A program made the translations under genes and the position numbers. The notes under the pieces are model-generated. The model was not told the DNA's origin, did no database searches, and worked only from the letters and a program-made list of their open reading frames with translations. From positions 94,571,319 through 94,635,318 of the forward strand of contig CP136066.1 of the NCBI GenBank assembly GCA_032622095.1: 64,000 nucleotides of DNA, written 5' to 3'. The stretch is from Siphonodentalium dalli (Eukaryota > Mollusca > Scaphopoda > Gadilida > Siphonodentaliidae). Positions 1 to 64,000 of this stretch are shown here, in pieces. How positions within the stretch are numbered: the stretch's first letter is position 1; each line of letters begins with the position of its first letter.

Positions 1-649
1 CTTTTATGCCAGGCATCAATTACTAAATTAGAGTATCACTTCGTGTGTTTGCTTCAACATCTAATTGTCATATTTACAGGAATTTTGAAGTAATGCGTTA
101 ATTTTTATAATTAAATTATGATATATTTTTTACGATATGTACCCTATGAAAGTCGAACAAGAACTAAACGCTTGTTATCAGATAATATTTCCAGCGCGAA
201 AAATCGATGCGACTCCGCGTCAGCGATTGGATGCTTTTGGATATGCGCAGAATGTGACAGCTACAAACCACGCCCAAATGTGTTAACGCCGCCCATCATG
301 AAAATGTCCGGGAATGATCTACACTTGCGTCAGTTAATTTTTCGAATGATTGTTACATGCATACAACGTCGATTAATATTAAAATTATTCTTATAGTTTG
401 AGGACAATTTAAAATTGAAATCCATCGATCTATTTTTTTTAATTTTTGGATTGGGAACTTAAATTATTGGAATCCTTTATATAACTTAATGAAGAAACAT
501 CCTCTATCGATCATGCACATAAAAATTATCAAGATCCTTCATATGTAATTTTAATGCGTACAAATATTCATGGTTATCACTTTGTACCGTTATATATTTA
601 TTCATTTAGAGAATTGTCCAAATGTGTTTTGGTATATGCTCAGATGATT
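1..649. other. AT-rich non-coding sequence
   Basis: I see no exon-like open frame, RNA gene or terminal repeat here. The open frame at 118-396 has no recognisable domain and no splice context. Confidence 0.5.
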
Positions 650-727
650 ATAGAAGGAAATATTATAGTTCAAATATAACTGTAGTCAACGATTTTTAGA
701 ATTATGCACCCGAAAATAAAACGCATA
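650..727 (+). repeat. Left copy of a direct repeat flanking the TTAA element
   Basis: A block starting ATAGAAGGAAATATTATAG and ending AATAAAACGCATA recurs at 2423-2484 on the other side of the TTAA element, with one internal deletion of about a dozen bases in the right copy. It lies 14 bases before the TTAA target, so it is not the target duplication itself. It probably predates the insertion. Confidence 0.75.
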
Positions 728-741
728 CACCGGTCTATATA

Positions 742-2310
742 TTAACCCTTTGAACCCGTAACACCGATATTTAGGTGCAAACGAACCGTGACTATATCCC
801 GTAACACCGATATTTCGGTGCAGCGACGACATGACTCGGTAGCAAATTTATATATAGTATAACGAGCGTCTGACCCACTGATTTATATTTAAATTGCCCC
901 CACATATGTCAGCGGCGCCCATGGTGCGTATGGAATGGTTGACCGCTAGTATCGGGTAGAAATATATGCGCATGCGCGTAGCATATAATCTACAAAAACA
1001 GACGATATTTTAAGCGAACTATGCCGCTATATTTACGGCATATAATTTCGTGTTCCCCGTGTGTGTACAGAACAGACGTAATTTAGACACACAATTTCAG
1101 TTTAAATTACCCTCGGGTATATTAACCAGTGTTCTGCTACATATGGGGAAGGGTCTATCGCATATGAAGTTGATTTATTCGCGCATGCGCAGACTAGCGC
1201 AATGACAAATAAATGGTTTATAACGTACTTATACACGACATACCCACTAATATATATATTTAAATTGGCCTATTGAAGTCAGCGCTGGCAAAGGTGTCTA
1301 TATGGATTGGCTGCCCGCTAGAAATGGCTAGGAAAATATGCGCATGGGCGCAGACTATAATTCATTTTTAAAAATGCGTTTAAGTTAAATGTGGCGCTAT
1401 ATATGACATTTTGTTGCATGTTTCACATGTTAGTATAGTAGACACAATCTAGACAGCTTACTTGAACAATGGGGCCACGATATGTTACGGGAAATTATGT
1501 TGTTTCTGGTCTCTGTAATATCAGTCTCTGTTGTGCCACATGCAGCAAAAAGTCTATCGCATATCAAGTTGACTTACTCGCGCATGGTCAGGTATATCTT
1601 AATTTCACATTAGGATATTGGTTGCATCGAAACGCAATTCGCTGATGTATAATTACAACGTTATAAGCTAGAATTCGTTTATCCTGCAAATTTCGGGTAG
1701 TTGCCTAGTAACCGTTTCTAAGGCGAGATCGGGTGGCAAAGTCTCCCGTTCTTACAATGATCAGGGGTCCGTGCATGCATATATCATGCCTGCACAGTTT
1801 CAGGTAGGTGTCCCCTTTCAACATAACCAACACCATGCGACTAGACACTCTCTAAATTAAGGCAAAACATACCACTGAATGGTTAGTGCAATTATGTCAT
1901 TCGATCAGTTGTGGTATTTGCTTAGCAACCATTGCTACCCTTAAATGGGATATTTGGTTCACTATTCTGGTCGGGTATATCTCAAATTTCACGTTAGGGT
2001 AGTACCTGCATCAAAAAACGCAATCACTGAGGTTGAATTACGACGCTATAAGCTATATTTACATTTTCCAGTCAATTCTGGGTAGTTGCCTAGCAACCGT
2101 TACCAAGGAGTTGCCACGAGGCAAAGTCTCGCGATCTTATAATGATCGCTGATCCATGGGGGACAAACCTGTAAAGTTTCAGACCGGTGTCGCAATTTGA
2201 ACATAATCAACACCATGCTACTAGAAACTATCTAATTTAAGCGGACATACCACTGGGAGCCCCGGGTCAGGGTGTCGATCACTGTGGGGCACCAGGGTTC
2301 AAAGGGTTAA
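742..2310. mobile_element. piggyBac-like non-autonomous element, TTAA target duplication
   Basis: TTAA lies at 742-745 and 2307-2310. Between them the ends are perfect 12-base inverted repeats, CCCTTTGAACCC at 746-757 and its complement at 2295-2306. TTAA duplication with C-rich ends is the hallmark of piggyBac-type transposons. There is no transposase frame, so it is non-autonomous. Just inside the left end are two copies of CCCGTAACACCGATATTT (756 and 798), the second followed so that CACCGA and TCGGTG can pair. The interior carries older duplications: about 880-1000 resembles 1240-1370, and 1585-1850 resembles 1975-2250. NRF1-like sites are at 967-978 and 1180-1191. Confidence 0.85.
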
Positions 2311-2393
2311 GTGTATTTTGGTGCGAAAACAGCCACGTGGCTTAAAAATATTTATTTTGTCATCTCATGTTCCATTTTTTTTGTCCTCTCGCC

Positions 2394-2408
2394 GGGGGGG
2401 GGGGGGGG
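2394..2408 (+). repeat. G15 homopolymer
   Basis: Fifteen consecutive G follow a T/C-rich stretch. Copy number in such tracts is often unreliable in assemblies. Confidence 0.95.
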
Positions 2409-2422
2409 TAGTAAATATTATC

Positions 2423-2484
2423 ATAGAAGGAAATCTTGTAGTTCAAATATAACTAGTCAACGATTTTAAGAAATAAAACGCATA
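2423..2484 (+). repeat. Right copy of the direct repeat flanking the TTAA element
   Basis: Matches 650-727 (see there) and lacks the bases corresponding to the TTATGCACCCG segment of the left copy. Confidence 0.75.
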
Positions 2485-3189
2485 TAATAACATTATAAAC
2501 GGAAAGACTTTCATTTCTCGATCTTGATCACCCATTTTGTATATGTACACTATTCTAAGGATGTGTTATATATATTTGGGAAGAAATGAAGCATTGTGTA
2601 AACCGATCTTGTAACCTCAAAATAAACCCAATACCAACGAGCTGGTATTGGCCATATATATAGTAATCAGCACACAAGTGATACAAAATGGTTAGCGTTT
2701 TACCAAAATATTACGGCTAATGAGAAACGCTCTTTATTACCGCCACACAGTGGGTGTACACTGGTGTAGATTTTTTCATATTGTGTGGTCGATCGATAAT
2801 CCACTGGGCGTTTGTATTATTACGTGTGACCTAATATCTCAATAATCTGAGGCAAAAGTACGCCTGCTAAAGGCGAATTATAACAGTTGGGGCTATAACG
2901 CTCAATGAATACTGGAGGCTATAACAAACTGCGCAGCAGAATATCGCTGAATGGACGAGTATGAGATGAGCCTAACTGCAATTGTGACTTTGTTTAAAGG
3001 CCCACTTAATTTTCGAGTCATTCATTTTTGTATAGTATATACGGTTTTAATAACAATTTATGCCATAAAATTTGAATAAAATACTATAATTCATCACCAT
3101 TTCAAACGCAGAATACTTCTATCTCCTAGTTTGAAACACCTTTAAAATACCGCGTCGTATATCTAGCAATTAGCAACCAACATGTCCTC
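2485..3189. other. Non-coding, nothing recognised
   Basis: AT-rich sequence with no exon signature, terminal repeats or RNA gene that I can support. Confidence 0.5.
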
Positions 3190-3761
3190 TTCGGCTTTCC
3201 ATAGATTTCAACGTAATTTGATACTTATGGGTATTTGTGTCCGGGAAGTGTTTTGGGTGTGACCCCGACCTGACCTTGACCTTTAAAACTGTCAACGCAA
3301 GGTAAATTTGGGTAAAACGGACAAATTTCGACGAAATTTGATACCTAGGGATACTTTTGTCCGGGGAGAGTTTGAACAGGTCAAATCGTGAACTCGGCGT
3401 GACCTTGACCTTCACTGTGGTCAATCAAAGGTCAAATCGGATAAAACGGATGGATTTCGACGAAATTTGATACCTATGGGTACTTTTGTCGGGGGAGTGT
3501 TTTGGACGGGTCAAATCATGACTCCGACCTTACCTTGACCTTCAAAATTGTTCATTAAAGGTCAAGTGGTGTAAAACGGACGGATTTCGACGAAATTTGA
3601 TACCTAGGGGTATGTTTCTCCGGATGGGGGTGTTTTGGACGGGTCAAATCATGCCCCTGACCTGACCTTGACTTTCGAAATAGTCAATTGAAGGTCAAAT
3701 CGCGTCTTTCACCAGAAATCAGATGGGAAACAGGCCGGGCGAAGTCGGGCCCATCAGCTTG
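3190..3761 (+). mobile_element. Tandem-repeat element with Helitron-like 3' end (decayed)
   Basis: Four diverged units of roughly 120-135 bases share ATTTCGACGAAATTTGATA, a TTTTGTCCGGGGAG stretch and a GACCTTGACCTT block (units near 3204, 3324, 3451, 3583). The array is followed at 3734-3761 by a CCGGGCGAAGTCGGGC hairpin and CATCAGCTTG, a decayed form of the hairpin-spacer-CTRR end of the Helitron-like elements at 9.3-13.9 kb. The same GACCTTGA core is found in the element at 49068-49649. No clear 5' end is visible, so this is probably a truncated copy. Confidence 0.6.
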
Positions 3762-3765
3762 TGTA

Positions 3766-4306
3766 ATAAAGAAGACAGTTTGAAGAAAGTAATGTATGAC
3801 ACGAGAAACGGGAAAACTTGAAATATGGAAGTATGCAAATTTCCCACATAAAATTTGAAAGCTATTTTATAGAATAATTGCATTATAATTTATATTTATG
3901 GCTAATAATATGATATTGGTGGCGTTACCATTTCTGACTATGGTTTTCTTGTGTGTAAGTGTTCTACTGGATCCATGTTTTCCACATCTCTTGACTTATT
4001 GAACCGGGATGCATACTACATGCATGCATATAGGGTGAATGAGAAGGTCTGTCGATCTTTACGATCACCCTGGGAGCCCATCCTGGTCTAGTTCGTATAT
4101 CTGTCGACCTGCATGTTGTCATCGACCATCCCTTGTACTAAAGCCATGCACTTGGCGGTTTGCGCTCCAAAATACACTTGTAATAATGTATTCGCCTTTG
4201 AAGTTTTCCCGGCATCGAAATTTATATATAGATGATAAATACTTAAACGATACTTTCTACTAGTACGAACATTATATGTTCCAGAAAGACGCGTTGGTGT
4301 CATAAA
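3766..4306. other. Non-coding, nothing recognised
   Basis: Short overlapping open frames on both strands here have no known domain. No repeats larger than a few bases. Confidence 0.45.
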
Positions 4307-5150
4307 ACAAGTGATACTTAATTCCGAGTTAAATGTTATATACCGGAACAAGTGATACCCAATTCCGAGTTCAGTGATACCTGAGACAAGTGATACCCAG
4401 TTCCGAGTTCAGTGATACCTGAGACAAGTGATACCTAATTCCGAGTTCAGTGATACCCGAGACAAGTGATACCTAATTCCGAGTTCAGTGATACCTGAGA
4501 CAAGTGATACTTAATTCCGAGTTAAATGCTACCCGGGACAAGTGATACCAAATTCCGAGTTCAGTGATACCCGAGACAAGTGATACCTAATTCCGAGTTC
4601 AGTGATACCTGAGACAAGTGATACTTAATTCCGAGTTAAATGCTATATACCGGAACAAGTGATACCCAATTCCGAGTTCAGTTATACCCGAGACAAGTGA
4701 TACCTAATTCCGAGAGTTCAGTGATACCCGAGACAAGTGATACTTAATTCCGAGTTAAATGCTATATACCGGAACAAGTGATACCCAATTCCGAGTTCAG
4801 TGATACCTGAGACAAGTGATACCTAATTCCGAGTTCAGTTATACCCGAGACAAGTGATACCCAATTCCGAGTTCAGTGATACCTGAGACAAGTGATACCC
4901 AATTCCGAGTTCAGTTATACCCGAGACAAGTGATACCTAATTCCGAGAGTTCAGTTATACCCGAGACAAGTGATACCCAATTCCGAGTTCAGTGATACCT
5001 GAGACAAGTGATACCTAATTCCGCGAGTTCAGTGATACCCGAGACAAGAGATAGTGACACCGAGACAAGTGATACCTAATTCCGAGTCCAGTTCTATAAA
5101 AATGACACCCGAGACAAGTGATACCTAATTCCGAGTCCAGTTCTATAAAA
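4307..5150 (+). repeat. 38-bp satellite array
   Basis: About 22 tandem copies of a 38-base unit built from ATTCCGAGTTCAGTGATACC and TGAGACAAGTGATACCTA. Variants alternate (GAGTTAAATGCTATATACC in place of GAGTTCAGTGATACC), giving a higher-order pattern of several units. No target duplication was found at its edges. Confidence 0.9.
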
Positions 5151-5190
5151 ATTTGACAAGAGAAATTATAATTGCACTAAAATAATAAAA

Positions 5191-5310
5191 GGTATCATTT
5201 GTCTCAGAAAAGTATTAGTTGACTCGAAAAGAAGGTACCAGTTGACTCGAGATTAGGTATCACTTGACTTTTTTCCGAGAGTATCAGTTGGTTTGAGTAT
5301 CACTTGACCT
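5191..5310 (-). repeat. Diverged inverted copies of the 38-bp satellite
   Basis: GGTATCATTTGTCTC, GAGATTAGGTATCACTTGACT and related strings are reverse complements of the GAGACAAGTGATACC core just upstream. A short inverted block thus faces the main array across about 40 bases. Confidence 0.65.
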
Positions 5311-5476
5311 GCACCCGTATTCATCACCACCAATTTTCGTTGGGGCACGTGTATTCAACGGAATCATGGCAATTTACTACATATTATATATATGACACGT
5401 TGAAGACAGGATAGAACTACTAAGTGTCGACTTTGTCGCCAAGTCTTGCGGCCAAGAACACGTCATGGCATATAGA

Positions 5477-5646
5477 TTACGCCAACGACACGATTCCGGT
5501 CATGCCCCAATAATTGCCGCAGATTTTCATCAGACTTGAATCACAGTCAAATTTAACTCGTGCTCCGCTTTTGAGAGATCCCCGCGAAGATCGCAACTCA
5601 TTCGATAAAAGATTCTCGCTTAAAATCCGCATTGCATGTGTTCTCT
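5477..5646 (-). CDS. Candidate terminal exon of the ABCG8-like gene
   Basis: An acceptor (CTGACAG before 5646) opens a frame whose phase fits the exon ending at 6769. The frame runs about 55 codons to a stop at 5477-5479 and contains a stretch reading MRILSENLLSNEL followed later by VKFDCDSS, which loosely recalls the 'alkyl-residue, NE, C' C-terminal pattern of ABCG proteins. However, the usual segment between the GGYFINL helix and this point is missing, and no final membrane helix follows. It may instead be a chance frame. A second candidate near 6400-6470 failed the phase test. Confidence 0.25.
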
Positions 5647-6524
5647 CTGTCAGGGTTAATGAACGAGCTACTGGACATTCGTAAATTAGATATCCAGTCG
5701 CGACTCCATTAACCAACTTAAAACACAGTTGTATAATATACAAAGAGAAATTACATTTATGCAGCTGAAACATTACGATAAATATCGATAAATGAGACGT
5801 TTACGAAAGTTTTTCGGAAGAAAAAAAAATAAAGTCATTGGCTGACAACAAAACCACGCCATTGATACGGCTCGTGCGAGTAGAAATTGCGTGTGGACTT
5901 TGTCGTGAACACAATAGACAAAATACCACGAGGTACAACTTTGTTCGAAAAATAAACGTCGATGTTCGCAAACCTAATAAAATATATGTTTTGGGCTGAA
6001 CAGATATAGTGTATATACGTAATATATACTGCTGTCGTAATTGAATCTGTATTTTGGTCACGTATGCATATAACATATGTTTAACCTGATTCATGTTGTC
6101 AGAATATTCTTGTCCCAGAATAGAAGAAGAACAGTAACACCATTACTGCTTACGTTAGGTTTCAATTTGATATATACCCCTGATATGCATATAAACAGCA
6201 CACCTCTATATGCAAGTAATTGGATTACGCGGGGTACATACGAACTGTGCATATGTTTAGACTCGACGTGACAGAGAACTATTTTTCGGTTAGAGGCCTC
6301 CTTTGGGACCTAATTGTGCATACACTTGGGGACATGAGCGTTCAAGATTACACATATCGACTTGTGGTTTAAAGCATGAACGTTCTAGATTACGAATGTT
6401 GACTTGTGGTAAAATCGTGGTATAAAGTGCCCATTCGAAGAAATAGATGGTCGAAGTAGAACAAAGGAGCTGGGTTTTAACCCTACCGTGACTGGGGCTT
6501 CCTGGAGTTTTGCGAAAACCCCGT
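5647..6524. other. Non-coding, nothing recognised
   Basis: Expected to hold the exon between the GGYFINL exon and the C-terminus of the ABCG8-like gene. I could not find one with correct phase and splice sites. Confidence 0.4.
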
Positions 6525-6598
6525 GCCAATGCATTCTCTTTTATATGCGAGTCTCCAATATGCGAGGTAGCTTCGCATATATAAGAGAATGCATTGGC
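6525..6598. repeat. Inverted repeat (hairpin) with GCCAATGCATTCTCTT arms
   Basis: GCCAATGCATTCTCTTTTAT at 6525 is matched by its complement ending at 6598, with ATATGCGA/TCGCATAT extending the stem. A third half-copy, CAGTGCATTCTCTTATATA, sits at about 6632. Probably a foldback or MITE remnant. Confidence 0.8.
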
Positions 6599-6681
6599 CT
6601 AACAACATTTACCTTGACCTTGTAAGCCAGTGCATTCTCTTATATATACAAAGCCCCTATGTGAGACTCGCACATATAATA

Positions 6682-6744
6682 GACTGCGCTGGCACATAAT
6701 ATGTAATGCTGCACCAGCGCAGCTCCCGCCATGAAAGGGTTTAA
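6682..6744 (-). mobile_element. TTAA-type element end beside an ABCG8-like splice donor
   Basis: Read on the minus strand it begins TTAAACCCTTTCATGGCGGG and includes AGCTGCGCTGGTGCAGCATT, then a complementary GCCAGCGCAG that can form a hairpin. A close relative lies at 17047-17089 in the same orientation. Both lie just inside an intron of the ABCG8-like gene, 11-24 bases after the donor. The TTAA-CCC start suggests a piggyBac-like end. Confidence 0.6.
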
Positions 6745-6768
6745 GACATGTATACTGCGACTGCTTAC

Positions 6769-7036
6769 CGAAAACGATACTGTTAAGGTTGATGAAGTAG
6801 CCGCCCGCCATACCAAATAGGGCGTAAAGAGTCTGCGCCGAAAAGCATGAAATTTGGTAACTTGTTGAGACTGCCGCACTGAACATAGCAAGGCAACGAG
6901 CAGCGAAGATATTCAGGTACATGGCAGCATATAACTTCATGAAGATTACGATGTTGTCTTACATGCCAGAGAGAATGTAGACTGGAATCATGTAGACTGT
7001 CACAAACAACGTATGGAACGGGAACTCGCTCAACGT
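6769..7036 (-). CDS. ABCG8-like exon: membrane helices, with in-frame stop
   Basis: Acceptor TTTCAG precedes 7036 and donor GTAAGC follows 6769; 268 bases, phase 0 in, phase 1 out, matching the exon at 9093. It encodes a helix-rich stretch starting TLSEFPFHTLFVTVYMIP and later SCFSAQTLYALFGMAGGYF, the typical ABCG membrane segment ending GGYFINLNSI. Codon 26 is TAA (6961-6959), directly after LSGM, in an otherwise clean frame on both sides. The ATGTAAGAC context looks like a donor, but the only AG nearby would give a 28-base intron, too short to be credible. So it is a nonsense mutation, a sequencing error, or the mark of a pseudogene. Confidence 0.85.
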
Positions 7037-7045
7037 CTGAAATAT

Positions 7046-7130
7046 TTAACCCTTTGTATATAAATGGATTCTCCCTTTCATTTATAATAGTAAACAGCGG
7101 AAATAGTCTATTATTCGTCAGGAGGGGTTT
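7046..7130 (+). mobile_element. TTAA-starting repeat fragment
   Basis: Begins TTAACCCTTTGTATATAA and is related to the reverse complement of 17591-17673 through shared TTCTCCC, GTCTATTATTC and GGGGTTT-type blocks. Both copies lie within about 20 bases of an ABCG8-like exon. It looks like one end of a TTAA-inserting element; the other end is not clear. Confidence 0.55.
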
Positions 7131-7509
7131 ACAAATCTGTTAACCGGGTGCCACTTGATTAATCCACAAACCTGCACTTTCTGTCTATAAGAGTACTACG
7201 ACTTGTATCCTGCAAAATCTCGTCCAACGCATGGCTATATATACTAAGGAAATTTAACTGTAACAGTTATAAACACAGTGTGTGAGCAAATCTTTATAAA
7301 TTCCCTTAGTAAATACAGCCAAACAAACTCCAAATATTTTAGAACGTTTGACCGTTGCATATTCATTCATATCCATTTATATCCAAACAACTAAAAATAT
7401 CTGTTTATTCACTGGTATCAATATCTATAATTAAATTCAATATAAATATTAATATAATCAGGAAACTATAGTGAAATACTTCAAGTCTTTATATAGCCAT
7501 TACTGCTTG
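7131..7509. other. Intron sequence, nothing recognised
   Basis: AT-rich sequence in the intron between the exons at 6769 and 9093; no feature supported. Confidence 0.5.
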
Positions 7510-7655
7510 TATTCTGTCAGTCAGGGGTGCCGGCTAGACGGCCATCATTGGCCACGGCATTCCACACAATACATATACAAATTGACATGTATTATAATGT
7601 ACTAATGTATAATGTATTGTATTGTGGAATAAAATATTATCCTATCCTATCCTTG
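7510..7655 (+). mobile_element. Retroposon 3' tail (SINE/LINE-like)
   Basis: A stretch ends TGTGGAATAAAATATTATCC followed by a short CCTAT tandem tail (7641-7653). Short tandem tails of this kind mark LINE or LINE-mobilised SINE insertions. The 5' part is not recognisable. Confidence 0.4.
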
Positions 7656-7673
7656 TTAAAATTGTGAATGTCA

Positions 7674-8860
7674 CTCTATATCAGGGTTGGGGTAATCGTA
7701 ATCAGTAATCGTAATCAAAGTAATCGATTACAAAATTTGGAGTAATCGTCTGTAATCAGTAATCATGACATTTCTTGATTACAAGTACTTTCAAATGTAC
7801 CTGTAATCATGATTACATTTTGATTACTTTTTGATTACTTTTACTAAAATATCCATATTAATGGCTATTGGATACTCATAGTCTCATAATGTAGTACTGT
7901 GGAGTGTACAAAGATACAAACAACATATTAGAAAGTTAGTACAATTTTGTCATGTTTTATATTAGTGCTACAGTGTGTATGTACATTCTGGCAGTGGACA
8001 CAGATAACAACACACAATTGTTGAATACAGCATGAATGGCAATAAACTTGTGATACAGACAATGAAATGTTCTAATATGAATAAATAGGCTAGCCGACTT
8101 CAATAAAGATTAAATTGTGTTGGGACTGCTGCAGACAATGGCTGTATAATCACACTGGTACAATAGGGCTCATTAACTGAACAAAGCAGGTGTGATGTAC
8201 ATCGGTAGACCTAATTAGCTGGTTTGTCATTTACAGCACTCATGGAGTTAAGCCTCATTTAATCCTCATCAGGATTAACAACGGATGATCATCAAATAAA
8301 TCTTAATGTTATCTTCATTGTGTTGGGTATTGAATCTAACAGAACATGCAAATAATTTATAATGGTTTCTGGTGATATTTTCATAAATATTATGCTTTAG
8401 TTTGAATGCATGTAAGAAAATTAAAAATATATTAAAATATATTTACATAAATAAATACACATAAACATAATGCATTCCCAATAAGTTGGTGCATAACTTC
8501 ATGATGAAACCTTTCCAATACATGTAAATGTAAAAAGTTTATATGTTTATTGCTTGCTTCTTTCTATTGTTTCAGTCGTTTCTTGTTTCCATGTTATGCA
8601 GTGATGTCTTTATTCAATCAAATTTGATATGTTAATTTGAATTATTTCATTATTTATTCATATGCGATCAAAATGGTTGGAAACTAACAATTGTAATCAG
8701 ATGTAATCAAAAAGTAATCGATTACATTTAATAAAGTAATTGTAATCGTAATCGATTACATTGAAAAAATGTTATCAGTAATCGTAATCATGTAAATCAA
8801 AAGTAATTGTAATCGTAATCGATTACATTGGCATGTAATCGCCCCAACCCTGCTCTATAT
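7674..8860. mobile_element. hAT-type non-autonomous transposon with 8-bp target duplication
   Basis: The element is 7682-8852, flanked on both sides by CTCTATAT (7674-7681 and 8853-8860), a perfect 8-base duplication. Its ends are CAGGGTTGGGG and the complement CCCCAACCCTG. An 8-base duplication with CAGGG ends is typical of hAT transposons. Both subterminal regions (about 7690-7860 and 8690-8845) are dense in GTAATCGATTAC and GTAATCGTAATC repeats, which may be transposase-binding sites; that is inference. No transposase frame remains. It sits in an intron of the ABCG8-like gene. Confidence 0.92.
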
Positions 8861-9092
8861 ATGGTCAGGAAATTCAGCGTTTAGTCTCATCCACGTTATT
8901 GCAAGGAATTGTATTATGGACCTCATCCAGCTATACCAGATTGTTCGATAGTGTTGATTTTGAATAGTGGATATTCAACTGGGAGATATATAGATTCATC
9001 TGAGGGAAGATATGTTCATTTATCAAAACCGCATGGTCTGGTTTGGCGATACCTTCGCGTTTGGCGATACCACGTACACGGGGGTGATATAC

Positions 9093-9169
9093 CTTTGCGA
9101 AGAAATAGGCTGTCCGTGAATAAAGGCCGTCTTGAAGCTCGAAATATAGATATTTCTTTTCTTTATGAC
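9093..9169 (-). CDS. ABCG8-like exon: the DGLY segment
   Basis: A 77-base exon between acceptor TTTCAG (before 9169) and donor GTATAT (after 9093). Its first two bases complete a Cys codon with the last T of the exon at 14827, and it ends in phase 0 as the next exon needs. It encodes HKEKKYLYFELQDGLYSRTA then YFFAK, the conserved 'E-x-DGLY-x(4)-YF-A' block of ABCG transporters that links membrane helices 2 and 3 and is involved in interdomain coupling in the family. It is the last clean exon before the one with the stop codon. A 5.7-kb intron, nearly all Helitron-like DNA, separates it from the upstream exon. Confidence 0.9.
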
Positions 9170-9289
9170 CTGAAAGAAAGTCAACATTCTGTGTTAACAT
9201 GCACCTAATACGCACACGTTTAAAACACTCGTAAACTATGTCTGTTATTTCGTTAAAAACACTTCTTCAAATATCTCCGTTATCAATTA

Positions 9290-9803
9290 TCTCATATATA
9301 TTTTGAAGACCTCTGTCTGTATGTATGTTTGTTTGTTTGTTTGTTTGTCTGTCATTTATACAAATCTACGATTCTCGACCGATCGGGACGAAACTTGGTA
9401 CGTGTGTGTAGTTTGACCAGGCGGTGAACGTTGTCGTATTGGCGAGCCCGTGCGGCGCCCGCTTCGCGCATGCGCAGACGAGATCTCGGAAACGGGTGGA
9501 GCTATCGACTTGATATTTGGTATGTGAATGTATCTTGCCCCGGATGCGAATTTTATCGGGTCGCCGAGCCCGTGCGACGCCAGCTTCGCGCATGCGCAGA
9601 CGAGAAATCGGCAACGGGTGGAGCTATCGACTTGAAATTTGGTATGTGAATGTGTCTTGCCCCGGATACGACTTTTATCGGGTCGCCGAGCCCGTGCGAC
9701 GCCAGCTTCGCGCATGCGCAGACCAGATCTCGGAAACGGGTAGAGCTATCGACTTGAAATTTGGTTTTTGAATAGCCCGGACAACGTCGGGCTCATCGGC
9801 TAG
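9290..9803 (+). mobile_element. Helitron-like element F1 (head of the plus-strand train)
   Basis: Starts TCTCATATATATTTTGAAG right after an A (9289), followed by a CTGT/TGTT microsatellite, a unique leader containing CGACCGATCGGGACGAAACT, three tandem units of about 122 bases, then the hairpin GCCCGGACAACGTCGGGC (9775-9792), a 7-base spacer and CTAG (9800-9803). TC start, hairpin plus CTRR end and insertion after A are Helitron hallmarks; the microsatellite plus tandem core also recalls Helentron-derived HINE/DINE elements. It has diagnostic variants (CTTGATATTTGG, GGATGCGAATT, TCGGCAACGGG) shared with 51694-52342. Confidence 0.85.
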
Positions 9804-10378
9804 TCTCATATATATTTTGAAGACCTCTGTCTGTATGTATGTTTGTTTGTTTGTCTGTCATTTATACAAATCTACGATTCTCGACCGATCAGGACGAAAC
9901 TTGGTACGTGTGTGTAGTTTGACCAGGCGGTTGACGTTGTCGAATTGGCGAGCCCGTGCGGCGCCCGTGCAGCGCATGCGCAGACGAGATCTCGGAAACG
10001 GGTGGAGCTATCGACTTGAAATTTGCTATGTGAATGCATCTTGCCCCGGATACGAATTTTATCGGGTCGCCGACCCCGTGCGACGCTAGCTTCGCGCATG
10101 CGCAGACGAGATATCGGAAACGGGTGGAGATATCGACTTGAAATTTGGTATGTGAATGTATCTTGCCCCGGATGCGAATTTTATCGGGTCGCCGAGCCCG
10201 TGCGACGCCAGCTTCGCGCATGCGCAGACGAGATCTCGGAAACGGGTGGAGCTATCGACTTGAAATTTGCTATGTGAATGTATCTTGCCCCGGATACGAA
10301 TTTTATCGGGTCGCCGAGCCCGTGCGACGCCAGCTTCGCCCATGCGCAGACCAGATCTCGGAAACGGGTGGAGCTATC
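9804..10378 (+). mobile_element. Helitron-like element F2, 3' end missing
   Basis: Starts TCTCATATA directly after the CTAG of the preceding copy. Four tandem units follow, but it stops inside a unit at GAGCTATCG and runs straight into the next head, with no hairpin or CTAG. The junction could be a deletion or template switch during rolling-circle replication. Confidence 0.8.
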
Positions 10379-11003
10379 GTATATATATATTTTGAAGACC
10401 TCTGTCTGTCTGTTTGTATGTATGTTTGTCTGTCATTAATACAAATCTACGATTCTCGACCGATCGGGACGAAACTTGGTACGTGTGTGTAGTTTGACCA
10501 GTCGGTGGACGTTGTCGTATTGGCGAGCCCGTGCGGCGCCCGTGCAGCGCATGCGCAGACGAGATCTCGGAAACGGGTGGAACTATCGACTTGAAATTTG
10601 CTATGTGAATGTATCTTGCCCCAGATACGAATTTTATCGGGTCGCCGAGCCCGTGCGACGCCAGCTTCGCGCATGCGCAGACGAGATCTCTGAAACGGGT
10701 GGAGCTATCGACTTGAAATTTGCTATGTGAATGTATCTTGACCCGGATACGTATTTTATCGGGTCGCCGAGCCCGTGCGACGCCAGCTTCGCGCATGCGC
10801 AGACCAGATCTCGGAAACGGGTGGAGCTATCGACTTGAAATTTGGTTTTTGAATAGCCCGGACAACGTCGGGCTCATCGGGGTCGCCGAGCCCGTGCGAC
10901 GCCAGCTTCGCGCATGCGCAGACCAGAGCTCGGAAACGGGTAGAGCTATCGACTTGAAATTTGGTTTTTGAATAGCCCGGACAACGTCGGGCTCATCGGC
11001 TAG
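10379..11003 (+). mobile_element. Helitron-like element F3 with a duplicated 3' end
   Basis: Head TATATATATATTTTGAAG, then tandem units. A first hairpin and TCATCGG spacer occur at 10855-10880 but, instead of CTAG, another half unit begins, and a second complete hairpin with CTAG ends at 11003. This suggests terminator read-through at the first end. Confidence 0.8.
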
Positions 11004-11390
11004 TCTCATATATATTTTGAAGACCTCTGTTTGTTTGTCTGTTTGTATGTATGTTTGTCTGTCATTGATACAAATCTACGATTCTCGACCGATCGGGACG
11101 AAACTTGGTACGTGTGTGTAGTTTGACCAGGCGGTGGACGCTGTCGTATTGGCGAGCCCGTGCGGCGCCCGTGCAGCGCATGCGCAGACGAGATCTCGGA
11201 AACGGGTGGAGCTATCGACTTGAAATTTGCTATGTGAATGTATCTTGCTCCGGTACGAATTTGATCGGGTCGCCGAGCCCGTGCGACGCCAACTTCGCGC
11301 ATGCGCAGACCAGATCTCGGAAACGGGTAGAGCTATCGACTTGAAATTTTGTTTTTGAATAGCCCGGACAACGTCGGGCTCATCGGCTAG
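11004..11390 (+). mobile_element. Helitron-like element F4, shortest copy
   Basis: A 387-base copy with head, microsatellite, leader, two tandem units, hairpin and CTAG at 11387-11390. Loss of whole units explains the short length. Confidence 0.8.
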
Positions 11391-11968
11391 TCTCATATAT
11401 ATTTTGAAGACCTCTGTCTGTCTGTCTGTATGTCTGTCTCTGTCTGTATGTCATTGATACAAATCTACGATTCTCGACCGATCGGGACGAAACTTGGTAC
11501 GTGTGTGTAGTTTGACCAGGCGGTGGACGTTGTCGTATTGGCGAGCCCGTGCGGCGCCCGCTTCGCGCATGCGCAGACGAGATCTCGGAAACGGGTGGAG
11601 CTATCGACTTGAAATTTGCTAAGTGAATGTATCCTGCCCCGGATACGAATTTTATCGGGTCGCCGACCCCGTGCGACGCCAGCTTCGCGCATGCGCAGAC
11701 GAGATCTCGGAAACGGGTGGAGCTATCGACTTGCCGGTGCGACGCCAGCTTCGCGCATGCGCAGACGAGATATCGGAAACGGGTGGAGCTATCGACTTGA
11801 AATTTGCTATGTGAATTTATCTTGCCCCGGATACGTATTTTATCGGGTCGCCGAGCCCGTGCGACGCAAGCTTCGCGCATGCGCAGACTAGATATCGGAA
11901 ACGGGTGGAGCTATCGACTTGAAATTTGTTTTTTTAATAGCCCGGACAACGTCGGGGTCATCGGCTAG
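11391..11968 (+). mobile_element. Helitron-like element F5
   Basis: Complete from TCTCATATA to CTAG (11965-11968). One unit is partly deleted near 11733, where ATCGACTTG joins CCGGTGCGACGCC, and one hairpin base differs (GTCGGGGT). Confidence 0.8.
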
Positions 11969-12528
11969 TCTCATATATATTTTGAAGACCTCTGTTTGTA
12001 TGTTTGTATGTTTGTATGTATGTTTGTCTGTCTGACATTAATACAAATCTACGATTCTCGACCGATCGGGACGAAACTTGGTACGTGTGTGTAGTTTGAC
12101 CAGGCGGTGGACGTTGTCGTATTGGCGAGCCCGTGCGGCCCCCGCTTCGCGCATGCGCAGACGAGATATCGGAAACGGGTGGAGCTATCGACTTGAAATT
12201 TGCTATGTGAATGTATCTTGCCCCGGATACGAATTTTATCGGGTCGCCGAGCCCGTGTGACGCCAGCTTCGCGCATGCGCAGACGAGATCTCGGAAACGG
12301 GTAGAGCTATCGACTTGAAATTTGGTATGTGAATGTATCTTGCCCCGGATACGACTTTTATCGGGTCGCCGAGCCCGTGCGACGCCAGCTTCGCGCATGC
12401 GCAGACCAGATCTCGGAAACGGGTAGAGCTATCGAAATTTGGTTTTTGAATAGCCCGGACAACGTCGGGCTCATTGACTTGAAATTTGGTTTTTGAATAG
12501 CCCGGACAACGTCGGGCTCATCGGCTAG
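11969..12528 (+). mobile_element. Helitron-like element F6 with a doubled terminal block
   Basis: Head to CTAG (12525-12528). The AATAGCCCGGACAACGTCGGG block occurs twice, near 12449 and 12498, the first without CTAG, again as if the first end had been read through. Confidence 0.8.
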
Positions 12529-13887
12529 TCTATTATATATTGTGGAACTTCTGTCTGCCTGTCTGTGTGTATATGTGTAATAGACACGAAACCTGCTCGA
12601 CCGATCCTACTCAAATTTGGTATGCAGGCCTACTTTGATCCCGGGGACAATATAGGCGGGTCCAATTCCACGTGCGATCGTGTCCTTGACCTTGCTCATA
12701 TACGCTCATAAAGGCAAGTTTCTGGATCGATCAAACAATAGTTTGCCCAGACGCTGTATACAGGGATGTGGCTAGAGGGTGGTGGGGGTGTCTCACCCCC
12801 CCCCCCCAGCAGAGAGCTATATTTTCAATAGTTGGAAATTTCATACTTGCCACAACGAAATTTCACACCAACAATAGGTTGAAAATGTTTTTGTAGTTCG
12901 ATTATAAAACAATTTATTGGGGGGAATTTATTGTTTTTCGACCAATATTTGCATATGTTCCTATTTTTGGTCAAAATTTTTGACAGAAATGAACATCAGT
13001 TGGAAATTTTCCAACCTTAGGGGGGTGACAGGTTGGAAATTTCCAACACTTGGAAAGCTTGTGACCTGGTCCCTCCCCCGTGGCCAGTCAAAAACTTCTA
13101 GTTAATTTAAGAAAACAATATTGTCATACAATTGGTCAACATTGTCATTGGAATTGTCATCAGTTGGAAATTTTCCAACCTAAGTGGGGGTGTAGGGTTT
13201 GGAATTTCCAACAGTAGGAAGGCTTGAGGTTAGTCTAGATGTTAAGATTTTGCGAAACAATATTTTACTACATTTGGTCAAACTTGTAGACATAAATGGT
13301 CATCAGTTGAAGAATTTTCCAACCTGAAGGGAGCATGAGGTTTGAAATTTCCAACACTAGGAAAGCTTCAGTTGAGGCCAGTCTAGATGCTAGGATTTGC
13401 GATTTTCTTGTATATAGTTTTCAAAATTTTCTCACACCGGGCCAAACAACCATGGTCGGCCCGGTGTTTCCTGGTCTGTTGTCGGTATCTGTGTGCATTT
13501 GTCTGGAATTAGATCACTTTTTTCAGGTTAAAATATCTTAATGTTCTCATACTGGGAAAAAAGCATGGCTTATGAATATATAGGAAATTAGGCCTGAGCA
13601 TGAGGTACAAGGGGGGGGGGGGTGCAAATGGAATTATGCAAAAAGTTATGTTGGTGCGATTCCGACTGAAGGGGGGGGGGGGTGCAAATGGAATTATGTA
13701 ACAAGTTGTGTTGGTGTGATTCCGACTCAAGGGGGGGGGGTGCAGTTGGAAATTCCCAAGGTGAACACCCCCCCAGCGGAGACCCTCTAGCCACATCCCT
13801 GTGTATATTCTGCCCAGATGGAGGCGATCACAACGAAATCCCTAAATAGCCCGGACGAAGTCGGGCACATCAGGGCACATCAGCTAA
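12529..13887 (+). mobile_element. Helitron-like element F7, different subfamily, interrupted
   Basis: Starts TCTATTATATATTGTGGAAC directly after the previous CTAG, has a CTGTCTGC microsatellite and a different core, and ends with the hairpin GCCCGGACGAAGTCGGGC, then CACATCAG and CTAA (13884-13887) before a T. The stem is kept while the loop differs from the other subfamily. A CAGGG-ended element (12761-13801) is inserted in it. The A-T pair bounding the whole train (A at 9289, T at 13888) fits Helitron target preference. Confidence 0.8.
12761..13801 (+). mobile_element. CAGGGATGTGG-ended DNA transposon, copy 1
   Basis: Perfect 19-base terminal inverted repeats CAGGGATGTGGCTAGAGGG (12761-12779 and complement 13783-13801), flanked by TGTATA on both sides (12755-12760 and 13802-13807). 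The interior is rich in TTGGAAATTTCCAAC-type short palindromes and has three G-tract units of about 70 bases (G-runs at 13611, 13672 and 13731). There is no transposase. The ends resemble hAT ends, but a 6-base duplication is short for hAT, so I leave the superfamily open. Other copies: 14508-15423 (split), 25665-26075 and 30392-32003. Confidence 0.85.
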
Positions 13888-14037
13888 TTTCCTATTTCTA
13901 TATTTCGCTCTATTTCGCCATTTCGCTTCATTTTTTTATTCCACTATTTCGCTGTGTTTCATATTTCGCTTTTTCGTCGTATTTCATATTTCGATAATTC
14001 GCTATATTTGACATATTATGTGATATAGGATTATGTG
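13888..14037 (+). repeat. Degenerate ATTTCGC low-complexity tract
   Basis: ATTTCGCT, ATTTCGCC and similar 7-10-base variants repeat loosely, ending near 14015. Confidence 0.6.
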
Positions 14038-14165
14038 ATATCCTATATTCTGCTATTCAATCGAACATCCCGTGCCACGTGTTACTGAGATTGACTATCA
14101 TTAGATACCTCATCACGAACCCGATTACATATTGTTTGCTATATAATCATTGGAGTATTGACTAC
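14038..14165 (+). repeat. Dispersed repeat, copy A
   Basis: About 128 bases containing AACATCCCGTGCCA and CCCGATTACATATTGTTTG; a diverged copy in the same orientation is at 23828-23955, also in an ABCG8-like intron. Confidence 0.75.
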
Positions 14166-14186
14166 AACAGGATTGAAGGCCTTTAT

Positions 14187-14273
14187 CATTGAATAAATAC
14201 GAGGCATGACTTTAGCATTGAATAAATACGAGGCATGACTTTAGCATTGAATAAATACGAAGCATGTTTCTGA
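14187..14273 (+). repeat. 29-bp tandem repeat, three copies
   Basis: CATTGAATAAATACGAGGCA plus TGACTTTAG repeats at 14187, 14216 and 14245, the last copy diverging. Confidence 0.85.
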
Positions 14274-14443
14274 GAAAAAAATCATCCCTTGACGCGTATA
14301 GTTGCTTTTCTTGAAAAGTAATTTTGAACACATACTGGTTGCGAATTCAGTATAGTAATTTATAGTTCGAAATATATACTGCCTTGCTATGGCCTGGTGC
14401 AGTAGTACCAAAATGCATCCAAGATGATTCTGGTGGCTTCATA

Positions 14444-14508
14444 GATCATGCCATGAATCTCTACTCTGTATAATGCCCTTAGCCAGAGTAGAGATTCATG
14501 GCACGATC
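14444..14508. repeat. 25-bp-arm hairpin
   Basis: The arm GATCATGCCATGAATCTCTA plus CTCTG (14444-14468) is matched by its complement at 14484-14508 with one mismatch and a 15-base loop. The right arm abuts the CAGGG end of the next element. Confidence 0.8.
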
Positions 14509-14695
14509 AGGGACGTGGAAACAGGGGAGGTGTTTTCCAACCAACCAATAATTAATGTAATTAATTTTTTTTACCAAGAGTTTCTACCTGTGGTCAACAT
14601 TTTGGATTGAAATGGTCATCATTTTCCAAACTTAGGGGTGCATGCGAGGTTGGAAATTTAACTCAAGAGAGGGGTTTGACAGATGTGTTCAGCGG
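14508..14695 (+). mobile_element. CAGGGACGTGG element, left fragment
   Basis: Starts CAGGGACGTGG at 14508 and contains family sequence (GAAATGGTCATCA, GAGGTTGGAAATTT). It stops before the ABCG8-like exon at 14827; a right fragment follows that exon. Confidence 0.65.
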
Positions 14696-14826
14696 ACAAC
14701 TCTTCAATAAACATTTAACTAACACTGGTTATTTTCTTAAAACCAAATTCTTAAAAAAAAGAAGATACTATTAGATCAATTAAGATAATTTCTTTAAAAA
14801 AAAACAACTTTCTGATGTACGTATAC

Positions 14827-15026
14827 ATAAGCCAATGAGCTCGAGGATGACCATATATGGATACACGTTATTAATCATGTGAAGTAACCCCATACGATCT
14901 CTCATTCCAGTTTGGTCTAGGTTCAGTTGAAAGAAGATCAAGCCAAGACATGCGGACATGACGAATGCCTCGATGACCTGCATTCCCAGAAAGCCGTAAT
15001 CTTCAAGAATATTTCTCAGGGCACGT
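14827..15026 (-). CDS. ABCG8-like exon: first membrane helices
   Basis: Acceptor TTTCAG before 15026 and donor GTATAC after 14827; 200 bases, phase 2 in and phase 1 out. It completes the Arg begun at 15789 and then reads RALRNILEDYGFLGMQVIEA, a hydrophobic run (FVMSACLGLIFFQL), the conserved RDRMGLL block and a second hydrophobic run ending ELIGLC. The (R)xR-x-RD arrangement before helix 1 and the DR-x-GLLF-like loop are typical of ABCG membrane domains. It lies between two fragments of a CAGGG-ended transposon. No coding defect is visible in it. Confidence 0.92.
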
Positions 15027-15071
15027 CTGAAAGGGAAAACATCAAATGACTACGATCGTCGTTTATTTTTC

Positions 15072-15423
15072 CCAACATTGGCCAAATTTTTCAATATTTG
15101 GAAATTTCATGCCTGACGACAATAGTTGGAAATTTCAGATTAAATGTAGGTTGAAATTGTTCTGGCAGTTAGATTTTCTAACCAGAATATTAAAGTAAAA
15201 AGTTGTTGTTTTAGGCCAAAGGTAGAAATTTTTCTAACTTTTGGTCGGTTTGAAATTGCTAACAATTGGAAATTTTGAGGTACCGTGCCAGTTGGAAACT
15301 TTCAACCAAAGAGGGTGCCAATGGGATTTGGCTCCCGGACTTTCAGTCTGGTTCAATGTGAAGTGCTGTTGGAAATTCCAAGCTGGTCACCCCCCAATGG
15401 AGACGTCTAGCATTACGTCCCTG
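15072..15423 (+). mobile_element. CAGGGACGTGG element, right fragment
   Basis: Contains TTGGAAATTTCATGCCTGA near its left side and ends GACGTCTAGCATTACGTCC then CTG at 15423, the complement of the CAGGGACGTAATG end. It overlaps in content with family 5' sequence, so this is a second partial copy, not the simple right half of the 14508 fragment. Confidence 0.65.
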
Positions 15424-15788
15424 ATTTCCCGGCCTTCTGATAGTTCAGATTTTACTGGACATTTTGGCTCGGAATCAGACATGCCCAGGAATTGTGTGAA
15501 AAATGTATTTGAATGATTGTGTTCGTTTCGATGTTGATGTGGGGCTCAGAAACTTCGTACTGACAGAATGTCTGAATAGAAAAATGCAATTATAGTCACT
15601 AATTTTTGGGGGCATTTCATAGATCCACACAAAAGCCAGAAGTCCGAGGAGCGTTCGAACTCTGCAATTCAGAATTGTATATCTCAAATTGGAAATACAT
15701 ATAGCCATTTCAGACGAATTGCCAGAAAAGTTTCTTTACAAATTGTGTCAGTGCGGTACTGAGAGCATTGGTATATGTGGTTTCGTAC
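15424..15788. other. Intron sequence, nothing recognised
   Basis: Intron between the exons at 14827 and 15789; no feature beyond chance short frames. Confidence 0.5.
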
Positions 15789-16002
15789 CTGCACAGAACC
15801 GACAGCTGAGTGAAAAACCGGGGTGTGTCATCATAATGGAAGCATCTGTCCCAGAACTTGCGGTCGTTATCCGTGACTGTGTCTAAACTATCACTGTCAA
15901 CAGTCTGTTGTTTATTCCGATGAGCATCGACCAGGGCTTCGGTAATTCTCGTGGATTCTTCTTCGGCAGACTCCGTTGTGTTATCAATCGTGGCAATATC
16001 AA
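15789..16002 (-). CDS. ABCG8-like exon: linker between ATPase and membrane domains
   Basis: Acceptor TTCCAG before 16002, donor GTACGA after 15789; 214 bases, phase 1 in, phase 2 out. It joins to the preceding exon to read DFY-I-DIATIDNTTES, replacing the family's usual DFYVDLTSID, followed by an acidic, poorly conserved linker and FFTQLSVLCR, which leads into the first membrane helix. The ABCG8 linker is known to be variable, so the low conservation is expected. No stop codon. Confidence 0.9.
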
Positions 16003-16286
16003 CTGGAATAATAATTCGTTTGATCGCATAACGAGAGAAAGATAGCAAGACATCGAGCAAGAGGGTGATATACATGTACATGTATGAGAGAGACAGTCAT
16101 GAAAAATTTAATAAAATTTTAAATGTTTTACATTATGCATCATTAATATATATTTGATTTTTTTTTCTTTTACAATGTAACCATTACTACAAGAACTTGT
16201 GTTGAAGTTATCGTTTGGCTAATTTATAATGTAATGTTTAATCAACAGGCAGATACAATCTTTTAATGCCATTCATATATACTTAC

Positions 16287-16432
16287 TATAAAAATCACAA
16301 GGATTCATAAGTTCTGGACACGGGTAGCCTACATTTGTGAAGTAGTCAATCATTTTGTCTGCATCGCCGTAATATACAGTATTTCCCTTTGAAAGTATGA
16401 TCATCTGGTCCAGCAGCTCGAATATTGACGAC
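16287..16432 (-). CDS. ABCG8-like exon: end of the nucleotide-binding domain
   Basis: Acceptor AAAG before 16432, donor GTAAGT after 16287; 146 bases, phase 2 in, phase 1 out. Encodes SSIFELLDQMIILSKGNTVY, YGDADKMIDYFTNVGYPCPE and LMNPCDFY, the strongly conserved stretch right after the H-loop 'HQPR' of ABCG proteins. The preceding exon must supply the H-loop and end with two bases of an Arg codon, but none is present upstream before the signature exon at 17107. Confidence 0.93.
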
Positions 16433-17046
16433 CTTTAATTAGAAATTTGGTGTGTGTTCGAATCCGAGTAGCGTTGGTGCCGTGAAGTCACATGACTTTT
16501 CCAGCAAAGTGAATAACCATAGCAATAACATAGTAACACACGTTACAATTTACATGAACGCATGGCTGAACCTGGCTATTATCTGAACATTTCCAGCTCG
16601 TCAATGAGAATTTTAATATATAGAACGATTGTGATATTTTGCGTATTTGTAATCTGGGGTTGCGAACAATATGTGGACATGTAACACATACAATGTTTAC
16701 AAATTGTCTATTTATCGGATGATTGTGTCACTGGTATACTGACCAGGCTATGGTCTTACAATCTCGTCCAAATACGGATACGATAGGCGAGAATCGCATG
16801 CGTTTTGATATGTCGATGCCGTCTGGAGAGTTTGGCGGGACCAGCATCCCGTCTCGATTTGCTCAGTCTACCCTTGATGCTATAAAGTGGTAGCCGCGGG
16901 CGCTTATATATAGAGTTGTTATATATAGAGTTGCGCGACCTGACTGCCTCGATATCAATTTGAAAAAGGGGTGACGTTGCTTAACGCGCCTGCGGCGCTT
17001 CAATAACAGTTTGAATTTTGTGTTTCCCAACAGGTCTTAGATCTTT
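16433..17046. other. Interval lacking the expected Walker B/H-loop exon
   Basis: Read on the minus strand, nothing here encodes an LDEPTSGLD-like or HQPR-like motif. The closest string, LDEIVRP near 16775, lacks the motif and is followed by a stop. Near 16880-17000 it has TATATATAGAGTTG twice and GCGCCTGCGGCGC, a string also seen in the repeat at 35281-35632, hinting that insertion of repeat DNA accompanied loss of the exon. Confidence 0.6.
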
Positions 17047-17089
17047 AATGCTGCACCAGCGCTGCATGCTCCCGTCATGAACGGGTTAA
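17047..17089 (-). mobile_element. TTAA-type element end beside an ABCG8-like splice donor
   Basis: On the minus strand TTAACCCGTTCATGACGGGA then GCATGCAGCGCTGGTGCAGC; relative of 6682-6744. It begins 12 bases after the donor of the signature exon. Confidence 0.6.
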
Positions 17090-17106
17090 AACCATATTTT
17101 ACTCAC

Positions 17107-17239
17107 TTGGGTCGACCAACAACTGTATCCCTATGCTGATCCTCCTCCGCTCCCCTCCGGACACCCCCCGCGTCTCGGAATCCCCGACCAGCGTATTACT
17201 AACGTGAATGAGGCCGAGCTCCGTGATGACGTTGGTCAC
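17107..17239 (-). CDS. ABCG8-like exon: ABC signature
   Basis: Acceptor GTCAG before 17239, donor GTGAGT after 17107; 133 bases, phase 0 in and phase 1 out. Encodes [20 protein letters not shown] then [20 protein letters not shown] and LVDP. VSGGE is the ABC signature (C-loop) that completes the ATP site of the partner subunit, and the GERRRVSIG continuation is characteristic of the ABCG subfamily. Residues are about 159-202 counting from the chosen ATG. Confidence 0.95.
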
Positions 17240-17590
17240 CTGACAAATGAGACAGCAAAAACAGTCACGTATACGTGCATGACCATACACACGCTATATG
17301 AGCTGCATGTCCACAAACCAACACACGAACGGTAGGATAATATCCCCCTTGTAGGAGCATGTTACAAAAAGAAAACCAACAGGAATGGCATATATGTGTT
17401 CGTCGGCTTGTTTCCCATAGCAATCGGAGTTATATACGAAGTCAGGTGGTCATCACACAACTCTAACTGGAGTGACCATTCAGAAACAAGGTGAGAACAC
17501 AAATTACGATGTCGAACCGTCTCTTTTTAAAGCACATACTTATCTGCATGATCGCTAACACCACTAACTTTACAGTTTATTTTTACTGAA
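17240..17590. other. Intron sequence, nothing recognised
   Basis: No exon, terminal repeat or RNA gene recognised. Confidence 0.5.
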
Positions 17591-17673
17591 ACCCGCCCAA
17601 ATGAATAATAGACCATTCCGTTGTATACTTATATAACTCAATGGGAGAATTCATTCAGTAAATAAAGGGTTAA
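17591..17673 (-). mobile_element. TTAA-ending repeat fragment
   Basis: On the minus strand it starts TTAACCCTTTATTTACTGAA and is related to 7046-7130. It ends 17 bases from the next ABCG8-like exon. Confidence 0.55.
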
Positions 17674-17690
17674 TGTTATAGGTAATTTAC

Positions 17691-17926
17691 CCTTTCTTCA
17701 ATCATATGCCCTGTGAAGTGTCTCGGGAGCTTAAGTTTCGCGACGAACATTAGCGTCTCCTTGACCGTCAGGTGGGCCAGATGCCTGTCATCCTGTCGGA
17801 CGTAGGCGGCACATGTCTGCATCATAGACTGGGTCCTTGGCGTTTCATTTAGGTATATCTCACCAGTGGTAACCCCGCCTTCTGCGCGACAGGCAATTAC
17901 GTCTAGCAGCGTTGTCTTTCCGCTAC
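17691..17926 (-). CDS. ABCG8-like exon: Walker A and Q-loop
   Basis: Acceptor TTAAG before 17926, donor GTAAAT after 17691; 236 bases, phase 1 in, phase 0 out. Joined to the exon ending at 24039 it gives GSSGSGKTT, a full Walker A (GxxGxGKT) that binds ATP phosphates, at residues 77-85. Then LLDVIACRAEGG, CAAYVRQDDRHLAHLTVKET (Q-loop Gln in VRQDD) and KLKLPRHF. Unlike vertebrate ABCG8, whose Walker A is degenerate, this copy keeps the canonical Lys. Confidence 0.95.
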
Positions 17927-18460
17927 CTTAATTTCAATATTTTATTTGGGTGATCCAATAAAATAAACAACATATATAGGAAGCACCAATACTTTGAAAT
18001 GTGCAAGTGAATAAATTGAAATAACTTATAATATTTAAGTCATATATGAGTTTATAGTTTAGTAAATTTGTTGAGGTAAATTTGAGTTTATAACTGTAGT
18101 TTTTCCTTATTGCTCGCGTAATTGACGGATATATAGACACATTTGGTTTGTTTATCGATGCCAATGTTTGAGGGGTTAACCGATATTTGCGCTTTAATTT
18201 TGTACTAAAGTTGCACATGAATGACATGTTCTATCTGATACGTTATAGTTATTGGTATTGTGTAACTTCCAATCTCGATATGTAAACTGTGTGCACTTAT
18301 TCTGAGTTTAGTGATTTCTTTTATCAAATTTGTTAACTTTAAGATGTGAACCACTCCACTGATGTGTTCAGAACGGAATAAACAAAGAATAGTGCAAAAA
18401 ATAAGTTATTTTCATAAATTTGACAACAAAATAGGCAGAAAACAGCGTAATTTAAAAAAA
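17927..18460. other. Intron sequence, nothing recognised
   Basis: AT-rich intron; no feature supported. Confidence 0.5.
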
Positions 18461-18940
18461 ATGAATTACATGCAGTGGTTATAAAATGAATTACATGCAG
18501 TGGTTATAAAATGAATTACATGCAGTGGTTATAAAATGAATTACATGCAGTGGTTATAAAATGTATTACATGCAGTGGTTATAAAATGAATTACATGCAG
18601 TGGTTATAAAATGAATTACATGCAGTGGTTATAAAATGAATTACATGCAGTGGTTATAAAATGAATTACATGCAGTGGTTATAAAATGAATTACATGCAG
18701 CGGTTATAAAATGAATTACATGCAGTGGTTATAAAATGTATTACATGCAGTGGTTATAAAATGAATTACATGCAGTGGTTATAAAATGAATTACATGCAG
18801 TGGTTATAAAATGAATTACATGCAGTGGTTATAAAATGAATTACATGCAGTGGTTATAAAATGAATTACATGCAGCGGTTATAAAATGTATTACATGCAG
18901 TGGTTATAAAATGAATTACATGCAGCGGTTATAACATGTA
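18461..18940 (+). repeat. 25-bp minisatellite
   Basis: About 19 near-identical copies of ATGAATTACATGCAGTGGTT plus ATAAA. Variants are limited to GTATTA for GAATTA and GCAGCGG for GCAGTGG, and these recur at intervals, so blocks of units were probably copied together. Lies in the long intron of the ABCG8-like gene. Confidence 0.95.
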
Positions 18941-19165
18941 TTGGCGGAATCATTGCCGTAATGTTTATGTCCAATAAATCGTCCCGAATGAAGTAGTAAA
19001 TATTTATATTTGTGCGTGTTCTCTGAAATGGCACAGTCGATGTGGCCGGAATTGTCAATAATCTTAGTTGATTGCTACATAATTCCAGCGGAGAAAGTGT
19101 TTGGTTACTAACTTATCGGATTAATGGGTTCACTTATAAAAGTGTTCATTGCAATATATAGTCCG

Positions 19166-22100
19166 AATCGACGCTAATAACGCGATGTAATGTTTCAAAT
19201 CAATTAATGTTATTACTATCATAACAAACCCATGCATATATATTTGCAGCATATACTCGAGCTATGATTCCTCTTATACCTGAGCTGAGGAATATTCACC
19301 CAAATCCAAGATGGCGGCCAAAATGGCCACCAGAAATTGTCATGACAACTCCACACCTGCTTACTATTGTGAGTTGTGAACACTTAGGTGAAGAAATGTC
19401 CTTGTACCATATCCAAAAAAAGTCTCCCAAATCCAAAATGACGTCCACAATGGCGGACACATTTCGAAAAATCACCGAAATTCCCTCATATTCATATCAT
19501 TGGGAATTATTGTCGAGACAACTCCACACACGCTGACAGTTGAGTTGGAAATACAGAGGTCAAGTAATTACCTTGCATTTCATGCAAGAAATTGTTTTCC
19601 AAATCGAAGATGGCGACCAAAATGGCGACCGAAATTTGAAACAAGCTCGCACTCCTTTACTTTCTTACGATGGGCGTTATTGTTACGCGAATTATACCCA
19701 CAATTACATGTTGATATGGAATATTGGTATGAAGTATTCGTTTGAGTTTGGCAATTGTTACTCACAGTGAAGATGGCGGCTAAATTGGCGGCCAGAAATT
19801 CAAAAGAAATCGATATTTTCACATATTTGTCATAATATCGGTATGTATGGACGAAACTGTACATAAACCATCTATTTGTCCAACTTAAAACGTATCAAAA
19901 CGCATAACATAGCTCGTATCCTTCTGGAAAGACGAAAACCCACAATTAATATCGCGATGTGGCAATTCGAAATCCATTCTCCACTTAGCGCCTATAATGG
20001 CCGCAACCATAGGTGCGCCGAATAGTCATATTAGAACAATTACCTGATAACAGATTCTGATTTGCCACGTCACGTCCATAATTATCTGGACCAGCTTCCA
20101 TTTCTTTGTCTGATAAATCTAGGTCGCTCACACCGACAAAGTATTCAACACTTCATGGGAGAAGGGACCCTCTAATCATAACGTTTCAAACAATTCAATT
20201 TCCGGTGTCTAGCTTACGATTTTAAATATTTGCTAATTATGGTATTCGTGAGTCATCTTGGACTAGAAAGGCATATGGTCGATGAGTATACAAGCTTACA
20301 GAATGTCATCTCTTTGTATGTGTATCATACCCATGGGGATAACGACATGTACACCTGGCGAACCAGTTAGCTAGTCACTTCTCAAAAGATGGTTCGTCAA
20401 CTCACTTAGCGAACGCATTGGCATACGTGGACAACTTCGACAGTGTTTCGAAGGTTGCTAGCTGTCTCATTCCCTCGGACAGATGTATATCTGCTAAGGA
20501 GAAGACCATAATGTACCGACTACCAACACTTCTTGACCATGATCCTAAGCAAACATTTACTGTGTGACGTCCCGCCGTCGTCTAGTCGAATAGCTCCCAG
20601 CAGAGAAGAACAATACTCGCGGTGCTAGTTTGTGGACATGCGGCATGATAGTGGGAATGAAATAGGCCACGGTTTACACCACCCTACACCTGGTGCATGT
20701 TTAAGGTATAGAATGCCATGCGTGTCGGTGTTTTTTGGTGTGGTAAGATTGTATTTCCACATCCGTTTCGAAGCCGTTCTGATTCAATTTTACCAGACGT
20801 ACAATTTTGTCTGGATAATACTATGTTAGCCTCACCCAGAACAGTCGGATGTTCCAAAGGATAATGTCTTTATATTATGAAGGTATGCGTTTTTGTTAAC
20901 CTCTCTCAGGGTTAGTGTCAGCATGTGGGCCGTATTATTCAAGAAAATGTCAGGAAATGTGGTGCATTTATTTCACTATGTATTTAAAGAACAATTTATA
21001 GTCTCGACGGCAATGGCGGTAGACGTTGTGGAACGTGACCTTTATGATCATATATATAACTTTAGAATATAGTAGTTAATATGTCTCATGCAGAAAAATG
21101 GTCGGTATGGTGATGTTACCAAGAAATCACTTGGTGTACCCAACGTATGTGGAACTGAATGCAAGATCTCATCAACGTAACATTCCTCTGGATGTTCTTC
21201 ACATTGAACATTTCACCCTTGTGTTGGTGGCATTTATACTTTCTTGATCCATACCGACCACCACCAGCGTGAGTATGACATATCAACCAACTAGCAAAGG
21301 CATCGCCTTTAAGACTACGCCCCAGTTTGTGTGGTGCTTATATAGTAGTAGCCAATGGTACGCACCTGGTCCAGTTGATTAAGAACGGCTTCCAAACGGA
21401 TGGGAACATACAATCTTAGCATACAAGGAAAGCAAAGCCACGTTTGATATCATGTCTTAATCTAAAACATACCCAAAGAAGGGGCGGTGCAGTCATGGTC
21501 CAATTTCATTTCCACTATCATGACACATGCCCACAAACTAGCACCGTGTGTATTGTTAATATCTGCTTGGATCTGTTCGGTGAGACGATTGCTGGACACC
21601 AACATGATTGTTCTTAGTATCATGGTCAAGAAGTGTGGGTATATTATGCATTATGGTCTTCTACGCCTTAGCAGAAAGGCATCCGTCAAATGTCAGGCTT
21701 TCAACTTTCGAAGCCATATACAGAAGTTGTCCGGGTACGTCAGTGCATTAGATGAGTATGTGAATTGATGAACCATATATTGAGAAGTGGCTGTTTTGAA
21801 AGATCAACAGGTGTACATTTTGCTATCCCCATTAGGCCACCAAAGCTGAAAATATGCAGATAGATAGGTACTTCTGAAAGCTAGTATACACATCGACCGC
21901 ATACCTTTCTAGTGTATCGCACAAGATGACAAGCAGATCCCATATGTATCATCTGAATTATACCATAACTTATACCACGAATGAAGCTCGCCAAGAATAA
22001 GGATAAGAATTCCCAGCTTTGGAGACAAACACGTGAGCTGGACATCGGCATATGTAATGTTTGAAACATTCCGATTAGTGGGACGCTTCTACAAAGAAGT

Positions 22101-23132
22101 GTAGGAAACTGTGTTGGTGTGAGCGAGATAGCTTTATCTGACGAAGAGACGGAAACTGTTCCAGATAATGCTGAATGTGGCAAATCAGAATAAGTTCAGG
22201 TACTGTTATTTTTATTCATGGAAGTCATAATATGACTATTCGGCACACCTATGTATACGGTTACGGCCAGTAATGACGCTTAATGGAGAATGTATGTCGA
22301 AATGCCACATCTCGATTATTAGTTGTGGGTTTACATCCACCCAAAAGGCTACGATTTATGCTGGAACTAATAGATGGCTTATATTATGCACCGTTTCGTC
22401 CATACAGATCGATATTATGACCAAAAGTTGAAATTATTATGTGAAAATATCGACTTCTTTTCAATTTCTGACCGCCAGTTTGGCCGCCATCTTCACTGTG
22501 AGAATTTGCCAAACTCAAATGAATACTTCATATCAATGTCCCATTTGAACATGTAATTGTGGGCAGAATTCGCATAACAATAACGCCAATCGTAAGAAAG
22601 TAAAGGAATGTGAGCCTGTTTAAAATTTCGGTCGCCATTTTGGTCGCCATCTTCGATTTGGAAAACATGAAATGCATGAAATGCAAGGTAATTACTTCAC
22701 CTCAGTATTTCCAACTCAACTGTCAGCATGGGTGGAGTTGTCTCGACAATAATTCCCAATGATGTGAATATGAGGGAATTTCGGTGATTTTTCAAAATGT
22801 GTTCGCCATTGTGGGTGTCATTTTGGATTTGGGAGACTTTTATTTGGATATGGAACAAGGACAGTTCTTCGACTAAGTTTTCACAACTCACAATAGTAAG
22901 CAGGTGTGGAGTTGTCATGACAATAACGCTCACTGGTGTTAAAATCGGCGATTTTTCTATTTCTGGTGGCCATTTTGGCCGCCATCTTGGATTTGGGTTA
23001 ATATTCCTCAGCTCAGGTATAAGAGGAATCCTAGCTCGAGTATCTCCTGCACATATATATGCATGGGTGTTGTTATGATAGTACTAACATTAATTGATTC
23101 GAAACATTACATCGCGTTATTAGCGTCGATTT
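19166..23132. repeat. Giant imperfect palindrome, about 4 kb
   Basis: The left arm starts AATCGACGCTAATAACGCGA (19166) and the right arm ends with its complement (23132). Matching continues inward through the TACCTGAGCTGAGGAATATT block (19278 / 23000), a CTGATTTGCCACG block (20055 / 22185), ACTAGAAAGG (20260 / 21915) and TAAGATTGTAT (20742 / 21415). Beyond about 20790 and 21365 the similarity weakens but seems to reach the middle near 21150. The arms are diverged with indels, so this is an old inverted duplication or a foldback element. No transposase or other gene was recognised inside. Confidence 0.85.
19307..19800 (+). repeat. GATGGCGGCCAAAATGGC-type repeat units, left arm
   Basis: Several diverged units of about 150 bases begin with variants of AAGATGGCGGCCAAAATGGC (19308, 19436, 19608, 19771). 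AAGATGGCGGC is the YY1 consensus. The mirror units are at about 22480-22990. Confidence 0.7.
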
Positions 23133-23827
23133 GGCTTTGACTTATTATACCGGCATTTGGGAAAACGTGATACCGGATAAAAATATCCCACAATGAATGT
23201 ATATTGTGGTCCCCGTGTGTTCGTCAATGACTCTTCTATACGTTAAATGTATAACATCACGACAAGATGCCAATATTTTATCACATAGACAAACGAAAGT
23301 TGGTAAAATGTCAGAAAAATAGCATATTTTCACATTCGGTGGCCATCTTGGCCGCCATATTAGATTCTGGTGTCGGATTTTTGGCTAATTTGTAAGGGTT
23401 GTATATTAGCATAACGAATCGAGCGGAAAACAAGACCGCATGTGATATCATCTTTACTATAGCGGCGATCAAAAAGACCTGGTGCATATAAAAAAAATGG
23501 CAGCCATGATGGACGCCATCTTGTCTGGAGTATCTGCGGCCACTTTATTTCTTGTTAACAACCGAAAAAAATTAGAGGAGGAGGAGACATTAAGAAAGAA
23601 AATTAGTGGGGTGAAGTTGAGTCCTGGGGGGGGGGGTTGAGAGGTCGACCAATATATCCTGGACTAATGGCGATTTATATATAATCGCGACCACAGGCGG
23701 CATGCGTTGTTTCGATCGAGTATCATATTTAATCTGAAGGGTGATAACTCTATTTAGAATGTACTTTGACGAAATAACGGAGATTTGTATGAAAGAAATT
23801 GCAACACCACCATTGCTCAACTCTGGT
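23133..23827. other. Intron sequence with G-tract
   Basis: Apart from a G-run near 23626-23637 and isolated CATCTTGGCCGCCAT motifs at 23343 and 23515, nothing recognised. Confidence 0.5.
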
Positions 23828-23955
23828 GATATCCCATATCCTGATATTCAATCAAACATCCCGTGCCATGTTTTACTCAGATTGACTAGCATTATATTCC
23901 CCATCGCGAACCCCGATTACATATTGTTTGTTATATAATCCTTGGAGTATTGGCT
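23828..23955 (+). repeat. Dispersed repeat, copy B
   Basis: Same family and orientation as 14038-14165. Confidence 0.75.
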
Positions 23956-24038
23956 GACATAATTATATGCACATATCGCAAGTGGTCTGGATACACCAAT
24001 CAGATAAATTACAGTATGGTAAGGAAACATATATATAC

Positions 24039-24276
24039 CTGAACTTCCTAACATGGCGGCAAGTTTTCCGCTTTGAACATCGAATGAGATTCCATCCAAT
24101 ACTTTCTTTGGGCCAGTAAAAGAATCGCATTGCGCAGGGATTGCTATTCTTGAAAGCCGACGTATAATGCTCTGCACAGAGTTGTCTATTGTATATGACA
24201 CATCCCGGACTTTTATGTCGATGCACGGTCTCTCGTCCAGTGTGACATCAATAGCACACGTGTCGAATGTCGTCAT
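24039..24276 (-). CDS. ABCG8-like first coding exon
   Basis: Donor GTATAT follows 24039; 238 bases from the ATG at 24276-24274, phase 1 out. The start is chosen because it is the first ATG after a plausible acceptor (TTCGTCAG before 24288), implying a 5' UTR intron; an in-frame extension upstream has no ATG. It encodes MTTFDTCAIDVTLDERPCID, the KVRDVSYTID strand typical of ABCG N-termini, then GPKKVLDGISFDVQSGKLAA and MLGSS, ending inside Walker A. The distance from start to Walker A is compatible with a short ABCG8-type N-terminus. A further upstream coding exon cannot be excluded. Confidence 0.85.
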
Positions 24277-24293
24277 GTCGGTACCTGACGAAG

Positions 24294-24348
24294 GACGAGG
24301 GTGATGCACTGCTCAATTACCAAGCGAGGGTGGTACACTGCTCAATTA
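24294..24348 (+). repeat. 27-bp tandem duplication just upstream of the first ABCG8-like exon
   Basis: Two copies of GCGAGGGTGGTACACTGCTC plus AATTACCA (first copy ACGAGGGTGATGC). It overlaps the presumed splice acceptor region. Confidence 0.8.
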
Positions 24349-25651
24349 CCAAATCATGTCACGAGCTCACAGGTACTCCACGAAGAACCCAAAAGGCTTT
24401 AATTACAGGCAAACGGAAGCGTGTCCAATATCGGTAACCTGATTGGGGAAAAAAGACCAATGGAACAAAAGCAGTTCAACCAAAGTATTTGTTGTATTGG
24501 CAAACCACATATATACAGTCAGAAACAAAACATGTTTACGTCGATATACATCGGTATAGGCCTATTCGTGAGACGACGTTAGCCCCATGAGAAAATTATA
24601 TGTAGTGACAACCACTGAAGCAGAGAGTAATAAAGGTCAATAACTCGATCAGAAAACACACATTTGGGTCATTTTGATATTCATCGAATGGACAGCTGTC
24701 AATCAAATAATTATTAGCAGATATTTTGTACCAATCAGCGACTGAGCCGGTCGCTCGTTGCATTGAGATTATTTGTTCACCCTAATTTTTATATCCGCGC
24801 ATACTGTCAGTGTTAAATTGTTTCAAACCACTTTTTGTTGTCAAATCACACTATTGTACTGAAATTTATATTTGTGCAATACTGTTGGAAATTCATCAGT
24901 GATTATAACACAGTTTTACAATTTTCATGACAGTCTCATATATTTCACAATTGAAGACAAAAAGTAGGTATGCTCTCGGGTGTGTTGTAGCATATCGACA
25001 GTGCTCTAAGGGTGTGTTTACATTGGTGTAGATCTGTATACAGATCTGTGTGAAGTCACGTGTCGCGGATTACTGTGATCACAACATGATTACTGATAGC
25101 GAACGAGCGCTCGTCAGTACTCTGGTAATAGACAATTCACTATGAGTCGTGTCAGATTAGGCCAGACAAAAAAATGAATCAACTATCAGCAGGCCAATGC
25201 GATTTGATCTGTGCCGCGTCAGTCGAGTCTATAAGAGAAGCAGGAGATGGTGGGCCCAGCCGTGGGCTACTTCCACAGAAAGACATAGCACCGGATTTTC
25301 ATAAATTTGTCTCAATGCTCGTTGTATTCCATATATATGTGCGATAGCCGTTTGAAACGGGTAGATGTGTCCCATTAACCGGCAGCCTTTCACTACGATT
25401 TTCTCACTCAAAGGTCCACGAATGCCATGAAATTCCAGTCAGCTATGCGTTAACCTATTTATTGCAAGATTTCATGGGCAAATATAATTGATAAAGTTGT
25501 CATTTTAACCCGGAATTTGTGTTCAAATTCTCGAGGCGGCTTCTAGCACTTAGATAAATACGGAAGGCCGATCTTTTCACCAACAACTTTGTTCACTGCA
25601 TTAATGACAGGTTGTGATTAATAGAGTGAGTAGATGGTGCTATAGACGCAG
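24349..25651. other. Upstream region of the ABCG8-like gene, nothing recognised
   Basis: Expected promoter side of the locus. I see no clear TATA-Inr pair, CpG-rich block or divergent ABCG5-like gene. Confidence 0.45.
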
Positions 25652-25664
25652 TCTCGGTCCATTG

Positions 25665-26075
25665 CAGGGACATGGCTATATATGGTCTCTGCGTCAGAAA
25701 GGATGTCCACCTTTGAATTTCTAACTACACCCCTTGAACCATATCAAATTCACAAGTTTGCGCGTAATTCCATTTGCACCCCCCCCCCCCCCTCCTTGGC
25801 TGACATCAATCTTTCCAATTGTTGGATATTTTGAGACCTGACACCCCCCAAAGGTTGCAATAAGAAAATATGAAAATGTTGGTCTAAAAACTACAAATTC
25901 TCCACTAATAAATTGAAATTGTTGGAAAATCAAATTACGAAAACAATTTCAACCTGTTGTTTGTGTGAAATTTCCAACAAATGTTGTGTCAGGTATATAA
26001 AATTTCCAAATGTTGAACATTTGACCAAATTTGGGGGGGGGGGGGCGGTGAGACACACCTGTCGTCACGTCCCTG
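25665..26075 (-). mobile_element. CAGGGACGTG-ended element, short copy
   Basis: CAGGGACATGG at 25665 and the complement of CAGGGACGTGA ending at 26075. Only 411 bases, with the GTGTCTCACC 5' block on the right, so it lies on the minus strand. Imperfect 13-base direct repeats flank it: TCTCGGTCCATTG (25652-25664) and TCTCAATCCATTG (26076-26088), 11 of 13 matching. Internal C- and G-tracts. Confidence 0.75.
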
Positions 26076-26088
26076 TCTCAATCCATTG

Positions 26089-26970
26089 TACTAGGGCATC
26101 AATATATCGTGGATTTATCTATGTATTGCACATTTGAATACAATCGTTTAGTTACTTTATCGTATGTAGGTGGGGACTGATTTCTCATTTTAATATATAT
26201 TTACTATCTGAACGGACATGGCGCATTTGAACCATAATACTGGTGTATATTGTAGTGGGGGATAATATAGGTCGCCAAAGACACGAAATACCTATAATAC
26301 ACTACAAAATCTTAGCATAAGCAGAGCGAGTTTCAGATGATTTCTGTGTTTCGTACATAAGTGAAGGAAACGCTCTTTGTTCAATCCGTATAATAAACAG
26401 ACTACATTTTGACACCTTTTTTGTTACCAAGTTTAACATTTCAACAAACCTCCGGGTTTAGATCCAGACAAAAATCCCAATTCTTGGGATAAATATTCCC
26501 TTGTCGGGGCAGACTCTTCGATCTGTTGAAAGATTCCAAACCAAGGTTTATTTAAAGCTACTCAAACCGATCAGAGGGTCCCCATATAAAGTTATTTCTT
26601 CAATATACGCTTTTTTCGATATTAGACCCTTGGTCTAAAACAATACATTTCACACCGAACTTTGGTTGGAAATTTTAACTATAACGTAATTGTAAATTTG
26701 AGCTATCATAATCTATTTTCTAAGTTCAAAAATTCCAACCGATTTATAGTCAACGCTCGGTGGGTCTATTACTTTTAGAATCCAATTGTTGAAAATGTTA
26801 CCAATATGAGTGAAAGAAAAGCAACATCCTCTTCCAACTGCCACCTCGTCCTTGATGAAATCAACTGATTATCCTGGGGCTCATCTAATCTAATCTAAAT
26901 AAAAATTTCCAACAACCCATAACGCTAAGTATAACATCGGCCAATAACGTGAATAACAATCTATCTATTT
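26089..26970. other. Intergenic, nothing recognised
   Basis: Scattered TTGGAAATTT-type strings near 26655-26900 suggest old CAGGG-family remnants; no gene. Confidence 0.4.
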
Positions 26971-27117
26971 AAGAAATAAATACACGGTGTAGAGGTGTGT
27001 ATGGTCAAGTTGTACCACACAAAACTGATTGTAGGACGACGCGTAGCGGAGTCCTACAATCAGTTTTTTGTGGTACAACTTGACCATACACACCGATACA
27101 CCGTGTATTTATTTCTT
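26971..27117. repeat. Long near-perfect hairpin, 67-bp arms
   Basis: Arms 26971-27037 and 27051-27117 match at 64 of 67 positions with a 13-base loop GACGCGTAGCGGA. The outer ends are AAGAAATAAATACACGGTGT and its complement. The arms contain TTGTACCAC, which recurs as an inverted pair at 27825-27857. Confidence 0.95.
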
Positions 27118-27947
27118 TTGTAATACGACTGAAAGTTTATGGTCACAATTCGACTGAATAGTCAACGAAATACTGCGCTTTTTCGGTCTCAGGTGAGAAA
27201 ACATTTCGTGGTGTAATTCGTATTGGGCGTACTCGATTTCATTGCATGAAGTACTCTGGTAATGTCTTGTCTTGTTATGAAATTCCCCCGTTGACTTTTC
27301 GAGGCACCTCTTCTAGAAATAATCGTTGTGATTGGCTAAAAATTGTACATGAAATACGATTGCCGTCATTTCTGTTTTGAACGTTGTTGGGACATGAATA
27401 TGATCATCTAAGCGATATAAGTGATCTAGTTTACTAAACTAATCTTATTCCCCTTCTGTACTGGTGAACACACGCTTTCATTTTCAACTTGATTCCGAAA
27501 TATCGAATATGATCGAGATTCGAATCGACGAATGCACAGCCCGGCCCCATGGGCATGGATTTATTTTGTCATTTAATATACTTATTAAGTAACTTTCTTT
27601 GGTCGTAAGATATATCAATATAACATAACATCATTTGGACCATATTCATTGGCAACCAAACTGGTTTCAAGCGACAAATCGCTAGAAAATTCGCAAGATT
27701 GTCAAGATGTAGCAAAATTCAAAGGGTTACGGGTGCGGGTGTACTCCGTTGATGCCCCGTTTGCGCGGAGTTAGAAAAGACGGGAAAAGTCGCGTGCGGC
27801 GATCTGAATAAACCGATTTTTTTCGTGGTACAATTGGAAAAAGTAGAATTGTACCACAACACTGGAACGAGATAGCCATGGTAACTCGGGCCACTGGCCA
27901 ATCAGGACATGGCTTTTAAGCATAGTTAGGCAGGGTCGTATTACAAA
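27117..27947. mobile_element. Putative DNA element bounded by TTTGTAATACGAC inverted repeats
   Basis: TTTGTAATACGAC at 27117-27129 has its perfect 13-base complement at 27935-27947. Inside, GTGGTACAATT and AATTGTACCAC face each other at 27825-27857. Together with the hairpin on the left it may form one composite foldback element. No transposase; no clear target duplication. Confidence 0.5.
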
Positions 27948-28040
27948 TCATAATATCTTTTTGGTTGCAGTTGGCTCACAATACTTTACCAGTCGATGTG
28001 ATGAATTCTACCATTAAACAGTTTGCGATTACAAAACGTG

Positions 28041-28087
28041 TACCGGTACGGGTAGCTACCCGTACGCTTACCCGTACCCGTACCGGT
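28041..28087. repeat. Nested palindromes of GTACCGG/TACCCGTA
   Basis: TACGGGTAGCTACCCGTA (28047-28064) is a perfect 18-base palindrome, enclosed by ACCGGTACGGGTA and the TACCCGTACCGGT complement on the right. Confidence 0.85.
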
Positions 28088-29275
28088 TTGAAATAGCAAA
28101 CTCGCTATTTTCAACTTATTGTTTTTACAAAAACAAATGAGGCATAATATTGTTTGTATCACATCATTTTGGTGTTATTTGATTTTGGATTTTTTGTATA
28201 TAATTTATATAAACTATATACAGTGATGTTATACAAACATATATCTAAGTATTACAAAAACAGTCATGTTATTAATTAAAGTGACATCACATGTGGGGCG
28301 GGTTGGGGTCGTTGCATACTAACCATGCCATCTCCTTGCACACCATACAGTATATCGTTAAAGTGTTTATAAATGACAGAACAAAAACAGACAATAAATA
28401 CCTTCGGCTGTCAAAAACATGATACAAAAAATTATGATATTTGAGTGTGTTTGTGAGTACTCATATATCAACAAAACAAAACATGTCAGAATTGGTACCT
28501 GGTTTCAGTTCTTGTATTGAGGGTGTTTGGTTTTTATGTCAAAATTGTTTGTATTGCCTTATTGAGATATTTGTTTAACGCGTTTGTCAAAGTACCCCTT
28601 CCGCCTGAAATTTCAACCGTCTATCGCCTCTCAAAGCATTGATCTTTTTCATGAGTTCGGTTCACTAATTCATCCAAAAATGCTTGTAAAGATAATTCAA
28701 TGGGGTCGAATGTTGGATTATGACTCTTGTATTGAATCCACGAAATGGCCTACATCCTCAAATTAAGTATCCGTTGTCGTGCATTATGCGAAAGGCGTCC
28801 AATAATGTTTTGACAGTCCGAATAATTTACTGCTACAGTTCTATTACATGCAGCTATTCGTAATTATTATCAGTATAGTAGTTCGGTGTGCGAAAGGTGT
28901 ACATTATATACAGTATGCAGACGACAAACCTTGTAATTAGAAAAAATGTTATTCAGTATTGTATATCTTAGATTCAGAAACACTGTAACCAAATACAAAG
29001 TGTGAAGGCAGTGTAGGACGTCCATACACGGAAGATCGCAGTCGCGCAAACAAATGTTTTAATTTCTTTACTATTAATAGTGTTATCAGCAAACTGTTGG
29101 GACTGGATAATCTTGACCTGTCTCTGTTAAATTGTATGTTAATCTTTGTGTACATGTACTTGCCGACAGTTATCAGCGTGCATTTATCCAATGTTCGTAT
29201 ATCAGGACTAAGAACCTATATATTAGTCATATTGCACTATATAATGAAATATCTAAACTGCCGATTCAGACGTTC
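28088..29275. other. AT-rich intergenic sequence
   Basis: No gene or element recognised. Confidence 0.5.
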
Positions 29276-29663
29276 TAGTAGTATTAGTAGTTGTAGTGTA
29301 GTAGTTTATAGTAGTATAGTATGAGTAGTAGTAGAAGTAGTAGTTTAGTATTATAGTAATGTAGTAATAATAGTAGTGTAGTAGTGTAGTAGTAGTAGTG
29401 GTAGTAGTAGTAGTAGTAGTATAAGTAGTGTATTAGTACTAGTAGTAGTGTATTAGTAGTAGTAGTCGTAGTAGTGTAGTAGTAGTATTAGTGTAGTAGC
29501 AACAGCAGTAGTAGTAGTATGAGTAGTAGTAGTGTAGTAGTATTAGTAGTAGTATGAGTAGTAGTAGTGTATTAGTAGTAGTAGTAGTGTTGTAGTAGTA
29601 GTGGTGTAGTAGTATTATGACTAGTAGTAGTAGTGGTGTAGTAGTATTATGAGTAGTAGTAGT

Positions 29664-29696
<33 letters not shown>

Positions 29697-30319
29697 TGAG
29701 TAGTAGGAGTGTAGTAGTATTGTAGTAGTATGAGTATTAGTAGTGTATTAGTAGTAGTAGTAGTAATAGTAGTGTTGTAGTAGTAGTAGTGGTGTAGTAG
29801 TATTATGAGTAGTAGTAGTAGTGTATTAGTAGTAGTAGTAGTAGTAGTGTAGTAGTAGTAGTAGTAGTATTATTATTATTATTAGTAGTAGGGTATTATT
29901 AGTAGTAGCGTAGTGGTAGTAGTGTAGTAGTAGTGTAGTATTAGTATAGTAGTAGTAGTAGTAGCAGCAGTGGTGTAGTAGTAGTAGTAGTAGTAGTAGT
30001 AGTTGTGTAGTGGTAGCAGTAGGAATAGTAGTGGTAGTGGTGTATTAGTAGTAGTAGTGTAGTATCAGTATAGTAGTGTAGTAGTAGTAGTGTAGTAGTA
30101 GTAGTATAATAGTGTGGTAGTAGTAGTATTAGTAGTGGTATGAGTAGTAGTAGTAGTAGTAATAATAGTGTAGTGGTGGTAATAGTAGTAGTGGTGTAGT
30201 AGTAGTAGTAGTAGTAGTAGTGTAGTAGTAGTGTAGTAGACTAGTAGTAGTAATACTAGTAGTAGTAGTAGTAGTAGCAGTAGCAGTAGCAGTAGTAGTG
30301 GTGGTGGTCGTAGTAGTAA
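29276..30319 (+). repeat. Kilobase-long AGT trinucleotide microsatellite
   Basis: About 1,040 bases of AGT repeats interrupted by GTGT, ATT and GTATGA variants. On the minus strand it gives chance Leu-, Tyr- and Thr-rich frames, not a gene. Confidence 0.97.
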
Positions 30320-30391
30320 CATATTTATTGTGCCATGAATATATAGCTTAAGGTACAATATAGGATATATTTATAGTTGTGATATGGCAAC

Positions 30392-32003
30392 CAGGGACGT
30401 GGCGACCGGGTGGGGGGTGTCTCACCCCAGCTTTGGTCAAAATTTTCGACAGTTGGAAATTTAATACCTGACACAACATTAGTTGGAAATTTCACACCAA
30501 CAATAGGTTGAAAATGTTCTTGTAGTTTGATTTTCAAACAATTTATTCGGGAATTTATTGCTTTTGGACAAATGTTTGCATATTTTCCAACTTTTTGTCA
30601 ACATTTTGGACTGAAATGGCCATCAGTTGGAATTTTTTCAGCCTTAGAGGGGTGTCAGGTTGGAAATTTCCAACCCTTAGAAAGGTTGAGTCGAGTCTAG
30701 ATGCTAAGATTTTGCGATTTTCTTGTTTAGATTTCAAAATTTTCTCACACCGGGCCGAACCATGGCCAATAAAAAAACTGCTAATTAGTTTAAGAAAACA
30801 ATATTTTACTACATTTGGTCAAAATTATAGATTAAAATGGTCATCGGTTAGAGAATTTTCAACACTAGGACAGCTTGAGGCGAATCTATATGCTAGGATT
30901 TTCTTGTTTAGTTTTCAAATTTTTGTCCTGATCTCTTGTCCGTAGCCTTGTGCATTTGTCTGTAGTTGGACCATTAGATGTTAGGATTTATGCAACTTTC
31001 AGGTTAAAATATCTGAATCATACCGGGTAAAAAGAACAATGGTTTATGAATATATAGGCCATTAGGCCTGAGTACTGAGGTGAGGTGCAAGGGGGTGCAA
31101 ATGGAATAAAAGGTCGGCCGACCAGTGTCCCCCGACAACGTGGCAAGTCGATGCCGCTTTGTTAAAGAAATTTAAATAAATGTTGAAATGTTCTAAGTCG
31201 AAAGGGTTAATAATTCCATAAATAATTCCGTCATCTATATAAATATTGCATATCTCCAATATGTGGGTAACAATACTCTGAAGTTACAAATATCTACGAT
31301 CAAAACTGTAGGAGGAGTTGATTACACCATGAAGGTACCCTCATACAGAAAATTATAAAAAATGTTTTTTCAAAGTCGAAAGGCCCATAACTCTGGGAAA
31401 AATCATTGGATCAAACTCAAATTCGAACTTGACCTGTATTTTGATATGAACGACCCACAAAAAAAACAGAATTTCCAATTGAACAATCCAAACTTGATTT
31501 ATCATCCGGAAACCAAAGAAAAAACAAGAAACATTGAATTATCTAAGAAGAAAAGCCCATAACTCTGAGAAAAATCATCGGATCAAACTCAAATTCGAAC
31601 TCAACCTGTATCTTGATATGACTGATCCATATAAAAACGTTATTTGCAATTAAAGGATCCAAACTTGAGATATCATCCGGAAACCGAAAAAGTGAGAAAT
31701 TTTCTAAGTAAAAAAAAGTTGAAAAAATGGAAATAACTCCATAAAAGAACATCGGATCAAACCCAGAATTGCAGAGCACCTGTATGCTTGGTTGAGACAC
31801 ATACATATCAATCAAATCGGATGATCATTACTGGAGTTATAAATCCGGCCGGACGGACGGATGGACGGAGCTGATTACAATAGTCCCCCGAAAATAAATT
31901 TTACGGGAGACAATTATGCAAAACTGGCGTTTGGTCGGATTCAAGGGGGATGCAGTTGGAATTCCCTTAAGTGGACACCGCCCCAAAAGAGACCCTATAG
32001 CCC
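30392..32003 (+). mobile_element. CAGGGACGTGG element, copy 4, with nested insertion
   Basis: Starts CAGGGACGTGGCGACCGGGT at 30392 and follows the internal order of copy 1 (GTGTCTCACC, TTGGAAATTT blocks, GTGCAAATGGAAT, then GTGGACACCGCCCC and GAGACCCTATAGCC). The right end is decayed. A foreign block of about 0.8 kb interrupts it between GGAAT and TATGCAAAA. Confidence 0.7.
31108..31914 (-). mobile_element. Nested tandem-repeat element
   Basis: Inserted in copy 4 of the CAGGG family. Contains two to three units of about 173 bases with CCCATAACTCTG, a GGACGGACGGATGGACGGAG microsatellite and ends GGTCGGCCGACC / TTTTACGGGAGACAATT. Read on the minus strand the order is end, GTCC microsatellite, tandem units, short palindrome, which parallels the Helitron-like elements, but no CTRR end is clear. 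Confidence 0.5.
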
Positions 32004-32594
32004 TCGAGCTATGTCGTATCTTTGATTAACAACGTATGTTGTGTACCGTGTACCGGTTAGACTTTTTGCATGATATTTGTATTCGCGGATGTATCTTCGC
32101 GGATGTCTCATTGTTGCAGTACGTAACTTTTATTTCCATATACTAGTTTTTAAATCCTATGTCATGCGCCGACAAGTGGGTCCCTATATAAGCGGAAAAC
32201 GACTAATCAAACTGTCAAATTTAGCCAGGGCCAATAATTTGGGCTACTCCACTACTCTCCGTTTATAAACTTGCGTGTATGTTTCAGTGCATGCACGCAA
32301 GTATACGAGCGAGCGTGTTTATGGGTCTATGTACATGTGTGTATGTATATGTGTGTGTATGCATGTGCGTACGTAGGTATGTGTGGGTGTGTGCACAATG
32401 GTGTGTGTGTGTGAGTATCTAAGGGCGGTTGTGGTGTGTATGTATGTGTATGTGTTATTTATGTGTGGTGTACATGTATATACGTTTGATTTTCTTCGTG
32501 TTAAATGTCTGTAAATACTAATTGTCCTGGTATTATGTTCTTGTTCATTTTATGTAAGCTCTCTGTATTACGGAGAAAATAAAGGTATATATAT
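32004..32594. other. Intergenic, with GT-rich tract
   Basis: 32330-32480 is TGTGTATG-type low-complexity DNA. Nothing else recognised. Confidence 0.6.
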
Positions 32595-32860
32595 ACCTCA
32601 TATCTCGTCTCCAAAAATTATGTATATATTTTACATCACACAGCAATATATTGCAGCTATTTAGCGTTTCGACCCCTAAAAATGATTATACATATAATAT
32701 AATATAATATCTCACAAATGGACCAACCTTCCCCATAAACACGCACGTCTCAAAACTGATCACCATGTAACTACTATTATATTGTATCGGGAGAGGGGCT
32801 TCATAAGTTGCAAAGTTGCAATCCCTTTTGTTTCAAGTCAAAGAACATAATACAAACGCT
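32595..32860 (+). mobile_element. LINE 3' fragment (CR1-like), copy 1
   Basis: ATCTCGTCTCC, CACAGCAATATATTGC, GTTTCGACCCCTAAAA, CTCACAAATGGACCAACC and GTATCGGGAGAGGGGCTTC occur in the same order as in 34465-35275, so both are 3' ends of one LINE family. Confidence 0.65.
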
Positions 32861-34073
32861 TATACATGTATGAACAGTCAAAGCTATATGCCTATATTCA
32901 ATTCTGGAGATTAGTCTGCACGATCAACTTATCATGCCACCCAAGGTCATCAAGTCGCTAACTTTATAAATAAACTTTATAAATAAATAAAACATTCTGC
33001 CTCTATGAAACAACGTGAACGTGTGAAAACTAGACTTCGAAGTTACCAATTATACAGTATAACTTAGAAAAGTGGAAAAATATCATATATTTCAGTATAC
33101 ATGTATTATATTTTGCTCGTAATACTATAAGACACAACTCTCTTGTCGTTTTGATTTCGAAACTTGAACTTTGAGCTACGATTATTAGAAAATGATGGGG
33201 TGAGGTCTGGGGTCAGGTCACATACATGTAACAATTCCGGTCATCTGATGCATGTACTGCCCAGCAGTGACTCATGATGAGTTACTGTTTGACAGTCTAT
33301 GCCCCAGTTGGCTGACAAAGCCAATAAGATAGAAACATTGAACATGAAAGCAAAATCTAACTGGGAAAATAACATTATGAATAATCAATAAAGACACCAC
33401 CTGTGAATGCTAAAGATGGGGACATGGCTGATATAAGCATCATGCTTTCTGCCAAATCCCATTCTCTAATAAAATTGTCTTTATGTTATACTTGTACCAT
33501 GCATTAGCTTGTTAATTCATGTGCATGATTTAGAGAATAAAATATGTTTACACTAAGGTCATCAAACTGTTCGACATGACGACACGGGATGGCAACGGCT
33601 CAAACGCAATTCCAGCGCCGCAGTAAGCGCAGGTGAGGTCGCGACCACAACGACAGACGCTGGTGTATGTTGCGCACGAACATCGATCGCCTGGACTTAC
33701 AGGGAAGACGAGACAACCTGCTATATCCAGTCAGACAAATATTGATGTATGAATTAATCCCAAGTACACACATGACTTAATCTTCCATCTCGTTTCTAAA
33801 TGAATATATGCGCGTACAATCAATCGAAGTGTGAGACAAAATGTCGGTTGTGCATGGGATAGCCACAGTTCATACATATCTCATATGCTTTATTCTCTCA
33901 TCCAAGTTAATACATGTATAACATAAGGATATTGAGACATAGAATTATATAAACAATAGACATGCATATAGAAATATTATACAATAGATATGTACATATG
34001 GTTCCGGGTCGATGGCATGTTGAAATTCGATGAATATATTACGAGTTTTATTCTGACACCGCTACTAGCGTTC
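32861..34073. other. Intergenic, with small CG-rich Cys-rich frame
   Basis: Mostly AT-rich. A CG-richer patch at about 33575-33715 encodes on the minus strand a short frame with CSCATYTSVCRCGRDLTCAY then CGAG, resembling a zinc-ribbon pattern. No gene structure supports it. Confidence 0.35.
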
Positions 34074-34464
34074 GTACGGTGGCTGGATGAGGACATGGGA
34101 AATTTTATTTTTATCTCGTTTAAACGAGATAACTATCTCGTTTAAACGAGATAGCAGATGGGAAATTTTATTTTAATCTCGTTTAAACGAGATAACTTAT
34201 CTCGTTTAAACGAGATAAGGGAGATGGGAAATTTTATTTTTATCTCGTTTAAACGAGATAACTTATCTCGTTTAAACGAGATAGCAGGTGGGAAATATTA
34301 TTTTTATCTCGTTTAAACGAGATAACTTATCTCGTTTAAACGAGATAGCAGATGGGAAATTTTATTTTTATCTCGTTTGAACGAGATAACTTATCTCGTT
34401 TAAACGAGATAGTTATAATACAACAGTTACTAGTGGCCAGTCCAGACGGTTGCACCGGGAATGG

Positions 34465-35275
34465 ATAGGGAACAACTTGTACGTGTGGAAACCGGTATGA
34501 AGACGCATATCATTATTTCTTCATGTGCCCGTTGTACCAAAGAGAGCGCTCAGAATTTTTCTGAGAAACTAACCCGTGAAAATCTCATAATAAGCAACAT
34601 TGCAGAACTCATGTGTGGAACACCTAATATCTCGTCCCAAAAAAATATGAGACTATTTGACATCACACGGCAATATATTGCCGCGACTAAACGTTTCGAC
34701 CCCTAAAAGATGTTATATTATATGTATGTATGTGTGTCCATATGTAACCATATGTGTGTACATGTGTATATGTAGGTGTATGTACATACATAAGTATATC
34801 ACTTCTGAATATACTTAAAGGTGCTTCCGAAATTTCAATTTTTATGTGGCAGTTATCTCACAAATGGACCAACCTCCCCCACAAACATGGACGTTCTTAT
34901 CAATTGTCGGTACTGTCTTCCAGAGCGCTACAAAAATTAAAACCTAGTTCATGACTGTCTACTATTGTTATTTGTTCCTAACCTCCGAACATACGTACAC
35001 CAATAGATTATATTAGCACTCGTTTATCGTGTCACATACTCGTATTCACAATGTAGCCTCATTGTTATAAACACAAATCTACACAACCTCTGGAAGGCAA
35101 TACAAATTATATATCTCTAAATTGATCATAATGTAAATACGTTTATATACCGTCATCTTGATCACATGTATGTAATATTATTGTATCGGGAGAGGGGCTT
35201 CGTAAGTTGTAAAAACTTGTGCCTCAATCCCTTTTGTATATTATACAAATAAAATATGTTTCAAGCAATCAAGCA
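34465..35275 (+). mobile_element. LINE 3' fragment (CR1-like), copy 2, inside the foldback element
   Basis: The frame at 34461-34706 ends with a stretch reading NIAELMCGTPNISSQKNMRL then FDITRQYIAATKRFDP, the type of C-terminus found after reverse transcriptase in CR1-like LINEs, followed by a 3' UTR shared with 32595-32860 and an AATAAAATATGTTTCAAGC tail. 5' truncated. Confidence 0.6.
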
Positions 35276-35280
35276 ACAAC

Positions 35281-35632
35281 TTGTACCCACCCACCACCCC
35301 ATCCCGCCACCCATAGTATAGTATGCGCCGCAGGCGCTCGTATATAGGTAGTTACCCACCCACCACCCCATCCCATCACTATGGGTGACGTGATGGGTTG
35401 GTGGGTGGGTACAACCTATATACGAGCGCCTGCGGCGCATTGGATACTATGGGTGATGGGATGGGGTGGTGGGTGGGTAACTATACCTATATAGGAGCGC
35501 CTGCGGCGCACAATATACTATGGGTGAAGGGTGGGTAACTACATATATACGAGCGCCTGCGGCGCACAATATACTATGGGTGATGGGATGGGGTGGTGTT
35601 TGGGTACCACCTATATACGAGCGCTACCGTCT
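35281..35632. repeat. GC-rich tandem and inverted repeats
   Basis: Units of about 85-90 bases with GATGGGATGGGGTGGTGGGT, TATATACGAGCGCCTGCGG and CGCA. The first unit is inverted relative to the rest (about 35281-35395 versus 35396-35632), so the block can fold. Confidence 0.8.
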
Positions 35633-35873
35633 GGACTGGCCACTAGTAACTGTTGTATTATAACTATCTCGTTTAAACGAGATAAGTTATCTCGTTTAAA
35701 CGAGATAAAAATAAGATTTCCCATCTGCTATCTCGTTTATACGAGATAAGTTATCTCGTTTAAACGAGATAAAAATAAAATTTCCCATCTCTTATCTTGT
35801 TTAAACGAGATAAGTTATCTCGTTTAAACGAGATAAAAATAAAATTTCCCATGTCCTCATCCAGCCACCGTAC

Positions 35874-36338
35874 TTTCGTCAGGAGTAATGACGGCGCAAT
35901 CTCGTGTGAAATCTTGTTGGTTGGAGCAAACTAATTGATCGCAACGCGGAAATAAAAGGTTGATGTCTTCACAGTCACACACGCATGTGTTTAGATTTAG
36001 TTACGAATAATAGGTTACTACATGTAGATCGTCAATTTTAGTACTATTTATACCATCGATGATTGCCATATCGCTCACTCGTGTCTATCGTATAGTTGAT
36101 TCCGGGAACCATACATATATACTATAATATACCAACATAGAAGTCAAGTATTAATATCATAACGAATAGAGTACATATAGAGTACATGTTATTCTCTGAT
36201 TACGCCTATCTTATCAATTGCCAATCGGCAGAGATATATACCAGAATCACATGTTATTTTTCTGTTGTGACGTGAGCCAGTTCTTTCTATGGTTGCCTTT
36301 ATGAGCGCAGGTGGAGCTAGACACTGTTGTCAGGGAAG
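35874..36338. other. Downstream region of the GPCR gene
   Basis: Expected 3' UTR side of the receptor gene; no poly(A) signal could be singled out. Confidence 0.4.
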
Positions 36339-37307
36339 TTACTGTACTGTATTTACATATACTTCAGCAGCATTTCGACCAGATTTTCTCAGACAGAAGA
36401 AAACTTGTTTCAGTTTGTTACGAAATTCTTGATATATACAAGAATATATACACACATTAACGAAACTGTTTGCATTCCCTATCCATATAGATGAGAAACG
36501 GACGAGCATTGGCGTTTGGTAAACCAGTGTAGGATCAACTAGCCTAACACCTGCCAAGATAATAAAGGGCAACCAGCATGCGCCGAAACAAATCGTTGTG
36601 ACAAGTGTCAGTCTCAATGCTTTTTTCTCTCTCTGTAGAGATGCGGGGTTAGTTTTAACATCTCCAGGAATCTGAATTTTTCTCAGAACCCTTATTATTA
36701 TCACACCAGAAAATATAAGCACAATACCACACGGAAGCATGATGGTAAAAAACGGTAGTAGGACAGACCAGAGCTTCACCCAACAAACGGTGCAAAATCC
36801 AAAACCTACCGAGTACTCAACAATTGTCGCCTGAATAAAAATAGGACATACAAATACACTACTACAGTAAAGCCAGATCAGTGCGCACGCGAAAAGGCAC
36901 TTCCGTCCCGAAATCATCCTGTATTTGAATGGACGAATCACGGCGAAGCATCGAACAAGGCTTATTGCTGTCAGTGTTGTCATGGACACGCTAGACGAAG
37001 TCACATGTAACAGGCCAGAGAAGTAGCAATACGGCTCACCAAACAACCATACGTCATTGACTATTGTCGCCACTAGTGTCGGAAAACCAACAGACAGCCC
37101 GACCATTAAATCTGCAATGCTGAGGTTAACCAAGAATATTTTGCTGACTTTAGTGAGTGAACACATCCTTGGAAGAATGCAAACGTTGGCTACATTTCCA
37201 ACGACGATTAATGTTGTTACTGCGCTAATTACACACATCCTGTAGATACGTGACGCCGTTGAGTTGTCGGTCGAAGCAATATTCAACGCTGTCTGGTTGC
37301 AATTCAT
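36339..37307 (-). CDS. Class A (rhodopsin-like) orphan GPCR, intronless coding region
   Basis: A complete 322-residue receptor that would sit in the plasma membrane and signal through G proteins. Visible landmarks: N-glycosylation sites at N4 and N15, GN in helix 1 (N38), LSIADL in helix 2 (D66), W87 of the WLFG loop, C94 that can pair with C171 or C175, W145 in helix 4, CWLP in helix 6 (C244-P247) and a final helix NSFVNVCIY. Two hallmark motifs are altered: DRY is V118-R119-C120 and NPxxY is N284-V-C-I-Y288. The C-tail is short with Cys at 305. No ligand can be assigned. The start is the first ATG in frame; it lies 30 bases after a splice acceptor (CCCTTCACAG, exon edge at 37337), so a 5' UTR intron is likely. 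Confidence 0.92.
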   Translation of the reverse strand: MNCNQTALNIASTDNSTASRIYRMCVISAVTTLIVVGNVANVCILPRMCSLTKVSKIFLVNLSIADLMVGLSVGFPTLVATIVNDVWLFGEPYCYFSGLLHVTSSSVSMTTLTAISLVRCFAVIRPFKYRMISGRKCLFACALIWLYCSSVFVCPIFIQATIVEYSVGFGFCTVCWVKLWSVLLPFFTIMLPCGIVLIFSGVIIIRVLRKIQIPGDVKTNPASLQREKKALRLTLVTTICFGACWLPFIILAGVRLVDPTLVYQTPMLVRFSSIWIGNANSFVNVCIYSCIYQEFRNKLKQVFFCLRKSGRNAAEVYVNTVQ

Positions 37308-37337
37308 CCTTTCATTGGACCTTGAAAATGGCGTGAC
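37308..37337 (-). promoter_or_regulatory. 5' UTR splice acceptor of the GPCR exon
   Basis: Minus strand TTTCCCTTCACAG followed by GTCACGCC, 30 bases before the ATG. It implies a non-coding upstream exon that I cannot locate. Confidence 0.6.
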
Positions 37338-38185
37338 CTGTGAAGGGAAATAATTGTCACAATAGATTTATATACAGCCTCGATTACACAGTTGTAACAC
37401 TCATGCATTTTCAGTAGTGACAATTCCTCCTCGATGATCGACTCATGTTGCCGTAGTCAACAAGTAAGACGTATTTATTAAGGAGGTTTAGATTGAAAAA
37501 AACAACTTATAAATTCGCCCGCCATAACATACTTTATTATAACCATTGTGTTCACCGAGGGTTATACTGTCTTTAAATTGGACGAACGCCATCATGTGCA
37601 CATCGCATGTTAGAAAGTAGTTGCCCGTCGATTAACTATTTACCGGGATATATAGTCTTCGAAATATTGCACACCCTGCTGACTTAACAATCTGGCGCGA
37701 AGTCAAGGAGCGATGACAGCATTGTCATTACATTCCTTGCGCGAGGCCAGAATTTTCCGACCTATTTCCTGGCAAATAGTATTCGAACTATCGCAACTAT
37801 CTCACCCACTATAATACTGAAATGTTCATGACCCTTCATAAATACATAATACAATTTACACACATGTATTGGAGTTACCCAATATATAATTATCTTTGTT
37901 GCACTAACTTAATTTTTTTTGCCGCATTATACTTTATTTAGTGATGCACCGCCATACCTGGCCAGAACTCCCACCACACATCAGACCATTAACCCAGTAC
38001 TTATCACGCCCCTCAGTAATCAGTAATAAAGATTTCACTGAATCATTTATATGTTATAAGATGGACCAAATAACATCGCAGATTATTGCTTTGCATACAA
38101 CGCCCCACCGTTGTCCAAGCCACTCCAAGAGTATACACTTTATAAATACACCAACTATGTCGGCTTGGTCGGTGTCTCTCTGACC
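37338..38185. other. Intergenic, nothing recognised
   Basis: AT-rich; contains an imperfect inverted repeat near 37690-37755 (CTGGCGCGAAGTCAAGG / CCTTGCGCGAGGCCAG) of unknown meaning. Confidence 0.4.
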
Positions 38186-38300
38186 CGTCTTTGTTTATCT
38201 GGGAACGGGACAAATCTAAATGCCGGCACTTGTGTCTCAATCCCAAATTGTTGTATGTATATATACATGTATATATGACAATAAAATATGTTTAAACTAA
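38186..38300 (+). mobile_element. LINE 3' tail
   Basis: CTTGTGTCTCAATCCC followed by ACAATAAAATATGTTTAAAC resembles the tail of the CR1-like fragments at 34465-35275 and 39340-41453. Confidence 0.5.
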
Positions 38301-39339
38301 ACCCCTGGTTTGCACTCCAATATACACCTCTTAATTTTCGCTTTTAAATTATTCCCGGTACCGGAATAGGTAAATAAATACTTGAACTACCATTCACGGG
38401 CATTATATGTCCCGGAAAGACAACAACAGTCATGTGTATATGGCATGGAACAGAAAAGAGCGTTCCGTGTTAGTATATTCCTGATATGGTAGAAATAAAG
38501 AGCATTTGTTTTACTTCTGCGCGAATAATTTAAAACAGCCCGAAAATTGCTGTGACCATGGCAAGTATTTTAAAAAGCATATTCAGCCGTTATATCAATA
38601 TTTCGTGTATTTGTCAACCTATCTTTTATATCCTTCCAAATTACGCAAACAAAATCTGGAAGCTCGGATGCGCCACGTCCGTTTAAGTACTAGAAACAGA
38701 GTGAGCCTTTGTTCGGCGAGTCATAACACTTTCAATCAACGAAATGTCGCGTACTGAAACCATTGTTATACACACAATACTGTTACATTCATTTGTCAAC
38801 AAACATCACTGGTCGCTTATTAAGTTAAAATATTTTCGTCTAAATATGATTGTTAAGAACATTTTCAATGCTTAGATCAATTCAATTGTTTACGTCAATT
38901 TGTTTTTATTAAACTTTGTTAATTGATTGGAGTAATTGGACTTTGATGGTCGGTTATGCCACTGTGCCAGCAATGTTTACATAACAATGGTTTTCAGGTG
39001 CGAAATATAGTTTTTGAGAGTTGTTAATAATGAACATAAGAACAAAGTAGATATATTACGTCAGTCTAAATAAATTAGACCGTGTTTCGTTTCAATCAAC
39101 TTACGAAAGTAATGAGACGGATAGTCTGGATATTTATCAGACTGATATTACATGTGCTTGTTAATGACAGTTATTTTCTCTTCGATGTAATAAAGAATTG
39201 TGCATGTAGACGAAAACCTGGAAAAACAGCTAGTTTTCTCAGATTAAGATTTCCAAATTTGAAATTTGTACTGATCGCATCGCTCTTGCTGATGAATTGC
39301 GGATATATTCACCCTCTGTCAGGACCCGTAAATATGAAC
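38301..39339. other. Intergenic, nothing recognised
   Basis: No gene or element recognised before the LINE at 39340. Confidence 0.4.
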
Positions 39340-41453
39340 GGACATACTCTCTCAATATTCCATTTAAATATCCGTAGTTTAAGGAATACACTTGACAAAA
39401 TTTAATATCTATCAACGAATATGACATCATATGTTTTACAGAAACCCACTTAGAACCTTTCTATAGCACGGACCAGATACAAATTTCCAATTTTTACGAG
39501 TCAATAAGGAAAGATCGCGACAGTCGTTGATGAGGCATCTGCGCCCATATATGTGGCTAGTCATGGCGCTTATAAGCACTTAGAAGAGTTAGAGTTTGAT
39601 GACAGTATAATATGTTTTCAGATCAGTTCCAAACCAGTATAGTACATACTTGCGCTTACGTATAGATCCCAACAGTTTTGCTACTCACTCTACACTGATG
39701 ATACTTGTTTAACAAATGACAGTCCGATTGAAGAAACCAGCTCTGATCTATCGGCCGATCTTTATCGTATCTCTGCTTGGGCAAAACAATGGCTTGTAAA
39801 TTTTAATACTGCATGACAAAACACAGGCAATTCTGTTCTCTTTTATGCCCTCCAATACAAATGCAATGGATTTGTCACTGGATGACTCCGCCATAGAAAC
39901 TGTCTCATCTTTATACAGACATCTAGGAATCGTTCTGCAATCAAACCTGGACTGGGATATCCAAATAAATAATATGCGTAAGCATCAAGACTATCACAAC
40001 TAAGAAAGTTGAAATATTCTTTGAATAGACGCACACTTGAGATTATTCAATTCAATTTGTTTATTTTCTTCACTCAAAAGTACATGGTTATTGAGACATT
40101 TAATATATTTACATGGTATATAGTTATTTACATTATATACATGGGGCAGGTGGGATACAACAACGATAATGTTCTTTCTCTGTCGTTACTAATACTGGTA
40201 TGTATTACTCTACCATAAATACGGTAGCTTAATTTTTCTCTCGGTTTTTAGTACTATCTGCCCAGGGCAAGCTTCAGTTGTCTCCATCTCCATTATGTAT
40301 AACGTTTTCATTCTTTCTTTAATGGATTGTGGTGATGTCATCTGGGATAATGCACCAGCATATCGTAAGTTAGATGATATACATTATGATGCAGCACGAA
40401 TTGTCAGTGGTGTCACAAAATCTGTCTCAAATGCTAACCTATTGCGTGAACTTGGGTGGACTTGGGTGGAATAATCTCCAACAACACAGAGACTGGCACA
40501 AATTACGTATCGCTTATCAAATCATGACAAATCACACACCATCGATCCTATATCCTAAACATACCCCCCCCCCAAACAACTGGCGACATAACGGACAACA
40601 GGTATGAGTTTAGAAATCCAAACTTTGTTAGACATTTTGTACCAAGCTCTCAGCACACATATAGTAGCTTCCTTCCTTCCATAATTTCGATAAGGAATGG
40701 TCTAGAGAAAATAGCCCAACAAAGCGCATCAATTACAACCTTCCCTAACCTTGAAAACCCCCAACCCGGGACACTTAAACCACCATTCCAGCCGCAAAAG
40801 AAAAGCTAACATTCTGTTATACAGACTCAGAAATAAATGCAGCGATTTGAATGCTGACAAAATTAATGTCAAAATCACTTAATAAGTAACCCTGAATGTA
40901 GTTGTGGCTACCTAAACGAGGACGCTGGTCATTACTTTTTTACTTGTCCCTTTTATAAAAAAGAAAGGGCCAACCTCGAAGAACAAAATAGTGCGTATTG
41001 GACTGTATCAAATACACGTTGCCGATCTACTTTGTGGATCAGTCTCACTTTTCAATTAAGGAAATTACCCATTGTTTGCAACTGTCCAAAAATATATTAT
41101 AAACTATTTGCTATTTGGCGATGAACAGATGTATTTACATTTGGTGAATATCGTCAGCCGTATATTAACTTAAATCTAGAATAATATGCACTAAAATATT
41201 ACATAAACTACCTTCCCTTACCCCGAACCAATCTTGAACATTCCATATTATATTTGTGTGTTTAGTCAGAATGTATTGTGTTCAACATTAATACATTTAA
41301 ATGTTTTTCTGTGCACCACCATCTTTCTCCTGGGAAGAGGAGCTCCATCTAAGTTTCTACAACTTGTGCTCCAATCCCCATTCATTTATCCTATATTAGT
41401 TGGTTATAAGCAAATTTGTTTGAAATGTATATATGGGATGCTCAATAAAATAT
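39340..41453 (+). pseudogene. Dead non-LTR retrotransposon (CR1/Jockey-like LINE)
   Basis: Frames on the plus strand, broken by many stops and shifts, encode in order: the start of an endonuclease domain (GHTLSIFHLNIRSLRN, then YDIICFTETHLEP), a reverse-transcriptase catalytic block with YTDD in place of YADD (39691-39702) and ISAWAKQWLVNFN, a SLYRHLGIVLQSNLDWDI block, then DDIHYDAARIVSGVTK, and a Cys-His stretch CSCGYLNEDAGHYFF-TCP near 40897. The 3' UTR has CTTGTGCTCCAATCCCC and CAATAAAATATGAAAC. Large internal deletions remove most of the endonuclease and RT fingers. A reverse-oriented retroposon tail is inserted at about 40046-40330. Confidence 0.85.
40046..40330 (-). mobile_element. Retroposon fragment inserted in the LINE
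   Basis: Starts TTCAATTTGTTTATTTTCTT, which on the minus strand is a tail-like AAACAAATTGAA end; LINE coding similarity stops at its left side (LNRRTLEIIQ) and resumes at GATTGTGGTGATGTC. Confidence 0.55.
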
Positions 41454-41675
41454 GAAACACGACAGTTGTTTTACAATTAAAACAATTAATTAAAGTTTAT
41501 GTCAATATTTCACGTTAACCCACTTCGAAGACATTGAGTCCATTTAAAGTACCAGTAGCTTTGGTTCGTACGTACAATCGTACATAGCCTAATCTGAATT
41601 TGTGACTTCACCAAATTTTAACAATTAGATGTAATTGGAAGAGGCCAATCCAAATCGGTCAACGTACAACCTCTC

Positions 41676-42772
41676 ATGACATCACCAACAACCATCACAA
41701 CCACGCCGATCTCCCGAACATCACCAACAACCATCATCACCACACCGATCTCCCGAACATCACTAACAACCATCATCGCCACACCGAACTCTCGAACATC
41801 ACCAACAACCATCATCACCACACTGATCTCCCGAACATCACCAACAACCATCATCACCACACCAAACTCGCGAACATCGCCAACAACCATCATCACCACA
41901 CCGATCTCCCGAACATCACCAACAACCATCATCACCACACCGATCTCCTGAACATCACCAACAACCATCATCACCACACCGATCTCCCGAACATCACCAA
42001 CAACCATCATCACCACACCGATCTCCCGAACATCACCAACAACCATCATCACCACACCGATCTCCCGAATATCATCAACAACCGTCATCACCACACCGAT
42101 CTCCCGAACATCACCAACAACCACCATCACCACACCGATCTCCCGAACATCAACAACCATCATCACCACACCGATCTCCCGAACATTACCATCAACCATC
42201 ATCACCACACCGATCTCCCGAACATTACCAACAACCATCATCACCACACCGATCTCCCGAACATCACCAACAACCATCATCACCACACCGATCTCCCGAA
42301 CATCACCAACAACCATCATCACCACACCGATCTCCCGAACATCACAAACAACCATCATCACCACACCGATCTCCCGAACATCACCAACAACCATCATCAC
42401 CACACCGATCTCCCGAACATCACCAACAACCATCATCACCACACCGATCTCCCGAATATCACCAACAACCGTCATCACCACACCGATCTCCCGAACATCA
42501 CCAACAACCATCATCACCACACCGATCTCCCGAACATCAACAACAACCATCATCACCACACCGATCTCCCGAACATCACCAACAACCATCATCACCACAC
42601 CGATCTCCCGAACATCACCAACAACCATCATCACCACACCGATCTCCCGAACATCACCAACAACTATCATCACCACACCGATCTCCCGAACATCACCAAC
42701 AACCATCATCACCACACTGATCTCCCGAACATCACCAACAACCATCATCACCACACCGATCTCCCGAACATT
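41676..42772 (-). repeat. 39-bp minisatellite, open on both strands
   Basis: About 28 copies of CATCACCAACAACCATCATC plus ACCACACCGATCTCCCGAA. Because the unit is a multiple of three without stops, it stays open for 378 codons on the minus strand (unit VREIGVVMMVVGD) and 91 on the plus strand. One unit lacks exactly three bases. No signal peptide, promoter or splice context supports a protein. Confidence 0.93.
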
Positions 42773-44570
42773 CTCCTATTGTTGGTTATATAAACGTATT
42801 CAAATCATTTTTTGATCGATTGATGAAGGCAAGTAGACCTATAAAGACTTTCTAAGCTTCAAAGTTGTTACGGACGGGTGGGCGTTGAACGCTCTCCCGA
42901 GGATGTAATTGTAGGTGAATGAAGGTACATAGAGTATACATTTGACATGCGTGGTGAATTTTTCTCTGTGAGGTGCACCTCACAGGTGATGATGTTGAAA
43001 TGAGTATAAATTGTATTTGTGAATCAGAATTTTTTTTAATTCCATGGCCAATCATCACAGTATATAATACATAAAGTGTAAAGATAAAACAATGAGACAA
43101 GTCATGTAGAGGTCGTCTTCCTGTCGCCACCCTAAAATTAACGATATTGCTATTGATTCTTTCAATAATAAGTCCTATCAAGGCATTTGAGAGCTGGTTA
43201 CTTATTCTTGTATCCATTTGTTCAAGATTAAATCAAGTCGTTATGACTATAATTATTTATTAAATATTTCATCTTGATTAGAATTAGTCAGTTTAGAACA
43301 GCATTGAAACATGTGTAATGGTGAAAGTGGACAGTTTGATATGTCATTTAGATCATCGAATATTTTTCCATAAGTGAATTTGTGAGCTGAGATGAATTTC
43401 TGTCAGTCACCACACAAGGAAAAATGGTCTACACAAAACGGACGGTGTCATCCAGCCAATTCATTGTATTCTCGGAATCCCATAGATATGTTTTCTACCT
43501 ATCTATGCCATGTAACACTGTTTCGACAAATCATCGAACGTCGACATGACGGTGGGTGCACTGTATTTGGCAACACCACTCCAGAAGCTTGAAAGTCACA
43601 GTTTTGACTTAGACGTTTATGGATCAACACAACGAGGCCCAAACTGACAATAAAATTATTATTAGACTCATGTCATATTTCAACACAGATCTCAATATTT
43701 GTTGATTGACTTGGAGATTGCCCGTCAAAAATGACGGATAAATGAATGTACTTGTTACTTTCTGGTGGTCGCGTGCATGACCAATTTCTTATTTATATTA
43801 AAAATGGAATGGCTAATAGTATGCTTTTCTTGTCACGGCATGGCGGCGTAGGAATACTTTATTTCACTATAAAGAAATGAATTTACCCCTCCCGCTTCAA
43901 CATGTATGTACGCATGGGCGTAGCCAGTTTGCTCTAAGGCGGATTCGTCAGCTGAGAGCAACAGCATAATTGATGCTGCGAGCCCAGTAGATGGGTGGAT
44001 ATCCAATATGACGGACGCCTCACACACCAACACCTTCAGAATTCTTCATGACGAACATTATGAATAATTAAATTTCATTTCCCTAATATAAGATATAATC
44101 AAACCACTGCACGGGTAGTTCGTGTGCGACATATGGATATACTATGCAAGTATTGTCTAAGTGGATTAATGCCAATAGTTTAGTACGAAAGGTTCTGGTC
44201 ATCTGAACGCCTACCAATTCTTCAGTTCGAGGGTATCCGGGTCACAACATTAATATTTAAAATAGCACCCATTTCCAACAGTAATTGAACGTTCGACCCT
44301 ACAACACAAGCACTTCCACGACAAAATCAGCACCCTTTGTTATATATTCACACATAACCTGATGACAAATTAATTTTGCGCCCCTTACCAATGTTATTGT
44401 AGAACGCATGGAAGTTTCGTCTATGCAATGGCAAAGCAAGTGTGGGTTTGTGTGCGACGTCATTTCGACAAACGTCATAAGAAATAGTGTGGTCAGTGGT
44501 CCAAATTTGGGCTACATTAGACGCATGGTTTAAAAGACAAAAACGCGCCAAAAAGCGTGACCGAGTTACA
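42773..44570. other. Intergenic, nothing recognised
   Basis: No domain, RNA gene or terminal repeat recognised on either strand. Confidence 0.45.
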
Positions 44571-44605
44571 CACACACAGTCACGCACACACACACACCCT
44601 TGTTT
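44571..44605 (+). repeat. CA microsatellite
   Basis: Imperfect ACACAC run. Confidence 0.8.
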
Positions 44606-44833
44606 GTATTACATACGTTGTGGGGACATTTCTTTAGAAATTCAAACAATACCGTAGTTGTGAGGACCTCGTTATTTCGTAAATATTACAAACTCGGAGG
44701 GTACCTTTAACGAAATAACGGCAATCTCTGTAACGCATGCGTAGTATCATTTCCGCCTAGTGCGGACGAAAAAATATCAAAAATTTCTAAAAATACAAAT
44801 TTCCGTCGCCTTAAGGGAAAAAACTGTTAACAT

Positions 44834-44870
44834 TGTGAGGACATTGTTTTACTATATGAATGTCCTCACA
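44834..44870. repeat. Perfect 12-bp-stem hairpin
   Basis: TGTGAGGACATT (44834-44845) and complement (44859-44870) around a 13-base loop. A related TGTGAGGACCTCG lies at about 44659. Confidence 0.75.
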
Positions 44871-44879
44871 GAGATGGGT

Positions 44880-44965
44880 TAACACACTCACACCCTCACA
44901 CGCACACACACACCCTCACGCACACACACACACACACACACAGATTTCCCAAAATATATAATAGA
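44880..44965 (-). mobile_element. Helitron-like element E11, 5' end only
   Basis: On the minus strand TCTATTATATATTTTGGGAA follows directly after the preceding CTAG, then a TG microsatellite. No 3' end is found below this point. Confidence 0.55.
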
Positions 44966-45286
44966 CTAGCCGATGAGCCCGACGTTGTCCGGGCTATTCA
45001 AAAACAAAATTTCAAGTCGATAGCTCCACCCGTTTCCGAGATCTGGTCTGCGCATGCGCGTAGCTGGCGTCGTACGGGCTCGGCGACCCGATAAAATTCG
45101 TATCCGGGGCAAGATACATTATCACTTGATTAAACACCGCAGTGCCGTTTTTTTGTGACTGAGATTGGAGAACGGGTGCTCTGAGCTTCTCCAAAACGCG
45201 ACCACGGCGGTGTCGGTGGGATTTTACACTTACATAGGAAGTTTGAGCTCAATCTGTACACGCGTTTTAGATTCTATGAAGTACAC

Positions 45287-45319
<33 letters not shown>

Positions 45320-45342
45320 CGGAAGTCTCAAAATATATAGTA
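44966..45342 (-). mobile_element. Helitron-like element E10
   Basis: Ends with hairpin GCCCGGACAACGTCGGGC and CTAG (44969-44966). Head is TACTATATATTTTGAGAC, i.e. the TC start mutated to TA, followed by a TA microsatellite. Single 122-base unit plus a unique segment. Confidence 0.7.
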
Positions 45343-46481
45343 CTAGCATGGTAGCCCGCCACCGGCGGCTTGTCCGAAACATTGTTTATATTTTTTTTTT
45401 ATTTTTAGCTCCACGCGTTTCAATAAGAAAAAATTGTACCCGGTAGCTCCACCCGTTTCCGAGATCTGGTCTGCGCATGCGCGAAGCTGGCTTCGCACGG
45501 GCTCGGCGACCCGATCAAATTTGTACCCGGCCCAAGATACATTCACATAGCAAATTTCAAGTCGATAGCTCCACCCGTTTCCGATATCTCGTCTGCGCAT
45601 GCGCTGCACGGGCGTCGCATGGGCTCGCCGACCCGATAAAATTTGTACCCGGCGCAAGATACATTCACATTGCAATTTTCAAGTCGATAGCTCCACCCGT
45701 TTCCGAGATCTGCCTTTTTAATCGAGATAAATGCATTTCGTACTCGTCCTAATGTACTATTTCGAGCGATAACAATTGTCAGACTCCCATCGTGAACCTC
45801 AACACGAAGTAAACACGTGTTTCGAGCGATAACATTGCATTGAAGTCAGACTCCCATCGTGGACCCCCAAGACGACGTAAACACGTGTTTGTTCCCGTAT
45901 AACTCTGGAGACTCTGACTTCATATATATATATAATGACGTTATTAACCCCGGCCGTGCCGTTTGAGCTGATTTTAATGACTGGGAGTGGAGTACGGGTG
46001 CTCGGAGCTTCTGGAAAACGCGAGGACGACATCGTACGTGGGTTTTACCTCTAGATGGGAAGTTTGAGCTCAATCTGTCCAGCCGTTGTACTATTTCGAG
46101 CGATAACAATTGTCAGACTCCCATCGTGAACCTCAACACGAAGTAAACACGTGTTTCGAGCGATAACATTGCATTGAAGTCAGACTCCCATCGTGGACCC
46201 CCAAGACGACGTAAACACGTGTTTGTTCCGGTATAACTCTGGAGACTCTGACTTCATATATATATATAATGACGTTATTAACCCCGGCCGTGCCGTTTGA
46301 GCTGATTTTGATGAATGGGAGTGGAGAACGGGTGCTCTGAGCTTTTCTAAACTGCGACTACGGCGGTGTCGGTGGGATTTTACACTTACATACGAAATTT
46401 GAGCTCGATCGGATCAGTCGTTTTGGATTCTATGAAGTACACACATATATATATACGAAGTCTCAAAATATATAGTATAGA
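45343..46481 (-). mobile_element. Helitron-like element E9, alternative hairpin
   Basis: Ends with GCCGCCGGTGGCGGGC, TACCATG, then CTAG (45346-45343), a different hairpin from the common one. Head TCTATACTATATATTTTGAG. It contains two 122-base units near its 3' end and a 334-base tandem duplication. Confidence 0.75.
45761..46428 (-). repeat. 334-bp tandem duplication inside E9
   Basis: TTCGAGCGATAACAATTGTC begins at 45761 and again at 46095, and the copies remain nearly identical through the GTTCCCGTATAACTCTGGAG and ATATATATAATGACG parts. Confidence 0.85.
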
Positions 46482-47475
46482 CTAGAAGGTGACCCGACTT
46501 CGTCCGGGCTATTCAAAAACCAAATTTCAAGTCGATTGCTCCACCCGTTTCCAAATTTCAAGTCGATTGCTCCACCCGTTTCCTAGATCTGGTCTGCGCA
46601 TGCGCGAAGCTGGTGTCGCACGTGCTCGGCGACCCGATAAAATTCGTATCCGGGGCAAGATACATTCACATACCAAATTTAAAGTCAATATCTCAACCCG
46701 TTTCCGATATCTCGTCTGCGCATGCGCGAAGCTGGTGTCGCACGTGCTCGCGACTTCGTCCGGGCTATTCAAAAACCAAATTTCAAGTCGATTGCTCCAC
46801 CCGTTTCCTAGATCTGGTCTGCGCATGCGCGAAGCTGGTGTCGCACGTGCTCGGCGACCCGATAAAATTCGTATCCGGGGCAAGATACATTCACATACCA
46901 AATTTTAAGTCGATAGCTACACCCGTTTCCGAGATATATAGCCCAATGTCATTTGCGGATACCTCGGCCGGTGATGAGTTAACGCGACACAGTCAAATGC
47001 ATCGGCAGGGTGAGAGTTAACGTAATCTAGCTTTATGACCTCTGACGACGTCATAGAAATTACGCATTGATTTTATCCTGATAAAAGCATCGTACCACTT
47101 GTACCTAATAATTGAGGCAGATAACTAAAACGGATACATACATATTATATATCTTTGGAAAGATGAAGCCACACAGATTCTAACCGTGCAAATTATATGA
47201 CTGGCAATTTATTATTCGCGCTATATCGAATCGATTTGTGAGCACCGAACTGAAATATATTAGCGCAAAAACGGCGTAAAAACAGATTTGACCTCCGCAC
47301 GTGAAAAGTTGACCTCGCACGGACAAATAAATATGCCTATGTTCGTCTCCGGCCGAAAACACATCCAAATACCAAATTTCATCGAAATTGGCTTAGTCGT
47401 TTTGGAGTCCATCGATTTCAAACACACAAACACACACACACACAAACACACAGATCTTTCAAAATATATAATAGA
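46482..47475 (-). mobile_element. Helitron-like element E8, composite core
   Basis: Hairpin GCCCGGACGAAGTCGGGT, then CACCTTCTAG (CTAG 46485-46482). Near its 3' end is a doubled unit (46500-46560) and a joint at about 46750 where GTGCTCG runs into CGACTTCGTCC, a read-through-like duplication of the terminal block. The 5' half (46975-47460) is shared with 49965-50440. Confidence 0.75.
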
Positions 47476-47998
47476 CTAGCCGATGAGCCCGACGTTGTCC
47501 GGGCTATTCAAAAACCAAATTTCAAGTCGATAGCTCTACCCGTTTCCGATATCTGGTCTGCGCATGCGCGAAGCTGGCGTCGCACGGGCTCGGCGACCCC
47601 GATGAGCCCGACGTTGTCCGGGCTATTCAAAAACCAAATTTCAAGTCGATAGCTCCACCCGTTTCCGAGATCTCGTCTGCGCATGCGCGAAGCTGGCGTC
47701 GCACGGGCTCGGCGACCCGATAAAATTCGTATCCGGGGCAAGATACATTCACATACCAAATTTCAAGTCGATAGCTCCACCCGTTTCCGAGATCTCGTCT
47801 GCGCATGCGCGAAGCGGGCGCCGCACGGGCTCGCCAATACGACAACGTTCACCGCCTGGTCAAACTACACACACGTACCAAGTTTCGTCCCGATCGGTCG
47901 AGAATCGTAGATTTGTATAAATGACAGACAGACAGACAGACAAACAAACAAACAAACAAACATACATACAGACAGAGGTCTTCAAAATATATATGAGA
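47476..47998 (-). mobile_element. Helitron-like element E7
   Basis: Complete minus-strand copy of the 122-base-unit subfamily: TCTCATATA head, CTGT/TGTT microsatellite, leader, three units, hairpin, CTAG. The terminal block is duplicated at 47600-47640. Confidence 0.85.
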
Positions 47999-49067
47999 CT
48001 AGCAGGTTAGCCCGCCACTGGCGGCATTCGTCCCATGGCTTTGTTTCAGAAACATGACATTTTTGTAATTATTTTGTTTTTATTTATTTTTGTTTTTTAT
48101 TTTTGAATATGAATTTAATGTTTTTTAAATTTAATATATTTTGTTTCTGAATTGTTTTTTTATTGTTAATTTTTTTTAATTTTAAATTGTTTTAATTAAA
48201 TTGTAAATTGTTTTATTTAATTTTTTTGTTTCTGGCGGAAAAATTTACCCGTAGAAATCCCCCCCCCCTTCCTAGAAACGACAGACAACGCATTCTTTGT
48301 TTCGCGAAATCTCTCTACGATAACATTGCATTGAATTTAAAACAAACGCTTCCCGTCGGGAAATCTGTCTTCGGGTCGTTGTTGTTGGCATCACGGCTCC
48401 CCGAAAACTCTCACATTGCCGAAAACGTGTATTTAGTAATATCGTTGTTGTTGATATTTACGGCTTGGGGGCTATTTTCTTATTTAGCAAGTTTGAGCTC
48501 AATCGGTTAGAGTCTATAAAGGACACACTCATATATATGACACTTCCCGTAGGTAGCAAGTTTGAGCTCAATCGGCATTCCCTGGAATATCCCGTAGATT
48601 GGCAGATTCCAGTAGCTTTATAACGGTATATCTGAGGAGAAATCTGATGCTATATTCGTGATTATCTGGGATGATTTCGGTATATACCAAAGGTATATAC
48701 TGTAAAAACAGAGCGCGCCATCCGTGCTCGCTGGGAATAAATTTCGAGCGATAACGTTTGCGTTCCCGTATAACTCTGCATATGCGAATAACGTTGAATG
48801 GGAAACAGACGCTCTTTATAGAGATGCGTCAAAAACAAACGCTCATTAAATAATCACTTGATTAACCCCCCGCCGTGCCTTTGCGGTGATTTGAGATTGG
48901 AGAACGGGTGCTCTGAGCTTCTCTAAACCGCGACTACGGCGGTGTCGGTGTGATTTTACACTTACATACGAAATTTGATCTCAATCTGTACACGCGTTTT
49001 GGATTCTATGAAGTACACACACACACACACACACATATATACGAAGTCTCAAAATATATAGTATAGA
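47999..49067 (-). mobile_element. Helitron-like element E6, alternative hairpin
   Basis: Ends GCCGCCAGTGGCGGGC, TAACCTG, CTAG (48002-47999), a second example of the GCCGCC hairpin class. Head TCTATACTATATATTTTGAG then CA/TG microsatellite. Its core shares CGATAACGTTTGCG-type and TTGAGCTCAATC blocks with E9. The 100-codon frame at 48208-48510 lies within repeat sequence and is not counted as a gene. Confidence 0.75.
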
Positions 49068-49649
49068 CTAGAAGGTGACCCGACTTCGTCCGGGCTTGGA
49101 CCTTGAATTGACCATTTTGAAGGTCACGGTCAAGTGGGTTAACGATTTGACCCGTCCAAAACACTGCCCGGACAAAAGTACCCGACAAAAGTACCCGTCG
49201 AAATCCATCCGGTTTTACCGATTTGACCTTGAATTTATCATTTTGAAGGTCAAGGTCAGGTCGGGGTCACGATTTGACCCGTCCAAAACACTCAGTGGAC
49301 AAAAGTAACCCATCAAAATTGGCGATTTGACCTTGAATTGACCCGATTTCAAGGTCAAGGTCACGTCGCACGGGCAAATGAATATGCTTCTGAGACTCCC
49401 GATACGAAAGTACCCCCACATACCAAGTTTCATCGAAATCCCGTGATATTCGGGCGTTTGACCTTGAAATCACCCGAGTGCAAGGTCAAGGTCACGTCGC
49501 ACGGGCAAATTAATATGCCTATGCCACTTCCTGGCCGAAAATACCCCCACATACCAAGTTTCATCGAAATCGGATAGGGCGTTTTCGAGTTCATCGCGAA
49601 CACACACACAGACAGACAGGCAGACAGATCTTCCAAAATATATAATAGA
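49068..49649 (-). mobile_element. Helitron-like element E5, GACCTTGA subfamily
   Basis: TCTATTATATATTTTGGAAG head, CTGTCTGCC microsatellite, units with GGTCAAGGTCA and TTTCGATGAAACTTGGTAT, hairpin and CTAG (49071-49068). Its core matches the array at 3190-3761. Confidence 0.8.
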
Positions 49650-50450
49650 CTAGAAGGTGACCCGATTTCGTCCGGGCTTTGACCTTGAATTGACCATTTT
49701 GAAGGTCAAGGTCAGGTGGGGTCAAACACCAACACCCCAAAAAATGGTGGAAATCGGCCCAGCGGATACCGGGAAATCGGCCCAGCGGATACCGAGATAC
49801 CCTATGCATCAAATTTCGTCCGTAAAAATCCGCCAGTTTAACCGATTTGATTTCCACTCAAGTATATAAACGCGCCTCATATACACACGCTCATTAATTA
49901 TCAAGTTTCAACGTAAAGATAAATTACCATCGGTGCCCGAGATATCGCCAAGACGTCTGAAACAGTCAAATGCATCGGCCGGTTAAGCGTTAACGTGATC
50001 TAACGTTATGACATCTAACGACGTCATAGAAGTTACGCATTGTTTTTATCCTGATGGAAGATAGTACCACTTCTTCTTGATAATTGAGGCAGATAACTAA
50101 AACGGATACATACGCATTATATATCGTTGGAAAGAGGAAACACGAAATATTCTCACAGTGTCATTATTATGACTGGCATTTTATTATTCACGCTGTTTCG
50201 AATCGATTTGTAAGCACCGAACTCAAATGAAAGTCCCGTAACACAGCGTAAAAACAGATTTGACCTCGGCACGTGAAAAGTTGACCTCGGATCTGAAAAT
50301 CAATATGCCTATGCCACTTCCCGACCGATAGTACCCTCACATACGAAGTTTCATCGAAATCGGGTCGGCCGTTTTCGAGTTCATCGCCAACACACACACA
50401 CACAGACACACCAAACACACACACACAGATCTTCCAAAATATATAATAGA
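49650..50450 (-). mobile_element. Helitron-like element E4
   Basis: Head TCTATTATATATTTTGGAAG with TG microsatellite, CTAG end at 49653-49650 preceded by the GACGAA-loop hairpin. A 24-base block (AAATCGGCCCAGCGGATACC) is tandemly doubled at 49749-49795. The 49965-50440 part is the sister of 46975-47460. Confidence 0.75.
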
Positions 50451-50453
50451 TAG

Positions 50454-51151
50454 ATAGCCGATGAGCCCGACGTTGTCCGGGCTATTCAAAAACCAAATTT
50501 CAAGTCGATAGCTCCACCCGTTTTCTAGATCTGGTCTGAGCATGCGCGAAGCTGGCGTCGCACGGGCTCGGCGACCCGATAAAATTCGTATCCGGGGCAA
50601 GATACATTCACATAGCAAATTTCAAGTCGATAGCTCCACCCGTTTCCGAGATCTCGTCTGCGCATGCGCGAAGCTTGCGTCGCACGGGCTCGGCGACCCG
50701 ATAAAATTCGTATCCGGGGCAAGATACATTCACATACCAAATTTCAAGTCGATAGCTCCACCCGTTTCCGAGATCTCGTCTGCGCATGCGCGAAGCTGGC
50801 GTCGCACGGACTCGGCGACCCGATAAAATTCGTATCCGGCGCAAGGTACATTCACATAGCAAATTTCAAGTCGATAGCTCCACCCGTTTCCGAGATCTCG
50901 TCCGCCTGGTCAAACTACACACACGTACCAAGTTTCGAGTCGATAGCTCCACCCGTTTCCGATATCTCGTCTGCGCATGCGCTGCACGGGCGTCGCACGG
51001 GCTCGCCAATAACGACAACGACGACCGCTTGGTCAAACTACACACACGTAACAAGTTTCGTCCCGATCGGTCGAGAATCGTAGATTTGTATAAATGACAG
51101 ACAGACAAACAGACAAACAGACAGACAGAGGTCTTCAAAATATATATGAGA
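50454..51151 (-). mobile_element. Helitron-like element E3
   Basis: 122-base-unit subfamily, about four units. The end reads CTAT instead of CTAG. Near 50900-50940 a unit is joined directly to leader sequence (TCCGCCTGGTCAAACTACAC), as if an internal leader copy had been captured. Confidence 0.75.
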
Positions 51152-51693
51152 CTAGCCGATGAGCCCGACGTTGTCCGGGCTATTCGACCCGATAAAATTC
51201 GTATCCGGGGCAAGATACATTCACATACCAAATTTCAAGTCGATAGCTCCACCCGTTTCCGAGATCTCGTCTGCGCATGCGCGAAGCTGGCGTCGCACGG
51301 GCTCGGCCACCCGATAAAATTCGTATCCGCGGCAAGATACATTCACACCCCAAATTTCAAGTCGATAGCTCCACCCGTTTCCGAGATCTGGTCTGCGCAT
51401 GCGCGAAGCTGGCGTCGCACGGGCTCGGCGACCCGATACAATTTGTACCCGGCGCAAGATACATTCACATAGCAAATTTCAAGTCGATAGCTCCACCCGT
51501 TCCCGAGATCTCGTCTGCGCATGCGCGAAGCGGGCGCCGCACGGGCTCGCCGATACGACAACGTCCACCGCCTGTCAAACTACACACACGTACCAAGTTT
51601 CGTCCCGATCGGTCCAGAATCGTAGATTTGTATTAATGACAAACAAACAAACAAACATACATACAGACAGAGGTCTTCAAAATATATATGAGA
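51152..51693 (-). mobile_element. Helitron-like element E2
   Basis: Three to four units, CTAG at 51155-51152, head TCTCATATA at 51693. Most of the terminal block except the hairpin is merged into unit sequence near 51185. Confidence 0.8.
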
Positions 51694-52342
51694 CTAGCCG
51701 ATGAGCCCGACGTTGTCCGGGCTATTCAAAAACCAAATTTCCAAGTCGATAGCTCCACCCGTTTCCGATATTTGGTCTGCGCATGCGCGAAGCTGGCGTC
51801 GCACGGGCTCGGCGACCCGATAAAATTCGTATCCGGGGCAAGATACATTCACATAGCAAATTTCAAGTCGATAGCTCCACCCGTTTCCGAGATCTCGTCT
51901 GCGCATGCGCGAAGCTGGCGTCGCACGGGCTCGGCGACCCGATAAAATTCGTACCCGGGGCAAGATACATTCACATACCAAATTTCAAGTCGATAGCTCC
52001 ACCCGTTGCCGAGATCTCGTCTGCGCATGCGCGAAGCTGGCGTCGCACGGGCTCGGCGACCCGATAAAATTCGCATCCGGGGCAAGATACATTCACATAC
52101 CAAATATCAAGTCGATAGCTCCACCCGTTTCCGAGATCTCGTCTGCGCATGCGCGAAGCGGGCGCCGCACGGGCTCGCCAATACGACAACGTTCACCGCC
52201 TGGTCAAACTACACACACGTACCAAGTTTCGTCCCGATCGGTCGAGAATCGTAGATTTGTATAAATGACAGACAGACAGACAAACAAACAAACAAACAAA
52301 CATACATACATACAGACAGAGGTCTTCAAAATATATATGAGA
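51694..52342 (-). mobile_element. Helitron-like element E1 (head of the minus-strand train)
   Basis: Starts TCTCATATATATTTTGAAG after an A (complement of T at 52343), has the longest CTGT/TGTT microsatellite, four units, hairpin and CTAG. Its first unit carries the CTTGATATTTGG, GGATGCGAATT and TCGGCAACGGG variants found otherwise only in F1 at 9290-9803. Confidence 0.85.
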
Positions 52343-52682
52343 TATCACTGGCTATAAAATCCAAAATACTTGTTAGATTAGGTTCTTATAACAATTGATA
52401 TATGTGTCGTTGACATGCTCATGTTATGGGTTATTTGCATTATCATGTGACTATTACTACCTTGAAACATTTTGAAAATACCTTGAAAAAGTGGCATTTT
52501 TTATGAAAAATCTTACTATTTTTTTGGCTGATGTAAGTGAAAGAAGACATCAGCAGCAATAATAGCCACACCATACATGAGATATTCATTGGACTGAAAG
52601 ACCAGGCTCTGTAAAATGCATTAAAATGCTTTAAAGTGACTCCCAGGAATCAAAAATGATAAAAAGCTATTTTCTCCCTTTA
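52343..52682. other. Flank of the minus-strand train
   Basis: AT-rich; nothing recognised. Confidence 0.4.
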
Positions 52683-53132
52683 GGTTACACTGGTGTAAAT
52701 GTTTTACATAGGCCTCAGTGATAACGTTTTAGCGTATAGTGTTGGCAATATAAATGTTGGGTCCAAAATTTTCTTTAAATCTGAAAAATTGACATTTTGG
52801 GAAACTTTTTACACAAAAAAATCATGTCTGTCTAGCAGGGTATTCGCCTTTAAATCTTATGTTTTCGTAACTAGTGTCAGAACCGCATAAAACAATACAG
52901 TCATATTTTAGACCACACCAAAAAATTCAAACTTCACTACAAAGGGTTAATTCCTGTGCCAATGGTTATTTTACCTATGGGTAATCATAGGGAAGAGGTG
53001 TGATGATTTTTTATGTGAAAAACACACAAGGCTATTGACCAATCAGGGCCCAGTGTCTATTTTATTTTCTCCTATATATTCCTCCCGCATCCGCTAGATG
53101 TCACTCGGAACCTTATTTACACCAGTGTAACC
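52683..53132. mobile_element. MITE with perfect 18-bp terminal inverted repeats
   Basis: GGTTACACTGGTGTAAAT (52683-52700) and its exact complement (53115-53132) bound 450 bases without coding capacity. No convincing target duplication, so the superfamily is open. Confidence 0.8.
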
Positions 53133-55150
53133 GTCAATACCCAACTGCGATGGAGCGTATTGGTGCAGGGGTAGACTAGGCTATCAGCTCCCGGATAAGT
53201 AGCGAATTTTCGAAGTTTCAGGTGAGGGTTCAAACTACCCTTCTTATCTGAAAATGCTTCAGAAATCCGCTTCTTAAGTTGGGTTTCTATGTTTAGTATA
53301 TATCAAAGAATGACCAGAGTAAATTTCAAGGACGTACGCGAAAGTTCGAATAAAAGTTATTTTGACGTTTTGTGGGTTTCTGTCAAAACACCCCCTTCTT
53401 ATCTGAAAATGCTGCAAAAACATTTCTTAAGTAATGTTTTGATGATCAGTGTAGTACCCAGGTATGATTACAGCATATTTCCTGCTCGTACTCAAAGGTT
53501 CGTTTAAATGTGAATTTTTGGGTTTAGGGCCCCTGTCCCCTTTGTGTTGTAATTGCGGAACTTAAGAATTTGTTTGTACCGTCAACCCGGTCCTCCAGAA
53601 AATTCAGGCACATCAATCATTTCGTACTCAATAGTTCGAATAAAACTTTCTGGGCTCCCCGACTAATAATCAATCATATATGGCAAGAAACGTGGTCAAT
53701 TTTTTTTGGGTATTCGTATTTTTAGGTGCTAACTGCTACATCAAAGTAAAGTCAAAGATATGTTTTATTCTTGTCACTTATGCATAGTGTCACAGAATGC
53801 ACGCAGTATATTCGAAGTATGGACACATTTAATAGCACCATCACTCCAATATTCTAATATAATTATACATACGACTGCTGCTATACTTTTATTATTAGTT
53901 ATTAAATCGGCCAATCTAATCCAAGAAGTGTGCTAACGATTCGTCTTTGTCCCACTGACCCATTTTAAACAATTTGTTGTTGATAGAAATGTATTATTAA
54001 AGATTTCCGCATATACGGTGTCACAAGTTACAATGATGCTTGATTGTGCTGTGAAATTATTTTGAAACATGATTGGAAACGTATTTGCAAGCCCGTATGT
54101 TTTCTATAAAATGGGTGAGTACAAATTTATACTGGAATCGTAGTCATTGCTATTTTTGTTTAGCAAACCAGATTAGAATATGGTCAATGTACCAGCGGGC
54201 TGAACATGTTTTATATACAGGGTGCGTGCACACACTGACAAGTTTGCACGACATTTCTTGCAGGCATTTTATCACAGAAAACCTTATGATGCCGATATAT
54301 AAACAGCACCATGCATCTAAAATGCATATTTACCCAAGCTACATGTAACGACATGAGAAGTAAAATGTCGGTAGTTCGGGCGGGACTAACACATTGCCTT
54401 AAAATACATGTAATGATAATTCTTGCGAGATAATTGCATGTAATTTACAGACAAATTTGTATACCATCGCTACTAGTGGAACTATATAGTTTTCACTTAC
54501 CATGTAGTTAGCTGTGGTAAATATTCATATTATAAGCATGTTTGTATTCGGTTTCTGGTACATTGTAGATGGCTATACCGAAACACCTGCAAAAGAATGC
54601 CTGGTAAATTTGCGAGTGTATGAACGTACCCTAAGAACGAAAAAATAAGTTTTAGGTTGGAGGAATATACAGAGGGAAGTTGTGGAAAGCGGACTCTTGG
54701 CATGGAAGTTGTGGATGACGGAAAGTTGTGGAAGGCGGACTGTCTAAAATTCTGAATGGTAAAACAATTTGAGTTCAGACATTGTTAGCGCCAAAAGTGA
54801 CTTACCTAACTAAGCCTATTCTGAAGGATTCCAGAGCTGGTAGATGTATGTTAAACAGGCGAGTGGAGATTATGTTGCCACCACATATATTATATAGCGC
54901 ATGCATGCGTGGCTTCCTGTTTCATGTATTTGTTGAAAAATCGTGCCTCTTATTGTGTAAATTTAATCTGCAAAATACTCAATCAAGTGGGCTCTTCAAT
55001 TAAAACAAATTGAATCAGCCCTCAGCCAGTTGCTATGCAACTAACTTGCGAGAATCATCTTATAGATTTGTTTTCTCATTCAACACATGTCAGAATAATA
55101 TAGCAGATAATGTTGATTGTTGTGTACATGTATGTCCACATGCGTGAATG
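53133..55150. other. Intergenic, nothing recognised
   Basis: A short GGAAGTTGTGGA repetition near 54660-54740 is the only structure noted. Confidence 0.4.
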
Positions 55151-55162
55151 GTGTCGACCGTT

Positions 55163-56045
55163 TATTCTGAAGGTTCGGTACTCCGAAGTTCCAATACTCC
55201 GAAGGTCCTATATTACGAAGTTCCAATACTCCGAATGTCCCATATTACGGAGGTTCAATACTCCAAAGGGCCTTTATTCCGAAGAGCAAACACTGCGAAT
55301 GTCTGATACTCCGAAGTTCCGATACCCTGTAGGTCCGAAGGCACAACAGCACACCGACCAATAGTTTCTGCGCTGTGGCGGGCGCCGTAAAGTAGATGAC
55401 AACAATGCTGTGGAAAACCCAGTTTTTCAATTAGATGAGACCCCTCAGATTGTCCCCTTAGATCGCTGTTTTCTCGACTATTAGTGACTCTTACGACAGT
55501 TGGCCAATACGGACCCGTTAATGAATTATTGTAGCTCACACGAGGCTCATCAGTAGGGTGCTAACGCGTTATCATTGTGTTAAAATCAGATTGTTTTCAG
55601 TGGGAGACAATGTTCAGAAACCATACCCAGGCATTTTGTGTAGTGTTTTTGCCCCAGACATATAGAAACTAAGGGAGGGGCGAAGAAGCGTGCATCTGTT
55701 GACATAAATATCACCCTACATGGATGTGGGCCATTTATTGTAATAAATATGATAATTACCTGTCCGTGTAGATATTAGTGACTGTTTGCATATTGGTCGC
55801 TCGAAACAAATCGCGATTTGACCGCCACAGCATCCGTACACTCAAACACAGCGGACACACACCCGCCACAGCGCAGAAACGATTGGTCGGTGTGAATAGT
55901 CCGAAGGTCCGATACTACGATCGAAGGTCCGATACCACGAAGTTTCAATCAATATGTTTATTCAGAATCACACATGTGACATAATAATCATTAATACCTT
56001 ATACAACTTTCACAATACTTCGAAAGTCCGATATTCCGAAGTTAA
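55163..56045. mobile_element. Second foldback-like element, ACTCCGAAGTTCC arms
   Basis: The left arm (55163-55385) is a run of about 19-base units such as AATACTCCGAAGTTCC, then CACACCGACCAATAGTTTCT and GCGCTGTGGCGG. The right arm (55858-56045) is its inverted counterpart: the CACACCGACCAAT block pairs over about 32 bases with one mismatch, then GTCCGAAGGTCCGATAC units. Part of the right arm is interrupted at about 55945-56018 by AT-rich sequence. No transposase. Confidence 0.75.
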
Positions 56046-56214
56046 GATTATTTTTTATTTTAATAGATTTTATTCATGTCAAAACATATGTAATGAATAA
56101 ACACAACGACACACAGCCATTGAGGTAACATAATGTTATTTTGCAGAGAAGTACCTTATATCAGACTAATCTAAATCGTTTCAGATTACGAATGGTCTGT
56201 GGTGCCTCTGACAC

Positions 56215-56961
56215 TTAACTCTTTCGCTGCCACCCCGCCACACGGACATACTCCCAAGTGCCAAGCATTCTGGGTGTAAATACAAGTATTTTATGTATAT
56301 GTGGGTAATGCAATGACTATCGGGTAATTATCGGTGTATTTAGTTGAAACTTCACATGTGGGTATATATGACAATGACCTATCACATGCCCGACGTGGAG
56401 ACCCATTCAAGGTCAAAGCCTTTGGGTCACGTGCCATTGGCGGCCATCTTGGATTTGCTTTAATTTATGATTTTCGGTAATTTATTTCAATTCATATATG
56501 ATTAAATGTTTGTTTTTTGTTCTATTGTTCTATCCCATTAATTAATGCTTCACCAGTTAATCATATTCCGGCTACTATTCCGTATTTTTCACCGACCTCA
56601 TTCCGACAGAATTTTTGGACGCTAAACTGATCAGCAGAAAGGAGGCCGCCAAGTCAATATTGATGTTTATTTTCCACTCATATATCGCATCCCATGCACC
56701 AAAAGTTAATTTGTCAATGGTATATGCTGGCTCGGACTGTACTCATAGAACTTCAGGAGTAGCATGACTTTGACTGACCTTTCTTCTAAATTGTCAGCGC
56801 ACACCAGCACTCTACATAAAATAAATGAACCCCCGTTGTAATGTAACAAAACAATATAATTACGACCCGTAAACCAGGTGCACCCCCGAACTCGCATAAA
56901 TGCGTATTTGGCAGCGACTGGGTAACTCGCATATATGTGAGCTTGGCATCGAAAGAGTTAA
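56215..56961. mobile_element. Second piggyBac-like element, TTAA target duplication
   Basis: TTAA at 56215-56218 and 56958-56961 bounds 739 bases with ends CTCTTTCGCTGCCA and, on the complement, CTCTTTCGATGCCAA (one mismatch). Contains a GGCGGCCATCTTGGATTTG block (about 56438). No transposase. Confidence 0.85.
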
Positions 56962-57237
56962 AGAAATATTTGATATGTGCTCTTAAGCAAACATGTATTG
57001 CATTTAGATATTATATTTTTCTTCATAGACAGGGTTGGCATATTTTCCCGGTGGTTATGCAAAGCATGTGTGAGCCACAATTTCCAAGAACGGTTAAGGG
57101 TTGGTCGAGAAAAGCGGGGATAAGATATACCATCTGTTTTTAAAGTTAATTTCCTTCCTTGTGTTAGAACTGTTTACAAAGAGAAGTTCTGTGTTTTGTA
57201 ACTTCTTATTCGATCTATCAACCCTGTAATTTTGGGT

Positions 57238-57552
57238 TCAGTATTCATAAATGATCATGAATATATATCTCTTAAAGAGCAGGATGCATATCACAATAGC
57301 GTTTTGGTTTGTGTTTTGTAGGGTTTGTTGTTCAAGAATGATATACTCGGGGGTAAACTCAAACTTTATAATAAAAGTATCTTCCAATTGTTGTTTCAAA
57401 TTGAGCAACACTCGTTTTGTAACTGGGCATTCAAAGAAGATGTGAATAATGGTTTCTTTAGCATTATTACACAATATGCATAGCTCAGTTTCATATAGCT
57501 TACATTTGAATAGTCTTGAATTAGTATAAAGGATATTGCCACTACAGCACAC
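57238..57552 (-). pseudogene. LINE C-terminal fragment
   Basis: A 104-residue frame reads ILYTNSRLFKCKLYETELCI, then LCNNAKETIIHIFFECPVTK, the C-x2-C...H-x3-4-C pattern found at the end of many LINE reverse-transcriptase proteins. No upstream RT sequence is present, so it is a truncated remnant. Confidence 0.65.
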
Positions 57553-59963
57553 TAAATAGAAGAGTGCACATATTGGAGGGGTAGTTATTTCGAGAGAGAT
57601 ATATAAAGCCTCTTGTGGGAAGCACTTTGCATCTCATAGGGCACAGTTCGATTCGAGCAGGCATAGTGTATTATTTGCGTAACCTATGGGAGATTACTCA
57701 TGAGGTATCTACGTTATCTTCGTGTGATTGGCTGAAACCACCACGAGACGCCACGTGATCTCTTTTCAAACGAAATCATACCAAATTTAAAATGGCGGCT
57801 GGCGATCGACTTTTAATTTCCGACATAAATGTCGAGATAATGGTTCTGGCATTGATTCCGGCATTCAGAGGCACACTTCTGTGATTTAACATCGACTCGT
57901 GAAGACATTTAGAGGACACAAGACATAAAAAACGGTTTTATTTTTAACAATATGCGTATATTATTCTGCTGATGTGTTGCATTGTTGGTACGGAATAATC
58001 AGAGATAAATTTTTAATTTGGTTATCGTTGATATTTATAGCGATTCATAACATTTTACTTCAGCTAGTATTAAAATAAGTTTAAGGATAATTTCCGTTCC
58101 AACTTCCATGGTCTTCCATATTTTTGTTAAGCTAAATTAAATCATTTCCGGGTCAGATTTTACGACCATGCAAAGATGTTAAAAATTCATTTTTATCTTT
58201 ATATTAGATATAGGTAAGCTATTTATTGTAAATACCATTACCCATGCAGCTCTCCTTCAAGTTGCAATGCACACATATATATAGCGTATAACTATAAGTT
58301 AATTCTATTAATAATAATATTGTACATAATGGATCAGAGAACCCCAAATGTTTTAATACCATGGATTTAGGTAACTTCAAACTTGTTTGAATACAAGAGA
58401 AGATCTGCCCGCTATGACGTTGGTCGACAACAAAGTCGCCCCAGTGCGAAGTCGCCCCTTGCGAATTCGTCTACTTGCGAAGTCGTCAACCGCGTTTAAA
58501 TAATCCGGTTGACCAAAAACGAGCTATGTATCTCGTTTTGTCTATCATAGCCCAATTGAGCTACATGTTTAATGTGATTTACAAATCTCGATAGAATTTA
58601 CTTTCATTAGTTGTGTACCACTATTCCATATAACATATAAGTAAATTAAAGATGGCAAGATAACATTAATGCCAAGACAAGGTAATATAAGGCAAATGGA
58701 ACAATATTATAAGTTACGAGACACTTAGTGGTCGGATATTGTGTCATATGCGGCGAAGTGAGATCAATATATACTAGGCGAGTCCGTAACATATATCCAG
58801 CATGTCCCTTTAAAAAGTCGTCGATGTAATTTATTTTCACGTTGGGCTAAATAAATGCGACGAGGCTTTGGTATTTTATTTAGATTAGGTTTAACACACC
58901 GCGCTCAAGTATATGCAGTCGCGTTGAAATTTCCGATCACTGCGCCAAAAAAGTATACCAGAGCTGAATTGCGTCGGCCTATTTTGCAGTAAATCTTTTA
59001 ATTCTATTTAGTTGCGTTCACCTCTGAATAATTTTTGTGTTATTATCGCACTCCTAATCTCCGTTCGGACGCGGTGTACTAGTTGCTGATCATAATGGTC
59101 AGTTTGTTAATACACTAAGTCACGATTTTATAAGCCAGCAAGCCGGATCGAAAATCGTCTTTATTAGGGCATTAGTGTATGGAGGCAAGATGTCTCACAT
59201 TGAAGTGATTATATATCATTTCTTCACCTGTATGTATATAAATAAATCAACCAAAAAAAATAACAAATGAGCTATGTATTTTTGCTAGCTCACATAAAAA
59301 AAATATGACGGTTGAGAGAAGATATAAGTGTTAGGGTCCTGCGAATATTCGATATTCGATTCGAGATTTGATTCAAAACTTGATTCGAAACTCAAATCTG
59401 ATTTGAATTTGAGTCGAAATTTCCAACTTGAAATTTTGAATATACACTGACGAAAAAGTAGACTGTTTATGGACAAGTACACACATCGATCTTAGCTGTT
59501 TCTGTGCCATTTAATTCCCGAAAATTATGAATATATGCAACTTATAATTCTTATTGTACATCGCGAATGTTCGCATGCTATTAAATATAAGTATAGCCAG
59601 TAATTAGCAACTACATGTATATGACGACTAAATACGTCTGAATTCTAGCTTTGAACATGGTAGCCAAAAGCTCGGATGTCGCCGATGGACCGACGACACG
59701 CGTAAATTATAATAGCTATGAGACTGAGCAACCGCTAGCATTATCCACCGACTATCCGTACAGTATCATATTCCGCGTTATGTAATATCGCTGAGATTGT
59801 AAACAACACCGGTTCCCGGCGGTGTTTTCTTTTGAAGTAGACTTTCAGTTTTGGAGCATTCCTTGACACTTGACAATATGTCGTCCGTTATTCAGGTTTA
59901 TTTTAAACATGATAAAACTGCAGGCATTGCAGGAACTTACACAGTAGAGCGGTTAAGAAAAAA
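57553..59963. other. Intergenic; possible TATA box and 30-codon frame
   Basis: TATATAAAG at 57600 is followed at 57791 by AAAATGGCGGCTGG, which opens a 30-codon frame (MAAGDRLLISDINVEIMVLA...). AAAATGGCGGC also matches the YY1 motif common at promoters. No splice donor or homology supports a gene. The rest holds only GCGAAGTCG repeats (58440-58490) and TTCGA-rich strings (59340-59410). Confidence 0.3.
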
Positions 59964-61250
59964 ATCATGCACTTTTGAGTAGAAGCATGAAACTTCTCAC
60001 ATATCATTATGGACATATATAGATCAATTTCTGATATGGACCTAATTTCAAAAATTCAAAATGGCCGCCAAATCCAAGATGGCCGCCAAAGGGGTCAAAA
60101 CATTTCGCAGTGTCTAGTTATACACCGAATTCAGAAAACATATTTGACATATGATGGTGTAGTTAATTGTTTGGTTTTCGCCGTACATATGCGTATATAA
60201 TGAGACCAATTTTGTTAGCCATCACCCAACATGGCCACCAAAATATCCCAAAATGGCCGCCAAAATTACAAAAAAAATTCTATTTTTCTTAAATTCTTCA
60301 CTTCTTTTCTAAATTATCCCAGACATTTTACGGGTATTGTGGTAATTTCTTCTCGTAATATTGACAGTAGTCATTTCCTATCAATTTGGAGCCATCATAT
60401 GGGTATTCTGGGTTACCACCGGGCCATGTATACACAGTTTTTTAAAATGACCGTCAAATCACCCACATAGTACGTTAGTATTATTCCAACTACACTGTGT
60501 GCACTAAGAGCTCTGTAATGTATACAATAATTATCTTCTGGACATGAAAAATCGGTATCGCATTGTTGTTCATAAATTTATTTACTTTTACAAAAATTGC
60601 TGCCAAAATGGCCGTCATAATGGAACAAATCTAGATTTTCGTTAAAATTTACTATTTTTGGGCTAATTTTGCGACATACATTGTAAGGCCCATAGGCATG
60701 CACTTTTGAGTAGAACTATCAGACTTTGCATATATATATAGTAGGACCATAGCTGATCAATTTCTGATATGGACCTATTTTCAAAAATCCAAAATGGCCG
60801 TCAAATCCAAGATGGCGGCCAAAGGGGTGACCGAATGGCCATATCTCTAGTTATACACCGATTACAGAAAAAATATTTGACATATGGTGTTGTCGTTAAT
60901 TGTTTGGTGTTCGCCATACATAAGTACATATAATGAGACCAATTTTGTCAGCCATCCCCACAAGATGGCCACCAAAATATCCCAAAATGGCAACCAAACG
61001 TAGATTTTTTTTCACTTCTTTCTAAATTACCCCAGAAATGTTAAGGAGTATATGGTAATTTTCTCTCGTAATATTGATATTAGTCATTTCCCATCACTTT
61101 GGAGCCATTTCCGTTATTATTGGTTACAGCCTGGTCGTGAAACAATAGTTTTAAAATAACGACCATCAAATCACCCAAGTAGTGCATTAGTGTTTAATAT
61201 TCCATACACACTATGTGCATTCAGAAAACTGTAATGCACACAAGAGAATA
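59964..61250 (+). repeat. 733-bp tandem duplication rich in ATGGCCGCCAAA motifs
   Basis: CATGCACTTTTGAGTAGAA at 59964 recurs at 60695, and GATCAATTTCTGATATGGAC at 60022 recurs at 60755. The second unit is shorter at its right. Each unit has several AAAATGGCCGCCAAA / AAGATGGCGGCCAAA blocks, the family also seen in the palindrome at 19-23 kb. Confidence 0.9.
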
Positions 61251-61429
61251 TTCCTTACAATTCATTGGGTTCATTTTGAGATAGAATTGGAACAGTACGA
61301 TATATTTTATGATTTTGGACGGTCGGATAAAATGGAACACTTTTTTTGTTCTCAAAACCAATAAAATGAAAGTGGGTATGCGGTTTGACATGGGGCGGGC
61401 GGGAAAGGGGAAACCCACATATTATTTAT

Positions 61430-61915
61430 TTTGGCCTTATATATCTAGTATAGTCTATACCGAACGTATTATATATAATGACCCGAATCGTGTGTAACAG
61501 ATGAATTGTGACATGTGTGATGAGACTGTTGTAGTCTATACCGATCCTGTTGTCATATATAATGACCCTGAATCTGATAGTGTGTAAACAGATGTAGTGA
61601 CTAGTGTAGCATGTATGATGACCCTGGTATAGTTTATGCTGGAACTGTTATGATATATAATTACCCTGGGGCTGACCGTGTGTATCATGTGCATTGTATG
61701 ATGTATGGTGAGCCTGGTGTGGTTCATACTGAAGCTGTTATAAAATGTAATGATAATGATCGTGTGTAACAGACAAAGTGTGGCAGTTATTATGATATTG
61801 GTGTAGTCTATGCCGAACATGTTATCACAATGACGTGCATCGTGTGTAACATATGAATTATGACATGTATGATGAGCCTGGTGTAGTCTACAGTGGACTT
61901 CTGTTATCATATACA
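61430..61915 (+). repeat. Degenerate ~100-bp tandem repeat
   Basis: About five units share GTGTAGTCTATACCGA, CTGTTATCATATATAATGAC and CGTGTGTAACAGATG variants. Confidence 0.8.
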
Positions 61916-63022
61916 CTAGTCAAATTTTGCTAAGGATTACCCATAAATTGGTCATATTTAGACAGTAATATGCAATTTTGCCCTTTCGTATCTGACTATG
62001 GTGTAGATGCGTGATCATTTGTTCTGTCTTAGGATGCTACAATTTGAAATACACCGTGGTGTGATCTGTCCAGTGAACAAGTGGGTCTCCACGTTTTTCG
62101 TGATTTTGTCCACAATGTTTCTGTGTTCAAATCAGATTGTTATCACTACTCCTTTTCTCTATCATTTGATAGGCCGAGAACCTGTCACGTGGCGGGCGGC
62201 AAATGACACTGTCACCCGCTGAGCCGGGCGACAACCACTAACTTGTTGCCCTGGCCGTAACGTCAGTCATAAGTTTACTGTGGATATTGACCAACGAATA
62301 CTACATACACATGTAGCTATACCACACCACCTCCTCTACAACATACTAAAAATAACACTCCGCATATATACCTACATGTGTACACAATTTTACCAACCGT
62401 GGTGTAACCACATTGTTTGCATATAAATCGTGGAAATACGACATTTAACTTTCCGTGCGAGGTAGTAGGTTATTCCCCTTTGCCTGTGATCAGTGTGTTG
62501 TCGTTTTCGTGTTTGACACGCTGTGTTGAGATGTCGCTGCTTTCGTTTGGCGTGTACATGTAGAGTGAAAGCTTGTAACTTTCGGCACCTGCACTAGCTA
62601 ATACACATCCACTTATTGTTTGTGATCTAGCGTATTTACATGTAACTATTGTTACAAATGGGTAGCTCAGAATTATGCTTTTTAACATTGCTATACTTTG
62701 GTTAAAAAAATGTCCGATGAATCTTGTGATGTTAAAACCCGTTGTCGGGACAATACTTTTTATTGCATCATGCATCTCCAAATTCACAGACTCGTTGTCC
62801 TATACATGTATGTCCGTATATCATGCGCTGATGAACTTTATATGATAATTTTAGAGCCCATATTGTGTTAATACTATGTCGACATGTGCATTGCAGATAT
62901 TACGAATACTTTTCCGTTGTCACCAAAGCTACAAATCTTGCTTCATGTTTTGTCATCTTGTGTTAATTTATGACTTGATTAAGCTGGTGGAATAACAATG
63001 TTATTCAGAGCGGATAACAAAA
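61916..63022. other. Intergenic, nothing recognised
   Basis: No domain-bearing frame or repeat recognised. Confidence 0.4.
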
Positions 63023-63137
63023 CAGTTATCGCCTTTATTTTTCGGGAGACACGGATATTTGTCGCCCGCTTGGGATATGAATGTCCCCAAACGGGCGACA
63101 AATATCCGTGTCTCCCTCAACACCAGGCGATAACTGT
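63023..63137. repeat. Nested perfect hairpin
   Basis: The inner stem begins GGGAGACACGGATATTTGTC at 63044 and pairs with its complement ending at 63116, about 31 bases with one mismatch around a loop of roughly 10 bases. An outer stem CAGTTATCGCC (63023-63033) pairs with GGCGATAACTG (63127-63137). The whole is a two-step cruciform or RNA hairpin. Confidence 0.92.
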
Positions 63138-63585
63138 ATAGTGTCACATGAGTGGCTATTACCAACAACTCTTCGGCATTGATTTAAAAAGGTTTCCGAA
63201 TTAAGCACCCACAATTTGTCCAGAGGGGTGGTGATGCTCCAATCTGGAATGTCACATATAGGTAGGTTTCTGCATGGCCAGGTGACAGCAATAACATTGC
63301 ATCCAGGTGTGGAATCGCATCAATACCCATATTACTGTGGAAAGAAGTCACGACATAGTCATCTGCGGGTACGAAATGATAAGACAAACATATAACCTTT
63401 ATGATGGCTTTATCTCAAAGAAACTGTGAATCTGGCACATACCATGAATGTCATATCACTGCAGCGCTCCCCTCCAGAATGAGGCTGGGGTCATAATTTC
63501 AACACAGGCCAACATAAACAGACAACACGATGTTCGTTACGCTCAAGGGGGTCGTAATCGTGCTGCCACGTCACATATGACACCA
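63138..63585. other. Upstream of the Tc1 remnant, nothing recognised
   Basis: May include the decayed N-terminal part of the transposase, but I cannot align it by eye. Confidence 0.35.
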
Positions 63586-64000
63586 TGAACAGCGGTGCGC
63601 GGAATGTGTCAACTGTAGAGTGCAACAATGGTCAACCGTGCTGTGAACAGAGTTAGCCTAGATTTCCTTGACAGACGTGTTTTGGTCTGGAGGAGGCGAT
63701 ATGAAAGTTTCACTGATGCCACAGTGGTGGAAGATAACCGATAAGATGGTGGTTCGGTTATGGTGTGGGGAGGGATGCATTTTGACGGTCGCACAGACAT
63801 GTTTATCATCCAGAACGGCACCATTGATGCTTAAAGTTATAGGGGTGGAATTCTAGACCTGTTTGTGCGACCGTTTGCAGGTACTATAGGTGCATATTCC
63901 TTTCTGGTAGAAGATACCACCAGACCACACTGAACCAGGCTTGGGAAACGTTATCTCAAAGAGGAAGGAATCAAATGCATTGATTTACCAGCGGTATCAT
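63586..64000 (+). pseudogene. Tc1-like transposase remnant, runs off the window
   Basis: A plus-strand frame with three stops reads SLDFLDRRVLVWRRRYESFT, DGGSVMVWGGMHFDGRTDMF, GGILDLFVRPFAGTIG and FLVEDTTRPH, the central part of a Tc1/mariner DDE transposase with the VWGG hallmark and the second catalytic Asp in VEDTTRPH. Upstream, QQWSTVL lies in another frame, so the first catalytic Asp region is frameshifted and lost. The C-terminal part lies outside the window. It is dead. Confidence 0.85.

Follow-up and report, generated by a model that had tools for sequence, protein, structure and literature searches.

The minus strand of the window, a stretch of 64,000 nucleotides from the genome of the scaphopod Siphonodentalium dalli, carries eleven Helitron heads in series between positions 44874 and 52342, the last of which belongs to a fragment. 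This train is probably a stack of non-autonomous Helitrons mobilised by RepHel proteins, which grew mainly as one element after another inserted at the 5' end of an element already resident, or 4 bp inside it. That route is favoured by the polarity of A-B neighbours, of which nine sampled pairs show no shared history, by C heads that are cut while the missing TCTA lies upstream, and by a TATATA-containing target motif to which the heads are similar. Runs of identical copies suggest that concatemers or local duplication also contribute, and both routes seem to operate. The kind of element and the kind of cluster are both known; what stands out is the unusual scale, together with sequence marks pointing to left ends of resident copies as the main place of insertion.

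A train of at least ten Helitron-like elements had been described here from the sequence alone, and its strand and coordinates proved right. Ten of the eleven units have both head and tail, E3 lacking the final G and E10 the first four bases; the eleventh has no tail, and its low end was placed by the analyst. Comparison of the heads gives three main families, for which the usable patterns are TCTCATATATATTTTG (A), TCTATTATATATTTTG (B) and TCTATACTATATATTTTG (C). Within the train, E1, E2, E3 and E7 carry A heads, E4, E5 and E8 carry B heads, and E6, E9 and E10 carry C heads, E11 being B-like. An earlier head pattern, TCTNATATATTTTG, was set aside: it fits none of the eleven window heads, and it has 1,659 matches in the genome against 287 in the control. 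The features, in window positions, are the following.

51694..52342, minus strand: E1, non-autonomous Helitron of the A family that opens the train, with a host A before the head (GTGATA|TCTCAT)
51152..51693, minus strand: E2, A family
50455..51151, minus strand: E3, A family, the tail ending in CGGCTA, that is, CTAG without its final G
50451..50454, minus strand: extra TCTA, interpreted as the initial four bases of the E10 head, pushed upstream by insertion of the E4-E9 block
49650..50450, minus strand: E4, B family, with the extra TCTA in front
49068..49649, minus strand: E5, B family, with GACCTTGA-type repeats
47999..49067, minus strand: E6, C family
47476..47998, minus strand: E7, A family, the tail hairpin duplicated internally
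46482..47475, minus strand: E8, B head and B tail, the core with A-type 122-bp units
45343..46481, minus strand: E9, C head and C tail, the core with A-type units
44966..45342, minus strand: E10, C head cut at +4 and beginning with TACTATAT directly after the CTAG of E9, with an A-type unit and an A tail
44874..44965, minus strand: E11, B-like head and (TG)n, tailless fragment, low end approximate
9290..12528, plus strand: first train of the window, made up of A-family elements in head-to-tail order, with a B-like head next at 12529

Direct CTAG/TCT junctions had been reported throughout E1 to E11, which holds exactly (CTAG|TCT) for eight of the ten joints but not for E3/E4, which reads CTA-TCTA-TCTATTATAT, nor for E9/E10, which reads CTAG|TACTATAT with TCTA absent. 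The differing cores (122-bp units, GACCTTGA units and CGATAACA units) are all present in the train. The accompanying idea of modular ends and interchangeable cores held only in part. Head and tail belong to one family in 68 of the 69 complete parsed A elements, 31 of the 36 B elements and 17 of the 18 C elements, so the ends are mostly matched pairs rather than modular. The 122-bp unit, at the score used, occurs in 69 of 69 A, 9 of 36 B and 11 of 18 C elements, and its presence in all three families indicates that some cores moved between them. E10 combines a C head with an A tail and is a chimera. All four B heads found with an A tail lie in the array at C1:13.7 Mb, and at least some of these may be parsing artefacts at altered joints.

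The elements of the train are canonical Helitrons, with a TC start, a hairpin and CTAG end, and an A|T target. A, B and C heads all start with TCT, and the tails end in CTAG behind stems AGCCCG/CGGGCT or CCGCC/GGCGG, in agreement with the 3' CTRR and hairpin of the class; not all of the train tails passed the stem scan, those of B being identified by sequence. Insertion between A and T is seen on both sides of the B elements: among 47 B heads listed from C1:1.0-13.75 Mb and matched by hand, A stands directly before 22, CTAG before 23 and neither before 2, and T stands at +1 behind all of the first 100 listed of 12,000 matched B tails (control 2). Helentrons (Helitron2) have a T-rich target and lack the CTRR end; the present elements, with A|T targets and CTAG ends, do not fall among them.

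The description 'Helitron-like' was further strengthened by intact RepHel copies with A-family ends, in which a Rep domain (HUH, two Tyr) is joined to a PIF1 helicase. An open reading frame of 1,649 aa at C2:141.79 Mb contains Helitron_like_N (PF14214), PIF1 (PF05970) and STPR families, one HSH motif (at 728) and YVCKY at 868, and its residues 203-1622 match the solved chain 7lcc (Helraiser K1068Q) with an E-value of 2.8e-267. Downstream of it an A tail is directly joined to an A head, and another RepHel match is found at a distance of 8,571 bp, with this kind of exact A-tail/A-head joint between the two. Another RepHel copy lies within a train at C1:13.74-13.79 Mb (50 kb), flanked by an A head and an A-type tail, and a solo copy at C4:119.32 Mb starts with A|TCTCAT and ends with CTAG|TAAG. 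An autonomous partner sharing the ends of the train, which the sequence-only reading had proposed looking for, is therefore found for A-type ends, its termini agreeing with those of the train rather than differing from them. Ten RepHel copies sampled at their expected ends gave an A head in two, a C head in three and a family with another tail hairpin, with direct joints, in two; no A, B or C head was seen 5' of the other three, and both ends are visible in one of the ten. Family C is thus tied to RepHel by 5' ends only, its heads lying upstream of three RepHel ORFs, and no autonomous partner of family B was found among the copies examined.

The host genome has 2.2 billion bases, and such chains are very numerous in it. 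Exact joints number 22,550 genome-wide against 1 in a reversed-letters control, which places the window train far beyond chance, and copies with the same ends, whose existence had been put forward as a check, are present by the thousand. Exact heads directly preceded by A number 22,059 (control 20), a figure that includes heads behind a displaced TCTA; the genome-wide count of preceding bases was restricted to A and CTAG joints. Exact B heads number 13,333 (control 0), and a further family with a different tail hairpin has 214 exact joints (control 0). All these counts are of sequence occurrences rather than of events, and part of them stems from amplified arrays. By eye, 17 of the first 100 listed places with B before A fall within C2:103.71-103.80 Mb.

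The order of families along the trains is polar. A precedes B at 3,038 exact joints genome-wide and B precedes A at 320 (control 0 for each). The 123 joints parsed (chains L001-L040 and the window) comprise 35 A-A, 27 A-B, 4 A-C, 15 B-B, 3 B-C, 0 B-A, 8 C-A, 2 C-B and 14 C-C joints and 15 others. The median distance between trains is 5.2% for A (n=40) and 11.9% for B (n=27), and the 5' partner in an A-B joint is of the less diverged family. Nine of the 27 parsed A-B joints gave usable pairs, after the C1:13.7 Mb array, the second L005 copy, L015, incomplete A elements and fewer than 400 bases of B were left out. In these, B was more diverged than A in 36 of 36 comparisons, the Mantel correlation between partners was r -0.04 (p 0.59), and the nearest A belonged with the nearest B in 0 of 9 pairs; this test replaced a first Mantel test on 4 pairs. 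Between adjacent elements of the same family, the 5' element is closer to a non-neighbour in 15 of 17 pairs for A, 9 of 11 for B and 3 of 6 for C, and an age gradient along the trains gave no signal within families, the 5' neighbour being younger in 9 of 17 A, 7 of 11 B and 2 of 6 C pairs. The C1:13.7 Mb array and the second L005 copy were excluded from both of these tests, and L015 also from that of age. Family A train mates are slightly closer to each other than copies between trains (0.042 vs 0.052).

Rolling-circle concatemers could in principle produce such rows, if a circle with joined CTAG|TC ends were copied repeatedly, or the 3' terminator bypassed, and the resulting multimer inserted once. 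The direct joint is indeed the circle joint seen with Helraiser (PMC4778049). Three C copies of 1,125 bp stand in a row with 0 differences and two of 1,140 bp nearby, again with 0; spacings are nearly equal in the further family with the other tail hairpin, that of the 214 exact joints, and the two RepHel matches 8,571 bp apart enclose an exact joint of A tail and A head. Concatemers alone, however, give no heterotypic joints (A-B 3,038, B-C 212) unless a mixed train existed earlier, nor do they give heads that are interrupted at an inner A|T and whose missing piece lies upstream, and the non-neighbour is the closer relative in most adjacent A and B pairs. As the general explanation they are therefore rather unlikely, although some runs of identical copies are probably rolling-circle multimers or local duplications.

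Unequal crossing-over and segmental duplication, by which recombination between repeats would have multiplied a few ancestral trains, finds some support in particular arrays. Multi-element blocks are repeated in the C1:13.74-13.79 Mb array and in L005, the concentration of B-before-A places in one C2 stretch (17 of the first 100 listed, by eye) points the same way, and the loci at C1:9.93 and 9.94 Mb are a duplication. The latter are paralogues with flanks and C, A and B elements in common at 1.6-3.6% divergence, and one of them has an extra B exactly between A and B, at 17-18% from the other B. This extra B reflects either entry at a CTAG|TC joint, which is a G|T and not an A|T site, or clean loss from the other paralogue, and the pair stands as a case outside the insertion model. 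On the other side, most visible first heads are preceded by A and upstream flanks differ between loci (as judged unsystematically from printed flanks), T follows all of the 100 listed B tails, and the bookkeeping of TCTA described below also speaks against it. We regard crossing-over as a very improbable origin of the trains at large.

A further mark of insertion into a resident head comes from family C. C heads contain an internal A|T, TCTA|TACTATAT, and heads cut there, as CTAG|TACTATATATTTTGAGAC, occur in 1,827 places genome-wide (control 0). If each of these is an insertion at the internal A|T, the missing TCTA must precede the inserted block. Fifteen cut heads were found in parsed chains. 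For 12 of them an unmatched TCTA stands further upstream in that chain, and for the other 3 the fetched DNA does not reach the chain start; no cut head among the 15 lacks an upstream TCTA where the chain start is in view. Among the 42 chains whose start is in view, all 4 that contain a cut head also carry an extra TCTA, and none of the 38 that contain no cut head does (Fisher 8.9e-6). The window and the C1:13.7 Mb array gave rise to the rule and account for 3 of the 12 matches; the other 9 come from later-fetched arrays listed with cut heads. The classification of chains was tightened after a looser first parse (5 with both, 5 with the extra TCTA only, 5 with the cut head only and 56 with neither, p 0.003), in which one array had been divided at a pseudo-head inside it and host ATCT runs had been taken as remnants, and which was replaced after its outcome had been seen. 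An A before 49 of 49 first heads is a consequence of the design of the parser and was excluded as evidence. In the window, the cut E10 head at 45342 is paired with the extra TCTA at 50451-50454. Long arrays contain TCTA beyond the rule (ARR1 +1, ARR2 +3, ARR3 +2), and the chain L037, whose start is outside the view, shows an extra TCTA with no cut head in view; this surplus is attributed, without proof, to slippage.

Target choice is consistent with the same reading. The target motif is A|TNN(N)TATATA, and Helitron heads are similar to it. Of the first 100 listed B tails, 24 abut a head, 5 abut a head that is cut or variant, and 71 are followed by DNA of other kinds; 45 unique targets outside microsatellites yield a TATATA-like profile spanning +4 to +11. 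Scored against it, the A boundary reaches 6.1, the B boundary 6.7, the C+4 site 9.2 and the C boundary 2.4, with a median target of 7.6. Such scores might suggest that AT-rich heads are hit passively by A|T insertion in AT-rich DNA, special recognition being absent, and the A boundary, the B boundary and C+4 do rank in the top 2.2%, 1.6% and 0.12% of the A|T sites of the window. Against this improbable alternative, there are about 200 times as many joints per head as insertions per equally scoring A|T site, a crude ratio built on occurrences, a one-window background and exact heads only. Moreover, B joins C at the exact boundary in 212 places and at +4 in 243, while the boundary scores about 7 bits lower; such similar use of the two sites indicates that the exact left end is hit beyond what its base composition predicts. 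This attraction is as expected if the transposase treats the resident left end like its own nick site.

Serial insertion at the resident left end probably proceeds as follows. Helraiser-like RepHel proteins would mobilise non-autonomous canonical Helitrons, and the transposase would join the incoming CTAG end to DNA nicked between A and T, preferring A|T before a TATATA-like tract. Such a target is present at a resident's left end (A|TCT..TATATAT), and C heads have a second one 4 bp inside, TCTA|TACTATAT. Since each insertion would rebuild the outer landing site, trains of different families would grow head to tail. A landing at +4 would act as an opened bracket, with TCTA left ahead of the inserted block and the resident resuming as CTAG|TAC, and in the window the E4-E9 block would sit in this manner within the head of E10. 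The joint sequences with their counts, the polarity, the TCTA bookkeeping of the sampled chains, the target motif and the RepHel copies bearing A-family ends are direct observations. From them we infer that the action of Rep at the resident left end is the cause of these joints, and that E4 to E9 arrived one by one rather than as a block.

A more specific version is tentative. The left end may be a landing pad at which a single DNA-reading module of RepHel, perhaps the STPR repeats of its N-terminus, reads TATATA both at the nick site and at targets, each insertion rebuilding the site and the trains recording the order of arrival. The Pfam STPR family is found in four of the five RepHel proteins scanned (four of the five being partial), and repeats of a similar kind are visible by eye in the fifth. 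The STPR domain of silkworm FMBP-1 binds an AT-rich 9-mer, with the strict site ATNTWTNTA (PMC4821344). This 9-mer is absent from A, B, C, C+4 and D heads and occurs only in the head of a further family, for which reason the link between STPR and recognition of heads or targets is a guess that serves as a lead only. No publication combining STPR and Helitron was found in the one literature library searched.

Tandem Helitrons have been cited in support of rolling-circle copying (PMC5876387), an inference that needs care if insertion at resident left ends accounts for most of the joints described here. Thousands of such joints are also material on target choice by a eukaryotic HUH transposase, and nested TCTA marks could yield the order of arrival without dating. 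The closest known system is Helraiser/Helibat (Helitron1) of vespertilionid bats, with TC and CTAG ends, a 3' hairpin, an A|T target, an AT-rich preference mainly on the 3' side and circles of joined ends (PMC4778049). The elements described here have the same ends, hairpin and target, and the A-family RepHel matches 7lcc. Unlike Helraiser, exact heads here follow CTAG about as often as A, and the N-terminus of RepHel bears STPR repeats outside the region aligned with 7lcc. As regards cores, the non-autonomous rolling-circle elements Cg_HINE of Crassostrea gigas have satellite-like cores uniquely combined with flanking modules (PMC7492417), and some DINE-1-like copies contain microsatellites or tandem repeats (PMC4067079). 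Both resemble the present elements in being non-autonomous with satellite-like or tandem-repeat cores, but they are classed as Helentrons, with a T-rich preference (PMC4067079), and the present elements have CTAG ends and A|T targets.

Head-to-tail clusters like these are known for Helitrons of bat, silkworm, plants and Drosophila and for a triple copy in Metarhizium. Tandem clusters of bat and silkworm are thought to be due to a bypassed terminator, and distantly related Helitrons sometimes directly adjoin in bat and maize (PMC4067079); in the available text of a silkworm Helitron paper (PMC3789558) none of four cluster terms occurs. For the Metarhizium triple copy, a Fusarium paper that discusses self-insertion leaves both 5'-end insertion and rolling circle open (PMC5148889). 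Unlike these cases, a single genome here offers 22,550 exact joints, in which polarity and the displaced TCTA help to separate the two routes.

Paralogous loci at 9.93 and 9.94 Mb of contig C1 (L014/L071 and L015/L070) differ from each other by a single element of the B family, which is sited exactly between A and B. Among the matches listed genome-wide, a region of about 70 kb on the minus strand of the same contig (C1:13716765-13786342) is rich in Helitron joints, at which the CTAG tail of one element abuts the next head; within the 50 kb of it that were read (C1:13738300-13788000), multi-element blocks recur, and one copy of RepHel, the Helitron transposase, is also present.

In the plus-strand train of the window, the A head core at 10384 lacks TCT and has no CTAG directly before it. 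The window also holds the following tandem arrays:

4307-5053, satellite-like, 38 bp x19
18458-18942, satellite-like, 25 bp x19
29276-30318, satellite-like, TAG repeats, about 1 kb
34095-34412 and 35664-35857, two arrays of 64-bp units
41679-42771, satellite-like, 39 bp x28

The 64-bp units are centred on the palindrome TATCTCGTTTAAACGAGATA.

Several RepHel lineages (loci L001, L002, L067 and L069) carry N-terminal repeats of the Pfam family STPR, and such repeats were recognised by eye at the N-terminus of the L068 protein. Among the RepHel matches listed for the genome there is also a lower-scoring group (C8:4875782, C4:255311255 and others), whose open reading frames span roughly 1,800-2,900 aa and which, as a guess, is perhaps Helentron-like.
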